The notes below the pieces were generated by a model. That model was given only the letters and a program-made list of their open reading frames with translations. It was not told the origin of the DNA and did not search any database. Of a DNA stretch of 64,000 bases, positions 1 through 64,000 are shown in pieces. The position numbers were made by a program, and so were the translations under genes. Source of the DNA: Halobacteriovorax sp. (GTDB taxonomy: Bacteria > Bdellovibrionota > Bacteriovoracia > Bacteriovoracales > Bacteriovoracaceae); the NCBI GenBank assembly GCA_002720865.1, contig PBIO01000031.1, positions 186,001 through 250,000 on the forward strand. Reading direction: 5' to 3'. Within the stretch, counting starts at the first letter, position 1. Each line of letters starts with the position of its first letter.

Positions 1-39
1 GAGTTTAACGCTTGTGCCAATAGGTTAAGGTTATCTTCT

Positions 40-1599
40 ATGGAAAAAATCATGCCTTTTAAATTCAAGGAAGTCTTAAGACTTCTTAATAAGAATGAAA
101 GGGAGAATGATTCAGTTATTAAAACGAATCAGCTTTATCTAAAAAAATGCGTAGAGAAAGTTGATATTTACTCGGACCCGAAAGAGTATAAATATAAAAT
201 GGACTCATGTTCTGTCATGACCGTTTTTGCTTTCACTAAAAGCACTATTCAGTACACAAGAGATCTTGGAGATGGGCTTTTTGTTCAGAATCCAAAAACT
301 ATTGAGGAATGGGACTCTTGTATTTCTCGAATGCGCGGAGATGTTGTTGAAAAGCTTTCTCCATATAGCTCTGATAAATCGCTTGAGAAAATTGAAGACG
401 ATTTTAGTTTTATCTCTGAGGCCTTTAGGAAAAACGCTAATATCAAGTCAGAAGATTATGAGCCTGTTACTATGGAATGGGTTATTGATAAAATTAAGCG
501 TTGTGCCCTTGAGTCTTTAGCACCTAATTTGATTCAAGAATATAAGATGAAGGTTATTTCAGATCCAAAGTTAAAACTTTCTGCAAGAGAGCAAGCTGTA
601 ACAAGCTCATTTCTAGATTCTCTTAGTAATATTCTAAGTTTAAAATACGATGGAAAGCCAGTTAACTTTCAAGTTGATAAGTTCGTTAAAGAGCTAAATA
701 CTGAACTTGATAATCTTCCTAAAAGTGATCAAGAAAATAAGCCTGACTATTTAACTGTGATTGAGGAATTTCAACCCTTAATTTATGATTATGTAAAAGA
801 CCTCGTTGGATATGATCAGCAGGGATTTTTAGATGGCATAAAGGATTTTGAAAGAAAGGTTAAAAGAGCCGTAGAGCTTAATAAAGGAAAACTTTCGATT
901 CCAGAACTTAAGGATATTCTCGTGGATTCTAAACTAGGGGAAATCCTACTTAAGTCTTTGGTCTCAAAAATTATTAAAGACAAGGCGGGAGAAGCGCTCA
1001 AGAAGCAAGGTGTTTCACCCGGTGGAGTCGTTAACCAGCTATCTTCGAAAGAGATGTTAGATAGGATCTTTAAGGGGAAAAAGGGGCAAGAGACAATTAC
1101 TCATGTTAAGAGAAAACTTAAAGGACTCGGACTAGCAGAAATCTTTCAGCTTCTTAACACTGAAAAAGCTAGCAATAAAAAGAAGCTTGATGTGCTAATG
1201 AAAGATATCAATGGGAAAGTTATTGATACGCTAGCAGAAGACACCATGAATGGTGGCTTTGTTGAAACTCTCTTTGGGCCTATAGTTCAAAAATCTTTAA
1301 CAGAAAAAAGAGATGGAATTGAGACTGGCTTCTCCGCAATCTTCAAGGTACCAGTGGCCGGTTTAATGGGTTATAACCGACACGAATTTCACTGGGGAAC
1401 AAGATGGGATAATAGATCTTATTCACTTAGGAATACTCCTTCTGGAAAGAAGGCCGTTAAGAATTTTAGCTCCTATATTCTTAAACCACTAATGAAAGAT
1501 GGGATGTCTGATTCAGAACTTGAAAAGAAAATTGAAAAGCATATTGAGCCTCAAATTAAAGAGGCCCTCGGAGAGAATGGCGTCGGTCTCTGGGAATAG
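40..1599 (+). CDS. Unknown 519-aa protein, possibly continuing upstream of the window
   Basis: I do not recognise this protein. It is highly charged, rich in Lys, Glu and Asp, and predicted to be largely helical. It has no signal peptide or membrane segment. The last 100 residues are more distinctive, with aromatic and glycine-rich sequence (GYNRHEFHWGTRWDNRSYS). The ATG at 40 has an AAGG 9 nt upstream that could serve as a ribosome binding site. However, the same frame is open back to base 1 with no stop, so the true start may lie outside the window. It converges tail to tail with argS, with only one base between the stop codons. Confidence 0.7.
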   Translation: MEKIMPFKFKEVLRLLNKNERENDSVIKTNQLYLKKCVEKVDIYSDPKEYKYKMDSCSVMTVFAFTKSTIQYTRDLGDGLFVQNPKTIEEWDSCISRMRGDVVEKLSPYSSDKSLEKIEDDFSFISEAFRKNANIKSEDYEPVTMEWVIDKIKRCALESLAPNLIQEYKMKVISDPKLKLSAREQAVTSSFLDSLSNILSLKYDGKPVNFQVDKFVKELNTELDNLPKSDQENKPDYLTVIEEFQPLIYDYVKDLVGYDQQGFLDGIKDFERKVKRAVELNKGKLSIPELKDILVDSKLGEILLKSLVSKIIKDKAGEALKKQGVSPGGVVNQLSSKEMLDRIFKGKKGQETITHVKRKLKGLGLAEIFQLLNTEKASNKKKLDVLMKDINGKVIDTLAEDTMNGGFVETLFGPIVQKSLTEKRDGIETGFSAIFKVPVAGLMGYNRHEFHWGTRWDNRSYSLRNTPSGKKAVKNFSSYILKPLMKDGMSDSELEKKIEKHIEPQIKEALGENGVGLWE

Positions 1600-1600
1600 A

Positions 1601-3370
1601 TTACATCTTTTTTGGTGCTGGAATTCCGAGAATCTCTAAACCTTTGTTCATAACTTTTCCCGTAGCGACTGCAAGTGATAAACGAACTTTTCCAAGTTCA
1701 GCAGTTTCAGCTTTCCCGATGGGGCATTCAGCATAAAAAGAGTTAAATAGTTTTCCAAGCTCATAGAGATAAGCACATAAATGAATGGTTTTTAACTGAT
1801 CAACTCCGCTTTCAACAATAGAATTAAAAAGGGAGAGCTTTTGAAGTAGAGCGGTCTCTTGAGACTCTTTAATCAGTGACCAGTCAACGGTGTCAGTATC
1901 ACTATAGCCTAGCTTTTCTGATAGTGAACAAATTCTAGCGTGAACGTATTGAAGGTAGGGACCTGTCTCACCATCGAGTTTAAGCCATTCCTCCATATCA
2001 AAAACAATTTTACGATTATTATCAACTCTAATCATTCCGTATTTTATGGCCCCATTGGCCACCATTGTAGCGGTCTGATTAACTTCTTCTTCAGTCCAAC
2101 CTGAATCAGCATCTTCGAGATAACGGTTGAGATAATTTACCTTAATGGTTTCTTCCATTTGAGAAATTAAGTCCATAAGTGGGACAATATTCCCTTTTCT
2201 AGAACTCATGGCCCCATCAGGAAGTTCCACAACATCATACTGGAGGTGAAAACAATCCTTACTTTCTTCAAAGCCCATTAATTCTAAAATTTTAAATACT
2301 TGTTTAAAATGGTGAGCCTGACGATTATCTACTACGTAAATATTGCGTTTGATTTTAAACTCTTCAAACTTCTTCTTTGCGAGTAAAATATCCTTGGTGG
2401 CGTAGAGGCCTGTTCCATCTCTTTTGATAAGTATACAAAAACCTAATTTATGATCGCTAAGATCAATACCCACGGCGCCATCATCTTCTTTAAAGAATCC
2501 TTTTTTATGATATTCTTTGGCGAGCTCTAGTGAAGGGGAATCAACTTCTGATTCCCAGAACCAACGATCAAACTCAACGTCGGCCCAACTATAGGCTTCT
2601 TTCATAAGAGCGATTGACCATTCTCTTGTTTCTTTCCAAAGTTCATAATACTCGCCATTTTTCTCTTCAAGCTCTTTTAGGATGGCCGTCAAAATCTTTC
2701 TGTTCTCTTCTTCTTTTTCTGTACCGACCTGGTCTTCTAAAAGGTTGTTGGCATTGGAATAAAGTCTACCAAGCCAAGCACCTTTATTTTCTTCCGGTGG
2801 GTTCTCGGTATTGTGATACTTAAAGTACCAAAGACATTTAGCCACATGAGTTCCCACATCCCCTGGATAGGTGGAAGGGATGACTTCAACACCGGCATAT
2901 TGAGACATACGGACAATTGCATTACCAAGGCAAAGGTTTCTCATATGACCAACATGTAATTCTTTATGAGTATTGGGCTGAGAGTACTCGATCATTGTTT
3001 TTCGAGTATCTTTTGATATTTTTTGAGTAAAAAAATCACCCTTTTGGATGGGGGCAATAACTTTTTCTCCATAAGCTTTTGGGCCTAGAAAAAAGTTTAA
3101 GTAAGGACCTTGAGTAATAACTTCTTGAACCCAATCCGGCTTCTCTATGGCCTCTAGTAATTTTGCTGCAATTTGAGGAGGTCCCATTTTGGCGACTTTA
3201 GCTAATGGGAAACAAGGGAAGGCAAAATGGCCCATTTTAAGATTTGGAGCTGGACCTAGGGCAGAGATGATATCTTCTTGCTTAAGCTCTACCTCTGGAT
3301 AGGCCGATTTTACAGCTCCAGAAATTAGCTCATTTAATTCAAGATAAATTTTATTATGATAATCGCTCAC
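1601..3370 (-). CDS. argS: Arginyl-tRNA synthetase
   Basis: Class I aminoacyl-tRNA synthetase that charges tRNA-Arg with arginine in the cytoplasm. At 589 aa it has the normal length. The N-terminal domain is followed by the HIGH signature, seen as HVGH at residues 139-142 in the typical ArgS context HKELHVGHMRN. A KMSKS-equivalent reads MSSRKGN near residue 405, and ArgS commonly has a degenerate form here. The C-terminal 120 residues form the DALR-type anticodon-binding domain. The start is GTG, chosen because AAGGAG lies 6 nt upstream. It is divergent from the Cys-rich secreted protein gene and is essential housekeeping. Confidence 0.97.
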   Translation of the reverse strand: MSDYHNKIYLELNELISGAVKSAYPEVELKQEDIISALGPAPNLKMGHFAFPCFPLAKVAKMGPPQIAAKLLEAIEKPDWVQEVITQGPYLNFFLGPKAYGEKVIAPIQKGDFFTQKISKDTRKTMIEYSQPNTHKELHVGHMRNLCLGNAIVRMSQYAGVEVIPSTYPGDVGTHVAKCLWYFKYHNTENPPEENKGAWLGRLYSNANNLLEDQVGTEKEEENRKILTAILKELEEKNGEYYELWKETREWSIALMKEAYSWADVEFDRWFWESEVDSPSLELAKEYHKKGFFKEDDGAVGIDLSDHKLGFCILIKRDGTGLYATKDILLAKKKFEEFKIKRNIYVVDNRQAHHFKQVFKILELMGFEESKDCFHLQYDVVELPDGAMSSRKGNIVPLMDLISQMEETIKVNYLNRYLEDADSGWTEEEVNQTATMVANGAIKYGMIRVDNNRKIVFDMEEWLKLDGETGPYLQYVHARICSLSEKLGYSDTDTVDWSLIKESQETALLQKLSLFNSIVESGVDQLKTIHLCAYLYELGKLFNSFYAECPIGKAETAELGKVRLSLAVATGKVMNKGLEILGIPAPKKM

Positions 3371-3399
3371 CTAAGTCTCCTTTGGGTTCAAGAATATAG

Positions 3400-3405
3400 T
3401 ATAAT
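3400..3405 (+). promoter_or_regulatory. -10 box (TATAAT) of a probable leaderless transcript
   Basis: A perfect TATAAT lies 9 nt before the ATG of the Cys-rich secreted protein at 3415. There is no Shine-Dalgarno between them, so transcription would begin at or within a few bases of the start codon. No good -35 is evident. Confidence 0.5.
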
Positions 3406-3414
3406 ATTGGCATA

Positions 3415-3834
3415 ATGTCCCGTGTAATAACTGTTTTACTTATATTCTTTTGTTTTCACTTTGCCTCTTTTGCAGAGGATTCAAAGGGAGATGCCAAGCC
3501 TAAAAAAGACTCGGCCGCAACAAAGTTAGACCAAGAAACCTTGAGTGAAATGGAAAGGATTCGTAAGGAGCCTAGAATCTCTTCAGACTTTAGTAGGGGA
3601 GAGTTCTTAATTTATGATTGCCGAAATAGAAATTATGCCTGTGTGAACGAGCCTAGTTTTCAAAGATGCCGAAAGTATCGAGATGACGGGTATAAAAACA
3701 AGAAAATGCTACTTCCTTGCGCCCCTTTAAAAGAAATGGGAAGTCAAAGGGAATGTTTTAAAAAGCATTATGAATTGATCCACAACCAACAGCCAAAAGC
3801 CTTTTGTCAAAATACTAAAAACGCTAAGTATTAG
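3415..3834 (+). CDS. Small Cys-rich secreted protein, unknown function
   Basis: The 139-aa protein begins with a classical signal peptide (basic start, hydrophobic core VLLIFFCFHF, cleavage probably after SFA at residue 20). The mature part is charged and contains six cysteines in its C-terminal two thirds, an even number that suggests disulfide bonds outside the cytoplasm. I do not recognise a family. The gene starts at ATG 3415, just behind a TATAAT box and without a Shine-Dalgarno, so it may be leaderless. It converges with the GNAT gene. It is a plausible periplasmic or exported protein, but nothing in the sequence assigns a function. Confidence 0.75.
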   Translation: MSRVITVLLIFFCFHFASFAEDSKGDAKPKKDSAATKLDQETLSEMERIRKEPRISSDFSRGEFLIYDCRNRNYACVNEPSFQRCRKYRDDGYKNKKMLLPCAPLKEMGSQRECFKKHYELIHNQQPKAFCQNTKNAKY

Positions 3835-3845
3835 ATAAGTGTTAT

Positions 3846-4286
3846 TTAAGAGTCCAGCTTCTTAAACATAAGAAAGTGAGGACCTACTGTAGGAATTTCA
3901 AATTCCTCACCAATTTTTTCAAATCCTACTTTTTGATAAAATCCCACGGCCTCACTTCGGGCATTACACCAGAGTAAAGAGCAGAAGTTTTGCTTGATAA
4001 TGGGGAAGGCCATTTTTAAAAGTTCACTGGATAGACCTTTATGCTGATGCTCTGGAAGAGTGGCCATACCCCTTAATCGATATTGGTTTGGTTCTTCAAA
4101 GGTATCATTTTTATCAAAATAAAATGAAGCGACACTTACTAGCTTGCCCTCTTCAAAGGCACCTAGATGAAAGCTTTGATCGTCATCATCTCCCTTAAAG
4201 ATACAGTCTTCAATTGGGAAACCTTTCCGTAACATCTTATGACGGATTTCATGTGTATCACTTGCGTTGATCTGTTTAACTTTCAA
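3846..4286 (-). CDS. GNAT-family N-acetyltransferase
   Basis: A 146-aa single-domain acetyltransferase expected to move an acetyl group from acetyl-CoA to an amine. The acetyl-CoA-binding motif A is visible as RGMATLPEHQHKGLSSELL (Q/RxxGxG/A type, here QHKGLS), followed by the motif B region WCNARSEAVGFYQKVGFEKIGEEF, which is typical of GNAT proteins ending in GF. The substrate cannot be told from sequence. The start is TTG: AAAGGG lies 8 nt upstream, and no ATG in this frame would preserve the N-terminal strand. It lies alone between convergent and co-directional neighbours. Confidence 0.88.
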   Translation of the reverse strand: MKVKQINASDTHEIRHKMLRKGFPIEDCIFKGDDDDQSFHLGAFEEGKLVSVASFYFDKNDTFEEPNQYRLRGMATLPEHQHKGLSSELLKMAFPIIKQNFCSLLWCNARSEAVGFYQKVGFEKIGEEFEIPTVGPHFLMFKKLDS

Positions 4287-4357
4287 TTTTTGTACCCTTT
4301 GAATGAATATATATAAGGGCTAAGCTCCCAAGTTATTAGGGGGAGTGCGTTAGAGGT

Positions 4358-5029
4358 CTATTTATTTCCACCACTTATGCGAAAAAGGTTTTCCATTGCG
4401 ATGATTGCCATGCCCTTTGAAAAGAATTCGAACAAGGTATCTGAAAAGCCGGTATTTGGTCCTTCCCAGTTTGCCGTGGCATAAAAGAAACATTTCTTTT
4501 TATATTCGCTAACGTGAATCTGTCCTTTAAGGTCTTTTAAAAAACCCACATCAAACATAAAGGGATAGACCCCCGGTTTTTTTATTCTTGGGAGAATAAA
4601 GTAGAGAACCATATCGATGGGGAGAATACTGTGGGAAATTCTTAGGTATACTCTAGACTCCTTACTGGCATAAGAGCTATTTTCTACAAAACCTAAGTAC
4701 TGTTTATAATTCTCATAAAGGGCCAACTTTTTTAAAGCAAAGCGGCAAGTTCTTTGATGTAGCCCCGCAATGAAGAAATCAAATTTTTGCATTTCAATTT
4801 CTTCTATTCGTTTTTTAGGTTTTTGGTGAAGGATCTTACCTTTAAAACTTTTCACATCACTCATGGCGATAATGTCTCCATCAAGGACGGCCTTTCTTTG
4901 AGATTTTTTTAAGGGAGCTGCGTCAAAGGTGAAATAAGCTTGTTTTTCGGGGGTTACAGGTAAATTGTCTTTTGCAAAAGCAGAATAACTAATTAAAATT
5001 AATAGGATTATACCACTTAAATAACGCAT
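4358..5029 (-). CDS. Secreted protein of unknown function (223 aa)
   Basis: The signal peptide is clear (MRYLSGIILLILISYSAFA, cleavage after residue 19), so the protein is exported to the periplasm or beyond. The mature part alternates hydrophobic and polar residues as in a beta-rich fold and has only two cysteines (near HQRTCRF and KKKCFF). The sequence around residues 60-190, with phrases such as HSILPIDMVLYFILP and GFLKDLKGQIHV, reminds me of lipid-binding START-like or outer-membrane-associated proteins, but I cannot support a family. The start has AAAAGG 4 nt upstream. It is divergent from the topoisomerase operon. Confidence 0.75.
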   Translation of the reverse strand: MRYLSGIILLILISYSAFAKDNLPVTPEKQAYFTFDAAPLKKSQRKAVLDGDIIAMSDVKSFKGKILHQKPKKRIEEIEMQKFDFFIAGLHQRTCRFALKKLALYENYKQYLGFVENSSYASKESRVYLRISHSILPIDMVLYFILPRIKKPGVYPFMFDVGFLKDLKGQIHVSEYKKKCFFYATANWEGPNTGFSDTLFEFFSKGMAIIAMENLFRISGGNK

Positions 5030-5119
5030 ATGCCCTTTTCACCCATAATCCGGCCCTCTAACCTTGGTTATACTATCAAAATTGTATCAACTAGCATGAC
5101 GCATGGAGTTGCATAAATT

Positions 5120-7249
5120 ATGGCCGTTGGAAGTGTCAAAAGAAAGGGTAAAGCCAAAGACGCACAGATCGAAGCGAAAGATCAGCGCTGGCATTGCCGG
5201 AATCGTATTACCCTCGTTTTTGGAAGTAATGACGTAGAAGAACTTGAAACCTATGTTTATACGGACAGTGGAATCGAGTTTAAGACTGTTAAATTTCACC
5301 AAGCGAAATCAAAGGCAATTGAGGAGATCCTCGATAATTGTATTGATGAGTATTACCGAGGACATGTTACTGAAATCCATTGTAACTTGAGTAAAGATGG
5401 AAAGCGGGTAACAGTTCAAGATAATGGAATTGGGTTTCCTTTAAATAAAGTTCCTCAAGTTTATTCAGAATTTAGAACTGGTTCAAAATTCAAAGATGAA
5501 GAGACGGATGAAAAGGGTTTTCTTCATCGTACTCTAGGGCAAAACGGCTTAGGTGCCGCTGCCACTTGTCTAACCTCAGATGAGTATGTTGCAACAGTTC
5601 GCCACTACAATTCTAAAAAGGAGCAAACTTATACTTTTATTGATGGTGCCTTAAAGATCAAAAAATCTAAGCCAAAAAAGTATAAAGGACCTTCCGGGGT
5701 TAAAATTGAGTTAGTTCTTAGTAAAAAAGTTTATAAAAATAATACTGTAGACGAAGAACTCCTAAGAAAGAGAATTATTGACCTTGCCTATAACAATCCA
5801 GGACTGACTTTTTACTTTAATAAGGAAAAGTATCAGTACAAAAAAGGAATGTTGGAGCTAGCTCAAAGAATTGATAAAGAAAATGCACAGCTTATAGGTG
5901 ATGAAGTCTATAAGTATGAAACGACGAATATTAAAGGCAAGAAAGTTAAAGGTGCCATTGATCTTCACTTTTCTTTAGTTTTAGATAAAAAGAGTGAAGA
6001 GAGAGAAAGATTTATTTCTTTTGTAAACTCAACGCCAACCTTTGACGGTGGTTTTCATCAAGATCGTTTTAGAAGACTTTTTATTAATAAAACAAAAGAG
6101 CGAACAGAACGACTGGCCAAAAAAGCTAAGGTCGTTGTTCACGATAATGATGTTTTGGCCGGGATGATGTTTATTCTCGGTATCACCATGCCAAACCCTC
6201 GCTTTGAATCCCAAACAAAAAGAAAACTTGTCCGTGATACGAACCTTGAAAAAGGAATCGAAAAGTTTATGGATAAGCATATGGATAAGTGGATTCGTAA
6301 GAATAAGGAGTTTCAAGAACTCGTTATTGAAAGGGCAAAGAGCCGCCACAAGTTCCAGGAATTTAAAGATGCAGCTAAAAAAGGGCGTAAGCAGAAAAAA
6401 CAAAGAGTTGAAAAACTTCTCGATGCCAATGAAAGAAGAGATCGCTCAAAATGTACGCTCTTTATTTGTGAGGGTGACTCGGCCATTGGTGGCTTGAGAT
6501 CCGCTAGGAATAAGCTGTACCAAGGGGGGATTGCTCTTCGTGGAAAGCCAATGAATGTGGCCCAGTCTTCTATTAAAGATATTTTAGAGAATAAAGAATT
6601 TTCAAATATTATGGCATCAATTGGCCTAACAATTGGGCAGGAAGTGAACTGGGATCAGCTTCGCTTTTCAAAAGTTGTGTTTTTGTCTGACTCTGATGTT
6701 GATGGTGGGCATATTAATACCTTGCTAACAAACTTCTTTTATCAGTTCTGGCCTGAGCTCTTTGAAGAGGGATCAATTCAGATTGCGAAAGCGCCACTTT
6801 TTGAAGTTATCACGGATAAAGACACTCAATATGTGGAAACACCTGATGCCTTAGAGAAGTTAAAGAAACAAAAATCTCTAAAGATTAAGGCTATTCATAG
6901 AAACAAAGGTCTTGGTGAGATGTCTCCAGAAGCATGGAAGTATGTTCTTCAAAGAGAGGAATTTACTAAGATCACAGCCGATAATGTGAACGAGGCTAAG
7001 GCCATGCTTGATGTTTGTTTTGGTAAAGACTCGGCCCCTAGAAAAGAGCTTCTAATGGATGAAGAAGGTGGTTCTTCAACTAAGTCTTCTAGAAAAGCTG
7101 TTCGTGCTGCAAAAGCAGCTAAGAAAGTTACCAAGAAGGCAGGTAAGAAGAAGACGGCGAAAAAGAAAACCGCTAAGAAAAAGGTAGCGAAGAAGAAAGT
7201 CGCCAAAAAAGCAGCGAAAAAGAAGAAAACAACTAAAAAGAAGAAGTAG
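5120..7249 (+). CDS. Type IIA DNA topoisomerase, ATPase subunit (ParE/GyrB-like, divergent)
   Basis: ATP-driven subunit of a gyrase/topoisomerase IV-type enzyme that passes duplex DNA through a gate. GHKL ATPase signatures are seen: E69 with D72-N73, DNGIGFP at 101-107 and the glycine lid GQNGLGAA at 140-147. The TOPRIM domain has CEGDSA at 450-455 and the metal motif SDSDVDGGH from 523. A GLGEM segment follows, as in ParE/GyrB. Oddities: the usual RPGMYIG motif near the N-terminus is missing, replaced by a stretch reading LVFGSND then YVYTDSGIEFKTVKF, which recalls eukaryotic topoisomerase II. The last 60 residues are almost only Lys, Ala and Thr. It is the first gene of a two-gene operon. 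Confidence 0.9.
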   Translation: MAVGSVKRKGKAKDAQIEAKDQRWHCRNRITLVFGSNDVEELETYVYTDSGIEFKTVKFHQAKSKAIEEILDNCIDEYYRGHVTEIHCNLSKDGKRVTVQDNGIGFPLNKVPQVYSEFRTGSKFKDEETDEKGFLHRTLGQNGLGAAATCLTSDEYVATVRHYNSKKEQTYTFIDGALKIKKSKPKKYKGPSGVKIELVLSKKVYKNNTVDEELLRKRIIDLAYNNPGLTFYFNKEKYQYKKGMLELAQRIDKENAQLIGDEVYKYETTNIKGKKVKGAIDLHFSLVLDKKSEERERFISFVNSTPTFDGGFHQDRFRRLFINKTKERTERLAKKAKVVVHDNDVLAGMMFILGITMPNPRFESQTKRKLVRDTNLEKGIEKFMDKHMDKWIRKNKEFQELVIERAKSRHKFQEFKDAAKKGRKQKKQRVEKLLDANERRDRSKCTLFICEGDSAIGGLRSARNKLYQGGIALRGKPMNVAQSSIKDILENKEFSNIMASIGLTIGQEVNWDQLRFSKVVFLSDSDVDGGHINTLLTNFFYQFWPELFEEGSIQIAKAPLFEVITDKDTQYVETPDALEKLKKQKSLKIKAIHRNKGLGEMSPEAWKYVLQREEFTKITADNVNEAKAMLDVCFGKDSAPRKELLMDEEGGSSTKSSRKAVRAAKAAKKVTKKAGKKKTAKKKTAKKKVAKKKVAKKAAKKKKTTKKKK

Positions 7250-7255
7250 ACGAAT

Positions 7256-8695
7256 ATGGAAATAGAATACTTACATAACCTCGAATCTGTCCCTCTCGCT
7301 CAAATCGTTAAGGAAGAATATCGAATTTATCAGATCTATACGCTGATGGATCGTGCCATACCTTACTTACGTGATGGATTAAAGCCTGGTCAAAGACGTA
7401 TTCTCTACACCCTCTATAGAAACCAAAGTAAGGGGCTTGTAAAAGTTTCTGCGGCCACGGGACTTGTACTTACTCTTCATCCCCATGGACCTGCTTCAAT
7501 TGAGTCAACCATTGTTAACCTGGCACAGGATTATACTTTTTCCAATAACTATCCACTGATTGAAAAGAAGGGGTATTTTGGTGAAAGAATGGAAACAGCG
7601 CCGGCTGCTGGTCGTTATATTGAATGTAAATTGGCAAAGATCGCAGAGTACTTATTATTCGATGATATGAACCAAGTGCAAATGGTTCCAAACTATGACG
7701 AAACTGTGATGGAGCCCGTAAGTTTACTTCCAAAACTTCCACTAATGCTTCTTAACGGATCAGAAGGAATTGGAACAGGTTTTAGTTCTGCTATTCCAAG
7801 TTTTCATCATAAAGATATTTGTGCCTCCATGATTCAAATTATTCAGACTGGAAAGCCAAAACGAATTAATCCTTACGTGCATTATTACTCTGAAAAGATT
7901 CTAAGTGATAAAGGAAAGTATATCTTTCCTATGCGTATTGAAGAGGTTGGTGGGAAGATTGTCATTACCGAACTTCCAAGAGGCTACGATGCCACGAAGA
8001 CCTACCGCTATTTAACGAAGCATATTGATAATGATTATATAAAAGACTTCATTGATTCAACTGTTGATAACAAAGTCCATATTGAACTAATCTTCAAAAG
8101 AGGACAGCAACCTTCCCTTGAAGAAGTTAGAAAGAAGATGGGAGTCACAGCCTCACTATCTCCAAACTATACCTTGATCTCAGAGCGCGGTGTAAAAATA
8201 TTTAAAAGACCAGAAGAAATTCTAGAAATCTTTACGGCGCAGAGGCTGGAAGTTGTAAAAACCAGGTACGAACTTCTTTCAGAAGAGTACAAGAATAGAA
8301 TTAAGCAAAATAATGAGATTATTAAGTTTATTAAAAATAAAGAATATGTAGCTGCCACTAAGAGTGCCAACCGAAAGACCTTTGTTGAATACCTAAGTAA
8401 GAAAAAGTACCACTATAGCGATTACCTTGCGGATATGCCTATCTATCGAATGACCAAAGAAGAGGTTAAGAAAAGAGAGCTCCTCGTAAAGGACGATACT
8501 AAAAAGTTAAAAGAGTTCCAAAAGATCGCTGGCTCTAAGGCCCTTGTTAAGAAAAAACTTATCGAAGAGCTAAATGAAGTAAGCGATAAGCTAACTGACT
8601 GGATGAAGCTTAAAGACGCCAAGAGAAAAGAGCTTTATAAAAAGCTTGAAAAGAAAGGTGGAAAAAAAGCTAAAGCTAAGAAAAAACGCGATTAG
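7256..8695 (+). CDS. Type IIA DNA topoisomerase, cleavage subunit (ParC/GyrA-like), lacking the C-terminal wrapping domain
   Basis: DNA-cleaving partner of the preceding subunit, 6 bp downstream. The winged-helix core is recognisable: DGLKPGQRRIL at 40-50, HPHG at 75-78 and the catalytic pair R120-Y121 in APAAGRYIECKLAKIA. Tyr121 should form the covalent DNA bond. At 479 aa it is far shorter than ParC (about 750) or GyrA (about 870), because the beta-pinwheel domain is entirely absent and is replaced by a short Lys-rich tail. The stretch NYPLIEKKGYFGERMETAP differs from the bacterial consensus. Lacking a wrapping domain, it should not supercoil like gyrase, so a decatenase role is inferred. 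Confidence 0.9.
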   Translation: MEIEYLHNLESVPLAQIVKEEYRIYQIYTLMDRAIPYLRDGLKPGQRRILYTLYRNQSKGLVKVSAATGLVLTLHPHGPASIESTIVNLAQDYTFSNNYPLIEKKGYFGERMETAPAAGRYIECKLAKIAEYLLFDDMNQVQMVPNYDETVMEPVSLLPKLPLMLLNGSEGIGTGFSSAIPSFHHKDICASMIQIIQTGKPKRINPYVHYYSEKILSDKGKYIFPMRIEEVGGKIVITELPRGYDATKTYRYLTKHIDNDYIKDFIDSTVDNKVHIELIFKRGQQPSLEEVRKKMGVTASLSPNYTLISERGVKIFKRPEEILEIFTAQRLEVVKTRYELLSEEYKNRIKQNNEIIKFIKNKEYVAATKSANRKTFVEYLSKKKYHYSDYLADMPIYRMTKEEVKKRELLVKDDTKKLKEFQKIAGSKALVKKKLIEELNEVSDKLTDWMKLKDAKRKELYKKLEKKGGKKAKAKKKRD

Positions 8696-8738
8696 CGTTT
8701 CTCTAGTACCGTATTAGCGTTTTTCGCGACTAGCGTTT
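8684..8738. repeat. Hairpin and three TAGCGTTT copies at a convergent junction
   Basis: The end of the ParC-like gene forms a 6-bp stem (AAACGC, 8684-8689; GCGTTT, 8695-8700; loop GATTA). TAGCGTTT recurs at 8693, 8715 and 8731, the last covering the stop codon of the TetR gene. It could act as a weak two-way terminator, but long T runs are missing. Confidence 0.4.
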
Positions 8739-9254
8739 AAAGATATCGCCAATTCTTTCGGGCTCAAGTCCATAAGCGACTGAGCCCAGCTCAAGCAAAT
8801 AAATTCTAAGCAGCTCGTCTTCAGTCATATCAGGAAATTCGCTTTTTAATCTGACCATTAATCTCTCTTCGGCTTTCTTAATGACGTGAGCAACATCTGA
8901 ATCTCTTCTTCGTTCCAAGAAAAATAAAATAAAAGCATAAGGCATGTCCTTTAGTTTCGAGAGGACTTTATTCATTCTTATAGGAAGGCCAAGGCTTCTA
9001 TCGTCATCTAAATTAAAAAAGACCTGGATCATATAGCGAAGAGCTTCATCTAGAAGAACTTGTTTTTCTTTTCCAAAGTAATAGTAAATCAATGAACGGG
9101 TGACCCCACTATCTTTTGAGATCTCAGAAATGGTCCACTTAAGATGACCTTTATTAACTTCAAGTTTTAAGACAGAGTTACAAATCTTAAAGTGAACTTC
9201 CTCTTTTTCTTGCTGATTTTCAGACATAGCTACTTTTCGGCATTTTTTCCCCAT
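8730..9254 (-). CDS. TetR-family transcriptional regulator
   Basis: A 174-aa one-component repressor. The N-terminal helix-turn-helix is typical: WTISEISKDSGVTRSLIYYYF followed by the linker helix GKEKQVLLDEALRYM. The C-terminal ligand-binding part has no recognisable specificity. The start is uncertain: ATG at 9254 or an internal ATG at 9227 (MSENQQ), and neither has a good Shine-Dalgarno. It is divergent from ihfA, and an 18-bp inverted repeat lies 39 bp upstream of its start, a likely autoregulatory operator. Its target and ligand are unknown. Confidence 0.9.
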   Translation of the reverse strand: MGKKCRKVAMSENQQEKEEVHFKICNSVLKLEVNKGHLKWTISEISKDSGVTRSLIYYYFGKEKQVLLDEALRYMIQVFFNLDDDRSLGLPIRMNKVLSKLKDMPYAFILFFLERRRDSDVAHVIKKAEERLMVRLKSEFPDMTEDELLRIYLLELGSVAYGLEPERIGDIFKR

Positions 9255-9292
9255 TTTTAGAGGCTAAATCGCTCAAATTAAAGGAAAATACT

Positions 9293-9310
9293 TAGTACCC
9301 GAGTGTACTA
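9293..9310. promoter_or_regulatory. 18-bp inverted repeat, candidate TetR operator
   Basis: TAGTAC - 6 bp - GTACTA is a perfect dyad in the divergent region between the TetR gene and ihfA. TetR regulators usually bind such symmetric sites in their own promoter. Assignment to this regulator is inference. Confidence 0.45.
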
Positions 9311-9440
9311 CTCAGGCGAAAAGCGGAAAATTTCAAGGAATTTTGTTTTTTATAAAGATTTTAATAGCTAAGCACAGCGTCTTATCTTAAACTATTAATA
9401 TTACGACGATATCCATGTTTTATTCACGGAGGAAGATGAC

Positions 9441-9839
9441 ATGAGTCTCACCAAAGCAGACATAGTAGAGAGAGTTTACAAGGAAGCAGGTTTTTCAAAA
9501 AAGGAAGCTGCAGACCTCGTGGATCTCGTATTCAAAGTTATCAAAGACACATTGGCCCGCGGAGAAAAGGTTAAGATTTCTGGTTTCGGAAATTTCTCTA
9601 TTCGCGACAAAGCAACACGTGTGGGAAGGAATCCCCAGACAGGTGAAGCGATGGAAATTAGCGCTAGACGTGTTTTAACTTTTAAACCATCACAAGTCTT
9701 AAAAGAAGATGTGACCGCTCGTTACTCTCATCGTTTAGATGATAAAGGTAATGAGGATAAGTCACAGCCAGCAAAGGAAGGGACTCAAAGAGCGCTTAGT
9801 TCTTTTATGTCTAATTCTGATGAAGGTATGGAAGACTAG
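9441..9839 (+). CDS. ihfA: Integration host factor alpha subunit (IHF/HU family)
   Basis: Nucleoid protein that binds the minor groove and bends DNA. The N-terminal ALTKADIVE-type start (MSLTKADIVERVY) and the dimer core are normal. The DNA-binding arm contains GRNPQTGE with the Pro that intercalates, and FKPSQVLKE closes the domain at about residue 92. A further 40 residues, polar and charged, form a C-terminal extension not found in the 99-aa E. coli protein. The start has a strong GGAGG. It is followed after 19 bp by a MerR-type gene, the same ihfA-merR order found in many proteobacteria, supporting IHF-alpha over HU. Confidence 0.9.
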   Translation: MSLTKADIVERVYKEAGFSKKEAADLVDLVFKVIKDTLARGEKVKISGFGNFSIRDKATRVGRNPQTGEAMEISARRVLTFKPSQVLKEDVTARYSHRLDDKGNEDKSQPAKEGTQRALSSFMSNSDEGMED

Positions 9840-9858
9840 AAAATTTAAAGGGGTAGTC

Positions 9859-10299
9859 ATGATCAAGATTCCTAACAAGTCTCATTTCAAGGCAAATGAA
9901 GTTTGTACTCTTACAGGTGTAAAACCATACGTCCTAAGATTTTGGGAATCCGAATTTAGCGAAATTGCCCCGTTAACTTCTTCTTCTGGTCAAAAACTTT
10001 TCGAACATAAGGATATTGAAGCAATAATCCTTGTTAAGAAACTTCTCTTTGAAGATAAGTTAACAATTGAAAAAGCAAAGTTTGAGATTAAGCGTATTAA
10101 CGAAGCACAGTCTCAATCACCTGAGCCGGCTGAAGAGCTTTTATTAGAAGAAGAGCAAGAGCTCCCGGCCATTCCAGAACCACTTACCGTTAGAAATCTT
10201 GAAGATATTGATATACAAAAATTAGTTATGGCAAAAGATAAGCTAACTAATTTACTTAGCGTGACTCAAAATCTTCAAGAGCGATTCAACTGGTCTTAA
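9859..10299 (+). CDS. MerR-family transcriptional regulator
   Basis: A 146-aa regulator with an N-terminal winged helix: the HTH is FKANEVCTLTGVKPYVLRFW and the wing ends with SSGQKLFEHKDIEAI. This matches the YcgE/CarA-like MerR proteins that sit beside ihfA in proteobacteria. The C-terminal part is acidic and ends in a short helical segment. No metal-binding cysteine pair is seen. I chose the ATG at 9859 because the frame extends much further upstream inside ihfA and GGGG lies 5 nt before this ATG. Its 3' end overlaps the convergent polyprenyl synthetase by 48 nt. Confidence 0.88.
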   Translation: MIKIPNKSHFKANEVCTLTGVKPYVLRFWESEFSEIAPLTSSSGQKLFEHKDIEAIILVKKLLFEDKLTIEKAKFEIKRINEAQSQSPEPAEELLLEEEQELPAIPEPLTVRNLEDIDIQKLVMAKDKLTNLLSVTQNLQERFNWS

Positions 10300-11193
10300 T
10301 TGCTCCTCACTTAATTTAGCAATAATAGAACCTCGATGAGCTTCTACTTTTCCGCGTATAGTTCCAAAATAATGGGCCAATACTTCTTGAAGGAGGTCGG
10401 CATCAGAAGGAGCCAGCTCTTTTACTTGTTCTAAATAATTGATCAAAGTTTCAGTAGATTTTATACTGGCCCAAAGCCAAGGATTTACGGCCTGCTCATG
10501 TTCACCAAGTTCTTCTGTTAACTCGGTAAGGTCGTCTAAAAGCTGAAAAGAAACCCCTAGGGCCTCACCTAATTTATGATAAGCCTTGGCCATCTTAAAA
10601 TTTGGATTATCAGAAATTGCATAGCCACCGACTAGGGCCGTTTGGATTAACCGAGCGGTTTTTAGTTTATGAGTTAATATCAAGTTTTCAAAACTTAAAG
10701 TCATCTCTTCGGATAGATCTAAAACTTGGCCTTGTAGTAAACCTTTAGGACCAAGGGTCCAGGTAGAATATTTAAAAAAGCTAAGAAGGGCAGGGTGGTT
10801 TATTTGCGAAACCAAACGCCAGCTTGCTCCTAGGAGCCCATCACCTACTAATAAGGCCTGCCACTCGCCAAATTGTTTATGAGTCGAGGCCTTACCTCTT
10901 CTAAAGTCATCGTCATCCATACAAGGCATATCGTCATGAACTAAGGTATAGCTATGATGAAGCTCTAAAAATGCTGCCATTTTAGAGGCGTTTGAATTTA
11001 ATTGATTGAATTCTTCTGTATTGCCTTCGCTATGATTTAAGTAGATCGCCGCTGCTAAAAGGGGACGAAAGAGCTTTCCCGGTGGAAGGCTGGCCCAGGT
11101 ATAGGCCTTAGCAATTGAGTGGTTTGGAATCAAACTGAGAAGTTGTTTTTCTAAACCGCTTTCAATAATCTTTTGGAATTCAGGTATTTGCAT
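10252..11193 (-). CDS. Polyprenyl (farnesyl/geranylgeranyl-type) diphosphate synthase family protein, divergent
   Basis: Trans-isoprenyl diphosphate synthase family, expected to join isopentenyl diphosphate to an allylic diphosphate. The first Asp-rich motif is intact (DDMPCMD, D87, D88, D93) with downstream RRG at 98-100. GQVLDL at 155-160 also fits. The second motif is altered: D220-D221-L-T-E224 instead of DDxxD, and the usual GK...D...K-S/T-YP segment after it is missing (EQAVNPWLWAS). Activity or chain length may therefore differ from IspA. It is the last gene of the gsp operon, 30 bp after gspN, with no Shine-Dalgarno of its own. Confidence 0.85.
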   Translation of the reverse strand: MQIPEFQKIIESGLEKQLLSLIPNHSIAKAYTWASLPPGKLFRPLLAAAIYLNHSEGNTEEFNQLNSNASKMAAFLELHHSYTLVHDDMPCMDDDDFRRGKASTHKQFGEWQALLVGDGLLGASWRLVSQINHPALLSFFKYSTWTLGPKGLLQGQVLDLSEEMTLSFENLILTHKLKTARLIQTALVGGYAISDNPNFKMAKAYHKLGEALGVSFQLLDDLTELTEELGEHEQAVNPWLWASIKSTETLINYLEQVKELAPSDADLLQEVLAHYFGTIRGKVEAHRGSIIAKLSEEQLRPVESLLKILSHAK

Positions 11194-11223
11194 GGGCTGA
11201 AACTAGCAAAAACCCTATGAAAA

Positions 11224-12165
11224 TTAAAGGAAATTGGGGCGAAGTTTTCCTATGGGTCCCTTTAATTGGATGCGGTAGAAGCCATTTTTGTCCATGCTCG
11301 CCTTTTGAAAGGGTTGGTATAGCCCGAGAACAGGAAATTCTTTTAAGAACTCCTCGCTTAATCTGACTCTGCCTTCAAGGTCCACCATATGGCGCTTCGG
11401 ATTAATTTTATTTATTTTGATTGTTCCATCAGTAAATATGGCCTCAATTTTAGTTGTTGAGTTTCCTATTTGTAATCTTTGAAGCTTTACCACTCCCTCT
11501 TCCATTGATCCCTTTAAAACGAGGGGAGCAAGACTTAATCCTTTGATGTCCAAGATGACAATTCTTTGAGGAGGGAGATTTAAATCTTTTGAAGTTATAT
11601 GAAAGCTACCCCCAGTTGGAACTTTATAATCTGACTCGATTAGGGCATCAACCGATAAGGAACCCTTAATATTGACGGGCAAATTCGCAGCCGAAGTTAT
11701 TAAACTTCCTGCAACTTGGGACTTTTCGATTCTGATAATAGCGGAGCCAATACCAGCAGTGGCAAAAATATTTAAATCTGAAGAGCTATTTACGGCCTTT
11801 GCGCTAAAAAGCATTCCTGGAGGGAGGACTGTTGGTCTTTTTAGAACGAGGTTGAACTTATCAAAATCTAGGCCCGGTGAGCGGCGGTTTCCTAAGCAAG
11901 CGCCAGGAATATTCATATTTTTAAAATTAAGAGTCGGCTGTAAAAAAAAGTCTAAGTCCAAGTTTGTATAAGAGACTGGACAAGACTTATTTTTCTTAAT
12001 GGCAGAGACAATGGAGCTTTTAACCTTTTCTTCAAAAGGGAAATTCATAAAAAAGGCGAATGCCATAATGAGTACAGCTACGGCACTTAATTTGAAAATT
12101 GGTGTCCCAGAAAGATAGATCCCTTGAGCCAATTCATTTTCGTTTAACTTTTCTTGTTTCTCCAT
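11224..12165 (-). CDS. gspN: Type II secretion system protein GspN
   Basis: Inner-membrane accessory protein of the type II secretion system. The 313-aa protein has a single N-terminal membrane anchor (about residues 27-43, LSAVAVLIMAFAFFMNF) and a large periplasmic, beta-rich domain with two cysteines, at KKNKSCPV and NIPGACLG, that may form a disulfide. The family call rests on this architecture, weak resemblance to GspN proteins of other deltaproteobacterial lineages, and its place directly after gspL and gspM. It begins 13 bp after gspM. Confidence 0.75.
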   Translation of the reverse strand: MEKQEKLNENELAQGIYLSGTPIFKLSAVAVLIMAFAFFMNFPFEEKVKSSIVSAIKKNKSCPVSYTNLDLDFFLQPTLNFKNMNIPGACLGNRRSPGLDFDKFNLVLKRPTVLPPGMLFSAKAVNSSSDLNIFATAGIGSAIIRIEKSQVAGSLITSAANLPVNIKGSLSVDALIESDYKVPTGGSFHITSKDLNLPPQRIVILDIKGLSLAPLVLKGSMEEGVVKLQRLQIGNSTTKIEAIFTDGTIKINKINPKRHMVDLEGRVRLSEEFLKEFPVLGLYQPFQKASMDKNGFYRIQLKGPIGKLRPNFL

Positions 12166-12178
12166 GGAGACTTAAACC

Positions 12179-12808
12179 TTATTTCTGGGCTTCAGGAGCT
12201 CTACCGTAATGTTGAAGTTCAACTTGCCCGTTAACCGTATTGTCTTTGATATTCTTTTTTATAAGGAGGTTAGAAACTCTAAACTTATTCCTATCGACTA
12301 AATCTGCAAGAAAAGAAGATAAAACCTTGGTGCTGAGTTTAGAAAATCTGACGACCCCGCTGGCCTTAACGATTCCATCTTTAGGCTTTGATTCGAAATC
12401 AAGAATTCTAATATCGGCCTTATTCCCACCTGAAGTTGAGATTGAATTGACAACTTGTCGACTAAAAGCACCCTTTGTTGCAAGGGCAGCTCCTGAAATA
12501 ATATTTCTACCAAGGGATTGAAGCTGTTTTTGGGCGGCAGAGTGATTATTAATCTCTGCTAGTAAGTCCCGCTTCATTTGAAGTGAGGAATTAAAATTTA
12601 TATTAATAATAACTAAAACAATGAAGATAATAAGTGGAACTGAAACCAAGACAAGAGTTGAGATCTGATTGACCAGCTTTAGCTGAAAGTCTGGAAGACT
12701 ATTTAACTGCCTCATGGCATCAGAGTAGGGTTGGCTGTTTTTTAAATTATCGATTTGTTTAAAGACAAACTCATCAACAACTCTAAAAATTGGTTTCTTT
12801 TCAGTCAT
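12179..12808 (-). CDS. gspM: Type II secretion system protein GspM-like
   Basis: A 209-aa bitopic inner-membrane protein. A cytoplasmic N-terminus of about 50 residues is followed by one membrane segment (about 50-72, LVLVSVPLIIFIVLVIININ) and a periplasmic domain whose pattern of short strands and helices fits the ferredoxin-like fold of GspM, the partner of GspL in the assembly platform. Sequence similarity across GspM proteins is low, so the call relies on topology and gene order. Its ATG overlaps the gspL stop by one base (TAATG), suggesting translational coupling and fixed stoichiometry with GspL. Confidence 0.7.
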   Translation of the reverse strand: MTEKKPIFRVVDEFVFKQIDNLKNSQPYSDAMRQLNSLPDFQLKLVNQISTLVLVSVPLIIFIVLVIININFNSSLQMKRDLLAEINNHSAAQKQLQSLGRNIISGAALATKGAFSRQVVNSISTSGGNKADIRILDFESKPKDGIVKASGVVRFSKLSTKVLSSFLADLVDRNKFRVSNLLIKKNIKDNTVNGQVELQHYGRAPEAQK

Positions 12809-14397
12809 TATTTCGATTCCTCATCGAAAGTCATCGTTAAATGGGTTTTTCCCGGTTTATGTACAATCTTTTTATTCTTAAGAGTTAGTCCCTTTAAAAT
12901 ACTTGCAAGGGTGGCTAGCTCTTCAGAGTTTTTACTTTCAAAACGAGTTTTAATACTTTTATTAACAGACTCAAAAAGGGTCATATGAATATTATCGTTC
13001 TTAGACAAATCAGAGTGGATTTCCCCAAGAGGTTTTAAAGCATTCACTTTTAAGGCTTGCTTAATTGTTTCAACTTCTTTTTCAACTTGCTTGGTTTTTG
13101 CCTTAATCTTTTTTAACAAACGCTCTGGGTTTCTTTTATAAAGTCTTCGGTCACTTGAGGTTAAGGCCAAGGATTTATTCTTAAGAAGTTTTTGAACTTT
13201 TGAATTAAGTTTTTTCTCTTCGCTATTTAAGAAAAAGAGCTTTTCTGCTCCTATAAGTGTTGAGATGACTAAAAGTAGAATCAGTGCTCTTGAAAGGATA
13301 AAGGAGGTCGAATGTAAGGGCAGGTTTGCCGTAGCACTACCACTAAATCTTCCCATTAGCATATTGGCAGGTGAACTCTTCGATCTTTGAGAAGCCAGCA
13401 TGACAAGAGAAGAGGAGAGTAGGTTTCCTGCTTCGGCAATTGTATCTTCGTCGATAATAAAGTCATGAGGTTCGGGTAGATGCTCAACCTTAAGACCTAA
13501 TTCAAGGCTTAAAAAATTAGTGATATTACTAATATTACTTGTTCCACCTGTGACAAAGACTCTATCGACTGGGCGACCATACTTTACTCTAAAGCCTAAC
13601 TCCCAGCGCTTCATATCTTGAACCATAGGAGCAAATATTTGCTTCATAAGCAGGGCAAATTCTTTTTGATCTTTGTTTACGGTTTCATATTGAGATTCAG
13701 TTAATAGGAAACAGTTTTGATGTTTATAAGTAATCGCTTCAGAAGGAGAGATTTCATAAGTCTCTGCAATAACCTCATCGATGACTGAGCCAGCGATATA
13801 GGAAACATGATTAGAAATAACATTTTTATTATGAACAAAATAACCCTTCGTATACTGATGTCCGATATCAAAAATAGCATAAGAGCCAGAAAAGGGGCTT
13901 TGTTCCGCATATGCTTGCATATAAGCAAGTTCAGAAGCCATAAGATGGGGAAGCATTTCCTTTACTTGCATTTGGTTGTACAAATTCTCAAACCCCTCTA
14001 ACGGAGAAATTGAAACTTGTGCCTCGGACTTATCATCTACTTTTTGAATATAAGAGCTATAGTGTGCTTCAGATATTGGGTAGGGAAGATTCTCATCTAA
14101 TTGAAATGGAATCATCTGCTCTGCTTTCTTTTTATTATTTACAGGAAGAGATATATACCTGGTCGTTATCAGTTCGACGGGAACATGAGTTATTATTTTC
14201 GCGTCCGGATATTCTTCAATGAATCTTTTCGTAATTTCTAATTGAATGGCTTCAATGGAAGTATCTTCAGGAAGATCTTTTCGAACTTCATCTATAACCA
14301 CAATACCGTGAGAATGGACCACCATCCGCTTTTTTTCAAAGCTACAAAAAGCATATTTAACGGCGTATGAGCCCAAGTCTATGGCCAAAAGATTCAT
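12808..14397 (-). CDS. gspL: Type II secretion system protein GspL with PilM-like actin fold
   Basis: Links the secretion ATPase GspE to the membrane platform. Residues 1-340 form an actin-like cytoplasmic domain (start MNLLAIDLGSYAVKYAF, phosphate-1 type loop; FDIGHQYTKGYF and VFVTGGTSNISN as further actin-fold signatures) that resembles PilM of type IV pili. A membrane segment follows (about 373-391, LILLLVISTLIGAEKLFF), then a coiled coil and a short periplasmic domain with a KxTHLTMTF end. At 529 aa it is somewhat longer than usual GspL. The gene is 71 bp downstream of gspK, the second largest gap in the operon. Confidence 0.85.
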   Translation of the reverse strand: MNLLAIDLGSYAVKYAFCSFEKKRMVVHSHGIVVIDEVRKDLPEDTSIEAIQLEITKRFIEEYPDAKIITHVPVELITTRYISLPVNNKKKAEQMIPFQLDENLPYPISEAHYSSYIQKVDDKSEAQVSISPLEGFENLYNQMQVKEMLPHLMASELAYMQAYAEQSPFSGSYAIFDIGHQYTKGYFVHNKNVISNHVSYIAGSVIDEVIAETYEISPSEAITYKHQNCFLLTESQYETVNKDQKEFALLMKQIFAPMVQDMKRWELGFRVKYGRPVDRVFVTGGTSNISNITNFLSLELGLKVEHLPEPHDFIIDEDTIAEAGNLLSSSLVMLASQRSKSSPANMLMGRFSGSATANLPLHSTSFILSRALILLLVISTLIGAEKLFFLNSEEKKLNSKVQKLLKNKSLALTSSDRRLYKRNPERLLKKIKAKTKQVEKEVETIKQALKVNALKPLGEIHSDLSKNDNIHMTLFESVNKSIKTRFESKNSEELATLASILKGLTLKNKKIVHKPGKTHLTMTFDEESK

Positions 14398-14468
14398 AGT
14401 CTTATTCTACCTCAGAGCATTAAATTTTGGTACTTTATCTTCTATAGTTGAGTGCCTTGCTCGGATTT

Positions 14469-15845
14469 TTAATTAAGCCGAATTTCAATCACTCTTGGCT
14501 CCATTAATTGAAGGGGTGGAGCTTTTTTCTTTTTCTCATTTTCTTCTTTATCTTTTTCGGCTTCGGCTTTTTCTCGCTCGATACGCTCTCGCTCTTCATC
14601 GGTTAACTCTTCAGATTCTTCCTTTTCTTTCTTTTTCTCATCCTCTTTTTTCACCGGATCTGGCTTTATGGGAAGATCAACAAAGGCCACTATTCTATAT
14701 TTCGCTCGATTATATTGCCCTATGCTTTCGACTTTATAGAGTTTACCTGCAACACCAATTTTTAAACCGGCATTTTCAAATTCTTTGGCACGCTCTTCGT
14801 ATTCACTGTCTTGAACAACGCCCAAGGTATTAACAATAACGGCCTTGAATTCTGCAGCATTTTTGAATTCTTTTGGCGGATCACCTGTTTCTTGGTCTCC
14901 ATCACGGTATTTAAAAAACTCTTCTTTTTGCTCATCAGTTATATTCGGGAAAAGGATTTCTAGTTGATCTTCAGTAAGCTTATTTACAGGAATAATCGTT
15001 ACTTGGTGAGTGGCGAGCTTATCTTTAATTAAATCGACTAAAGCGTCACTCCAGCCCTCTAATAGGTACATCTCATCAATAGAGGTCATAGGAGCATGTT
15101 TAGGGGAGACTTCAGCTTTTTGATAGAGAAGTTCTATTTCACTTCTCTCGGAGTCAGTAAAATTATCTGGGGAGTTAACATAAAACTTAAGCTCCTTAAT
15201 AAGCATTTTTGGCTCTAAATTTCCGTAGAGATTATCAAACTCATCATCTTCCTCTCTTTTGGCCTCAAATGCTTTTGTAAGAGTTTCAGTTAACTTATTC
15301 TCTATATAGGCTTGAGGTGGAAGCTTCTTTTTATCGTCTGGGTCCGCATCTTGATCTCGGTCTCTATCCTGATCATCCTTATCTTTGGATTTTTTGACTC
15401 GCATATTATTAGGATTTAAAAAGCCGGAGACTGGTGAGATGGTCAGCTGGAGATTGCCTTGGAGGAGTGCGCTTTTGGTAAAGTCTTCAATAGCAGTTCT
15501 TGCTTGTAAATCTTTGCCAAGAGCAGCTGGTACTGGAAAGACAAAGGGCATAGTCACAATACTTTCGATATCACTGGCGTTTACGACTCCTTTAAGACTT
15601 TCAGTTTTTTCAATATAATTTCTTCCCACTTGATATAGTTTTAGTTTCGCAAGAGCAAAACGAAGCCCGGCCTCAGCGTTCATCCTGGCCTGATCTTTTT
15701 CAATTTGATTATAAGCCTTAATCTTATTGAGATTGGTTTCAAAAGTGAAGTCCGCTAATAAAATACTCATCAGAGTTAAGGCGGCCATGACCATTAGAAG
15801 GGCAATTCCACTTTGATTATTTAGAATTTTTTTGAGGCTATTCAT
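14469..15845 (-). CDS. gspK: Type II secretion minor pseudopilin GspK
   Basis: Minor pseudopilin thought to sit at the tip of the pseudopilus with GspI and GspJ. The prepilin leader ends in NNQSG followed by IALLMVMAALTLMSILL. Glu+5 is absent, as is normal for GspK. I start at the ATG at 15845 because AGGAGG lies 11 nt upstream and the leader then has the usual short length. The frame stays open to 15881. The large globular region contains an Asp/Arg/Lys-rich insert near residues 165-180 and a highly charged Lys/Glu stretch near the C-terminus, both unusual for the family. It overlaps gspJ by 8 nt. Confidence 0.9.
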   Translation of the reverse strand: MNSLKKILNNQSGIALLMVMAALTLMSILLADFTFETNLNKIKAYNQIEKDQARMNAEAGLRFALAKLKLYQVGRNYIEKTESLKGVVNASDIESIVTMPFVFPVPAALGKDLQARTAIEDFTKSALLQGNLQLTISPVSGFLNPNNMRVKKSKDKDDQDRDRDQDADPDDKKKLPPQAYIENKLTETLTKAFEAKREEDDEFDNLYGNLEPKMLIKELKFYVNSPDNFTDSERSEIELLYQKAEVSPKHAPMTSIDEMYLLEGWSDALVDLIKDKLATHQVTIIPVNKLTEDQLEILFPNITDEQKEEFFKYRDGDQETGDPPKEFKNAAEFKAVIVNTLGVVQDSEYEERAKEFENAGLKIGVAGKLYKVESIGQYNRAKYRIVAFVDLPIKPDPVKKEDEKKKEKEESEELTDEERERIEREKAEAEKDKEENEKKKKAPPLQLMEPRVIEIRLN

Positions 15846-16719
15846 CTTTATCGTCGCCTCCTGAGCCATCGTTTCCTCCAAGGCCTCCGGCGTCCTGACC
15901 GTCTCCTTTTAGGGCCTTTTGTCGTTCTTTTTCATCGTTTAAGGTGTCAAAGTAGGGCCAAAGAGGTCTAAAAATTCTTTCAAACTCAATTTCATTTTCG
16001 CTTTCATTTATCCAAACAAGTTTAACCTTAATTGCCCTTGGGGTATCTTTATCAAGAGCTGTTTCACTTAATTTTTCAACCCATTTTTCTTTTGATTTAT
16101 CATAGAATTCAAAAGTTAAAGATTTAACATTTTGAAGAAGCACCTGACTCTCTGTGCTTTCCCAATCAAATTCCTTTGAGTAAGGGTCCACTGCTGTAAA
16201 ATTTCTAACAAGGTCATCACCTTTGAGCTCTTCATCTTTAGAAATACTCCCAAGGGAATATTTAACCCAGGCAAAACGAGATTCTTTACTATCCTGTAGC
16301 TTTCTTCTATTGCTCATCGTGGAAAAAATTAGACTGCTCTTATCATCATTGACGATGGCACCGATAGGTTCTCCGGATCGACTGATAGCTGGGTATTTTT
16401 CGCTGCCTTGGTAGGAAAGTCCTGGGTTATCGTAAGTATCTCGGTCAAAATCCTTTCCTGAAGCTCTCGCTTCACCTTCAACCTCGTCTAGGGTTTTTTC
16501 TTTTACAGTAAAATAAAGAGGAGAGTAGATTTGAGTAATATCTACTTCCATTCTATTTAGTGCAGTATAGACCTGTAGGTAAGCTCGATCTTCTTTAGTG
16601 ACTTCATCTTTTGTATCGGCCGTGGAAGAAACGATTGAGTTTATTCCTAAGCTTAGAAAGGCCAGAATTCCAGTGGCGATCATAATTTCTAATAGAGAAA
16701 AGCCTTTACTATTGTTCAT
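15838..16719 (-). CDS. gspJ: Type II secretion minor pseudopilin GspJ
   Basis: Minor pseudopilin with leader MNNSKG and mature start FSLLEIMIATGILAFLSLG, including Glu at +5 needed for methylation and assembly. I use the ATG at 16719, which shares its A with the gspI stop codon (TGATG) and has CAGGG just upstream. An upstream ATG at 16764 would add 15 residues before the leader. The C-terminal 20 residues are Gly/Asp-rich (GGLGGNDGSGGDDKDE), which could bind calcium or act as a flexible tail. The position between gspI and gspK supports the assignment. Confidence 0.9.
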   Translation of the reverse strand: MNNSKGFSLLEIMIATGILAFLSLGINSIVSSTADTKDEVTKEDRAYLQVYTALNRMEVDITQIYSPLYFTVKEKTLDEVEGEARASGKDFDRDTYDNPGLSYQGSEKYPAISRSGEPIGAIVNDDKSSLIFSTMSNRRKLQDSKESRFAWVKYSLGSISKDEELKGDDLVRNFTAVDPYSKEFDWESTESQVLLQNVKSLTFEFYDKSKEKWVEKLSETALDKDTPRAIKVKLVWINESENEIEFERIFRPLWPYFDTLNDEKERQKALKGDGQDAGGLGGNDGSGGDDKDE

Positions 16720-17225
16720 CAAAACCCTGAAAGAGAAACTGCCGCTTTTTCGTTGTAGACCCAAGTGGCCAGGCGATAAGTCATATTGGTGTTCTCACTT
16801 TTTACTTCGACGGCAAGTTGCCAGACCATTTTTTCCATATTTTCTTTAACTTGTTCAAAAACTTTCTTTTGAAAGGCTTGCCTTGGGTCATCACTATTTT
16901 CTTCACCAGACATTTTTGTAAAGTCAGGGAGTTCAAACTTTTTCCAAGTTATCGTATAGGAATAATCTTTTTCGTTTTCAAACTTTTTAGTTTCAGGACT
17001 TAAGGTTAGCCCTTCCGTAAGCTCTGGAGGATTAACTATTGTCTCGTTTATGATTCCTACGGCCAGGTCTCTAAGTTTTAACTCGTCTTTAAAATTTCTA
17101 GAGTAGGTGAGGTTTGCACCATTTGTGATAACAAAGGCAACGATGAAAAATGAAAAGATAAGGAGTGCGACCATAACCTCTACTAAGGTAAGACCAGACT
17201 CGTTTTTTACTATTTTTTTATCCAA
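16719..17225 (-). CDS. gspI: Type II secretion minor pseudopilin GspI
   Basis: Minor pseudopilin of 168 aa. The leader MDKKIVKNESG is followed by LTLVEVMVALLIFSFF, with Glu at +5. The globular part is compatible with the GspI fold, though it carries a charged loop around residues 105-135. In characterised systems GspI starts the tip complex with GspJ and GspK. It overlaps the 3' end of gspH by 16 nt and shares one base with the gspJ start, so the three are probably made together. Confidence 0.9.
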   Translation of the reverse strand: MDKKIVKNESGLTLVEVMVALLIFSFFIVAFVITNGANLTYSRNFKDELKLRDLAVGIINETIVNPPELTEGLTLSPETKKFENEKDYSYTITWKKFELPDFTKMSGEENSDDPRQAFQKKVFEQVKENMEKMVWQLAVEVKSENTNMTYRLATWVYNEKAAVSLSGF

Positions 17226-17890
17226 GCTTCAAAAATCTCCTGAGCAATTTTATCTTGCTCGGCTTCAAGTTCTTCATAAAGAATATCGGGATCTAAAAGT
17301 TTTCTTTCATACTTAAACCCAAGTAGGAAAGGATCAAAGCTAACAGCCGTTACAATTGAATCATCCCCAAGAATAATTATACCACCATCTTTCTCACCAG
17401 AGGGATAAGTATAGATAGAAGCTTGCCCTTCAAGGTAGAGAAGTCCGGATAATGAGGAGCCTACACCGATAATTCTAACAGATTCATGAATGTTTCTTGG
17501 TCCATCACTAAACTCTGGTACCCGGTTAAACTTTTTATCAAACTCTTTATCTTTCTTTTTGTTTTCTTCTTCATTTAGGACAGAAGTGTCCGCCGGTTCA
17601 ATTTGACTAATGGGAATGACAAAGGAGTCATCTGGACCGTATTCGACGGACATCTTTTGTGGCTTTCCATCAAGGTAGAATCTGGTTCTAATAATAGTAT
17701 TTCTAAGAGCCGCTTCATCGACACTGTACCTAATGGCCCTTTCAACATCGTTTACGACTTCGTCGATTCGGCTTGTATTACTGGTAAATGTATTGATGGA
17801 TACGCCTAGAACTAGGCCAATTATAGTGATAGCTACCAAAATTTCGATAAGAGTAAAGCCTCTTTGATTTTTGGTAGCTAACTTAAACAT
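17210..17890 (-). CDS. gspH: Type II secretion pseudopilin GspH
   Basis: Pseudopilin of 226 aa, long for GspH (typically 160-190). The leader MFKLATKNQRG precedes FTLIEILVAITIIGLVLG with Glu at +5. The mature protein has the RAIRYSVDEAALRNTIIRTRFYLDG segment typical of the GspH fold after the stalk helix, then a loop rich in Glu and Lys (EEENKKKDKEFDKKF) that seems to be an insertion. The C-terminal helix is acidic. It starts 6 bp after gspG. Confidence 0.88.
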   Translation of the reverse strand: MFKLATKNQRGFTLIEILVAITIIGLVLGVSINTFTSNTSRIDEVVNDVERAIRYSVDEAALRNTIIRTRFYLDGKPQKMSVEYGPDDSFVIPISQIEPADTSVLNEEENKKKDKEFDKKFNRVPEFSDGPRNIHESVRIIGVGSSLSGLLYLEGQASIYTYPSGEKDGGIIILGDDSIVTAVSFDPFLLGFKYERKLLDPDILYEELEAEQDKIAQEIFEAWIKK

Positions 17891-17896
17891 AGAATC

Positions 17897-18373
17897 CTAT
17901 TTTTTCTTTTTTGGGTAATAAAGGTCGCTTTCAAAACCTTCACCACCTTCTTCTCCATCGGAACCAAATGATTTAATGGTGAATTTCTTCCCGTCTGATT
18001 CGTAAACATATTCATTGTCCCACGGATCAGCTGGAATCATTTCTTGTCCGCCGATAAAGCCATTCGGAGGATAGTTCTTACACTCTCTTCCACCTGGTGC
18101 TGAGATTAAAGCATCTAATCCCTGACTTGTATCGGGATAGAAGTTACATTTTCTTCTGAATTCTTGAAGCTGACCTGCAAAGGAGCTCATTTGGATATTG
18201 GCCGTCTTAACTCTACCTTCTTCAAAAGTATCAAAGATCTTACCAACAACAAAAGTACCAACTAAACCAAGTAGGGTTAAGGCAACGAGGATTTCTACGA
18301 GAGAGAAACCAGCCTGTCCTTTAACGGAACTCTTTAATAATTCATTTCTTGATATTGTTTTAACTTCATTCAT
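17897..18373 (-). CDS. gspG: Type II secretion major pseudopilin GspG
   Basis: Main subunit of the pseudopilus that works as a piston. The 22-residue leader ends in GQAG, and the mature protein begins FSLVEILVALTLLGLVG with Glu at +5. Conserved GspG features follow: YPDTSQGLDALISAP, then PADPWDNEYVYE, and a C-terminal GSDGEEGGEG loop in the place of the calcium-binding loop. The start has AAGGAG 9 nt upstream. A gap of 74 bp separates it from gspF, the largest within the operon, so a processing site or internal promoter here is possible. Confidence 0.95.
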   Translation of the reverse strand: MNEVKTISRNELLKSSVKGQAGFSLVEILVALTLLGLVGTFVVGKIFDTFEEGRVKTANIQMSSFAGQLQEFRRKCNFYPDTSQGLDALISAPGGRECKNYPPNGFIGGQEMIPADPWDNEYVYESDGKKFTIKSFGSDGEEGGEGFESDLYYPKKKK

Positions 18374-18447
18374 TGCGATTAACTCCTTACTGCTAACTTA
18401 CTACAAGTTTGACGATGTTTGTCACGAAACTGTTAAATAGCTGTGAT

Positions 18448-19656
18448 TTAACTAAGTGTATTGAGTTCCATCATAGGTATCACGACGGAAAATACAATAA
18501 AGGCAACAGCTATCCCCATTCCGACTATCATTATAGGTTCTAGGGTAGATGTTAGTCCACTAAGATTAGCTTCTACTTGGTCTTCGTAGTTTTCTGCAAC
18601 GATACGAAGCATTGGTTCAATTTCACCGGAGCTCTCACCAAGTTTTATCATATGGGTAACCATGGTTGGGAAATGACCGGACTCCACTAGTGGAGGGGTC
18701 ATAGAGGCTCCCTCTTGAATATTAGAGCGGGCCTGCTCAACAGCTTTTTGCATATGAACATTTCCAATTAGGTTTTTGACGATACGCATGGCTGATAAAA
18801 TTGGTACGCCAGAATCAAGTAGGGTCGCTAAAGTTGAGGAAAATCGACTGACATTAATCATCTGCACAAGCTTTCCTGCAATGGGTAATTTTAAAACAAT
18901 CCCATGCCAAGTGGACTCACCCTTGGGACTGGCTTTCCACTTATTAAATAGCCAGTAGGCAAGGAATATTCCGATAGGAATGGCCCACCACCAGTTCTGT
19001 AAAAAATCTGAAATCCAGATACAAACCTTGGTTGGTAAGGGGAGCTCTTTTTTCATTGAGATAAAAATCTTTGTAATCTTAGGGATAACAAAAATAAAGA
19101 TGGCACTCATCATGAGCATACCCATGGAAGCCATTAGGACCGGATACATCATGGCCCCTTTGATTTTTCTTTTTAATTTAACCTGTGCTTCAGTAAAGTC
19201 CGCTAACCTTAGAAGAACGACTTCTAAGTTACCAGAAGCCTCTCCGGCTTCAACCATATTGACATAAACATTGCTAAAAACTTTTGGGTAGTCCGCTAGG
19301 GCCTGGGCCAAGCTGGTTCCTTCATTAACCTTTTGTCTAATTTCGGCAAGGATAACCTTTAATTTAGGGTTTTCAGATTGATCGATAAGGGCATTGAAGG
19401 CTTCAACAATTTGAATTTTTGCTTTTACAAGTGTGGCCAGCTGTCTTGTCATTAAAGAGAGCGCTTCTGTATTAATCCCACTCCCAAAAGTAAGCTGTCC
19501 CTTCTTTTGTTTTTCAGACTTTTGAGCTTTGATATCGATAAGCATGATACCGCTAGAACGAAGCTTAGACTTAGCTTGGCTTAACGATTCAGCAGAGATA
19601 TTGCTTTTGATTTCTTTCCCGGTCTTATCAAGACCTTTGTAACTATACATGGCCAT
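18448..19656 (-). CDS. gspF: Type II secretion inner-membrane platform protein GspF
   Basis: Polytopic platform protein on which the pseudopilus is built. At 402 aa it has normal length, with the two repeated T2SSF domains, each ending in membrane segments: the first near residues 168-195 (VLMASMGMLMMSAIFIFVIP), a pair around 225-240 and the last at the C-terminus (VGMGIAVAFIVFSVVIPMM). The family phrases VEAGEASGNLE and IKLGESSGEIE mark the two repeats. It lies 10 bp behind gspE, the ATPase it works with. Confidence 0.96.
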   Translation of the reverse strand: MAMYSYKGLDKTGKEIKSNISAESLSQAKSKLRSSGIMLIDIKAQKSEKQKKGQLTFGSGINTEALSLMTRQLATLVKAKIQIVEAFNALIDQSENPKLKVILAEIRQKVNEGTSLAQALADYPKVFSNVYVNMVEAGEASGNLEVVLLRLADFTEAQVKLKRKIKGAMMYPVLMASMGMLMMSAIFIFVIPKITKIFISMKKELPLPTKVCIWISDFLQNWWWAIPIGIFLAYWLFNKWKASPKGESTWHGIVLKLPIAGKLVQMINVSRFSSTLATLLDSGVPILSAMRIVKNLIGNVHMQKAVEQARSNIQEGASMTPPLVESGHFPTMVTHMIKLGESSGEIEPMLRIVAENYEDQVEANLSGLTSTLEPIMIVGMGIAVAFIVFSVVIPMMELNTLS

Positions 19657-19666
19657 AAGAAATTAT

Positions 19667-21406
19667 CTACTCCTCCATAGAGTCACTTTCATCTTCACTA
19701 ATAACACGAACCATCTCATCTACAGAAGTAATTCCTTTGAAAACTTTATATAAACAATCTTGACGTAAAGTTGTCATACCTTCGGCAATGGCCACCTTCT
19801 TCACACTGGCAGCATCTGATTTCTTTAGGATAAGAGGACGAATGGCATCTGTAATCAATAATAATTCTGAAACAGTTGTTCGACTATCGTATCCGCGGTA
19901 ATTACATTTAGGACAGCCTTCTGCCTTAAAGATTGTTGCATCATCTGGAATACTGTCAATGTCGACATCTTCCATTTCTTCTTTCGTTATTTCGTGAGGC
20001 ACTTTACAGGCAGTACAAAGAGTTTGAATAAGTCTTTGGGCCATAACTCCCACTAATGAAGAAGCAATTAAAAAAGGCTGAACACCCATATCAATCAGCC
20101 GGTTAGGTGCTGATGAGGCGTCGTTGGTGTGAATTGTAGAGAGAACAAAGTGACCGGTAAGCGAGGCTTCGATGGCCATTTGAGCGGTTTCTAAATCCCG
20201 TGTCTCCCCAACCATTATGACATCTGGATCCTGACGAACAATTGAACGAAGGGCCCTTGCAAAGGAGAGATCAATTTTATGATTAACTTGAATTTGGCTC
20301 ACTCCAGGAATTTCGTATTCCACGGGATCTTCAACCGTAATAATCATTTTATCTGGAGAGTTAATTCTATCTAAACAAGCAAAGAGGGTGGTTGTTTTAC
20401 CAGAACCAGTTGGACCTGATACATAAAGGACCCCGTGCTTTCTTTTTACTAGATCGTCCATGGCCTCAAGAGTTCTACCGTGAAAACCAAGATCCTCTAG
20501 TCTTAAGACTTTAGAGGATTTCTCAAGAACCCTCATAACAATTCGTTCACCTGTTTGCACAGGGACCGTCGAAAGCCTGATATCCACGTCCTTACCGGCC
20601 ATTTTAATCTGAATACGACCATCTTGAGGTAATCTCTTCTCGGCAATATCAAGTTTTGCCATAACTTTTATACGGGCACTTACAGCGGAGTGGGTTTTAA
20701 GAGGTTGTCTTAAAATCTCCGTCATAATCCCGTTAATTCTAAAGCGGTAAACAGTTTCTTTTTCGTAGGGTTCAATATGAATATCGGAAGCGCCTTCTTT
20801 AACGGCACGAAAAAGGATTGAGTTCACAAACCTAATAACAGGGGCTTCATCAGCTCCGGCATCAAGAATATCAATGGGTCCGTCTAGATCTAGTGACTCG
20901 TCAAATTCATCTTCTAGAGTATCAACGAGGTTACGACTGGCCTTTTCATAGACGCGGTTAATGGCGTCCTGAATCTTTAGGGGCGGAGCCACGATTATTT
21001 TTAATTCTTTTTTAAAGATTTCTTGAAGGTCATTGAGAGGGTCAAAATTAAAGGGATCCGTCATGGCCACGGTTACAGAGTTTTCAGTTTCAAGAATGGG
21101 GATAATCTCATGATTCTTAGCGTAGTTAATTGGAATAGCTAAAGTCACATTGGGATCAATATCATCTACTTTTAAATCAAGAGTGTAGGGGATATTGATT
21201 TGATGACACATAACCTTGATGACATCATGGGGATGAATATAGTTTTTTCTAAGAAGGATCTCACCAATAAGCGAGCCGGTTTCCCTTTGTACTTCAAGGG
21301 CCTCTCCAAGCTGCTCTTCAGTTAATTGAGTGTGCTTTAAAAGCAATTCACCAATTTTTTCTTTTTGACCTTCTACTCTTTCTAAAACGTGATCGGATAT
21401 TTTCAA
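19667..21406 (-). CDS. gspE: Type II secretion ATPase GspE
   Basis: Cytoplasmic hexameric ATPase driving pseudopilus assembly. The N-terminal T2SSE_N domain (1-150) precedes the RecA-like core with Walker A GPTGSGKTTT at 331-340, an Asp box (ITVEDPVEYE), Walker B (DPDVIMVGETRD) and the His box (TGHFVLSTIHTND). A CxxC...CxxC zinc module follows (CTAC, CPKC) as in GspE. At 579 aa it is slightly longer than average because of an acidic linker around 165-185. The start is TTG with GGAG 5 nt upstream. Confidence 0.97.
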   Translation of the reverse strand: MKISDHVLERVEGQKEKIGELLLKHTQLTEEQLGEALEVQRETGSLIGEILLRKNYIHPHDVIKVMCHQINIPYTLDLKVDDIDPNVTLAIPINYAKNHEIIPILETENSVTVAMTDPFNFDPLNDLQEIFKKELKIIVAPPLKIQDAINRVYEKASRNLVDTLEDEFDESLDLDGPIDILDAGADEAPVIRFVNSILFRAVKEGASDIHIEPYEKETVYRFRINGIMTEILRQPLKTHSAVSARIKVMAKLDIAEKRLPQDGRIQIKMAGKDVDIRLSTVPVQTGERIVMRVLEKSSKVLRLEDLGFHGRTLEAMDDLVKRKHGVLYVSGPTGSGKTTTLFACLDRINSPDKMIITVEDPVEYEIPGVSQIQVNHKIDLSFARALRSIVRQDPDVIMVGETRDLETAQMAIEASLTGHFVLSTIHTNDASSAPNRLIDMGVQPFLIASSLVGVMAQRLIQTLCTACKVPHEITKEEMEDVDIDSIPDDATIFKAEGCPKCNYRGYDSRTTVSELLLITDAIRPLILKKSDAASVKKVAIAEGMTTLRQDCLYKVFKGITSVDEMVRVISEDESDSMEE

Positions 21407-21416
21407 TCTGTCTCCA

Positions 21417-23834
21417 CTATTTCTTTTTGCGTACTGTAGACGCCTTCTTTGTTTTCACTTTATCTAAGATTGTCTTGTAGTCCGGGGCTACATAACTTGA
21501 AGCTGGAACTTCTTCATCTAAAAGGTTGATATCGTCATCTTCTTCTAGATCATTATTTTTAATTCCCTTACTATCTGAATTACTTTCCTCGTATCTAGCA
21601 GCATCTTCAGCATTATAAAGAGGACCTTTTTCCTGACGATTGGCTTTTTCGTAAAGGCCTTTAACAGTTCCCTTAAAGGAATCTTCATCACCGACAACTT
21701 CCTGCAAGTGGACAGCACGTCTGTTTAAAAGATCTTTAACTGTTTTTGCCGCAGCAACTTGCTTAGCGTCTAAGATTTTAGGCGTTAAGAAAAAGAGCAG
21801 GTTTACTTTTTCAATAGCATTTCTTGTATTTTTAAAGAGCCAACCGAGAATTGGAATATCACCTAGAAGTGGAACTTTTGATTCAGTTGAAACTTCCTTA
21901 TCTCTCATTAACCCGCCCATAGCGATAGTATCTCTATCTCTAACAACAACAGTTGTTACAGCAGCTCTTTCAACCGTGGCCACACCGTCTGCACTTACTC
22001 CATCTGGAAGAGCACGGTTTGAGAAGTCCTGAATTTTTTGATCGATCTTTAGTTTTACGAATCTTGTTACTTTATTGATTTGAGGAGTGATTTTAAGAGT
22101 CAGTCCTACTTTCTGTTGCTTAATAGCAACGGTGGAAGATCCATTCGCCGAATTTGTTCTTTCTGGAGTAGGGATACTTTCACCAACTTCAAATACCGCT
22201 TCCGTATTATCGAGGGCCAGAATCTGTGGCGTGGCCAGAACATTTGTATCTGAGTTTGTGGCAATAGCAGTTATTAAGGCGTTAACTGAGTTAATTTGAA
22301 TTGTGCTACCAGTTCCCGGGTCAAATTCAACTGTTCTACCAACTCCGGCTCCAACGAAGAGACCCCCAAGACTTGTGATATTGTTGGTAAGAAGATTAAC
22401 TAGGTCTGAAGTACCACCAGTGAAACCAGCTTTTCTCGCATTTCCAGAGCCGTAGGCCCCTAGAATTGAAATACCAAACCCGCGGTTTCTATTGACCTGT
22501 GTCTCCATCATAAGACCTTCCACATAAACCTGATCTCTTGGAATATCCAGCTTAGAGATCACTGATTTAACCGTTAAGTAGTCAGTAGGGGAGGCGGTAA
22601 CAACAAGAGCGTTATTATCCTTATCTGCCGTAATTTTAACTTCATTATTAAAAAGTGAATTATTTTCTGAAGTTGCACCTTTAGAAAAACGACTTGTTTT
22701 AGAAGTTGTTTTAGCAGCTGAAACAAGGGAGCTTAAAGTTTTTGCGAGAGTTTCAGAATCCCCATAATTTAAGTAGTAAACATGGATTCTTCCACTATTT
22801 GATGCAATACCTTTTACATCAAGTCGATTAATAAGAGCTCTTAATCTTTTAGCTCCGTCAGCGTTGGCCATGGCAATAATAGAATTCGTTCTAGGCTCAG
22901 CGATAATCTTACTTATGGTTTCGCCTTTCTTAGCTGCGGATGAGCTTGAAAACTTTTTACTGCTAGAAGAGCCTCCACTTTTTAAGATTTGATCTAAGAG
23001 CTTGGCGATCTCTTGAGCAGAAGAGTAACGAACCTTGATAATCTGAAGAGTTTCTTCGTGACCTGGAACATCGATAAACTTGATAAGTCTAACAAGTCTA
23101 TTAATATTTGAACCTGTATCTTGAACGATAATGGTATTTGTCTGCTTAATGTCGATGATACGACCGTAACGAGACATAAAAGGTCTAAAAGATCTGGTTA
23201 CTTCCGTTGAATCAATATTTTTTAACGGAAGAATTCTCATCACATAGTTTTCAGTGTCAGGAGTATAGTTACCAGTATAAATCTTTGTAGGGGTATAACG
23301 AATATCTCTTGCGTTTACGATCTTATAAAAAGAGCCTGACTTAACAAGAGTATATCCATTTAAGTTTAGGGCCGTAAGATAGGCTTTCCATGCATCACCC
23401 ACAGTAATCGCCGTAGGAGCAAGAATCGTAATTTTTCCTTTTAGTTCTTTATCAAGAATTAAATTAATTCCTGTTAGTTTTTGCATAAACTTGGTTAAGT
23501 CGATTAAGCTCGTGTTTGGGAAATCAAAGCTTGTCACTACCTCAGGACCAAAAGCTGTTTCAGGATTCAGGTTTACATACTTTGGATCTGATGGAGAGTC
23601 CGCAGCTGCATTATCACTCCCTCTACCAAAGACATCATCTCCACCTGGTGTAACTTTAACTACGGGAGCAGAGTTCTTCTTTTGGTCGATAAATGCTTTT
23701 GTTGAAGTATCTCCTTCCTTTTTATTAAAGCGCGATTTAGATTTATACTTTTTAAACTGTGCGCTCCCCGTGCTTGGAGAAAGGGCGAGAGTTAGGCATA
23801 AGCAAAGTGCTGCAGGTCTTAGAAAAGCCAACAT
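21417..23834 (-). CDS. gspD: Type II secretion outer-membrane secretin GspD
   Basis: Forms the outer-membrane channel of the system. The signal peptide (residues 1-25, ending STGSA) is followed by the N0 domain (VTSFDFPNTSLIDLTKFMQ), N1-N3 ring domains with a Ser-rich loop in one repeat, and the C-terminal secretin beta-barrel with VGESIPTP and VPLLGDIPILGWLF, both hallmark phrases. After the barrel come about 120 extra residues, acidic then basic, that could form the S-domain for pilotin or outer-membrane binding. No pilotin gene is seen here. At 805 aa it is long for GspD. AAGGATGG lies upstream of the ATG. Confidence 0.96.
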   Translation of the reverse strand: MLAFLRPAALCLCLTLALSPSTGSAQFKKYKSKSRFNKKEGDTSTKAFIDQKKNSAPVVKVTPGGDDVFGRGSDNAAADSPSDPKYVNLNPETAFGPEVVTSFDFPNTSLIDLTKFMQKLTGINLILDKELKGKITILAPTAITVGDAWKAYLTALNLNGYTLVKSGSFYKIVNARDIRYTPTKIYTGNYTPDTENYVMRILPLKNIDSTEVTRSFRPFMSRYGRIIDIKQTNTIIVQDTGSNINRLVRLIKFIDVPGHEETLQIIKVRYSSAQEIAKLLDQILKSGGSSSSKKFSSSSAAKKGETISKIIAEPRTNSIIAMANADGAKRLRALINRLDVKGIASNSGRIHVYYLNYGDSETLAKTLSSLVSAAKTTSKTSRFSKGATSENNSLFNNEVKITADKDNNALVVTASPTDYLTVKSVISKLDIPRDQVYVEGLMMETQVNRNRGFGISILGAYGSGNARKAGFTGGTSDLVNLLTNNITSLGGLFVGAGVGRTVEFDPGTGSTIQINSVNALITAIATNSDTNVLATPQILALDNTEAVFEVGESIPTPERTNSANGSSTVAIKQQKVGLTLKITPQINKVTRFVKLKIDQKIQDFSNRALPDGVSADGVATVERAAVTTVVVRDRDTIAMGGLMRDKEVSTESKVPLLGDIPILGWLFKNTRNAIEKVNLLFFLTPKILDAKQVAAAKTVKDLLNRRAVHLQEVVGDEDSFKGTVKGLYEKANRQEKGPLYNAEDAARYEESNSDSKGIKNNDLEEDDDINLLDEEVPASSYVAPDYKTILDKVKTKKASTVRKKK

Positions 23835-23881
23835 AGTTCCATCCTTGAAACAAAGTTCTGATTCAAAATTTTAAAGTGCGT

Positions 23882-25534
23882 TTAATCGAAGTTGTATTCC
23901 TTACTAACTTCTGCACCATTTCTTAATATTCCTAATTCAAAGTGATCAATTTGCCTGATATTTCCAAACAGGGTCATGAGCTCATTGACGTTGGTAATCT
24001 TTTTTCCATTTACTGAGTTAACAATATCGTCGTTCTCAATACCTAATTTGGCATAAATACTATTGGGAACGATTTCAGTAATTTTAAAACTTAGTGAGCC
24101 ATCGGGATTTGTTATCTGAATGGCCCTGGCCTGAGTAAGAACTTCACTAATATTAGAAAGCATCTTCTCTCTTTCATCTTTTTTGATATTGTAAATATTA
24201 TTATTATTCTTGATGGCCGGATCACCCTTCTTTAAAAGATTCTTACCTTTACTGGGGGAGAGGATGCTTAGAGGAGTCATTTTCTTTAAATTTTTATCGA
24301 TATTAGCGATGTACTCACAATTTCCTGTCTTTAGATTTTTAAACACCATTTTTTGGCGATCAATTTTTCCAATCTGGGCCATGTCTTTAATTTTTTCGCC
24401 CTCTCTTAGATTTAAAACATCCTTTGCATTTCTAATCTGTACTGCGGCGATTGATTTAACGGAATCTTGAAGCACAAGAGTATTTACAAGCTTTATATTT
24501 AGCTCAGATTGAATATCCGCTTTAACGCAGACTTTCTTTTCGTCTTTTGGTTTAACTTGATTGGCCTTGCAGCCCAGTGGATCCTTCTTGCATGGATCTT
24601 CTGCGATCTCGCCGGGTGCATTGAAGAGGTCTGTTTTAGCCACCGTATTCATTTCTGGCCTGGCCCTATAGGAAATTCGAGGCGGGGCACTTGAACTTAA
24701 ATTAGTTACTTGAGGGGAGGTTCCCTTTATTGCCAGTGCTGTCATTTTGCCTACTCCATAAGTTGTAAAGGCAAAAAGAAGGGCAAGAAAACCTCTGTGA
24801 ATTGTAGGTCTAGTTTCAACTGAAAAAATCTTATTATAGATTTCATCCCAGTCCAGTCCTTCAGGCATTTTAAAACGGCTAGGCTTACTAGGAGTGAAAG
24901 AAGGTTTGCTTCCTTTTGAGGGAATTATGGATTTAAATTTACTTCCAAGATCAAAAACTTTTTCCTTTAAACTTTTTTTCTGACCCGGAACATGAAACTC
25001 ACTAAAGTCGCCTTCTTCTTCGTCGAAGTGCATCGGCTCTTCGTCGTCAAAGTCGCCTTCTTCCATCTGGGAGATATCAATCTCTCTAGTTTTTTCAGGC
25101 TTTGGCATTTCCATGGGAACTTCAGGAAACTCTTCATCGAGATCTTCCATCTCATCTTCAAGTTCTTCTTTATCTTCTGGAGTCAGGGACATGGGCTGAG
25201 CTTCAAAAGGCTCATCTTCCTCATCACCTAAATCAAGAGGTGGCGGAGTAGGGGACTCTAGGGCCTCTAAGATTTCATCCTCATCGGTATCATCTGGAAA
25301 GCTTAAGTCTTCTTCGACCTGATCAGCTTCCCCTTCTTCAACTTCTTGAGCCATTACGAAATTTGGATCAGTTCGGTCTTCTAATTCATCTTCGTCGTGA
25401 TAACGAGCTTCATATTCGTCAGTCTCATCTTCGTAGATATCTTCTTCAATGAGTTCATACTCATCTTCCTCTTTAGAGCTAAAGAGTTTGTTTTTAATTC
25501 TCGAGAATAGGGAGTCTTTCTTCTTATTAGTCAT
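23882..25534 (-). CDS. gspC: Type II secretion protein GspC with PDZ domain and a long acidic cytoplasmic region
   Basis: Inner-membrane protein that couples the platform to the secretin. The membrane segment is at about residues 248-268 (FLALLFAFTTYGVGKMTALA), followed by a periplasmic HR domain and a C-terminal PDZ domain (KITEIVPNSIYAKLGIENDD, VNGKKITNVNELM). Standard GspC has only a short cytoplasmic N-terminus. Here about 245 residues precede the membrane segment, and residues 20-180 are overwhelmingly Asp and Glu, followed by a basic stretch (185-225). It is the first gene of the operon. No clear promoter motif or Shine-Dalgarno was identified upstream. Confidence 0.9.
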   Translation of the reverse strand: MTNKKKDSLFSRIKNKLFSSKEEDEYELIEEDIYEDETDEYEARYHDEDELEDRTDPNFVMAQEVEEGEADQVEEDLSFPDDTDEDEILEALESPTPPPLDLGDEEDEPFEAQPMSLTPEDKEELEDEMEDLDEEFPEVPMEMPKPEKTREIDISQMEEGDFDDEEPMHFDEEEGDFSEFHVPGQKKSLKEKVFDLGSKFKSIIPSKGSKPSFTPSKPSRFKMPEGLDWDEIYNKIFSVETRPTIHRGFLALLFAFTTYGVGKMTALAIKGTSPQVTNLSSSAPPRISYRARPEMNTVAKTDLFNAPGEIAEDPCKKDPLGCKANQVKPKDEKKVCVKADIQSELNIKLVNTLVLQDSVKSIAAVQIRNAKDVLNLREGEKIKDMAQIGKIDRQKMVFKNLKTGNCEYIANIDKNLKKMTPLSILSPSKGKNLLKKGDPAIKNNNNIYNIKKDEREKMLSNISEVLTQARAIQITNPDGSLSFKITEIVPNSIYAKLGIENDDIVNSVNGKKITNVNELMTLFGNIRQIDHFELGILRNGAEVSKEYNFD

Positions 25535-25682
25535 TTAAAAATTGTTTGGGTCAAATACAGTAAAAATCTTTTAATATTAAAATTTTAAGTCACATAAACC
25601 CAATGCACAAATCATTATTTCGAAAGGTTTTTGCAAAGTCTTTCTGAGTGTTTTTGTCAAGAATCGCAAATCCTGTTTAGGA

Positions 25683-25705
25683 ACAAGTTTTTCTATAAAA
25701 CTTGT
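25683..25705. promoter_or_regulatory. 9-bp perfect inverted repeat upstream of the acyl-CoA dehydrogenase
   Basis: ACAAGTTTT - 5 nt - AAAACTTGT in the divergent region between gspC and the acyl-CoA dehydrogenase. No T run follows on either strand, so an operator or 5' UTR hairpin is more likely than a terminator. Confidence 0.5.
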
Positions 25706-25724
25706 CATTGTGGAGGCATAAATA

Positions 25725-25769
25725 ATGGTGCTAAAATGTCAACTTATTAGAAAGAGCGCTTTAACTTAA
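25725..25769 (+). CDS. Possible 14-codon leader peptide before the acyl-CoA dehydrogenase
   Basis: MVLKCQLIRKSALT, preceded by a perfect GGAGG at an 8-nt spacing and ending 10 nt before the acyl-CoA dehydrogenase ATG. Its Shine-Dalgarno is stronger than that of many real genes here. It may be an attenuating or coupling leader peptide, or chance. Confidence 0.3.
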   Translation: MVLKCQLIRKSALT

Positions 25770-25779
25770 GGATGAGAAA

Positions 25780-27555
25780 ATGAGCGAAGATAATAGCAAC
25801 AAGAATGAGCTAGAGTCCGTTGTAGGCGGGCTTTTCTACGGAGAGGTCGATGAGAATTCCCTCTTTCCTTTCCCAAGATTCAATGATGATCAAGTCGAAA
25901 TGGCCAAGGCCATGGTGGATGCCGTCGATAAATTCGCCGCCGATAATATAGATTCAGAAAAATTTGATGAGCAGGCTGAAATTCCTGAAGATGTCATTCA
26001 AGGTCTTGCGGCCCTAGGCCTTTGCGGACTTGCAGTTCCAGAAGAACTAGGAGGGATGGGTCTTGATTACTCCTTATACTCAAGAGTTTTTGGACAAATT
26101 GCTGGAATTGATGGTTCTACGGCCACAATGCTTGGGGCCCATCAATCAATTGGCTATAGGGCACTTATTAATGAAGGCTCAGAAGAACAAAAAGCTAAAT
26201 GGTTACCAAAGCTAGCAAGCGGTGAAGCGATAGCGGCCTTCTGTTTAACTGAACCAGGTTCAGGTTCAGATGCCTATTCAATTAAAACAAAAGCTGTTGA
26301 TAACGGTGATGGAACTTTTACCATTACTGGTCAAAAACTTTGGATCACCAATGGTGGGCGAGCAGAGTTTTATTCAGTCTTTTGTAAAACCGATCATGAG
26401 GTTGACGGTAAAGTTAAAGAGAAAATTTCTTGTTTTATCGTGGAAAAAGGAACTGAGGGACTAAGTTTCGGAGAAAAAGAAAATAAAATGGGGATCAGAG
26501 CTTCTGAAACCCGTGCGGTTTATCTTGATAAAGTGGTCGTTAAAGCAGAAGACATGATTGGTGAACCTGGAAAAGGGTTTAAAATCGCCATGAATGTTCT
26601 TAACTCGGGAAGGTTATCCCTTGGCGCCGGCTGTATTGGTGGAATGAAGTCTATTCTTGAGCTTGCTACTGCCCACGCGAAAGGAAGAAAACAATTTAAT
26701 AGAACCATAACTGAATTTGGTTTGATTCAAGAAAAACTCGCTGATATGGCCGCAAAGATTTATGCCACCGAGTCAGTGGTCTATATGACTACGGGGAATA
26801 TGTGCAAAGGTCTAAAAGATTACTATTTAGAAACGGCCGTTTGTAAGATTTATGGCTCTGAAAACTTATGGGAAGTGGTTGATACCGGTCTTCAAATCGC
26901 GGCCGGTTGTGGCTATATGCGAGAGTATCCGTATGAGCGAATTATGCGTGACTCTAGGATCAATCTTATTTTCGAAGGAACAAATGAAATCTTAAGAGCC
27001 TTCCTGGCCCTTTCTGGCGTGAGAGCTCCGGCAGAGCAGATGAAGGAGCTTGGTAAAATTTCTGATCTTCAGGGAGCATTGAACGATCCAATTAAATCAC
27101 TTGGGGTTCTAACTGATTTTGCTAAAGGAAGACTAAGTAAGATGATGGTTTCTAGGTCTTTGACGAAAGTTCATCCTGACTTAGAAGATTATGCAAATCA
27201 CTTCTCTTCAATGATGGGCGGATTTGCCATTCAAGTGGAAAACGTTCTTATTAAGTACGGAAAAAATATTATTGAACATGAACTTCCTCAAGGTCGTTTG
27301 GCCAATATGGTGATTCAGCTTTATACCATGGCCTGCGTTTTAAGTAGGACAACTTCTATTTTAGAAGATGAAAATATTCCTGAAGATAAGAAGGATTATG
27401 TGAAAAAGCTTACTCGTTATATTTGTGCAGATGCCAGAAGAAAATTTGTGGCTGATTTAAAAGGCATGAATAAAAACTTTGATAAGACCATCAAGGCCGT
27501 GAGCGATTATGTTTGTGAGTATGATGGTTATGGGCTTGACATCATTGACTACTAA
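25780..27555 (+). CDS. Acyl-CoA dehydrogenase (very-long-chain/ACAD9-like)
   Basis: FAD enzyme that makes the first double bond in fatty acid beta-oxidation, passing electrons to ETF. At 591 aa it is of the long, VLCAD-like type with an extra C-terminal helical domain. Family signatures are seen: AFCLTEPGSGSDAYSIKTKA (FAD/substrate loop), KLWITNGGRAEFY, and RIMRDSRINLIFEGTNEILR, where the Glu in FEGTNEI is the expected catalytic base of the common family type. A short acidic N-terminal region precedes the domain. AAGGATGAG lies just upstream of the ATG. No other beta-oxidation gene is adjacent. Confidence 0.95.
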   Translation: MSEDNSNKNELESVVGGLFYGEVDENSLFPFPRFNDDQVEMAKAMVDAVDKFAADNIDSEKFDEQAEIPEDVIQGLAALGLCGLAVPEELGGMGLDYSLYSRVFGQIAGIDGSTATMLGAHQSIGYRALINEGSEEQKAKWLPKLASGEAIAAFCLTEPGSGSDAYSIKTKAVDNGDGTFTITGQKLWITNGGRAEFYSVFCKTDHEVDGKVKEKISCFIVEKGTEGLSFGEKENKMGIRASETRAVYLDKVVVKAEDMIGEPGKGFKIAMNVLNSGRLSLGAGCIGGMKSILELATAHAKGRKQFNRTITEFGLIQEKLADMAAKIYATESVVYMTTGNMCKGLKDYYLETAVCKIYGSENLWEVVDTGLQIAAGCGYMREYPYERIMRDSRINLIFEGTNEILRAFLALSGVRAPAEQMKELGKISDLQGALNDPIKSLGVLTDFAKGRLSKMMVSRSLTKVHPDLEDYANHFSSMMGGFAIQVENVLIKYGKNIIEHELPQGRLANMVIQLYTMACVLSRTTSILEDENIPEDKKDYVKKLTRYICADARRKFVADLKGMNKNFDKTIKAVSDYVCEYDGYGLDIIDY

Positions 27556-29356
27556 ATCAAAAAAGCTTCAATGCGGAGCTTTTTTAGCGCTTCTACTTTT
27601 GGGCACCTCTTGTTCTAGCAAGAAAAAAAAGGCAGCTTCCCCGGCCCTAAGGGAGGGAACTGAGCAGTACTCAAAGGCCAGGAAAAAAGAAGAGAGGCAT
27701 GTTGTCTATGGACCAACTTCCTCTCCAACTCTAAAAGGCTTTGAAAATAAAACTTTAGAGTATGGTCTTCACGGGGAAACAGCTACGGCCCTTTACGCCG
27801 TCGATTTTGATAATGATGGATTTACGGATTTAGTAACTCTTCCCCAGCACTATAGTGTCCCAAGATTTTTTAAATTTAACTCTAAAGAGAAAAAGTTTGA
27901 AAGGCTTAACTATAATCCATTTCCGGAGATTGTGAGAGGGAGTTTTCTCTCTTTTGCTGATTTTAATCGAGATGGATTTTTAGATGTTCTAGTCGGAACT
28001 TTGAATCAAAAAACTGAATTATCCAAATACCCCTTAAGACTTTTTAAAGGTAAAAAATTTAAAGCTAAGGTTAGATATACTGAGGAACAAACCAGACTTC
28101 CTGCTGGAATCGTACCTAACTCATCAGTGGCGGTTTTTGATTTTGATTTGGATGGTTGGCTCGATTTGTATCAGGCCAATTGGTATAATGTTAGAGAGAG
28201 AAAGCCAAAAGCCGTTCCAGATAGACTCTATAAAGGTAAAACATTTCAATTTAAAGATTATTCGGTTCTTTTAGAAGGGGAGCATGAATATAAAAAATCT
28301 TTTAAGCTTTACCCCAATGCTAGACCAAGTTTTGGGGTTTCTCCTTGTGATATTAATCAGGACGGATTTCCAGACTTATTAATCGCAAACTCCAGTGGTT
28401 TTGAAAATAAACTTTGGATGAATAGAAGTGATCGTATTAATAAGACGAGAAAGTTTAGAGACTTTGCAAAAGTTAGTGGCGTAGCTTCGGATATTGAAGG
28501 AGACCACGATCCACTTGGCGGTGGAAATAGTTTTTATCTGAACTGTGCCGACTACAATAATGATGGTATTTTTGATTTGGCCCTAGGGGAACTTTTTCAT
28601 AGCTATGATCCAGAAACTAGAGATAGATCAAGTATCTTAACCGGTTCAACTTTTTCTTTTCCTCCAAAATTTATTAGAACTGAATACCATATGGATGATG
28701 GTACCGGCTCTTGGAGCCAGGGAGATAGAAGGGCCACTTGGTTTGACTATAATAGGGATGGATTACTGGATTTAATTATAGATAATACTGGCTTTCCACC
28801 AAAATCTAGATTAATTCTCTTTAAACAAGAATCAAATCATGCCTTCTCTGATGTAAGTGAAGCCTATGCTATTAACTCCCTAAACCCTTCTGGAACTATT
28901 GTTATGGATGTTAACCGTGATGGAAGAATGGATTTTATCACGGGGCAAACGTCGATTCGCAATTCACAGATTAAAGGAAAAATCTATCTCTATGAGAATA
29001 CTCATGCTTTTGATGGCAATAGGTCAATTCGCTTTCATCTGATTGGTCAAAGATCAAACCGGGCCGCCATTGGAAGTAGTCTTGTATTAAAAACTAAGAA
29101 CTTTACCTCAAAGCAGTTTGTCTCATTGCAGGAAGGAGGACTTCCTTCTCAAAATGAATCAGGTGTTTTCTTTGGGCTTGGAAAGAATAATAGGCTTGAT
29201 ACCTTAAAAGTTAGGTGGCCACTCTTAAGTAAAAAAGGTTTTCCTATAGAGAAAACTTATTACTTATCTAAGTATAAATTCAAAGAGCATTTAGAATTAA
29301 CTTTATGTGAGTCCGGAAAGATAATACCAGGCAAAGTTAAAAGCTGTCGTAATTAA
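27509..29356 (+). CDS. UnbV/ASPIC-family lipoprotein with FG-GAP (VCBS) repeats
   Basis: Predicted exported lipoprotein: a signal peptide with lipobox LLLGTSC, followed by a Ser/Lys linker. At least seven repeats contain DxDxDGxxD-type calcium loops (for example DFDNDGFTD, DFNRDGFLD, DINQDGFPD, DYNRDGLLD), predicting a beta-propeller. The C-terminal 100 residues match the ASPIC/UnbV domain (SIRFHLIGQRSNRAAIGSS, then VSLQEGGLPSQNESGVFFGLG). The first ATG (27509) overlaps the acyl-CoA dehydrogenase by 47 nt. An ATG at 27530 or a TTG at 27545 would also keep the signal peptide. It is a candidate surface adhesin and possible type II cargo. Confidence 0.85.
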   Translation: MFVSMMVMGLTSLTTKSKKLQCGAFLALLLLGTSCSSKKKKAASPALREGTEQYSKARKKEERHVVYGPTSSPTLKGFENKTLEYGLHGETATALYAVDFDNDGFTDLVTLPQHYSVPRFFKFNSKEKKFERLNYNPFPEIVRGSFLSFADFNRDGFLDVLVGTLNQKTELSKYPLRLFKGKKFKAKVRYTEEQTRLPAGIVPNSSVAVFDFDLDGWLDLYQANWYNVRERKPKAVPDRLYKGKTFQFKDYSVLLEGEHEYKKSFKLYPNARPSFGVSPCDINQDGFPDLLIANSSGFENKLWMNRSDRINKTRKFRDFAKVSGVASDIEGDHDPLGGGNSFYLNCADYNNDGIFDLALGELFHSYDPETRDRSSILTGSTFSFPPKFIRTEYHMDDGTGSWSQGDRRATWFDYNRDGLLDLIIDNTGFPPKSRLILFKQESNHAFSDVSEAYAINSLNPSGTIVMDVNRDGRMDFITGQTSIRNSQIKGKIYLYENTHAFDGNRSIRFHLIGQRSNRAAIGSSLVLKTKNFTSKQFVSLQEGGLPSQNESGVFFGLGKNNRLDTLKVRWPLLSKKGFPIEKTYYLSKYKFKEHLELTLCESGKIIPGKVKSCRN

Positions 29357-30153
29357 TCCTTTTGCACCATATCGGCGATCTCTTTGATATGACTCGGCAT
29401 GGATTTGTAATTTAGAGTTGTCATATAGATCTCAGATTTTGGTAGATTAGGTAAGTCATAGACATTTAAGCTATCGTTCTTTTTTAAGACATGATCAGGA
29501 ACACAGGCGATCCCGACTCCGGCTCTTACCATATCCATAATCGTAGTAATCGAATCAATTTCCAGTATTGAAGGGGATGATTTCTTACTTAGGCGGTAAA
29601 GCATGTCGTTTTCTGAATAAACGATCCACCTCTCTTCATGAAGTTTTTTTCTATTCACTTCATTTTTAGAAATAAGAACCATTTTTTCATCGAAGAGTTT
29701 AAGGGATGAGATAAGTTCAGACTGGATATTCTCTGTAGTAAAGATGATATCAAATTTACCATCTTCAATTCCTCTTCTAAGTTCTGGATGATCCTCAATT
29801 TTCATATAGATCGAGCGTTCCGTCTTCTTTAAGAATTTTGCTAAGATTGGGGTAAACCAATTTTTTAATAGTCCGTGAAGGATACCAATTCTAATAGGAC
29901 GAGCATCTTCTTTTTGAAAAATATCTAAAGCAAACTTATCAAACTGCTGAGCTGCTAAAAATAATTCACGTCCCTTATTAGTCAGGAGTACCTTTTTAGA
30001 GGAGCGGATAATAAGCTCTTCACCAAGAGATTCTTCGAGTAATTTAATCTGACGACTAACGGCTGATTGAGCAATTTTTAGTGCTTCTGCGGCCTTTGAA
30101 AAAGACGCAAATTGAGCGGTAAGGATAAAGGCCTTTATATAACGATAATCCAT
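29353..30153 (-). CDS. LysR-family transcriptional regulator
   Basis: A 266-aa LysR regulator. The N-terminal winged helix is textbook: FILTAQFASFSKAAEALKIA followed by QSAVSRQIKLLEESLGEELI. The effector-binding domain is full length (two lobes, with IRIGILHGLL starting the first). I use the ATG at 30153 because AGGA lies 7 nt upstream and the protein then begins MDYRYIKAF, as normal for the family. A longer frame reaches into the next gene. It ends 4 nt inside the convergent UnbV gene and follows the A-type carrier-like gene by 8 bp. The ligand is unknown. Confidence 0.92.
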   Translation of the reverse strand: MDYRYIKAFILTAQFASFSKAAEALKIAQSAVSRQIKLLEESLGEELIIRSSKKVLLTNKGRELFLAAQQFDKFALDIFQKEDARPIRIGILHGLLKNWFTPILAKFLKKTERSIYMKIEDHPELRRGIEDGKFDIIFTTENIQSELISSLKLFDEKMVLISKNEVNRKKLHEERWIVYSENDMLYRLSKKSSPSILEIDSITTIMDMVRAGVGIACVPDHVLKKNDSLNVYDLPNLPKSEIYMTTLNYKSMPSHIKEIADMVQKD

Positions 30154-30161
30154 TTTCTTTC

Positions 30162-30581
30162 CTAAACTTCCTTGTTTAAAAGAGGAGGAGTTGTCTCTGG
30201 CTTTCCTCTCCAAAACTTTCCATGAAAATCTGTTTGGTGGTGATTAACCACGAGAAAGCCCTCGATATTTTCCTCGAAGTCTTGAATATAGTCCACTGTC
30301 ATTTCACGGGTATAATAGGCCGCAAAAGGATCGACTAAAACTTTTAATTCTGGAGCATTAAAAACGGAAACTAAAAAGTCGTCTTCTAATCGCTCGGTAA
30401 AACCTACATTATAAGAAAAGCCATCACAGCCTTTTGTGGCCACAACCAAACGTAGAAACTTTCCCTCTAGGGTGTAGTCATTTTCTAAAATAAGTTTTAG
30501 CTGCGAGACAGCAGAGTCCGTGAACTCCACAATAGGTGCTTTTACTTTAGATTTGTCGATACGGTTTGGGTTAGTGGTCAT
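30162..30581 (-). CDS. HesB/IscA-like (A-type) protein lacking the C-terminal cysteines
   Basis: A-type iron-sulfur carriers (IscA, SufA, ErpA) hold a cluster with three cysteines. Here the fold is recognisable: SAVSQLKLILEND, FLRLVVATKGCDGFSY with the first Cys, VLVDPFAAYYTREMTVDYI and GFLVVNH. The invariant C-terminal CGCG is replaced by HHQTDFHGKFWRG, so two of the three ligands are gone and several His are present instead. It may have lost cluster binding, use His, or act as a regulator. It probably forms an operon with the LysR gene that begins 8 bp after its stop. Confidence 0.75.
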   Translation of the reverse strand: MTTNPNRIDKSKVKAPIVEFTDSAVSQLKLILENDYTLEGKFLRLVVATKGCDGFSYNVGFTERLEDDFLVSVFNAPELKVLVDPFAAYYTREMTVDYIQDFEENIEGFLVVNHHQTDFHGKFWRGKPETTPPLLNKEV

Positions 30582-30682
30582 ATCTTTAAAAATGCGTTAG
30601 CTTCTTGATTTTTAAGGTTAAGTTCGAATAGGCTATGTAGCCAATATTGAGCTTAATGACAAGTGTTATATAAGGAAATTAG

Positions 30683-32407
30683 ATGAAACTCCATTACTCT
30701 ATCTCGATTGATAACCCCGACTCTCACTTAGTAAAAGTGAGTATAACCGGTGAAAAACCCGCTTCTGAGAAGGAATTAAACTTCTTTTTACCTTCATGGA
30801 GTCCCGGCTCGTACCTTATGAGAGAGTATGGTCGAAATATTCGTTGGGTTACGGCGCAGACCAGCAATGGAGAAGTTCTTTATCATGAACAAACCACCAA
30901 ATCTGAGTACTGTATAAACTGGGATAAGTCAGACTTAAAACAAGAAGATAATAAGTTCAATTTTACTTATGAGATATATTGCCACGAGTTAACAGTTCGA
31001 ACTTCACATGTAGATAATAGCCACGCTTTTTTACATGGGCCAAGTTACCTTATGGGAGTTCATAACCATGAAATAAAAGACCCGGAAATTAGTATAAAAT
31101 TTCCCGCCCTTTGGTCAAAGCTTACAACAGGGCTAAAGGATATTTCAGAAAGTAGGGAAGTCTTTCATTATACGGCAGATAATTACGATACCCTTATAGA
31201 TGCACCTATTGAAATTGGATGCCATGAAACCGATGGTTTTATGCACGATGGAAAAGAGCATCACTTGGCCTTCTATGGAAACCTACTTCCTCATAACGAA
31301 GACTTTAAAAAGGATATTAAAAAAATAGTAGAGGTTGTAAGCGCTCATTTTTCTTCAATCCCTTATGAGGACTATACTTTTATTAGTCACTTTGTCCCCG
31401 GGAAGTTTGGAGGTCTTGAGCATTTGAACTCAACGGCTCTTCAGTACTGTTCAATGGGTCTGCAAAATAGAAAAGGTTATCTTCAGTGGCTGGCCCTAGT
31501 GGCCCATGAGTATTTTCATACTTGGAATGTTAAAAGAATTCGCCCAAGAGAGCTTGGACCTTTTGATTATGTAAATGAAAACTACACGAGGATGCATTGG
31601 TTAACCGAAGGGCTAACTTCATTTATGGATGAGGTTCTGGTGTATCGCGCTGGACTATGTACTTTAGAGGAATATCTTGAAATGCAGGTGGGGAATCTTA
31701 ACCGCTACTTAAGCACACCAGGAAGAAAATTTCATAGTTTAGAAGATAGCTCTTTTAACGCTTGGATTAAACTTTATAGACCAGATGAGAACTCACTTAA
31801 CTCTTCAGTTAGCTACTATAACAAGGGTGGAATAGTCTTTTGGTGTTTAAACGCTTTATTAAAACAAAAAGGTAAGCAGATTGATGATCTACTCGATCTA
31901 CTTTGGAAGTCTTACTTAGACCGCCCAGAGCTTGGAGTGGATGCCGATGAAGTTTACTCTATGGTAAAAGAAGTTGGTGGTGAGGATGTCTTAAATAAAT
32001 TTCAAACTTGGATTCAAACCACTGAGGAAATTGACCTAGAAACAATCTTTAAAGATTCAGGTTTTGAGTTTGAATATGAAACAGATGAAAAGCCTTGGCT
32101 TGGCTTTAGACCAGACTATCAGGGAGACCGTGTTTTTATTAAAGACGTGGCCCTCGATAGCCCTGCTTTTAAAGCGGGACTTAATGCTGGGGACGAGCTA
32201 ATTGCCGTAAACAATATGCGTGTGGTTAAGGACCGTTTTGATGATCATCAAAAGTATCTCTTTAAAGATAAGTCTTATACATTTACGGTTAGCCGTCTTG
32301 AGAACTTGGTGGAGGTAGAGCTTGTTCCTGAAACCACTCCTAGAACCATAAAGAAAATTAAGATAGCTGACTCTGAAAAAGCTAATCATACTTTGGTTAA
32401 AAAATGA
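30683..32407 (+). CDS. M61-family (glycyl aminopeptidase-like) peptidase with PDZ domain
   Basis: Zinc peptidase of 574 aa. The N-terminal beta domain is followed by a thermolysin-like catalytic domain with HEYFH at 275-279 (two His ligands and the catalytic Glu276) and the third ligand Glu309 in WLTEGLTSFMDE, the normal M61 pattern. A PDZ domain follows (DVALDSPAFKAGLNAGDELIAVN). No signal peptide is seen, so it is likely cytoplasmic. AAGGAAATTAG precedes the ATG. The last four bases (ATGA) overlap the methyltransferase start, so the two genes are coupled. Confidence 0.93.
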   Translation: MKLHYSISIDNPDSHLVKVSITGEKPASEKELNFFLPSWSPGSYLMREYGRNIRWVTAQTSNGEVLYHEQTTKSEYCINWDKSDLKQEDNKFNFTYEIYCHELTVRTSHVDNSHAFLHGPSYLMGVHNHEIKDPEISIKFPALWSKLTTGLKDISESREVFHYTADNYDTLIDAPIEIGCHETDGFMHDGKEHHLAFYGNLLPHNEDFKKDIKKIVEVVSAHFSSIPYEDYTFISHFVPGKFGGLEHLNSTALQYCSMGLQNRKGYLQWLALVAHEYFHTWNVKRIRPRELGPFDYVNENYTRMHWLTEGLTSFMDEVLVYRAGLCTLEEYLEMQVGNLNRYLSTPGRKFHSLEDSSFNAWIKLYRPDENSLNSSVSYYNKGGIVFWCLNALLKQKGKQIDDLLDLLWKSYLDRPELGVDADEVYSMVKEVGGEDVLNKFQTWIQTTEEIDLETIFKDSGFEFEYETDEKPWLGFRPDYQGDRVFIKDVALDSPAFKAGLNAGDELIAVNNMRVVKDRFDDHQKYLFKDKSYTFTVSRLENLVEVELVPETTPRTIKKIKIADSEKANHTLVKK

Positions 32408-33186
32408 GTGATAAAGTCGTAGACCATAATAAAAAGGCCTGGGACCTAAATGTGGAAATGGGAATTAGGTGGTCTACAATTGTTTCTGAAGAAGAGATCA
32501 AGAAGGCAAGGGCGGGAAACCCCCGTATTATTATGACTCCCACAAAAGCTGTACCTCTAGAGTGGTTAGGGGAGCTAGGCGGAAAAAAAGTTTTAGGTCT
32601 AGCTAGTGGTGGTGGTCAACAGGGGCCACTTCTTGCTGCTGCAGGAGCTATAGTTTCCATTGCCGACCTTTCCCCAAAGCAGCTTGAGCAAGATAAAAAA
32701 GCAGCCAAGCAATACGATTTAAATATTAAAACTGTTGAAACTTCGGCCTGTGATTTATCAATGTTTACAGACTCTAGTTTTGATTTGATCATAAACCCAG
32801 TTTCAAATTGTTTCTTTGAAAAGCTTGAGCCGGTTTGGGATGAGTGTGCTCGCGTGCTAAGGCCGGGCGGAAGATTAATCTACGGGTTTAATAATCCGGT
32901 TTCTTATTTATTTGATTACGACTTAGCAAATTTTAAAGATCAGTTTCATTTAAAATACTCTCAGCCCTATTCTGATTTAAAAAGTCTCAGTGATGAGGAA
33001 AAGAAAAAGTTTCTTGCAACAGAGAATCCCCTCGAGTTTGGTCATAGCCTTGATTCTCAAATTGGTGAGCTTTTAAAAAGAGGTTTTTTAATGGCCGGGC
33101 TCTATGAAGATTATTGGGACTTAGAAGATGAGGCCTTGAATAAGTACTTTCCTCAGTTCATTACCGCCTATATGATCAAACAGTAG
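32404..33186 (+). CDS. Class I SAM-dependent methyltransferase
   Basis: A 260-aa Rossmann-type methyltransferase. Motif I is VLGLASGGGQQGPLLAAAGA, with the acidic residue of motif II in SIADLSPKQLEQ. The NPVS segment (FDLIINPVSNCFFE) and RVLRPGGRLIYGF fit motifs IV and VI of the UbiE/Methyltransf_11 type. The substrate is not predictable. It overlaps the M61 peptidase by ATGA and converges with the FHA gene with an 11-nt overlap. Confidence 0.9.
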   Translation: MSDKVVDHNKKAWDLNVEMGIRWSTIVSEEEIKKARAGNPRIIMTPTKAVPLEWLGELGGKKVLGLASGGGQQGPLLAAAGAIVSIADLSPKQLEQDKKAAKQYDLNIKTVETSACDLSMFTDSSFDLIINPVSNCFFEKLEPVWDECARVLRPGGRLIYGFNNPVSYLFDYDLANFKDQFHLKYSQPYSDLKSLSDEEKKKFLATENPLEFGHSLDSQIGELLKRGFLMAGLYEDYWDLEDEALNKYFPQFITAYMIKQ

Positions 33187-33901
33187 TTTTTTCTTCTAGT
33201 GATTCGTAATTGTCATTTAAGTCTTGAACTTGCGCATGAAGAGCGTCGATCTGGGGATCAATTTTGGCAGCCAGCTTATCTTTCTCACTAAGGACGTAAG
33301 CAATTTTTTCTTCAAGCTGGGCGATCTTAGCCTTATGTTTTTCAACGAGATCTGCAATCTCTTTTGCCTTTTCATCGTATTTTGAAAGCTTTTCTTCTTT
33401 TATATTGTAGGCGTCGGCGATTTTATTTTCTAAGACTTGAACTTTTTTTCTTATGATCATCCTTGGGTGGTGACCCTTCATGAAAACTAAGGTTTTGTTT
33501 TTAATTTCATTATAAATATTTTCGTTTTCAATATTTGTTTTAATAGACTCTAAAATATCGTCTCTGGTTTGAACCTTAAAAATATTCTCATCGAGATAGA
33601 TTATGATTTGTCTTCCGAAGATGACCACATCAAAACATTTGAGTTGAATGGGAGTGTTGGCCTCAATTTCTTTTTCATTTAAGTAAGTGCTGTTTCTACT
33701 TTCAAGATCTTTTATAAAACACTTTCCATCTACAATGGAAAATTCACAATGAGCGCCAGAAAGCTCAGCGTCTTCGTACTGAAACTGCCCTTGGTTTCGT
33801 CCGCAAGTGACAATATCTTCATCAAAAGGCCAACAGGTATTGGCGAAGATATCCCAATAAAAATGTGTCCAAGGTTTAACCTTAGCTTCCTCATCACCCA
33901 T
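33176..33901 (-). CDS. FHA-domain protein with C-terminal coiled coil
   Basis: A 241-aa cytoplasmic protein. The forkhead-associated domain occupies about residues 25-115 (CGRNQGQFQ with the Gly-Arg of the first loop, SGAHCEF for the S-x-x-H motif, and LESRNSTYLNEKEI for the N-x-T motif), so phosphothreonine recognition is expected. The rest is highly charged and predicted coiled coil (from about 150 to the end), suited to oligomerisation. The ATG follows a TATAAT by 7 nt and has no Shine-Dalgarno. It is divergent from the GYF-PilZ protein, suggesting a shared signalling theme. Confidence 0.88.
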   Translation of the reverse strand: MGDEEAKVKPWTHFYWDIFANTCWPFDEDIVTCGRNQGQFQYEDAELSGAHCEFSIVDGKCFIKDLESRNSTYLNEKEIEANTPIQLKCFDVVIFGRQIIIYLDENIFKVQTRDDILESIKTNIENENIYNEIKNKTLVFMKGHHPRMIIRKKVQVLENKIADAYNIKEEKLSKYDEKAKEIADLVEKHKAKIAQLEEKIAYVLSEKDKLAAKIDPQIDALHAQVQDLNDNYESLEEKTTV

Positions 33902-33908
33902 AAAAAGT

Positions 33909-33914
33909 ATTATA
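33909..33914 (-). promoter_or_regulatory. -10 box of a probable leaderless FHA transcript
   Basis: TATAAT on the minus strand, 7 nt before the FHA protein ATG at 33901. A TTTACA 15 bp further upstream may be the -35. There is no Shine-Dalgarno. Confidence 0.5.
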
Positions 33915-34032
33915 GACCAAGATAGCCCATGTAAATAGCTGAAAATATAGGCTTTATTAGGAGGTTATTTTTTTAAAGAGGTTAAAGATTTCAAGCGATT
34001 ATACCGAATAGTGGAGTAGAAAACTTTAGAAT

Positions 34033-35517
34033 ATGGAAATCAAAACAGAGACTTATATTCTTCGCTTACCCAATATGATGTTAAAAACATTTAGCGGTGT
34101 GGCCGTGCAAGATCTTCTCAATACAAAAGAGTTAGATCCCTACGACTTTGTCTTTGTGACTAGTCTTAGGCAGTGGAAAAGACCAGCTGATCTTAGCGAC
34201 GTCTTTCAAATTCCTCTCGATGCTATTGAAAAGGATTTTGAAAAACCCAGCTTTAATCCACCACCACAACCTTCAAAGCCCGTGGCAAATGAAGATGTTC
34301 AAAAATTAAAAAATAAAATTGATGAGCTAACAAAAAGTCTTGAGCAAAAAGAGTCAGTTGTTAACGTTTTAAAGGAGACCAGGGCAAAACTTCAAAAAGA
34401 CTTTTATAAGATTGTTTCAGAAAAAGATGAGCTTAAATTAGACCTTGATGAACAGGCTAAAGTTGAAGACGACCTCAGAACAGATTTAATAAATGCAAAT
34501 CTTGAAATTGAAGAGTTAACTGAGCAAATTCAAAATTTAGAAAAGCAAGTCGATGACCTGTTAAATATCAAAGACGAACTTTTAGAGATTAAGTCCGAGC
34601 TTGATCAGAAATATCAAAGTCTCGCCGAAGAACTTACTGATAAAGAGAGGAGCTTTGAGTCCTATCGGAGTGACAATCTTGCTCTAGAAGAAAGGCTTGA
34701 GGAGCTTGAGGCGGAAAATAAAAAGCTGCTCAAAAAACAAAGTATCTACCGAGATTATGTAAAAAATGAAAAGAAAAGGGCCGATACTTTTGAGACCAAT
34801 ATAGGCAAACTTAATGAAGGTATAATCAAGCTTAAGTCGTTAAGAAAAAAAGATCAGATTACGATTCAAAATCTAGAAGACTATAAGAAAACTCAGTCTA
34901 CAAAAGAGGCTAGAGAATTAAATCAGCTAATTGGTGATTCTTTTGAAATAGATAATAATCCCCATTGGTATATTGAAATGGATGGAGAAGTTAAGGGACC
35001 TTTTAGTTTTCACGATATGAAGTCCCTGCAAAAATACGGAAAGATTCATAATGAAACACCTGTAAAAAAGAGTCATGATCCCTTTTGGACTAGCGCTGGA
35101 AGAGATTTTGAATTGACCGCTAATCTTATTACCCACTCTGAAGTTGTTGGGGGAAAAGAAGTCTTTCGCTACTTTGTAAACAGAGCAGATTATAGAGCTC
35201 CCTTTCATGGAGCCGCTGTAATTCAAATCGATGGTCGAGAGTACACTGGTTTTTGTACCAGTCTTTCTTCGGGAGGGGCCTTTATTGAGCTAGCGGCCCT
35301 AGAAGATGAAATGATCCATCAAGGGGAGATGGCCCAGCTTCGAATTAATGCCGGTACCCTTTCTGAAGATCTTGAGGCCTCAGTAATTATGAGAAATTTC
35401 AGTAGAGAAAAACCCTGTGGAATTGGGCTTCAGTTTCAATCTCTTGATGACGAGCAGCGCAACGTCATACTTTCCTATGTTTCCTCTTACTTAGAGAATA
35501 TTAAAAAGACAGCTTAG
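34033..35517 (+). CDS. GYF-like plus coiled coil plus PilZ domain protein
   Basis: A 494-aa cytoplasmic signalling protein. A short N-terminal domain (1-60) precedes a long coiled coil (about 90-300). A GYF_2-like domain starts near residue 312 (WYIEMDGEVKGPFSFHDMKSL), a fold used to bind proline-rich peptides. The C-terminal PilZ domain has RADYR at 384-388 (RxxxR) and SLSSGGAF, which matches the D/NxSxxG motif except that the first position is Ser. Cyclic di-GMP binding is therefore likely but not certain. It is divergent from the FHA protein. No Shine-Dalgarno is evident near the ATG. Confidence 0.88.
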   Translation: MEIKTETYILRLPNMMLKTFSGVAVQDLLNTKELDPYDFVFVTSLRQWKRPADLSDVFQIPLDAIEKDFEKPSFNPPPQPSKPVANEDVQKLKNKIDELTKSLEQKESVVNVLKETRAKLQKDFYKIVSEKDELKLDLDEQAKVEDDLRTDLINANLEIEELTEQIQNLEKQVDDLLNIKDELLEIKSELDQKYQSLAEELTDKERSFESYRSDNLALEERLEELEAENKKLLKKQSIYRDYVKNEKKRADTFETNIGKLNEGIIKLKSLRKKDQITIQNLEDYKKTQSTKEARELNQLIGDSFEIDNNPHWYIEMDGEVKGPFSFHDMKSLQKYGKIHNETPVKKSHDPFWTSAGRDFELTANLITHSEVVGGKEVFRYFVNRADYRAPFHGAAVIQIDGREYTGFCTSLSSGGAFIELAALEDEMIHQGEMAQLRINAGTLSEDLEASVIMRNFSREKPCGIGLQFQSLDDEQRNVILSYVSSYLENIKKTA

Positions 35518-35520
35518 TTC

Positions 35521-35549
35521 TTGATGAATGGAGTCAGTCGCGATATAAA
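35521..35549 (+). promoter_or_regulatory. Promoter (TTGATG - 17 bp - TATAAA) of a probable leaderless transcript
   Basis: The -35 TTGATG (35521-35526) and -10 TATAAA (35544-35549) are 17 bp apart, and the ATG at 35558 lies 8 nt after the -10. There is no Shine-Dalgarno. GCGAT-ATAA-ATCGC (35540-35553), an inverted repeat, covers the -10 and may be an operator. Confidence 0.55.
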
Positions 35550-35557
35550 TCGCACAT

Positions 35558-36133
35558 ATGACAAAGCTATTAAGCACTGCGAAAATATTTCTTTTGTTTT
35601 CAATACTTACGCCTCTAATTTCTGAAGCGGGGATTACTAAATTACCTATAATTTCTATTTCTGGTAAGGCCTGTGATCATAATGAAAGAGTCAGCGCTAC
35701 GATTAGGGTAGAAGCCGCTCGCTACGCCCCGGCTTACTGTCATAGCGAAGTTCAAATGCCAGATCGCACCGTTCGTTACCCACACTCATTTTCCTTATAT
35801 GGGGTAACAGTCACAGACTACTACTCAAGTTTTTCTCTGACGTTAGATGTAATGGAAGGTCTAAAAGAGCGTATCTATAGCTATCACCCTAATGGTGTTA
35901 ATTTTGATGGAACTCAGATTTCGACGTTAAATTATTTCAAGAACTGTAATTTTCAAATCAAAGAGCTAACTCTCTACACTCAGGAAACCACTCTTGTGGT
36001 GAGAGATTCTTTCTATAATCGATTAGAAAATATGTTTAAGGTTCCCCAAGGGACCACCACGACAGAAGACTATTCATTTAATAGATCTTCAGATCGTATT
36101 CGCCTAAAAGTCTTTGTCTTTAAAGGCGAGTAA
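35558..36133 (+). CDS. Secreted protein of unknown function (191 aa)
   Basis: The signal peptide is clear (hydrophobic core KIFLLFSILTPLI, cleavage near EAG at residues 23-25). The mature part is beta-rich with three cysteines (GKACDHN, PAYCHSEV, FKNCNFQI) and many Thr and Tyr residues, as in an extracellular or periplasmic beta sandwich. I do not recognise a family. It has its own promoter and is probably leaderless. No neighbour gives a functional hint. Confidence 0.72.
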   Translation: MTKLLSTAKIFLLFSILTPLISEAGITKLPIISISGKACDHNERVSATIRVEAARYAPAYCHSEVQMPDRTVRYPHSFSLYGVTVTDYYSSFSLTLDVMEGLKERIYSYHPNGVNFDGTQISTLNYFKNCNFQIKELTLYTQETTLVVRDSFYNRLENMFKVPQGTTTTEDYSFNRSSDRIRLKVFVFKGE

Positions 36134-36205
36134 TTATTTTAGGTTAGTATTGTCGATTCAAAGTTTCTAAGGGAATATTTAGAGACTTTATAATTTGGAG
36201 GCGGG

Positions 36206-36358
36206 ATGTATCCCCATGAAGTTCAGGCCCTAATGGCCAAACTTATATTCTTCATTTTTGCCTTAACTCTTCTTTGTATGGGTAGAGTGAACGCAAAGAC
36301 CATCGACACTTATGTGTCGGTTCAAAAGACCCCTTTGGTAAAGTCAGTTTTGCATTAG
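36206..36358 (+). CDS. Candidate small secreted or membrane peptide (50 aa)
   Basis: The ATG follows TTTGGAGGCGGG, a strong if closely spaced Shine-Dalgarno. The peptide has a hydrophobic core (LIFFIFALTLLCM) and a VNA|KT signal peptidase-like site, leaving about 20 mature residues (ending TPLVKSVLH). It may be a secreted peptide, a small membrane protein or a leader. I cannot assign a family. It is too short to be certain. Confidence 0.4.
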   Translation: MYPHEVQALMAKLIFFIFALTLLCMGRVNAKTIDTYVSVQKTPLVKSVLH

Positions 36359-36370
36359 TCTGAACTAATG
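36353..36370. promoter_or_regulatory. 18-bp perfect inverted repeat
   Basis: CATTAG - TCTGAA - CTAATG at the end of the small peptide gene. No T run follows, so an operator for glnN is as likely as a terminator. Confidence 0.35.
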
Positions 36371-36403
36371 TAATTAATTAGGTTAAATTTATAGACAACA
36401 TTA

Positions 36404-36425
36404 GAAAATTCGGACTAGAATTTTC
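36404..36425. promoter_or_regulatory. 22-bp perfect inverted repeat before glnN
   Basis: GAAAATTC - GGACTA - GAATTTTC, ending 44 bp before the glnN ATG, at a position suited to promoter control. The regulator is unknown. Confidence 0.45.
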
Positions 36426-36469
36426 ATATTAGCTAGTAACAACGTATTTTTTTTGGGGGATACAAAGTC

Positions 36470-38659
36470 ATGGCCACAGTAGAGACTAGAGATAACGCAA
36501 GGCGTTCTGCAGTTCAAAGAGAAGAAAGATTTATCGACCGACCACTTAAAGAAGATGGTCAGTACAAAAGAATCAGTGAGTATTATGGAGAGCTTGTTTT
36601 TGATCTTCAAACAACTGATCGTCTTCCGGATGCTATTAAAAAAGAAGTTCTCGAATGTACCACTCAAAAGAGACAATTAAATAGAGAAACTGTTGAAGTT
36701 ATTGCCAACGCCGCAACTGAATGGGCCCTTTCCCATGGCGCCACTCATTTTTGTCATTGGTTCCAACCACTGACTGGTGGAACGGCCGAAAAGCAAGATT
36801 CCTTTTTAGACCTAAAAAATGGTGCACCTATTGAAAGACTTTCAGCCTCTCAATTAATTCAAGGTGAGCCTGATGCTTCTTCTTTTCCAAACGGTGGCTC
36901 AAGATCCACTTTTGAGGCCAGAGGTTATACTTCTTGGGATTTAAGTTCACCCATGTTCTTGGTTGAAGGTATTAACGGAATGACTCTTTGTATTCCAACG
37001 GCCTTTGTTTCATATACTGGGGAAGCCCTCGATATGAAGACCCCACTTTTAAGATCAGTGACTAAGCTTTCTGAAGTGGCCACAAAGTTTTTAAACTTAG
37101 CCGGTCATGCGGAAACTAAAAATGTAACTGTTACTTGTGGTTGTGAGCAGGAATATTTTCTTGTCGATAAGTCTTATTTTTACGCCAGACCAGACCTTGT
37201 TCAAACTGGGCGTACTCTATTTGGAAAAGCCGCTTCAAAGCATCAGCAATTAGATGATCACTATTTTGGTTTTATTCCAGCGCGAGTAATGTCTTTTATG
37301 CAGGAGCTTGATCTTGAGCTTCACCGTTTAGGAATTCCTGCAAAGACCAGACATAATGAAGTTGCTCCAGGGCAATTTGAATTAGCTCCAATATTTAAAG
37401 AGGCCAATGTCTCTTCTGATAATAATCAAATGATGATGGCCCTAATTAAGCAAATTGCGGCTAAGCATGATTTTGTGGCCCTTCTTCATGAAAAGCCTTT
37501 TGCTGGAATTAACGGTTCAGGAAAGCATACCAATTGGTCCATGGCCGATAATACGGGAATTAATATGCTTGAGCCTGGTAATGAGCCTCAGCAAAATATG
37601 AGATTCCTGGCCACTGTGGCTATGGTTTGTGAGGCGGTTCATCGTCATGCAGCTCCTTTAAGAGCAGCTATCGCTTCAGCTGGAAATGATCATAGACTTG
37701 GGGCCAATGAAGCTCCTCCATCAATTATTTCAGTATTCCTAGGGGATACGATTAATGCGATTTTTGAATCAATTAGAGAAGGTAAAACTTATACTCCTTC
37801 AGGAGACTCTCTTCTTGATTTAGGAGCGAAGCAATTATCCCAACTTTTAAAAGATAATACGGATAGAAATAGAACTTCTCCTTTTGCCTTTACGGGAAAT
37901 AAATTTGAATTTCGCGCCGTTGGCTCATCAGCTTCAGTAAGTTTTCCTACGGCCGTGCTTAATGCCGCCGTTGCGGATGTTATGAATGAGTCTAATGGCC
38001 TTATTGAAAAAGACTTAGCAGCTGGTAAATCAATCGATGAAGCTCTATTGGCCATTACAAAAAAATGGGCCACGAATGCGGAACCATGTATCTTTAATGG
38101 CGACGGTTACTCTGATGACTGGGTTAAAGAAGCCGATAAAAGAGGACTTCCTAATTTAAGAAATAGCGCCCAGGCCCTAGGTGTTTTAGCAGATACTAAA
38201 CAGATGGCCTTTCTTTCTGAGCAAGGAGTGATGAGCTCTGCAGAGCTTGAGATGCGCTACAATGTTCTTCTTGAGAGATATATCACTCTTAGAGAAATTG
38301 AATTCACAACTCTTCAAGATATGATTAATCAAAATGTATTACCAAGTGCCATCGACTATAAATTAAAGTTAGGGCAGGTGATTATGAATCAAAAATCCGC
38401 AGGACTTGAATGCTCTGTGGAAGTAGAGCTTTATAAGAAGATTAATTTTGCCATGGAGTCCTTAAGCTCTCAGCTTAATATCTTTAAAAACGGCTTTGAT
38501 AGCTTAGAGCATGAGGAGCAAAAGAGAGCTGAGACAATCGCCGAAACTCTTTATCCTCTTTCTGAAGAGCTTGGTGAGCACTGTGCAAATTTAGAGGGAC
38601 TTATCCCGGATAATATTTGGACTCTGCCTAAATACTACGAAATGCTTCACAATAAATAA
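36470..38659 (+). CDS. glnN: Glutamine synthetase type III
   Basis: Makes glutamine from glutamate and ammonium with ATP. The 729-aa length and sequence are those of GSIII: the N-terminal GSIII domain contains ATHFCHWFQPLTGGTAEKQD, and the catalytic core has FAGINGSGKHTNWSM, AAPLRAAIASAGNDHRLGANEAPP and NKFEFRAVGSSASVSFPT. These enzymes are dodecameric and unlike GlnA I are not controlled by adenylylation. The ATG has GGGGG 9 nt upstream. A clear terminator follows, so it is probably a single-gene transcript, with two dyads upstream. Confidence 0.97.
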   Translation: MATVETRDNARRSAVQREERFIDRPLKEDGQYKRISEYYGELVFDLQTTDRLPDAIKKEVLECTTQKRQLNRETVEVIANAATEWALSHGATHFCHWFQPLTGGTAEKQDSFLDLKNGAPIERLSASQLIQGEPDASSFPNGGSRSTFEARGYTSWDLSSPMFLVEGINGMTLCIPTAFVSYTGEALDMKTPLLRSVTKLSEVATKFLNLAGHAETKNVTVTCGCEQEYFLVDKSYFYARPDLVQTGRTLFGKAASKHQQLDDHYFGFIPARVMSFMQELDLELHRLGIPAKTRHNEVAPGQFELAPIFKEANVSSDNNQMMMALIKQIAAKHDFVALLHEKPFAGINGSGKHTNWSMADNTGINMLEPGNEPQQNMRFLATVAMVCEAVHRHAAPLRAAIASAGNDHRLGANEAPPSIISVFLGDTINAIFESIREGKTYTPSGDSLLDLGAKQLSQLLKDNTDRNRTSPFAFTGNKFEFRAVGSSASVSFPTAVLNAAVADVMNESNGLIEKDLAAGKSIDEALLAITKKWATNAEPCIFNGDGYSDDWVKEADKRGLPNLRNSAQALGVLADTKQMAFLSEQGVMSSAELEMRYNVLLERYITLREIEFTTLQDMINQNVLPSAIDYKLKLGQVIMNQKSAGLECSVEVELYKKINFAMESLSSQLNIFKNGFDSLEHEEQKRAETIAETLYPLSEELGEHCANLEGLIPDNIWTLPKYYEMLHNK

Positions 38660-38665
38660 GAAGAG

Positions 38666-38688
38666 AGGGCCTTAGGGCCCTTTTTTTT
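38666..38688 (+). terminator. Rho-independent terminator after glnN
   Basis: A 6-bp GC-rich stem (AGGGCC, 38666-38671; GGCCCT, 38676-38681), a TTAG loop and eight T's, 6 nt past the glnN stop. This is the best terminator seen in the window. Confidence 0.9.
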
Positions 38689-38893
38689 ACTTAATAATTC
38701 CAAGCATGATTATGAGGGTACAGATCAAACCTAACCCCCACTTGAATTCCTTTCGTAAAGCTTCTAAGTCGGATCGCAAAGCCTCTAAGTCAGCTCGCAG
38801 AGCCTCGATCTCCAAATGAATATTGATAATTTTATCTTTAGATTCACTCACTATGTCCAACCAATAGTTTTCAATTAATTTTTTTTCAATCAT
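38687..38893 (-). CDS. Small coiled-coil membrane protein
   Basis: A 68-aa protein: residues about 18-50 form a coiled coil with a nearly perfect seven-residue repeat (ALRADLE, ALRSDLE, ALRKEFK), followed by one C-terminal membrane segment (GLGLICTLIIMLGIIK). This layout resembles CCDC90/DUF1640-like proteins reduced to their core. GAGG 5 nt upstream of the ATG supports a real gene. The heptad repeat is also a 21-bp DNA repeat, which could expand or contract. Its function is unknown; membrane-tethered oligomer scaffolding is a guess. Confidence 0.7.
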   Translation of the reverse strand: MIEKKLIENYWLDIVSESKDKIINIHLEIEALRADLEALRSDLEALRKEFKWGLGLICTLIIMLGIIK

Positions 38894-39027
38894 TGCTTCC
38901 TCATTATTTTAAGAGTCCAATTGATGGATTGCAATTTCAGAAATGAAAAAGAATATTAATCTAATGAAATTATTAGTTATGACAAAGATAGAAGTTCAAA
39001 AAATGAACCTGGGCGGGTTTATTCATT

Positions 39028-39975
39028 CTACATTTTTATTAAATCAGAAATAACTTCACCGTAGTTTTTAGCCACTTTAGAATTCTTTAAAACACCTAAT
39101 TGAGATAATTTTTTATGAAATTCCTTTAACTGATAAGGGGGGATGCTTGGTAAGAGGTGATGCTCTAAATGATAATTAACATAGTTTGGGGCCACCGTAA
39201 GTCTCTCTAGGGGATTTGCGATAGTTGTTCTTGTATTCACAAGAGGATTAAGATCATTTGAGTCGATAGGAGAGCCATGTTCCGCTGCATTTCTGATTCT
39301 GCTAAAGACCATATAAAAACTTAGGTAGGCAAACCAAAATAAAAAGTAATGGAGGCCTAAAAAATAAAAGGCGATGGTGTGAATTAAAAGACTAGGCCAA
39401 AGATTTACCACTAAGTTTTTTAGTTGGGAGAAAAGGCTAATTTCTAAGGTTTTTGATCCATCATAAGATAGTTGATACTTAACTGTTCCTGCGTTCATTT
39501 TGATGATGAGGTAAAGAACTTTAATTCCTGTAAGGCCAAGTAGGTCTCTTAACATCTTTCTCATAAAGCTGGCCTTACTGACGGGATAGTTGATGTAATT
39601 TGGTCTATCGGGATCGGAATCACTTCCGGCAGTCTTATGATGTTCTAGATGATAAGTTCTATAGCGGTCGAGGTCGGCAAAAACTGGGGCAGCACAAAAC
39701 CATTTTCCAAAAAAACGATTCATCCACTTGGTTTTAAAAAAACCATCATGGCAACAGTCGTGCATTAATATGGCCAAGCCTAATTGCCTACCGGCTAAGA
39801 CGATGGCCGATAAAATCCAGACCCACCATTCTGGAAAAAGCTTAATCGCCACAAAACATGAAGCGATTAATAACCAATTAAAAATAAGGATTAAACTGGC
39901 CTTAAGATCTGACTTTTTTAATAAGTTTTGAAGCTCTTCTCTTGGCAGCCGTTCTAAAACTTCACTCGTTTTCAT
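39028..39975 (-). CDS. Membrane fatty acid desaturase
   Basis: Diiron membrane enzyme introducing a double bond into acyl chains. The three His boxes are in order: HDCCH, HLEHH and NYHLEHH. Hydrophobic segments between them fit four membrane passes. At 315 aa it matches the FA_desaturase family that also includes carotenoid and sphingolipid desaturases and hydroxylases, so the substrate is not certain. The ATG lies 6 nt behind an extended -10 (TGTTATATT) with no Shine-Dalgarno, suggesting a leaderless transcript. It is divergent from the biosynthetic island and has normal GGCC content. Confidence 0.93.
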   Translation of the reverse strand: MKTSEVLERLPREELQNLLKKSDLKASLILIFNWLLIASCFVAIKLFPEWWVWILSAIVLAGRQLGLAILMHDCCHDGFFKTKWMNRFFGKWFCAAPVFADLDRYRTYHLEHHKTAGSDSDPDRPNYINYPVSKASFMRKMLRDLLGLTGIKVLYLIIKMNAGTVKYQLSYDGSKTLEISLFSQLKNLVVNLWPSLLIHTIAFYFLGLHYFLFWFAYLSFYMVFSRIRNAAEHGSPIDSNDLNPLVNTRTTIANPLERLTVAPNYVNYHLEHHLLPSIPPYQLKEFHKKLSQLGVLKNSKVAKNYGEVISDLIKM

Positions 39976-39981
39976 ACTAAG

Positions 39982-39990
39982 AATATAACA
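39982..39990 (-). promoter_or_regulatory. Extended -10 (TGTTATATT) of the desaturase gene
   Basis: On the minus strand, 6 nt before the desaturase ATG. It gives a transcript that should begin at the start codon. Confidence 0.5.
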
Positions 39991-40055
39991 TATTTTAGGT
40001 AATTTTTTCTTATAGATATTAATCTTTAAAACTGACTTAGTTTATGAGTAGTCTT

Positions 40056-40080
40056 AAAAGGTAGGACTATCCTACTTTTT
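40056..40080. promoter_or_regulatory. Strong hairpin/palindrome upstream of the AMP-ligase
   Basis: An 11-bp stem with one G-T pair (AAAAGGTAGGA / TCCTACTTTTT) and a 3-nt loop. It could end transcripts in either direction, but it lies between divergent genes and overlaps the putative -35 (TTTACA, 40078), so an operator for the island is at least as likely. Confidence 0.5.
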
Positions 40081-40105
40081 ACATAATACTAATTCATGAT
40101 ACTAT
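40078..40105 (+). promoter_or_regulatory. Promoter of the AMP-ligase, probably leaderless
   Basis: TTTACA (40078-40083), 16 bp, extended -10 TGATACTAT (-10 at 40100-40105), then 7 nt to the ATG. There is no Shine-Dalgarno. Confidence 0.45.
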
Positions 40106-40112
40106 TATCTTT

Positions 40113-41345
40113 ATGGTAGATATGTTTGAAGCCAATTTTATTTTTTTGAGTAACGATGAAGTCTTAGTTAATCAATATAGTTTTTCATTGGAAAGTAGAG
40201 ATAAAGCTGTGTTAAAACAAAATCTTGAAATAAAAAGCTCGTTTCTCGATCAATATATTAATACTATCAAGGAGGGAAACTGTTCATTGGTTATTAATCC
40301 TCGTATACCAAATTTGGCTAAAACGGCTATTGCTAAAAAGGTAGAAGAGGTTCAATCTGATCTACAATGTGGCCATATTGTATGCTCAAGTGGGACAACT
40401 TCAAAAATAAGTATGCCTAAAGCCTTTTACTTTCAAATTGAAAAGGTCATCGGAAATGCTAAAGCTCATAATAGATCTTTGAATTTGGAAAATAATATTA
40501 ATATTCTTTTCCCACTACCCCTTACTCATAGCTTTGGAATTGTTGTTGGAGTATGGGGAAGTCTTCTAGCAAAAAGTAAAACCTACATTTTGAATCAAGG
40601 CTTTTCGGTTAGTCAGCTATTTGACGCGATCAGATTATATAGAATAGATTTACTTTATCTAACTCCAAGTTTAGTTAGACAGATTATTAAGTTTTCTAGT
40701 CGATATAAAAAAGAAATTATTTCTCCTAAAAAAATTAGTATCGGCTCATCTTCTCTTTTCTATGAAGACATTGTTTCTTTAAGAAAATTGTTCCCTGATG
40801 CAGAACTGTACTATACATATGGTTTAACCGAAATGGGCCCTCGTGTTAGCACCTATAGAGTGGAGGATAATGATAGGACATCTGGACCACTCCCCATAGG
40901 GGAACCTCTTGAAGGCGTTTCTCTCAAAGGTGATAGTGAGCTTAAAGTAAGTTCCAAATATTGTTCGAGAATCTTTGAGGGAAGTTATTATGATACTCAA
41001 GACTCGATTGTGAAAATAGGTTCCGAAATATTTCTTAAGGGAAGAAAAGATGACACTATTATATATCAAGGAATAAATATTTATCCTCATGAAGTCGAGG
41101 CTCTGATGGTAAATGTTGGTGGTGTTAAAGAGGCTGTACTAATTGGGAGTGACTCAATTCTTCACGGGCAAGTGCCAATTTTAGTTGTTAATGGGGAACT
41201 TGAACCTAATGAAATCTTTGAACATCTAAAGCAGTATTTACCGGAAACACATATACCCAAAAAAATACTGTATGTAGATGATTTTCCTAAAACTAGTTTA
41301 GGTAAAATACGAAAAAATCTTCTTAAGTCCATCTTGAAACTATAG
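40113..41345 (+). CDS. Stand-alone AMP-dependent acyl/aryl ligase (adenylation enzyme)
   Basis: ANL-superfamily enzyme that activates a carboxylic acid as acyl-AMP and loads it on CoA or a carrier protein. The ATP-binding loop is CSSGTTSK at 91-98; YTYGLTEMGP marks motif A5; GRKDDTIIYQGINIYPHEVEALM covers the hinge and A8; and Lys398 in SLGK is the A10 lysine. At 410 aa it lacks much of the N-terminal subdomain of typical 500-550 aa ligases. With a free ACP and an NRPS in the same island, loading of a starter acid is the best inference. Its substrate is unknown. The 3' end overlaps the dehydrogenase by 23 nt. Confidence 0.88.
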   Translation: MVDMFEANFIFLSNDEVLVNQYSFSLESRDKAVLKQNLEIKSSFLDQYINTIKEGNCSLVINPRIPNLAKTAIAKKVEEVQSDLQCGHIVCSSGTTSKISMPKAFYFQIEKVIGNAKAHNRSLNLENNINILFPLPLTHSFGIVVGVWGSLLAKSKTYILNQGFSVSQLFDAIRLYRIDLLYLTPSLVRQIIKFSSRYKKEIISPKKISIGSSSLFYEDIVSLRKLFPDAELYYTYGLTEMGPRVSTYRVEDNDRTSGPLPIGEPLEGVSLKGDSELKVSSKYCSRIFEGSYYDTQDSIVKIGSEIFLKGRKDDTIIYQGINIYPHEVEALMVNVGGVKEAVLIGSDSILHGQVPILVVNGELEPNEIFEHLKQYLPETHIPKKILYVDDFPKTSLGKIRKNLLKSILKL

Positions 41346-42141
41346 TTTCCGTTCTTTTATAAATCAGATCCCAAATCCCAGTACCGAAACCGGCAATATG
41401 ATTAGTTATTTTTACATTCTTAAGGTCTCTTAATTGACCTTCCTTGGGGTATGGTTCAGGGACGGTTACATCTGTATGGTAAAAAGAATTAGGGTTTTCT
41501 TTAAAGAATTTGAGGAGATCTTCTTCTTTAAAAAGCTCACCACGTGCAGTATTAAGAAGGAAAACATCTGATTTGAGATGATCGAAAAATACATTTTTTT
41601 TAAATAATTCGATAGTTTCCCGATTTAGGCTTACAGTAGGTATAATAATATCAGAGTTTTTTATAGCATCTTGGTACTGTTCATAGCCAATTTCATGATC
41701 GCCTTGAGGTAACCTCGTAACACATTTTGCACCTTGACCTTTTAAGTTGTCTAGCAAGAGTTTACCGATTGTACCTTTTCCTATAATAAGAATATTTTTT
41801 TTATTTATTTTTTCCAGTGCAGATAGAATGTACTCAACGACAAAAGGAGCATTTATTCCGGTTATACTATGTAAAACAAAAGATTGTTTTTTAAAGCTTT
41901 CTGGAGTTTGAGAGGAAAAAAGAAGGACCTCTTTAAGTTTAGTATTTTTTTTTATAAAGACTTTAGGGAATGACCAACCGAGAATATAGCTCACATCTTG
42001 TAATTCAGACTTTAGTTGATGAGGTTCTTCGATAATCCTAAAATCAAACTCTTTGAATTTGTTTTTTAGTTTCTCTATAAAAAAGAAGGGGATCTTTGTT
42101 TTAGGATTTTTGTTAAGGTTTACAAGAGCAATCGAGATCAA
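41323..42141 (-). CDS. D-2-hydroxyacid dehydrogenase-like NAD-binding enzyme
   Basis: Resembles the D-isomer-specific 2-hydroxyacid dehydrogenases (for example D-3-phosphoglycerate or formate dehydrogenase type), which interconvert 2-keto and 2-hydroxy acids. The NAD loop is IIGKGTIGKLLLDNL (GxGxxG). The catalytic set is visible: Arg in NTARGE, Glu in TVPEPYP and His in ITNHIAGFGTG. I prefer a TTG at 42141, overlapping the ACP stop as TTGA. The ATG at 42186 would overlap the ACP by 49 nt and has no Shine-Dalgarno. In this island it may supply a hydroxy acid to the ligase or NRPS. Confidence 0.82.
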   Translation of the reverse strand: MISIALVNLNKNPKTKIPFFFIEKLKNKFKEFDFRIIEEPHQLKSELQDVSYILGWSFPKVFIKKNTKLKEVLLFSSQTPESFKKQSFVLHSITGINAPFVVEYILSALEKINKKNILIIGKGTIGKLLLDNLKGQGAKCVTRLPQGDHEIGYEQYQDAIKNSDIIIPTVSLNRETIELFKKNVFFDHLKSDVFLLNTARGELFKEEDLLKFFKENPNSFYHTDVTVPEPYPKEGQLRDLKNVKITNHIAGFGTGIWDLIYKRTETIVSRWT

Positions 42142-42380
42142 TTTGATTTTTCCATGTAAGTTAATATATCTTGTATCGTTCTCCATTGGGCAGCATCACT
42201 TTCATCTTTATCTATATTGAAATGGTCTTGGATTTCGTAAAAAATAGTAACTCTAGTTAATGAATCAATTCCCAAATCATCATAAATAGAGTTTTGAGAT
42301 TGAATATTATCAATTTCAACTCTCAAAAAAAGATCGTCTATATTGTTAAGAATCTGTTTTAAGATGTCGATTGTGGTAAT
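42138..42380 (-). CDS. Free-standing acyl carrier protein with apparent ATT start
   Basis: The carrier motif DDLGIDSLTRV places the 4'-phosphopantetheine on the Ser of DSL (residue 40 of my model). Homologous ACPs need a first helix before this motif. The only usual start in frame is a TTG at 42326, which would remove that helix and leave 62 aa. From the codon ATT at 42380, right after the upstream gene's TAA and 8 nt after GAGG, the protein is a normal 80 aa (beginning TTIDILKQILNNIDD). I therefore infer an ATT start. The free ACP probably receives acid from the AMP-ligase for the NRPS condensation domain. Confidence 0.8.
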   Translation of the reverse strand: MTTIDILKQILNNIDDLFLRVEIDNIQSQNSIYDDLGIDSLTRVTIFYEIQDHFNIDKDESDAAQWRTIQDILTYMEKSN

Positions 42381-43073
42381 TTAAATATCCTCGGTTGAGA
42401 TTAGGTTTTCTAATTCAATAAAAAAATAATTTATAAAGCAAGAACCAAAAAAAATAACGGCAGTCGTTTCTAAGATTTCTTCAGTGAACTGGTGGTTAAT
42501 ACTTCTCATTAACTCCGATTGGCTTAATAGAGAATCATCTCTAACTACTGGGCTTGTGGCATCGGTTATGACGCTGATGAAGGCTAAAGTAAGTGCAGAT
42601 GTAAAGAGTATTATACTTAACTTACTCTTTTTAATTTTTATATAAATGAAACGGGAGATCGCTAATCCAAATATTGCAATTAAAATATGTAAAAAATCCC
42701 CAGCACCAATACCTGAAATATTTGTTCCTATTTCATTGGGGATGAAAAAATTTTCTCTAAGCTTTTCATGTATTTGAAATTTTTCATCTAATGACAGAAA
42801 AATGAAGCCTACACCTAGGAACCCCATTATGTAGCGTTGAGTTATTTCTTTTACAGGATTAGAAAGCTCAGTTAATAGAAAAGACAAAATGCAGACAAGT
42901 CCCGTAATAATTAGGTTAACACTAGAGAGCCAAGTTAAGTGGGAGTACTCATAATTTATATGTTCCCAGTATTTCGGCCATTTACTAATTATAAAGAATA
43001 AAATCATAATTATATTTATAAAAATAAAGGTAAAGCTAGAAAGAGTTCTAATTCGTGTAAGTTTAGGGTTAAT
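42381..43073 (-). CDS. Polytopic membrane protein of unknown function in the NRPS island
   Basis: Predicted inner-membrane protein with about six membrane segments. It contains SLDEKFQIHEKL between segments and TEEILETTAVIF near the C-terminus. These acidic/His motifs at membrane edges resemble a family of uncharacterised membrane proteins and could bind a metal, but this is inference. An ATG at 43007 would start inside the first membrane segment. An ATT at 43073 (6 nt after AAAGGA) adds 22 residues and completes it, so I infer this start (230 aa). It is first in an operon with the ACP (TAA followed directly by ATT) and dehydrogenase. Export or modification of the product is a guess. Confidence 0.7.
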   Translation of the reverse strand: MNPKLTRIRTLSSFTFIFINIIMILFFIISKWPKYWEHINYEYSHLTWLSSVNLIITGLVCILSFLLTELSNPVKEITQRYIMGFLGVGFIFLSLDEKFQIHEKLRENFFIPNEIGTNISGIGAGDFLHILIAIFGLAISRFIYIKIKKSKLSIILFTSALTLAFISVITDATSPVVRDDSLLSQSELMRSINHQFTEEILETTAVIFFGSCFINYFFIELENLISTEDI

Positions 43074-43111
43074 TTTTATTCCTTTTTAAAAGATAATAGG
43101 TTTAAGAATAT

Positions 43112-43117
43112 TATACT
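43112..43117 (+). promoter_or_regulatory. Possible -10 (TATACT) of the NRPS gene
   Basis: TATACT lies 24 nt before the NRPS TTG in the 68-bp divergent region between the two arms of the island. No good -35 is present. AAAGG sits 6 nt before the start. Confidence 0.35.
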
Positions 43118-43141
43118 TTATTCCTGGCAAAAGGTTAAAAA

Positions 43142-46100
43142 TTGAAATTGAATCCTCAGCAAAATCGTCTCTTTCTTTTTGAGCAAAAAAGAATCAAGGG
43201 AGGGGCCTTCTCAATCCCTATCAAAGTAAGTTTTTCAGAAAATCTGTGTGTCGATTTACTGAGCGAATCCCTCGGTTACCTTGTCGAGCGTCATATTAAT
43301 CTAAGATCAGCATTTGAGCAACCTCAGTCGATACCGCATCTAACCTTAAGTTCACACCCCTTAAATATTGAAGTTAGGGAAGAAGCAATAGAATTAAAAA
43401 TTGATGAATTCGTCAAAGACGACGCTAGAAGAGGGTTTGATATCTTAAATGGACCCCTCTACAGATTTTTTATTTTCCAAGGTATTAAAAGAACTATTCT
43501 TTATCTTAACTTCCACCATTTAATATGGGATGGGTCTTCGACAAGTGTATTTTTGAACGAGCTAAATATAGTCTATTCATCTCTTAAGAAAAATGAAGTA
43601 CCACGTCTTAAAAATCTTGATAGCGGTAGGTATGAGAATTACAGAAAGCGGTTGCGGAAGTTCAGTGAAGACTGGGGGGAGAGTTTTAAACAAAAGTTAA
43701 TGGATTTTTATAATCCGTTAGGAGTTTTAGAGCTTCCAGTTGACTATATAAGACCTAAAGAATTTTCTCATCACGGTGAAATGACTGAATTTGAACTATC
43801 TGGAGAGCTCTATGAAAATATTCTAAATATTTGTTCATCGTATAATATTAATCCTTATAGTTTTTTTTCATCTTGTTTTTCATTGTTGCTGTACCGTTAT
43901 TCTCGACAAGAAACTTTTTATCAAGGTACACCTTTACTTGGTCGTTTTTCGCGAGAAGATATTAATTCGACAGGATTTTATGTTCAGACTGGTCTAATAC
44001 CTTGTGAGGTTAAAGAAAATAAATCCATAAAAAACTTTTTAACAAGTCATCACGATAATATTATAAAGGCACAACATTTTAAGCGCTTTCCAATTGAGGA
44101 ACTATTTAGAATTGTTGATTCGGATTTTGACCAATCTCGAACACAAGGCTATCAATGCTTTTTTATGTATCAAGACTTCTCCAATAAAAAAATGGAGGTC
44201 GATGGAATATCTTATGAAAGAAAACATTTAGACTCTGGTATTGCACACAGCGATTTAGATTTATGGATAGCTCTTTATAGAAACAAGATCTCCGGAGGGT
44301 TTCATTTCCCAATATGTCTCTTTAAAAAAAGCTCCATTGAGCTAATTCAGCAAGAGTTTCTTAGTATAGTCAATTTTGTAGTGGAAAATGAAAATTCTTC
44401 TGTAGGCGACATTCCCATATCTAAGGAACATAAAAAAAGAATCAAGAACGAGTTCATTAATATAAATAATGAGAGATCAGATAGCTTATTGGTTCATTTT
44501 CGAAAAAAAGTTCTTGAATACCCCCAAAAAGTTGCAGTTAAATCGACTTTTAAATCTTTAACTTATGAAGAACTGGATATTTTATCAAATCGATTTTCTC
44601 ATTTTTTATTTTCTATAGGAGTTCAAAATGGAGATCTTATTGCAGTCTCTGTCGAACGAACGGCAGATTTATTGATTGCTCTTTTAGGAATTCTTAAGGC
44701 CGACTGTTGCTATCTTCCGATTGACAGTAAATTTCCTAAGGATCGAATTGCGTACATGATGGAACATTCGGGTGCTAAAAAAATCGTAGTAGATGATCAA
44801 ACAAAAGATTCCTTTAAAAATGTTGAACTTGTAAATCTGCAGAGTTTTTTAAATGAGAGTAATCAATTTGATCAAGGAGAAGTTGATTTTAAATCAAATG
44901 GTGATCAGTCGGCATATATAATTTATACTTCGGGGTCTACCGGTAAACCAAAAGGTGTGGAAATTAGCATTCGTGCAATGTCCAATTTTTTATTGTCGAT
45001 GAAGAATGAGCCTGGGATGAAGGCCGGAGATACATTATGTGCTGTAACTACTTTATCGTTTGATATCTCGGTTCTTGAACTTTTCCTTCCTATCATATGT
45101 GGGGGAACGGTGTTTATCGCTAGTTCAGAAGAGGCAAAAAACTCTCAAATACTTTCTAGAATACTTATTGACCACCAAATTACAATTATGCAGGCAACTC
45201 CTATTACTTGGAGACTTCTCTTTAATTCTGGTTGGGATGGAATGAACACTATTAAGGTACTTTGCGGTGGAGAAAAGGTACCAAGTGATTTAGCTAAAGA
45301 ATTAGCACGGAGTTGTCATAGTTTATGGAATATGTATGGACCAACCGAGACGACTGTTTGGTCGACTTGCAAAGAGCTTAAAGATGATAATGAGTTGATT
45401 AGTATTGGTTACCCAATCAGAGAAACTAGCATTCATATACTAGACAGTAAGAAGAATTATGTACCCATCGGAGCCATTGGGGAAATTTACATTGGTGGAG
45501 CAGGTCTTGCCAAAGGATATTTACACCAAAAAGATTTAACAGAGGAGCGATTTGTAACCATTGAAGGTGAGCGATATTATCGAACTGGTGATCAAGGTCG
45601 ACTTACGTCTTGGAACGAGATACTGTGTTTGGGGAGACTCGACCATCAAGTGAAAATTCGTGGCCATCGAATTGAATTAGGGGAGATAGAGTATCAGTTA
45701 AGTCAAATTAATCAGGTAAAGCAATCCGTTGTGGTGATAAGAGAAGATGTCCCCGGAGATAAAAAACTTGTAGCCTATTTCACTTTAAAAGAAAAAATTA
45801 CTGAAACTAAAATAAAAGATTCGATTCTGAATAGTCTTCCTCCATATATGTTACCTGAGCTTTTTGTGACCTTAGATGAAATGCCTCTCACACCTAATGG
45901 TAAAGTAGATCAAAAAAACCTACCTTCTCCTTATCGAAATAGAGAAGTTGTTGATGAAAATTTGACACTTGCTGAAACTGATACTGAAAAGAAAATAGCT
46001 GAAATTTGGAAAAGGGAATTGAGGATTCCGAATGTTTATAAAGAAGATAATTTCTTTAATATTGGAGGTAATTCCCTTATTGCAGCAAGCGTGTTTCATA

Positions 46101-46960
46101 AGATGTCATTGTCTTTTAAATGTAATCTTGAGCTAGCATTACTATTTGAATTTCCTAATTTAACTCTGTTGGCGAATGAGATTGATGCATTAAAGAAAGG
46201 AAAGCAAAGAAAGTTTAGTAATATTATACGACTTAACAAAGGAACTAATGGGAAAAATTTGTTTTTCTTTCATGCGATAGGAGGAAATACACTTAATTAT
46301 CGTATATTTCTAGACCAAGTCATGGATTATAATTGCTATGGAGTACAGTCCGATGGAGTCGACGGTTTAAATTTACAAAGAAATTCTGTCGAAACGATGG
46401 CTGAAAGCTATGTGAGACAAATATTGAAGGTTGACGCAGATGGGCCTTATCACCTCATAGGGGGAAGTCTTGGAGGTCTCTTGGCTTTTGAAGTTGCTAG
46501 ACTTTTGAGAAATAGAAGAAAGGAGATTAGTTCTTTAATAATGTTTGATACGGCGGTTCCACAGAGAAAACGTTCGAAGATAGATCAGATTAGTCGACAA
46601 GAAAAAAATAGTTTTAGAACTTTTGGTTTCGACCAAATTCGAAGAAGAATTTTAAGTATAATCAATTTTGTCTATCGCCAATTTAATTTGCCAGTTCCAA
46701 TTTCCCTTAGAGTACCTTTGCTTGAGTTTTATAATTTTTTAGCATTGAAGCGCTTTAGACCAAAAGATTATGACGGAGACATATATATGATTAGAATTCC
46801 GATAAAGGAGAAAGGGATTTATGCGCGAAAAGATTTAGGATGGGGAGATTATGTTCATGGAAAAATTGAAGCAGACTATATAGATGCTCCTCATGAGGAG
46901 TTTATTGAGTCTCCAGAAGTCGCAAAGGTTTTTGGAGAATACTTGAAAAGACGTTTTTAA
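43142..46960 (+). CDS. Single-module non-ribosomal peptide synthetase (C-A-T-TE)
   Basis: Peptide-forming megasynthase of 1272 aa. Condensation domain about 1-430 with HHLIWDG at 125-131 (intact HHxxxDG). Adenylation domain about 455-925: YTSGSTGKPKG from 594, YGPTETT from 732, YRTGDQGRL, LGRLDHQVKIRGHRIELGE and NGK with Lys921. Carrier domain with NIGGNSL (phosphopantetheine Ser978). Thioesterase about 1050-1272 with GGSLGG (Ser1109) and probable His1251. The pocket residues read D-I-L-Q-V-C-M-V-W-K, close to the known glycine code DILQLGLIWK. Since the module starts with C, its donor must come from another carrier, fitting the free ACP. TTG start with AAAGG 6 nt upstream. Confidence 0.93.
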   Translation: MKLNPQQNRLFLFEQKRIKGGAFSIPIKVSFSENLCVDLLSESLGYLVERHINLRSAFEQPQSIPHLTLSSHPLNIEVREEAIELKIDEFVKDDARRGFDILNGPLYRFFIFQGIKRTILYLNFHHLIWDGSSTSVFLNELNIVYSSLKKNEVPRLKNLDSGRYENYRKRLRKFSEDWGESFKQKLMDFYNPLGVLELPVDYIRPKEFSHHGEMTEFELSGELYENILNICSSYNINPYSFFSSCFSLLLYRYSRQETFYQGTPLLGRFSREDINSTGFYVQTGLIPCEVKENKSIKNFLTSHHDNIIKAQHFKRFPIEELFRIVDSDFDQSRTQGYQCFFMYQDFSNKKMEVDGISYERKHLDSGIAHSDLDLWIALYRNKISGGFHFPICLFKKSSIELIQQEFLSIVNFVVENENSSVGDIPISKEHKKRIKNEFININNERSDSLLVHFRKKVLEYPQKVAVKSTFKSLTYEELDILSNRFSHFLFSIGVQNGDLIAVSVERTADLLIALLGILKADCCYLPIDSKFPKDRIAYMMEHSGAKKIVVDDQTKDSFKNVELVNLQSFLNESNQFDQGEVDFKSNGDQSAYIIYTSGSTGKPKGVEISIRAMSNFLLSMKNEPGMKAGDTLCAVTTLSFDISVLELFLPIICGGTVFIASSEEAKNSQILSRILIDHQITIMQATPITWRLLFNSGWDGMNTIKVLCGGEKVPSDLAKELARSCHSLWNMYGPTETTVWSTCKELKDDNELISIGYPIRETSIHILDSKKNYVPIGAIGEIYIGGAGLAKGYLHQKDLTEERFVTIEGERYYRTGDQGRLTSWNEILCLGRLDHQVKIRGHRIELGEIEYQLSQINQVKQSVVVIREDVPGDKKLVAYFTLKEKITETKIKDSILNSLPPYMLPELFVTLDEMPLTPNGKVDQKNLPSPYRNREVVDENLTLAETDTEKKIAEIWKRELRIPNVYKEDNFFNIGGNSLIAASVFHKMSLSFKCNLELALLFEFPNLTLLANEIDALKKGKQRKFSNIIRLNKGTNGKNLFFFHAIGGNTLNYRIFLDQVMDYNCYGVQSDGVDGLNLQRNSVETMAESYVRQILKVDADGPYHLIGGSLGGLLAFEVARLLRNRRKEISSLIMFDTAVPQRKRSKIDQISRQEKNSFRTFGFDQIRRRILSIINFVYRQFNLPVPISLRVPLLEFYNFLALKRFRPKDYDGDIYMIRIPIKEKGIYARKDLGWGDYVHGKIEADYIDAPHEEFIESPEVAKVFGEYLKRRF

Positions 46961-46986
46961 TTCAACGTTTTAAGAATAGATCAGAA

Positions 46987-48216
46987 TTAATAACTTAGAA
47001 TGCCTAAGTTCCTAGGGGAGAGCTCTTCATTAAAAACTTGAAGGAGCTCCGTCCTGTGACCGAGTTCCTCTAGATAGAGGCAGCGGTCTAAGAGAATGGT
47101 CAGCTCGACGGCGCGGCCAAGTTGCCATCTGATAATATTGGCAAGGAACATATGCCTTACTTTTTTCTTAACTTCATTATTTTGATAAAAATCTTCAAGC
47201 TCTTTTGAGGTGGGAAGCTGGTCTATATTTTGGCCTTTAAGTTTTAAAAGGGCGTAGTCTGAAAAATTCCCCCAATAGACTCTTGCAGGGGCTTCTCCGA
47301 GAGTTTGAAATTCAGTTACCTTTAGTATTTCTTGCATATAAAGATGCAAGGTATAGCGGTAAGACTTTACTCTTTCTTTTAATTTAAAATCTTCAAAGCT
47401 CATGGTTGAGTGAGAGCGAGTGGCCAAAGTTAGTCCATGGAGGGTGTAATCTAGTGGATGCTCTTTGGCGAAACTTGAAAGATTGGTATTGCTAAGTGGG
47501 TCCATCTTTGAGTAGCAACAACCAAAGTTGAGCATGGCCCGGCCGCCATTTTCGTGAAAGGCCTTAAGATGCTCAAGAGCTAAGGGACCGCAGGTATGGA
47601 GTCCAAGACTTAGGCCGTCTCCTCCAAAATGTTTTTTAAGTACTTCGCCCTTATCAACACCAAACATAAATTTTTCAAAGGAGAGCTTTGCTGCATTTTC
47701 GGGAAGAGGGTATTTAGTCCTTCGCTTTTTTCCTTTTTCAATAAAGTCTTCATTCATATCAAGGCAGGTGGTGGGGATGCCATGGTAATGGGCCATGATT
47801 CTGGAAAAGTTTCCAACCCCGCCCCCAATATCGGCGATTTTTGTAAAGCCGGTTTTTTCTTTTAAAGGAATAATGACTTCCCTTAGACAGTCGATTTCAT
47901 GTTTCTTTTTTTCTTTGACCCGCATATAGGCCCAGCTTGGAAGGGGACCTGGATTATAGGTTTCTCTAGGAAGCTTAATGAGCTCTTGAATCTTATTGAT
48001 AAACTCACTTAAGGGAGTTCCTTCTATCGATTTGGGGTTATTCTTCCCATCAATCTCATGGAGCTCTTCATCTGATTTTGAGTCAAGAAGCTCAAGCCAG
48101 TGGACAGGATAAGCTTCAATGGTTTCCGGGTAGTCGTTTAAGACCTCCCTTTGCCAAAAAGCGCTGTAGGAACTTAGAAATTCCACAAGTGAAAGGTATC
48201 GGTTTTGAAAATTCAC
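46987..48216 (-). CDS. METTL25/RRNAD1-like methyltransferase-domain protein
   Basis: A 409-aa protein with a class I methyltransferase fold. Motif I is IADIGGGVGNFSRIMAHY followed by CLDMNEDFIEKG. The later segments GLHTCGPLALEHLKAF and MLNFGCCYSKM match the HxCGDL and GCCYxxM pattern of the Methyltransf_32 family that includes eukaryotic METTL25 and RRNAD1. Such proteins are less well known in bacteria. A helical N-terminal region of 130 residues precedes it. It converges with the NRPS gene and marks the return of normal base composition. The substrate is unknown. Confidence 0.8.
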   Translation of the reverse strand: MNFQNRYLSLVEFLSSYSAFWQREVLNDYPETIEAYPVHWLELLDSKSDEELHEIDGKNNPKSIEGTPLSEFINKIQELIKLPRETYNPGPLPSWAYMRVKEKKKHEIDCLREVIIPLKEKTGFTKIADIGGGVGNFSRIMAHYHGIPTTCLDMNEDFIEKGKKRRTKYPLPENAAKLSFEKFMFGVDKGEVLKKHFGGDGLSLGLHTCGPLALEHLKAFHENGGRAMLNFGCCYSKMDPLSNTNLSSFAKEHPLDYTLHGLTLATRSHSTMSFEDFKLKERVKSYRYTLHLYMQEILKVTEFQTLGEAPARVYWGNFSDYALLKLKGQNIDQLPTSKELEDFYQNNEVKKKVRHMFLANIIRWQLGRAVELTILLDRCLYLEELGHRTELLQVFNEELSPRNLGILSY

Positions 48217-48262
48217 AGATAGAATATTTATCTAAAAGCTCCGGTTATGACAAGGTGTGTAG

Positions 48263-49591
48263 ATGAACTTAAAGGGAAAAAATATTGTAATCTTTGGTTT
48301 AGGTGTTTCTGGTATGGGGGCCCTACGCTTTTTAGGAGATAAGGAAGCGGTTCTCTCCCTTGTAAACCGTGGAAATCCAAACTCTTGGAATGAATATAAT
48401 GAAATCAAAGATAGTTTTGGGGCAGTTCATCTTTTTGCCCAGGACCACGAAGGAATTAAAGAGGTCTTTAATAAGGCCGACCTGGTCATCCTTAGCCCCG
48501 GGATTCCAAGGGAGCATGAGCTCTTAAGTGGAATCAGCGCTCCTATTTGGAGCGAGATTGAACTGGCCTTCCAATTTTCAAAAGCTCCAATTATCGCCGT
48601 GACAGGAACGAACGGTAAAACGACCACAGTCTCTTTTTTAGATCATCTTTTTAAAAGCCTAGGCAAGAGAGTTTTCACTGGCGGAAATATTGGTGTGGCC
48701 TTTTGTGACCATATTAGAAGCGGCGAAAAGGTCGATTATATTTTATTAGAGCTTTCAAGCTTTCAACTTGAATCAACTTTTGATTTTAAGCCCGAGGTGG
48801 GAGTCCTTTTAAATATTTTTCCAAACCATGGGGAACGTTATTCAAATAATGATGATTACGCCAAAGCAAAATTTAATATCACAAAGAAAATGGATGAGAA
48901 GGGAAGTCTTATTTTTGATTCAGGGAATAAACAGATTGAAAAATGGGGTAACTCATTTTGCGGAAGAAAAACTCCAATTGATACGAGCAATGCCAAAGGG
49001 ATAATTGAACATTTAAGCTCTATGTTTAGTCTTTCAAATTATAAGCTTCCGGGACTACATAATAAGATCAATCTGGATTTTTGTTTAGAAGTTCTAAACT
49101 CTTTAGACCTTCTTGAAGGCAATATTGAGGCACTTCAAAAAGGAATTGATAGTTTTTCAGGGGTGGCCCACCGAATTGAGTATGTTCCTAGCAATGAAAA
49201 ATTTGAAATCTATAATGATGCAAAGTCCACTAACTGGGATGCGACTTTAACCGCGATAGAATCAATGAAAGAGTTAAATCGCGATTTGGTTTTAATTTTA
49301 GGTGGGAAACTTAGAGGGCAAAATGATCTTCCTCCAGAAAGAGCAAAAGAAGTCTTTGTAAAAAATGTAAAAAAAGTCCTTTTAATAGGAGAGGCAGGAA
49401 ATTATTTAGAAGAGAATTTAAGCGATTGGCTTCCCTGTTTTAATAAAGAGAATATTGAGGCGGCCGTAAGCGAACTTCGTGAGGAAAATTTTGGCGGAGT
49501 ACTTTTACTAAGTCCGGCATTTCCAAGCTTTGATCAATTTTCTAATTATGCAAAAAGAGGCGAGGCATTTAAGAGCTTATTTTCGGTATAA
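48263..49591 (+). CDS. murD: UDP-N-acetylmuramoyl-L-alanine:D-glutamate ligase
   Basis: Adds D-glutamate to UDP-MurNAc-L-Ala in peptidoglycan synthesis. The N-terminal Rossmann domain (NIVIFGLGVSGMGALRFL) is followed by the ATP loop VTGTNGKTTTVSFLDHL, LLELSSFQLE with the catalytic region, and the C-terminal ligase domain (AHRIEYVPSNEKFEIYNDAKSTNWDATLTAI split as in MurD). Length 442 aa is normal. Unusually, it stands alone instead of within the dcw cluster with mraY, ftsW and murG. The ATG is preceded by AAGGTGTG. Confidence 0.95.
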   Translation: MNLKGKNIVIFGLGVSGMGALRFLGDKEAVLSLVNRGNPNSWNEYNEIKDSFGAVHLFAQDHEGIKEVFNKADLVILSPGIPREHELLSGISAPIWSEIELAFQFSKAPIIAVTGTNGKTTTVSFLDHLFKSLGKRVFTGGNIGVAFCDHIRSGEKVDYILLELSSFQLESTFDFKPEVGVLLNIFPNHGERYSNNDDYAKAKFNITKKMDEKGSLIFDSGNKQIEKWGNSFCGRKTPIDTSNAKGIIEHLSSMFSLSNYKLPGLHNKINLDFCLEVLNSLDLLEGNIEALQKGIDSFSGVAHRIEYVPSNEKFEIYNDAKSTNWDATLTAIESMKELNRDLVLILGGKLRGQNDLPPERAKEVFVKNVKKVLLIGEAGNYLEENLSDWLPCFNKENIEAAVSELREENFGGVLLLSPAFPSFDQFSNYAKRGEAFKSLFSV

Positions 49592-49822
49592 TTTAGAAGC
49601 AAGTTTTCTATCCATTACGGGGCGACTAACTCTATCGTTTTCCCTATAAGAATCCCCAACGGAGATCTTTAAAAGAAACGCCACGAGAATAAAAAAGATA
49701 AGTTGATGAACCTTTACTTCCATGTACCTCGTATCGGTAGCTTATCTTTGCTTCTATAGTATTTTATGGCATTTAGAGTTATGCTTAATATTGACCATAG
49801 TAACCGCCCTTTGGAGTCAGGT

Positions 49823-51541
49823 ATGGAAAGACTAGATAATCAAAAAATCGCTCTAACTATCAAGAATTTAAGAGCTTTTCTAAAAGAGCAGGGCCTAAGC
49901 TCTCTTTATGTTCCTAGCTTTGATCAATATCTAAGTGAGTATGTGCCTCTTGAGGACTGTCCAAGGTATTTTGTTACGGGCTTTACTGGCTCCGTTGCTG
50001 AAGTTTTAATTACCTCAGATAAGAACTTTCTCTTTGTGGATGGAAGGTATCATGAGCATGCTGCCATAGAGTGTGATCCAAAATTAGTGGACGTGGTTCC
50101 TTGTCCATACGGACAAGCAAACTTTGACGCTCTAATGGAAAAAGCGGAAGAGGCCGGAGGAACTCTAGGAGTCTTCTCCTCAAGAACACCTTTTCATTCT
50201 TTTAAAAAGCTTGAAGAAAAATTTAAGCTAAAACTTTTTGGAGAGACAAAGATTTCTGCTCTTTTTAATTTTGGAGCCTCTAGTAGCGATGGCCTGATTG
50301 GACGGATACCTTTAGAAATTTCAGGGCAAACGACTAGAGAGAAATTAGATGAATTACTTACTGGAGAGCAGGCCTGCTTTATATCGGCTACGGATTCTCT
50401 TTCTTGGCTAAGTAATTGTAGAGGCTATCAAATTCCTTATATGTCTAGTTTTAAGGGAAAAGGTTTAGGCCTTGGGAATATGCTCTATCTTTTTATTCCC
50501 TCAAAAGACTGCCTAAGTAAGGAGCTAATGAGAGAAAATGATCTTCATTTTTACCTATTAAGTGAAATGGAAGAGGTTTTAGCTGATAAGCTCAAAGATG
50601 TGGGAGAGGTGATAGTTGATCCTCTGGCCATCAATACCCAAGACTATAGATTTTTAAAGGGCTTAAAGAGCGAGCAGGTAAGAGAAAAAGAAAATTACCT
50701 AGTAAAAAAACAATCAATTAAAAACTCTAGTGAGATGAAACATATTGAGGAATCTTTTGAGCGCTCAAATCAAGTGATCTTTAATTCACTAATGTGGGTT
50801 AAAAATCGAGTAGAAAAAAATGATGAAATAAGTGAAAGAGATTTTTTTGATAATACCAATAAGTATTATAAGGAAGCCGGCGCTATCACTAATAGCTTTA
50901 ATACTATTGCTGGGTCCGGGGCCAATAGCTCCATCATTCATTATAAGAATCCAAGCGCAGATAAAAAAATTGTTGAAGGGGAATTAGTTCTTCTTGATTC
51001 TGGTGGTTATTATGAGGGCGGTTATGCCACAGATACCACAAGAACGATTCTTTCCGGGGGTGAGCCAACTTCTGAACAAAAGAAAATTTTTACTTTAGTT
51101 CTTAAGGGATGGATCGCGGCGATGAGTGCTGAATTCAAAGAGGGAACCATTGGAAGTGAACTTGATGCCATAGCAAGAAGGCCAATCGTTGAAGGGGGCT
51201 ATGACTACGCTCACGGTACTGGACATGGAATTGGAGTTCATGTTCATGAGGGAGGCTATTCAATTACTCCTACTTCAAAAGTAGTTATAAAAGAAGGAAC
51301 TCACGGCTCTATTGAACCAGGAATCTATCTTCCCGGAGTTGGGGGAGTGCGAATTGAAAATACGGTCTTCGTGGAAGCTCACCCAGAGAAGGAAGGCTTT
51401 CTTAGGTTTAAAAATCTCGTTTGGATTGGTATGGACCCAAGTCTTATTGAAGACTCACTATTAACGGAAGAAGAAAAGCTTTATCTTTCTACTTACGAGA
51501 ACGAATGCCAGAAAAGAGGCCGCTCAATGGTCTCTTCCTAA
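49823..51541 (+). CDS. Xaa-Pro aminopeptidase (M24B, PepP-like)
   Basis: Dinuclear metal peptidase removing the residue before proline. The creatinase-like N-terminal domains (GLSSLYVPSFDQYLSEYVP, FTGSVAEVLI, FVDGRYHEHA) precede the pita-bread domain with the metal ligands in LLDSGGYYEGGYATDTTR, HGTGHGIGVHVHEGG and SIEPGIYLPGVGGVRIEN. This is the long bacterial and eukaryotic type with a C-terminal extension. I start at 49823, which has GGAG 6 nt upstream. The upstream ATG at 49766 follows a TATAGT by 5 nt and could also start a leaderless message (591 aa). The 3' end overlaps the convergent matrixin gene by 53 nt. Confidence 0.93.
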   Translation: MERLDNQKIALTIKNLRAFLKEQGLSSLYVPSFDQYLSEYVPLEDCPRYFVTGFTGSVAEVLITSDKNFLFVDGRYHEHAAIECDPKLVDVVPCPYGQANFDALMEKAEEAGGTLGVFSSRTPFHSFKKLEEKFKLKLFGETKISALFNFGASSSDGLIGRIPLEISGQTTREKLDELLTGEQACFISATDSLSWLSNCRGYQIPYMSSFKGKGLGLGNMLYLFIPSKDCLSKELMRENDLHFYLLSEMEEVLADKLKDVGEVIVDPLAINTQDYRFLKGLKSEQVREKENYLVKKQSIKNSSEMKHIEESFERSNQVIFNSLMWVKNRVEKNDEISERDFFDNTNKYYKEAGAITNSFNTIAGSGANSSIIHYKNPSADKKIVEGELVLLDSGGYYEGGYATDTTRTILSGGEPTSEQKKIFTLVLKGWIAAMSAEFKEGTIGSELDAIARRPIVEGGYDYAHGTGHGIGVHVHEGGYSITPTSKVVIKEGTHGSIEPGIYLPGVGGVRIENTVFVEAHPEKEGFLRFKNLVWIGMDPSLIEDSLLTEEEKLYLSTYENECQKRGRSMVSS

Positions 51542-52289
51542 GGGCAAGTCCTAGTAAAAGAGCAAAGAGAAATCCGTAAATCATTGGACCCATTTTAGAG
51601 TTTCCAGACTGATCTAAATCGACGGAGCCACAACCACTTATTGGTTGCTCCACCGGATAAAGATAAGTGATTCCATCAATATCATCCCATCCTAGACGAA
51701 AGCTCGTGGCCCTTGATTGAAAGTACATTAAAGAATCTTTTACAGGTGAATGTCCAAGCCCTAAGGCATGACCAATCTCATGGGCCAGAATTGATATCTG
51801 CTCTGGTCTAGACTTTGAAGCAAATTGATTATTGGTATTATCGTTAAGCAAAAGTGTTGAGGCATTAATGGTTTGTCCCGTTACATTATTAGGTACTGTT
51901 AAAGCGATAATTGAAGTGCTTGGAAAATTTGTCGCATTTACATTACATGAAATTAAAATTTCTTGAGTATGGATAAGGCTTCCATTGGGAACACAAGGAT
52001 TATCAGATGAACAGATACTTGCAGTTCTAAAAGCACCGGCCACAGAAACCACGCCCCCTTGCTTTAATCTTAAGCGGCTTGTTGGCACCTTATTCCAAAA
52101 TTGTTCTGAGGCCTCTACCGCCAAGGAGAGCAGCCCGCTAGCTGTATAGCCAGAGTTTTGACAATTGTCCGCGACATTTATACGTACATCATTATTAGTA
52201 AAGAAGGCACCGTTAGAAACAGAAAGAGTAAAAGCTTGGGCCTTTGATAATAAAAAAACTGCTGCAATTATTACTATTGATTTAGCCAT
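51489..52289 (-). CDS. Matrixin-like secreted zinc metalloprotease with C-terminal anchor
   Basis: The signal peptide (cleavage after KAQA, residue 19) leads to a metzincin domain with HEIGHALGLGH (three His ligands and catalytic Glu) and a Met turn SLMYF. After the protease come an acid-Ser linker (GCGSVDLDQSGNS), one membrane segment (IYGFLFALLLGLAL) and a basic end (RKRPLSG). This tail resembles the C-terminal sorting signals found on surface proteins of type II secreting bacteria, but the exact class is not certain. It overlaps the barrel protein gene by 16 nt on the same strand, so the two are probably co-expressed. Confidence 0.88.
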   Translation of the reverse strand: MAKSIVIIAAVFLLSKAQAFTLSVSNGAFFTNNDVRINVADNCQNSGYTASGLLSLAVEASEQFWNKVPTSRLRLKQGGVVSVAGAFRTASICSSDNPCVPNGSLIHTQEILISCNVNATNFPSTSIIALTVPNNVTGQTINASTLLLNDNTNNQFASKSRPEQISILAHEIGHALGLGHSPVKDSLMYFQSRATSFRLGWDDIDGITYLYPVEQPISGCGSVDLDQSGNSKMGPMIYGFLFALLLGLALRKRPLSGLFSGIRSRK

Positions 52290-52957
52290 TCACTTTCACC
52301 TTTTTTATTATCTTTCTTTTTAATTTTTGATTTTGTTTTTGATTGAGTTTTTTTATTCCCACCGAATAAATCATGAAAGTGATACTGGACCGCCAGCTGA
52401 TACCCAAAGCTTCTATTCCTTGAGTTGATGGGATTATAAATTGTCGACTCTACTCTTGCGGACCAATCACTATGAAAGAAATAATCGACCCCAAGATTGG
52501 TGATGACGTTTCTGCTCGTGGCGGTGCTATCGGGCATGGGAAAGCTTGTTTGTCCGGTGCCATTATCTAGAACTTGGGTTCCACCTTTTCCGCTGATCCT
52601 GGTCATTTGCAGCCCCAGACCAAATCTTAAAACCCAGTCATTGACGGCATAACCTAGACCACCAAGAACAAAGAAAGTCATCTTGGAGATAAGTGGGTCT
52701 CTAGTGCTGTCGGGAATAAGGAATCCAAACTCTGGAAAAAAAGAAAAGCTTTCCGTAAAAGGGATTTCTGCCTGAGCTGTTAAGTAAGGATTAAACTCAA
52801 ACTTATTTGTAGAACCGGCCTCATTAGTTTGTACTTTACCCACAAACTGAGTCTGAGTTCCAAGCCCTAAAGCAACATCCTTTAATGCGGCGTATGAGTC
52901 TAGCTGAAAGCTCATAATCAATAATAAAACCGACGTTTTAACTAAGATTCTTTGCAT
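52274..52957 (-). CDS. Outer-membrane beta-barrel protein, unknown
   Basis: A 227-aa protein with a signal peptide (cleavage near SYAA, residue 23-24) and alternating aromatic and glycine-rich strands (VLGGLGYAVNDWVLRFGLGLQMTRI split over strands; LGVDYFFHSDWSARVES), typical of small OmpA-like or OmpW-like barrels. The last 30 residues are Lys-rich, unlike the aromatic end expected of barrels, so the C-terminal tail is extra. AAGGGA lies upstream of the ATG. It is the first gene of a pair with the matrixin. Confidence 0.75.
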   Translation of the reverse strand: MQRILVKTSVLLLIMSFQLDSYAALKDVALGLGTQTQFVGKVQTNEAGSTNKFEFNPYLTAQAEIPFTESFSFFPEFGFLIPDSTRDPLISKMTFFVLGGLGYAVNDWVLRFGLGLQMTRISGKGGTQVLDNGTGQTSFPMPDSTATSRNVITNLGVDYFFHSDWSARVESTIYNPINSRNRSFGYQLAVQYHFHDLFGGNKKTQSKTKSKIKKKDNKKGESEWLNQ

Positions 52958-53068
52958 AAAAATTCCCTTAAATTATTGTGACAAATGTAAATGTCTATTG
53001 GCAATTTAATTGTTTCAAAGAGGGATAAGTATTAAAGTAGCTTTGTATTTAATTGATAGGAGATAAGC

Positions 53069-57458
<4,390 letters not shown>

Positions 57459-57482
57459 TTATGCCCCGTTAAGTGCCTAGAT

Positions 57483-57531
57483 TTGCAAATGTTAATCTCT
57501 ATATTTTGCAAGTTAAGGCTTTCTTTTGCAA
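57483..57531. repeat. Three TTGCAA palindromes in a divergent promoter region
   Basis: TTGCAA at 57483, 57506 and 57526 (spaced 23 and 20 bp) between the FHA membrane gene and the outer-membrane protein. CAAGTT/AACTTG flanks the last two as an inverted pair. They are possible regulator sites and the TTGCAA copies are too short to be sure. Confidence 0.3.
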
Positions 57532-57678
57532 CTTGTCGTTGATTAAAAGTAGGGGATTATATCAGAGTATTTCCCGCGGGTAATTATAAAAATTTCCAGT
57601 ATTTACAAATCTCCAAGATTAACTATCCTAGGTAGAACAATTTCATTTAATAAAAAAACTAAGTTTAAGGAAGAACTT

Positions 57679-58944
57679 ATGAAGCCATCTATTAAGACTT
57701 ATATCCGTCTCTTATTTCTCGTTGTTGGTGTACTTTTTTTAGCCGAAGCTCAATCAGCTAATGTAGTAGAACGTTACACCCTTTTAGAAGATAAATTTAG
57801 AACCATTGAGATGCTTAGAAACCCTGGGCATGACTTTTTTATCGATGTGAGTGCTTGGCTTAACGCTGATGTTCAGGATGTTATTGATGAGGCTAAGCAG
57901 CTTTCAAAAACACCTGGTGATACTAATGCGAAGATTAATGCAGCTCAAAACTTCTTAAATAAATATAATAAGACTGAACAAACCTTAAGGGTAAACCTAG
58001 ACTTTGGGATTCCAATCTTTAGTTTTACGGCCTTTGGGATAAAGTTTATTCCTGATTTTCGTTTTGGCTTTAATCTAGGTTTTCACCTAGGAATTGAACA
58101 AAGAACAATTACCATCGCCGATATCGCAAACTTAGTTCCTGCTCAATTTTCTGAGATTGCTTCTTGTGGGCTATCAGTTGTGGCCGGTGCCGATATTGTT
58201 CAGCAGTATATTGACGCAGCCTGTTCGGACGCTAGTGAAGAAGCAGCCGCTCAGCAGTATGTAGGAAAATACTTTTGGCCCACCAATGGGACCACTCCTT
58301 CTCTTTTTCCGTATATCAAAGGTGAGGGGCATGCCGGTTTCTTAGTGAATTGGATCAAGGGTGAGAACTGGTTTGGGCATGTAAATCTTTATGCTCTTGG
58401 TAGATCTGACGTGGCCTTAACGGTTACCGCCGATACACTAGCAAGAAGTTCAGACGCCATTGATCTTCCTGAAGAAGATAATACAACCGTTAACGCAACT
58501 TCAGATATTCAGGTTGGTTATACTCAAAATAATATGACTGGTTTTGTTTCTATCAATGAAATTAAAATGGCAACGGTAACAGACAATAAGGCCAAGGGGG
58601 GAGAGGTTAATTACGACTTTGATCCGCTTCTTAGACTTCATGGAGAATATGCCATGGAGCTAGCCTTCTTTGATCTAAAGCCATTTGCCGGGGTACATAA
58701 AAGAAAGGCATATGGTTTTAGCGATGGTCTTTACGCCGGAGCAGAGCTGGGTGCTTATGTTTGGGAAGATCGTCTCGGACTTATGGTTAGAGGAATGCTA
58801 GATACGGAGCATTTTACCTTTACTCCAAGAGCAAAGCTTTGGTTTGCTCAGCTTGAGTACAACCTAAAGCTTCCAATCAAATCTGAAATTGACGGAGTTA
58901 AGCCTTCAAGTCTTCACTCACTGAACTTCAGACTGTTTTTTTGA
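57679..58944 (+). CDS. Outer-membrane protein, predicted beta barrel (421 aa)
   Basis: The signal peptide ends near AQSA (residues 24-27). The mature protein has many amphipathic beta strands (VNLDFGIPIFSFTAFGIKF, YNLKLPIKSEI) and finishes in LHSLNFRLFF, the aromatic C-terminus recognised by the BAM machinery. A helical insert lies around residues 60-105, and a Cys pair occurs near 170-190. The architecture is a barrel of about 16 or more strands, but I do not recognise a specific porin or transporter family. AAGGAAG precedes the ATG. A GC-rich hairpin lies directly behind the stop. Confidence 0.75.
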   Translation: MKPSIKTYIRLLFLVVGVLFLAEAQSANVVERYTLLEDKFRTIEMLRNPGHDFFIDVSAWLNADVQDVIDEAKQLSKTPGDTNAKINAAQNFLNKYNKTEQTLRVNLDFGIPIFSFTAFGIKFIPDFRFGFNLGFHLGIEQRTITIADIANLVPAQFSEIASCGLSVVAGADIVQQYIDAACSDASEEAAAQQYVGKYFWPTNGTTPSLFPYIKGEGHAGFLVNWIKGENWFGHVNLYALGRSDVALTVTADTLARSSDAIDLPEEDNTTVNATSDIQVGYTQNNMTGFVSINEIKMATVTDNKAKGGEVNYDFDPLLRLHGEYAMELAFFDLKPFAGVHKRKAYGFSDGLYAGAELGAYVWEDRLGLMVRGMLDTEHFTFTPRAKLWFAQLEYNLKLPIKSEIDGVKPSSLHSLNFRLFF

Positions 58945-58945
58945 A

Positions 58946-58975
58946 GGCAGCATCGGCAGGATCGCCGATGATGCC
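58946..58975 (+). repeat. GC-rich 12-bp hairpin directly after the outer-membrane protein gene
   Basis: GGCAGCATCGGC - 6 nt - GCCGATGATGCC (one mismatch), starting 2 nt after the stop. No T run follows. A second smaller stem (GGACC/GGTCC, 58986-59008) comes next. It may protect the mRNA 3' end or belong to a small RNA. It stands out in an AT-rich genome. Confidence 0.55.
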
Positions 58976-59025
58976 GAGCAACGCAGGACCGACCACTAAG
59001 GGAGGTCCAGTGTAGCAACCTAGTA

Positions 59026-59034
59026 TGATATAAT
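59026..59034 (+). promoter_or_regulatory. Extended -10 (TGATATAAT) of the lipoprotein gene, leaderless
   Basis: TGnTATAAT with 7 nt to the ATG at 59042 and no Shine-Dalgarno. No good -35 is seen, which fits an extended -10 promoter. Confidence 0.55.
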
Positions 59035-59041
59035 ATTCCCA

Positions 59042-59476
59042 ATGAAACTTTTAATCTCATTTATCATTCTTTTAGGTTTAAGCTCCTGCTCTTGCAGCAA
59101 AGAAGAGAAGACCTATTCAGCTTCGGACATGTGGAAGCTCGCGCAAAAATCAGAACCAAATATTGAGCTTGTTCCAATACCTGCGGGAATGGAGCATAAA
59201 AGAGTGCTTTGCCAAAACTATGGACCTGGCTGCGTAGAAGGAAGTGGTAAGAGGATAAAGGTTAAACGAGTGGAGCTTATTACTATTCAGTTTGAAACGG
59301 TGGAAGCCGCAAGAGCTGAGGCCCAGCGTTTAAATCAATACCATTTTGCCAATTGGCTTTTTGATGAAGTGACTGAAGAGCCGGTTTTAAAATATTTTGT
59401 GAAGAAGGTTTTTAATGCGGTTAACCCTAACGAATCTTCGCCCCAAAGTGAGCCGCCTTCTGCTTCCAAAGAGTAA
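59042..59476 (+). CDS. Small lipoprotein, unknown function (144 aa)
   Basis: The lipobox GLSSC gives lipidation at Cys16 after a short signal peptide. The mature part is a single soluble domain of about 110 residues with two further cysteines (VLCQNYGPGCVEG), and a C-terminal Ser/Pro/Glu tail. I do not recognise a family. It lacks a Shine-Dalgarno and is behind an extended -10, so it is probably leaderless. The final 50 nt overlap the convergent truncated globin gene. Confidence 0.78.
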   Translation: MKLLISFIILLGLSSCSCSKEEKTYSASDMWKLAQKSEPNIELVPIPAGMEHKRVLCQNYGPGCVEGSGKRIKVKRVELITIQFETVEAARAEAQRLNQYHFANWLFDEVTEEPVLKYFVKKVFNAVNPNESSPQSEPPSASKE

Positions 59477-59804
59477 TAAACTCTTCATCCCCTTCAGACT
59501 CATCTAAGGTTTCATTAAAAAGAATAAGCCACCTATTAACTTGTGCTCTTTTTACTCCCAAGTATGCATGGGCCTTTAAAAGATTAAAGGGTTCAGACTC
59601 AAGACCATGTTCTCCAAGAAGCTGCATTCTCCAAAAGTTTACGATGCGAGGAATATGACTGGCGAAGGCTTCCATGGGGGGTCTTAAAGGATTATCTCCT
59701 TCAAATTCTTGAATCTTACGAAAGTGAAAACCAATTATGGGATCAACCACAGCTTTGGCATAAAATTTTTCAACAATGGATTGGATATATTGAGGTGAGG
59801 TCAT
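59427..59804 (-). CDS. Group III truncated-hemoglobin-like protein
   Basis: A 125-aa globin of the two-over-two type. The pattern VEKFYAKAVVDPIIGFHF, then HIPRIVNFWRMQLLG and FNLLKAHAYLGVKRAQVNRWLILFN fits group III truncated globins, with the His of LKAHAYLG as the probable proximal heme ligand. In other bacteria these proteins bind O2 or NO and help against oxidative or nitrosative stress. No partner reductase is adjacent. Confidence 0.85.
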   Translation of the reverse strand: MTSPQYIQSIVEKFYAKAVVDPIIGFHFRKIQEFEGDNPLRPPMEAFASHIPRIVNFWRMQLLGEHGLESEPFNLLKAHAYLGVKRAQVNRWLILFNETLDESEGDEEFITLWKQKAAHFGAKIR

Positions 59805-59855
59805 AAAATTTTGTAGGCCCCTTCATCCGTGATAGGGCCATACAAAAGTATTACT

Positions 59856-60272
59856 CTATCTAACTTCGTTGAGAGCTACTCCTAGCGACTTTGATCGCTT
59901 CCATGAGGAGTTCTCAACCATTTCATTTTCTTCTTTACAGGCGATACAAAGCTCGGCGGTAGGTCTAGCTTTTAGTCTTACAAAGCCAATATGCAATCCG
60001 CATTCTTCACATTCACCGTAACCTTCGTGGTCAATTCTTTCTAATGTTTTGTTAATTTTCTTAAGGTAGAAAACTTCTCTATTACGCATACGAAGTTCTC
60101 TTTGGGCCTCGATATTAGCCGAAGCTTCATCGAGAGGATCCATTAGCTCATCCTTATCAAGACAAAAACTTTCTTGTCCTTTAGCGTTGTTAAGAATCTC
60201 TTCCTTAGCTTTTAACAAAATTGTTCTAATCTCTTTTAATTCTTTCTTATTCAATGGTTTTCTTTTTGCCAT
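59856..60272 (-). CDS. dksA: DksA/TraR-family RNA polymerase regulator
   Basis: A 138-aa transcription factor that enters the secondary channel of RNA polymerase and works with ppGpp. The coiled-coil tip has DPLDEAS (the DxxDxA motif in D-P-x-D-x-A form), and the zinc finger is CEECGLHIGFVRLKARPTAE with a later CIAC pair. AGGAGCGAG precedes the ATG. A short inverted repeat (TACCG/CGGTA, 60292-60310) is in the likely 5' UTR. Length and motifs point to DksA proper rather than a short TraR. Confidence 0.93.
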   Translation of the reverse strand: MAKRKPLNKKELKEIRTILLKAKEEILNNAKGQESFCLDKDELMDPLDEASANIEAQRELRMRNREVFYLKKINKTLERIDHEGYGECEECGLHIGFVRLKARPTAELCIACKEENEMVENSSWKRSKSLGVALNEVR

Positions 60273-60480
60273 AGAATCTCGCTCCTGTTTTTACCGCTGT
60301 GTGTACGGTAGTCCCTTGTCCCTGACCTACTCGCTATTTGTGTTTTGACATCCGGTCTTCACTTTCAAATAACTATTCGGTCTCAATGTCCTCGAAAAGA
60401 TTTCTTGAATTTACTAGGGGGTGGGTGAGACGTAAAACTCCATATTCTTACAAAGATTTACATCGCCCGATTTTAGTCGG

Positions 60481-60828
60481 TTATTGGCTGAATTCTGCTC
60501 CGCAGAATGGGCAAAATACCCAAAATTGCTTATCTAGAGACTCACTGCATCCCTTACAGACGGTCATTTCCTCTAGGTCTTCAAAGCCTTCACCCCCCAT
60601 AAAAATGTCTTTTCTGACAGCTGCAATGGTCTGAGGATGGGCCTTAAAGGCTCCCGGGACGAGGGGATGAGGAAGAAATTTTCCTGGGCTTACGGTTTTA
60701 TCTGGAAGGATTTGTACCTGTGATTCCACTTCCGGCTGTTTTCCAAATAGAGGTCTATTGGTAGCGTCCAAAACTTTTGAAAGACTCTCATACATTTTTT
60801 CTGGAGAGAATTTTTTATCATCACCCAA
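60481..60828 (-). CDS. Small zinc-ribbon protein, unknown (115 aa)
   Basis: A C-terminal zinc ribbon (CKGCSESL, then FCPFCGAEF) of the zinc-ribbon_2 type follows a Pro-rich, mostly unstructured N-terminal 75 residues. No membrane segment is seen. Such ribbons serve as protein-protein or nucleic acid modules. It overlaps the helical protein upstream by 8 nt, so the two probably form an operon. Confidence 0.72.
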   Translation of the reverse strand: MGDDKKFSPEKMYESLSKVLDATNRPLFGKQPEVESQVQILPDKTVSPGKFLPHPLVPGAFKAHPQTIAAVRKDIFMGGEGFEDLEEMTVCKGCSESLDKQFWVFCPFCGAEFSQ

Positions 60829-61372
60829 GGGGACCTCCCTTTATTGGGGCCCAGCGCTTTTCAAGTAGCTCTATGATTTCTTTGCTCGCTTTTTTATGCT
60901 GATTAAAAAGAGAGCCCATACCCGGTTTTAATTTTAAAATACTTCCCTTAAAGAAAATACTCTTCATGCCAGTTTGTTCAATGGTCCGAAGTAGCCACTC
61001 TAAATTCTCTGGCTCTTTTGCCAAGGGTGATTCAAGAATATTTTTAATGGCGCTCATAAACTCCCCGGATGGAGGGAAGCCATCCTTCGCGGCGGCCTCA
61101 ATGACATGCTTACTTGAAGCACCTAATAAATAGATAAGAGTCTTTGAATCTTCTACTTTCTTAAGCTCACGGCAGATATAAGAAGAAAACTCCAGGTTTG
61201 ATTCAATGGAATGATCAAGGATACATAAAATCTTATGGAGTTCTTCCGTCACTAGACCGTCATCTAAGGCCTTCTTAAGTCCTTCGATTTGATCCGAGTT
61301 TAAACGCATAAGTGCGCGTTTTCCGGACTTTAAATCCTTAATAATATCGTCATAAAGCTTTTGATATTCCAT
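60821..61372 (-). CDS. Helical protein of unknown function (183 aa)
   Basis: All-helical, HEAT-like appearance with repeated Leu and Ile spacing and no recognisable catalytic motif. One Gly/Pro loop is near the C-terminus (KRWAPIKGGPLG). It has no signal peptide. The ATG is 6 nt behind CATAAT (with TTGCAA as a possible -35 16 bp further upstream), another candidate leaderless start. It precedes the zinc-ribbon gene with an 8-nt overlap. Confidence 0.65.
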   Translation of the reverse strand: MEYQKLYDDIIKDLKSGKRALMRLNSDQIEGLKKALDDGLVTEELHKILCILDHSIESNLEFSSYICRELKKVEDSKTLIYLLGASSKHVIEAAAKDGFPPSGEFMSAIKNILESPLAKEPENLEWLLRTIEQTGMKSIFFKGSILKLKPGMGSLFNQHKKASKEIIELLEKRWAPIKGGPLG

Positions 61373-61378
61373 GAGGCT

Positions 61379-61384
61379 ATTATG
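61379..61384 (-). promoter_or_regulatory. -10 box (CATAAT) of the helical protein gene
   Basis: On the minus strand, 6 nt before the ATG at 61372, with TTGCAA 16 bp upstream as a possible -35. There is no Shine-Dalgarno. Confidence 0.4.
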
Positions 61385-61454
61385 TATTTTCCAATGAAAC
61401 TTGCAAAGGTTAACCGAGTCTTAGACTCCGGTAAGACAATGTATAAATATTTTT

Positions 61455-61483
61455 TTTCAATAGGGGGATGCTTTGCTATAATG
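61455..61483 (+). promoter_or_regulatory. Promoter (TTTTCA - 17 bp - extended -10 TGCTATAAT)
   Basis: The -10 at 61478-61483 is consensus with the TGn extension. The start of transcription would be near 61490, at the foot of the hairpin 61489-61509. It drives the 126-aa protein and probably the GCS2 ligase. Confidence 0.6.
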
Positions 61484-61488
61484 ACGGA

Positions 61489-61509
61489 ACCTTGGAGGAG
61501 CCGAGGTTT
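61489..61509 (+). promoter_or_regulatory. 5' UTR hairpin before the 126-aa protein
   Basis: AACCTTGG - AGGAG - CCGAGGTT, an 8-bp stem with one G-U pair, at the predicted 5' end of the mRNA and just ahead of the GGAG used for the ATG at 61525. Note the loop contains AGGAG. It may stabilise the message. Confidence 0.45.
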
Positions 61510-61524
61510 TGGAGAATTTAACAA

Positions 61525-61905
61525 ATGGTAAAGATACCTGATCTTACAAATAAGCAATTGGTTTCTCAGCTAGAAAAGTATGGGAAGATCATGCGCCAGC
61601 TTGTGGGAGAAAGGGATAAAAGAGCCGCCGCAAACGATACGGATGATCTCTATACCAAAGCCGAGCGCGCTGAAAGAGAAGCGGCCAGAGCAGCTGCCCC
61701 AGAGGCCAGTAGTGATGGAAGCGGAGATAACCTACTAAGCTTTGATGAAGATGAGCTTACGGCCATGGAAGATAAGGCCAAAGAAGCCCAGGCGAAAGCA
61801 GAAGATGATGATGAAGAGGTGAGAGTGACTCAGCTTCTTCAGTTGAGCAAAGAGGATTTAGCCGCCCTCCAAGCTAATAAAAAGAAAATTCAAAAGAAAG
61901 GGTAA
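61525..61905 (+). CDS. Small acidic helical protein, unknown (126 aa)
   Basis: A short hydrophilic protein rich in Ala, Glu, Lys and Asp with no signal peptide. The N-terminal 50 residues look like a helical hairpin. A Ser/Gly/Asp loop follows, then an acidic helix and a Lys-rich end. I do not recognise a family. It has a strong promoter and a GGAG ribosome binding site. It is followed after 38 bp by the GCS2 ligase, likely in one operon. Confidence 0.65.
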   Translation: MVKIPDLTNKQLVSQLEKYGKIMRQLVGERDKRAAANDTDDLYTKAERAEREAARAAAPEASSDGSGDNLLSFDEDELTAMEDKAKEAQAKAEDDDEEVRVTQLLQLSKEDLAALQANKKKIQKKG

Positions 61906-61943
61906 GGAGTACCCTCAACTAGAGCTATCAGGAAGATAGGATT

Positions 61944-63362
61944 ATGGGACAGGAAATAAGGCAGTCGACCTTTACCGAACTAGATCAAAAAGAATTCGCA
62001 AAAAAACTACGTGAAGAAACTGAAATCTTACGAGATTGGTTTAAGAAAAAAGCTTTTCTCGATAGAAGTGATCATTGTGGTCTTGAGCTTGAAGGTTGGA
62101 TTCTAGATAAAGAAGGAAATCCATATCCTGAAAATCAAAAACTTATTCCAGGAGTCAACGATCCCCAAGTGGTTCCAGAGATTTCTAAATTTAATTTTGA
62201 AATTAACTCTCGTCCTCAAAAGCTAGAGGGAAAATTTCTTTTGGCCTTAGAAGAAGATCTTCGCGGTGTTTGGAATAAATGCCAAAGCGAAGCGCAGAAG
62301 ATGAATCTTGATGTGGCGGCCATTGGTATTTTACCAACAGTAAACGACGATCACTTGCAGATGAAAAATATGTCGGCCATGACTCGTTATCAGGCCTTGA
62401 ATGCTGAATGCCTAAAGCACCGCGGGCATAAACCCTTTGAGATCGATATTAAAGGGGACGAAGAACTAAAACTTTCTAAAGACGATGTGATGATGGAGGC
62501 CGCAGCAACTTCTCTTCAAGTGCATCTACAAACTACTCAAGAAGAGGCGGCCGATCTATATAACTTAAGTCTGATTTTGAGCGCCCCCATGGTGGCCGTT
62601 TCAGCAAATGCGCCAACTCTTTATGGAAAAAAACTTTGGCAAGAAACGCGTATCCCAATCTTTGAGCAAAGCGTTCAGCTTCCGGCCTTTAAAGGCATCG
62701 ACGGAGATATGATTGAAAGAGTAACTTTTGGGAATGGTTATATAAACGAGATGATGGATCTTTTTGAAGAGAACTTAAAGTTTCCTGTCCTTCTTCCTTA
62801 TGTTTGTGACAAAGACCCCAGCTGGCTCAGCCATCTTCGTCTTCATAATGGAAATATCTGGCGCTGGAATAGACCCATCATCGGACTTGAAAGCGGAACG
62901 CCGCATCTTAGGATTGAGCATAGAGTAAATTCAGCGGGACCAAGTATTATAGACGTGGTGGCTAATGTTGGTCTTTATATCGGAATGAGTAAGGCCCTAC
63001 TTCCAAAGGCATCGGAGCTGGTTAAACAAATTGATTTTAAAACGGCCAAAGAAAATTTTTATAAGGCCTCCAAAGACGGACTAAACGCTACCCTTAAATG
63101 GAAAGGCGAAGAGGTGAGCACCAAGGACCTCCTTTTAAATGAGCTCATCCCCTTAGCAAAAGAAGCCCTAAAAGAACTTGGCTGCGATGATAAAACTATT
63201 GCGACGTATTTTGACGACGTGCTTATTCCAAGAACCGAGACGGGGAAAAATGGAGCTGCATGGCAAAGTGAATTTCTTGCGCAAAATGGCAATGACTATA
63301 AAAAACTCATGCAGGCCTATTTAGGAAAACAAAAATCTCATAAACCGGTGCACCTCTGGTAG
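61944..63362 (+). CDS. GCS2-family glutamate-cysteine ligase-like enzyme
   Basis: Carboxylate-amine ligase related to the GCS2 family (plant and alphaproteobacterial glutamate-cysteine ligase, YbdK). The N-terminal region has HCGLELEGWILD (metal/ATP Glu residues), ISKFNFEINSRPQ, and later LRIEHRVNSAGPSIIDVVAN. At 472 aa it fits the plant-like gshA type. Making gamma-glutamylcysteine for glutathione is the best guess, but GCS2 members with other substrates exist. No gshB is adjacent. The following gene belongs to the aspartoacylase/desuccinylase family. Confidence 0.82.
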   Translation: MGQEIRQSTFTELDQKEFAKKLREETEILRDWFKKKAFLDRSDHCGLELEGWILDKEGNPYPENQKLIPGVNDPQVVPEISKFNFEINSRPQKLEGKFLLALEEDLRGVWNKCQSEAQKMNLDVAAIGILPTVNDDHLQMKNMSAMTRYQALNAECLKHRGHKPFEIDIKGDEELKLSKDDVMMEAAATSLQVHLQTTQEEAADLYNLSLILSAPMVAVSANAPTLYGKKLWQETRIPIFEQSVQLPAFKGIDGDMIERVTFGNGYINEMMDLFEENLKFPVLLPYVCDKDPSWLSHLRLHNGNIWRWNRPIIGLESGTPHLRIEHRVNSAGPSIIDVVANVGLYIGMSKALLPKASELVKQIDFKTAKENFYKASKDGLNATLKWKGEEVSTKDLLLNELIPLAKEALKELGCDDKTIATYFDDVLIPRTETGKNGAAWQSEFLAQNGNDYKKLMQAYLGKQKSHKPVHLW

Positions 63363-63372
63363 TATAGAGTCC

Positions 63373-64000
63373 ATGTTAGAGATACTTGATGAGATCCCGG
63401 AAGGTCTATTTGACCATGGACCAACTGAGCTTCATAAAATTCTTAAGGGACCAACCCTTATTCATCTAAAAGGCGAAAAAGAAGATCCACTTTTTGTCTC
63501 CACACTTTTGCATGGAAATGAAACTTCAGGTTACTTTGCTCTTCAAAAATTTTTTCAAAAATATGATCAAAAAAACTTACCAAGAAGTCTAACCATTCTT
63601 CTTGGCAATATCCCTGCGGCCACAAAAGGTCTTAGGAAATTAGAGTTTCAAGAAGACTTTAATCGTATTTGGGCCGGAGGGAAATCCGAGGCCGAGCAAA
63701 TGGCCAGCTCTATCATTAAAGAAATGAAAAAAAGAAAAGTTTTTGCGGCCATTGATATTCACAATAATACGGGGAAAAATCCATTTTACGGCTGCGTGAA
63801 TAGGCTGCTTCCAGAGTTTGTAACTCTTGGTTCTCTTTTTTCTAAAACACTTGTTTATTTTATCGAACCCCATGAGGCCTTAAGCATGGCCTTCTCTAAA
63901 TTTTGTCCCTCTACTACCATCGAATGCGGTAAACCTGGGGAAGGGGTAACGGAAGTTTGTAATTTTATCGAAGAAGTTTATCTTCTTGATGAAATCCCAA
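63373..64000 (+). CDS. AstE/AspA-family (M14-like) zinc hydrolase, cut by the window end
   Basis: The frame from ATG 63373 stays open to the last base, giving 209 residues so far. Zinc-ligand motifs are visible: STLLHGNETSGYFAL (HxxE) and AAIDIHNNTGKNP (second His region), the pattern of succinylglutamate desuccinylase/aspartoacylase enzymes, which cleave N-acyl amino acids. It lies 10 bp after the GCS2 ligase, so both are probably transcribed together. That suggests linked metabolism of an N-acyl or gamma-glutamyl compound, but this is inference. Confidence 0.8.
   Translation, partial: MLEILDEIPEGLFDHGPTELHKILKGPTLIHLKGEKEDPLFVSTLLHGNETSGYFALQKFFQKYDQKNLPRSLTILLGNIPAATKGLRKLEFQEDFNRIWAGGKSEAEQMASSIIKEMKKRKVFAAIDIHNNTGKNPFYGCVNRLLPEFVTLGSLFSKTLVYFIEPHEALSMAFSKFCPSTTIECGKPGEGVTEVCNFIEEVYLLDEIP

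Follow-up and report, generated by a model that had tools for sequence, protein, structure and literature searches.

A conserved five-gene cluster with a one-module nonribosomal peptide synthetase in Halobacteriovorax sp., predicted to encode a minimal acyl-glycine pathway

The window, a 64,000-nucleotide stretch of DNA from Halobacteriovorax sp., carries at positions 40113-46960 a cluster of five genes that, as judged from its sequence and that of its relatives, is a real, conserved, and functional-looking set: a free AMP-forming acyl ligase, a free acyl carrier protein (ACP), a 2-hydroxyacid-dehydrogenase-family enzyme, an orphan membrane protein, and a nonribosomal peptide synthetase (NRPS) with a single C-A-T-TE module. 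The product is most likely an acyl-glycine, possibly a 2-hydroxyacyl-glycine. The preferred reading, to which a probability of roughly 0.6 is assigned, is that the five genes together make up a minimal pathway to an acyl-glycine, in which the dehydrogenase would make a 2-hydroxyacyl group and the thioesterase would release the product. The class of pathway is known, but the exact combination of genes is not. Such a cluster would give a compact natural-product pathway to a lineage consisting mostly of uncultured relatives of predatory bacteria, and the small number of genes makes in vitro reconstitution realistic. The features of the locus are as follows.

40113..41345, plus strand: free AMP-forming acyl ligase, 410 aa, short N-terminus (PF00501/PF13193; orthologues 44/40% identical in clusters L028/L029)
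41323..42141, minus strand: D-2-hydroxyacid-dehydrogenase-family enzyme (PF02826; ORF 41323-42186, start revised)
42138..42380, minus strand: free acyl carrier protein, 80 aa, ATT start (ACP models)
42381..43007, minus strand: orphan multi-helix membrane protein (no Pfam/NCBIfam match; orthologues 59/50% identical in L028/L029)
43142..46960, plus strand: single-module NRPS (C-A-T-TE) with a glycine-type A domain, TTG start (Pfam domains, motifs)
39028..39975, minus strand: fatty-acid-desaturase-family protein within the island (PF00487)
38687..46986, no strand: inserted island, approximate extent (flank comparison with congeners)

A preliminary description of this DNA had named a ligase, an ACP, a dehydrogenase, and a one-module synthetase here, and ORFs, Pfam domains, and ACP profiles place every one of them at the positions it gave. 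The dehydrogenase, ACP, and membrane protein genes form a single minus-strand unit; the NRPS gene is divergent from this unit across a 134-nt gap, and the ligase and dehydrogenase genes are convergent with a 3' overlap of 23 nt that is also found in L028. The region is A+T-rich, with a G+C content of 33.5% for the cluster and 33.7% for the island against 38.2% for the window. Promoter-like and terminator-like matches showed no excess over shuffled sequence.

Relatives of the cluster were sought first in the order (129 genomes) and then in the phylum (369 genomes). All five genes, with order and orientation kept, are present in two further genera, in the metagenome-assembled genomes Halobacteriovoraceae bacterium SAT2788 (G029, cluster L028) and Bacteriovoracaceae bacterium GY13CL_bin.22 (G124, cluster L029), giving three clusters in total, a small number that is counted against the preferred reading. 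Identities to L028/L029 are 44/40% for the ligase, 47/40% for the dehydrogenase, 44/38% for the ACP, 59/50% for the membrane protein, and 48/46% for the NRPS. Because synteny is kept in two other genera the cluster is not a chance arrangement, and the retention of full-length ORFs and catalytic residues across so long a divergence implies function. Other single-module NRPSs in the order were considered as possible orthologues and rejected; these have a carrier domain first and a flippase-like neighbor, and lack the ligase–ACP–dehydrogenase trio.

The trio also occurs apart from the NRPS. The dehydrogenase of the cluster is found in 8 of the 369 phylum genomes and the ligase in 7, all seven of which also have the dehydrogenase, so that no genome among the 369 has the ligase only; the co-occurrence profiles were built from these same loci, and the counts are thus not independent. 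Five genomes (L030–L034) contain a second type of cluster, in which ACP and dehydrogenase homologues are found without the cluster's NRPS. The ligase is present within L030, L032, and L033; G048 carries it on a separate contig, and none was detected in G025. As annotated by Pfam in L032, with biotin carboxylase taken from L033, the second cluster type includes genes for a carboxyltransferase, biotin carboxylase, acyl-CoA dehydrogenase, KAS III, short-chain dehydrogenase, hydrolase, hexapeptide-repeat protein, haem-oxygenase-like iron protein, and a second ACP. Use of the trio by two distinct assembly lines is an example of part-swapping in nature.

The NRPS contains Condensation, AMP-binding, PP-binding, and Thioesterase domains (Pfam) in one chain, and its motifs are intact: HHLIWDG, GGNS978, GGS1109LGG, D1136, and H1251. 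Ser1109, Asp1136, and His1251 are the likely thioesterase triad, and the catalytic residues are kept in the three orthologues. The HHxxxDG motif, carrier Ser978, thioesterase Ser1109, and one-module C-A-T-TE architecture of the preliminary description are thus borne out, and the one amino acid that it expected in the product can now be predicted as glycine from the A-domain code. This code, DILQCGMVWK, is identical in all three orthologous NRPSs and fits the DILQ.G..WK glycine type, of which DILQVGLIWK in module 1 of DhbF (PMC4169593) and DILQLGMIWK (PMC12283262) are described examples; the Gln/Trp pair of the DhbF glycine pocket (PMC11253843) is present in it as well, and the closest PDB match of the A domain is the DhbF glycine module (5U89). 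Glycine is predicted as the amino acid on these three grounds, the code, the Gln/Trp pair, and the PDB match. The NRPS has no loading module and its C domain comes first; the closest solved C domains are of the ordinary elongation type. A search of the genome gave no MbtH protein, which is counted against the preferred reading, since the DhbF structure has one. One phosphopantetheinyl transferase of the family examined is encoded in the genome; its gene lies next to a PKS-NRPS on this contig and is counted in favor of the preferred reading.

In the ligase, A10 Lys398 and the A8 motif are invariant in six relatives, and profile searches show resemblance to long-chain acyl-CoA ligase models, among others. 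The ACP matches ACP models (NCBIfam) with scores up to E 1.9e-11 and 43.6 bits, below the curated cut-offs, and its DSL serine, S40, is invariant in eight relatives. The ACP gene has no ATG, GTG, or TTG at the expected start; an ATT is found there instead, following a GAGG Shine-Dalgarno sequence and the stop codon of the membrane protein gene, and it aligns with an ATG in L028. Initiation at ATT is rare but known. The ATT may reflect a point mutation or a sequencing error, and expression of the ACP may be low given such a start, a point against the preferred reading. The two ORFs share one frame split by a TAA, and a broken fusion of the ACP with the upstream membrane protein was considered; it was rejected on the grounds that in L028 the TAA is followed directly by ATG and that relatives keep both proteins separate.

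The dehydrogenase gene probably starts at TTG 42141, not at 42186, because relatives begin at this position and pLDDT is <50 for residues 1–13 when the longer version is modeled. The start overlaps the ACP stop by 4 nt (TTGA); the two genes adjoin in 8 of 8 loci, with the same overlap in most of the relatives examined. Arg215, Glu244, and His263 are invariant in seven relatives, and the Rossmann GxGxxG motif, here GKGTIG, is kept in nearly all. The predicted structure has a D-2-hydroxyacid dehydrogenase fold, with TM-scores of 0.74 to PGDH (1WWK) and 0.72 to McyI. The enzyme is shorter than usual, which is counted against the preferred reading, and has a divergent N-terminal domain; the three NRPS-linked dehydrogenases have a reduced segment ahead of the Rossmann domain.

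The membrane protein, the most conserved of the five, has the conserved motifs DExFQxHE and QFxEExxE. It has no match in Pfam or NCBIfam, and a Foldseek search with its AlphaFold model (pLDDT 79.6) gave nothing at E <0.001; the best VIA Z was 8.2, and the matches at that level were generic helical bundles with no relation to one another. The conserved Glu, Asp, and His residues may form a metal site or have a role in transport. Five homologues were found in the phylum search. In L043 and L044 the neighbor of the homologue is another, more distantly related 2-hydroxyacid dehydrogenase, and no NRPS is present.

Comparison with congeners indicates that the cluster sits in an insertion of about 8.3 kb that includes the desaturase gene, because the flanking pair, the genes for glutamine synthetase III and a methyltransferase, lies adjacent in a congener (G038), 34 bp apart. 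G042 likewise has the two genes side by side; in G004 and G009 they are separated by other genes. DNA homology to congeners ends at ~38686 and restarts at 46987; no tRNA and no flanking repeats were found at the island ends. The five-gene set is acquired. The desaturase was considered as a core gene, a status that relatives do not support, as it is missing from the L028 and L029 clusters and from the congeners G037 and G038.

Around the gene content, kept arrangement, intact catalytic residues, and glycine-type code that are observed directly, we infer the sequence of steps, the presence of a 2-hydroxy group, and the mode of release as follows. The ligase would activate a carboxylic acid as acyl-AMP and load it onto the free ACP. 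The dehydrogenase would reduce the 2-oxo group of the acid, either free or bound to the ACP, to a 2-hydroxy group; the overlap of the dehydrogenase and ACP genes resembles that of translationally coupled pairs. The C domain would then move the acyl group from the ACP onto glycine held by the carrier domain of the NRPS, and the thioesterase would release N-(2-hydroxy)acyl-glycine or a cyclized or oligomeric form of it. The membrane protein could act in product modification, export, or immunity. The general logic of this scheme, acyl-ACP plus glycine with thioesterase release, is very probable, and the 2-hydroxyacyl detail stands at about even odds; that the acid is a 2-hydroxy acid made through the dehydrogenase is plausible. 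A further proposal, at present doubtful, is that the trio is a portable device for making 2-hydroxyacyl-ACP by on-carrier reduction of a 2-oxoacyl group, used by different assembly lines. If true, the glycine NRPS here and the carboxylase/KAS III line in relatives would both take the product of the trio, and the portable trio with the orphan membrane protein would represent an undescribed route to short 2-hydroxyacyl-glycines.

The dehydrogenase might instead work outside the assembly line to supply or recycle a precursor, as McyI-type enzymes of NRPS clusters may, with the ligase, ACP, and NRPS making a plain acyl-glycine, an explanation that overlaps partially with the others and is considered somewhat unlikely; the fold matches McyI, among others, and membrane protein homologues lie beside a distant 2-hydroxyacid dehydrogenase without NRPS in L043/L044, but the dehydrogenase gene is always beside the ACP gene, and mostly overlaps it, in two otherwise different cluster types, which argues that the enzyme works on or with the ACP. 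Alternatively, the ligase could load an ordinary or unsaturated fatty acid onto the ACP, a route already suggested for acinetin 505, to give an N-acyl-glycine lipid, with the desaturase perhaps shaping the chain and the dehydrogenase having some substrate that is not a 2-oxo acid. Consistent with such a lipo-amino-acid pathway are the Acinetobacter baumannii lipopeptide, which contains glycine and a hydroxylated C15 acyl group (PMC5376624), the desaturase-family gene in the same insertion, and the likeness of the ligase to long-chain acyl-CoA ligase models among others; the pathway is nonetheless unlikely, given that the two sister clusters have no desaturase and that the dehydrogenase is of the 2-hydroxyacid type with intact catalytic residues and not an acyl-CoA dehydrogenase.

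It is very unlikely that the ligase, ACP, and dehydrogenase constitute a separate pathway that merely neighbors the NRPS. The five carboxylase/KAS III genomes that do not have the cluster's NRPS do have the ACP and dehydrogenase, usually together with the ligase, but three genera have the genes of the trio interspersed with those for this NRPS and the membrane protein, with order and orientation conserved, and the NRPS itself starts with a C domain and lacks a loading module. The preliminary description had proposed that a C-first module is fed by a free acyl-ACP, which fits, and had named membership of the ligase and ACP in an unrelated pathway in relatives as what would overturn it; synteny with the NRPS in three genera and co-occurrence with the dehydrogenase place all three proteins with the NRPS instead.

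Several known systems share parts of the acyl-glycine pathway proposed here. The cispentacin/coronafacate families (AmcH, AmcB, and Cfl) also have a free ligase plus a free ACP, but the AmcH and AmcB profiles score weakly against the proteins of the cluster, with 94.8 bits (cut-off 370) and 34.8 bits (cut-off 80), respectively, both far short of the family thresholds; Cfl (7A9J) was also matched. McyI of microcystin biosynthesis has the same fold as the dehydrogenase at ~19% identity. It is a 2-hydroxyacid-dehydrogenase-family enzyme encoded with an NRPS but is not known to be coupled to a free ligase and ACP. DhbF of bacillibactin biosynthesis has in its module 1 the glycine code DILQVGLIWK, compared with DILQCGMVWK here, but is a two-module siderophore synthetase (PMC4169593) that was solved with an MbtH-like protein, and no such protein was found here.

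A literature search for this gene set in Bdellovibrionota found nothing direct. The preliminary description named no described pathway with these exact genes in the lineage; as regards the logic of the gene set this needs correction, since that logic is already known from A1S_0112-0119 of A. baumannii (PMC5376624), in another lineage and with a dehydrogenase of another family. The proteins encoded by A1S_0112–0119 include a glycine-activating C-A-T-TE NRPS together with an acyl-CoA dehydrogenase and a ligase and an ACP that are both free, and the operon has been tied to the lipopeptide-like acinetin 505, with glycine and a hydroxylated C15 acyl group (PMC5376624); the A. baumannii NRPS AB3403 activates glycine (PMC11253843; PDB 4ZXH/4ZXI). 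A1S_0112-0115 (PMC5376624) provides a precedent for the ligase, the ACP, and the glycine C-A-T-TE module, and the NRPS described here matches 4ZXH across residues 87-1141. Common to both systems are the free ligase, the free ACP, some dehydrogenase, and the glycine C-A-T-TE NRPS (its glycine predicted in the present case). In contrast, A. baumannii has an acyl-CoA dehydrogenase (A1S_0113), whereas the cluster here has only the 2-hydroxyacid dehydrogenase; the A. baumannii genes form one eight-gene operon with further proteins, one of them porin-like, that are not seen here, and the genes of the present cluster are laid out divergently and convergently and include one for an orphan membrane protein. 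Because the acyl-CoA dehydrogenase is missing, the cluster is regarded as a variant of the acinetin 505 pathway rather than a member of it.

The glutamine synthetase III and methyltransferase genes that flank the island adjoin directly in two genomes, the congener G038 and G042, with nothing between them, and are separated by other genes in G004 and G009; the gap may be an insertion hot spot. Within the island, the ACP gene appears to begin with ATT (window 42378-42380, minus strand), accompanied by a good Shine-Dalgarno sequence, and a relative with the same five genes (L028) has ATG at this position; ATT is possibly a rare start codon. The gap and the other loci are as follows.

Window 38660-46986: gap between glutamine synthetase III and methyltransferase genes
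L030-L034 (genomes G050, G025, G090, G049, G048; same order as the window's organism): second cluster type
L043:10745-14008 and L044:1777-5841: loci with orphan-membrane-protein homologues
L058-L061 (G004, G079, G090, G030): single-module NRPSs
L025:8519 to L026:1478 (G000, contig C31, about 278.5-291.5 kb): PKS-NRPS and second NRPS protein

The second cluster type contains the ACP and dehydrogenase, in most loci also the ligase, together with a biotin-dependent carboxylase, an acyl-CoA dehydrogenase, KAS III, an SDR, a PF14518 iron protein and a second ACP; to our knowledge, this combination of genes matches no pathway described so far. Homologues of the orphan membrane protein at L043 and L044 neighbor a distant 2-hydroxyacid dehydrogenase and a membrane protein of 550-590 aa, at loci that lack an NRPS.

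The single-module NRPSs seem to start with a carrier domain (T-C-A-T-TE), and each adjoins a divergently oriented gene whose product, about 475 aa long, is a flippase-like membrane protein. The PKS-NRPS comprises an AMP-ligase, KS and AT, along with two carriers and a class III aminotransferase, and is followed by the second NRPS protein; a phosphopantetheinyl transferase adjoins the locus. Many of the order's genomes contain homologues. The architecture recalls that of iturin-type lipopeptides.
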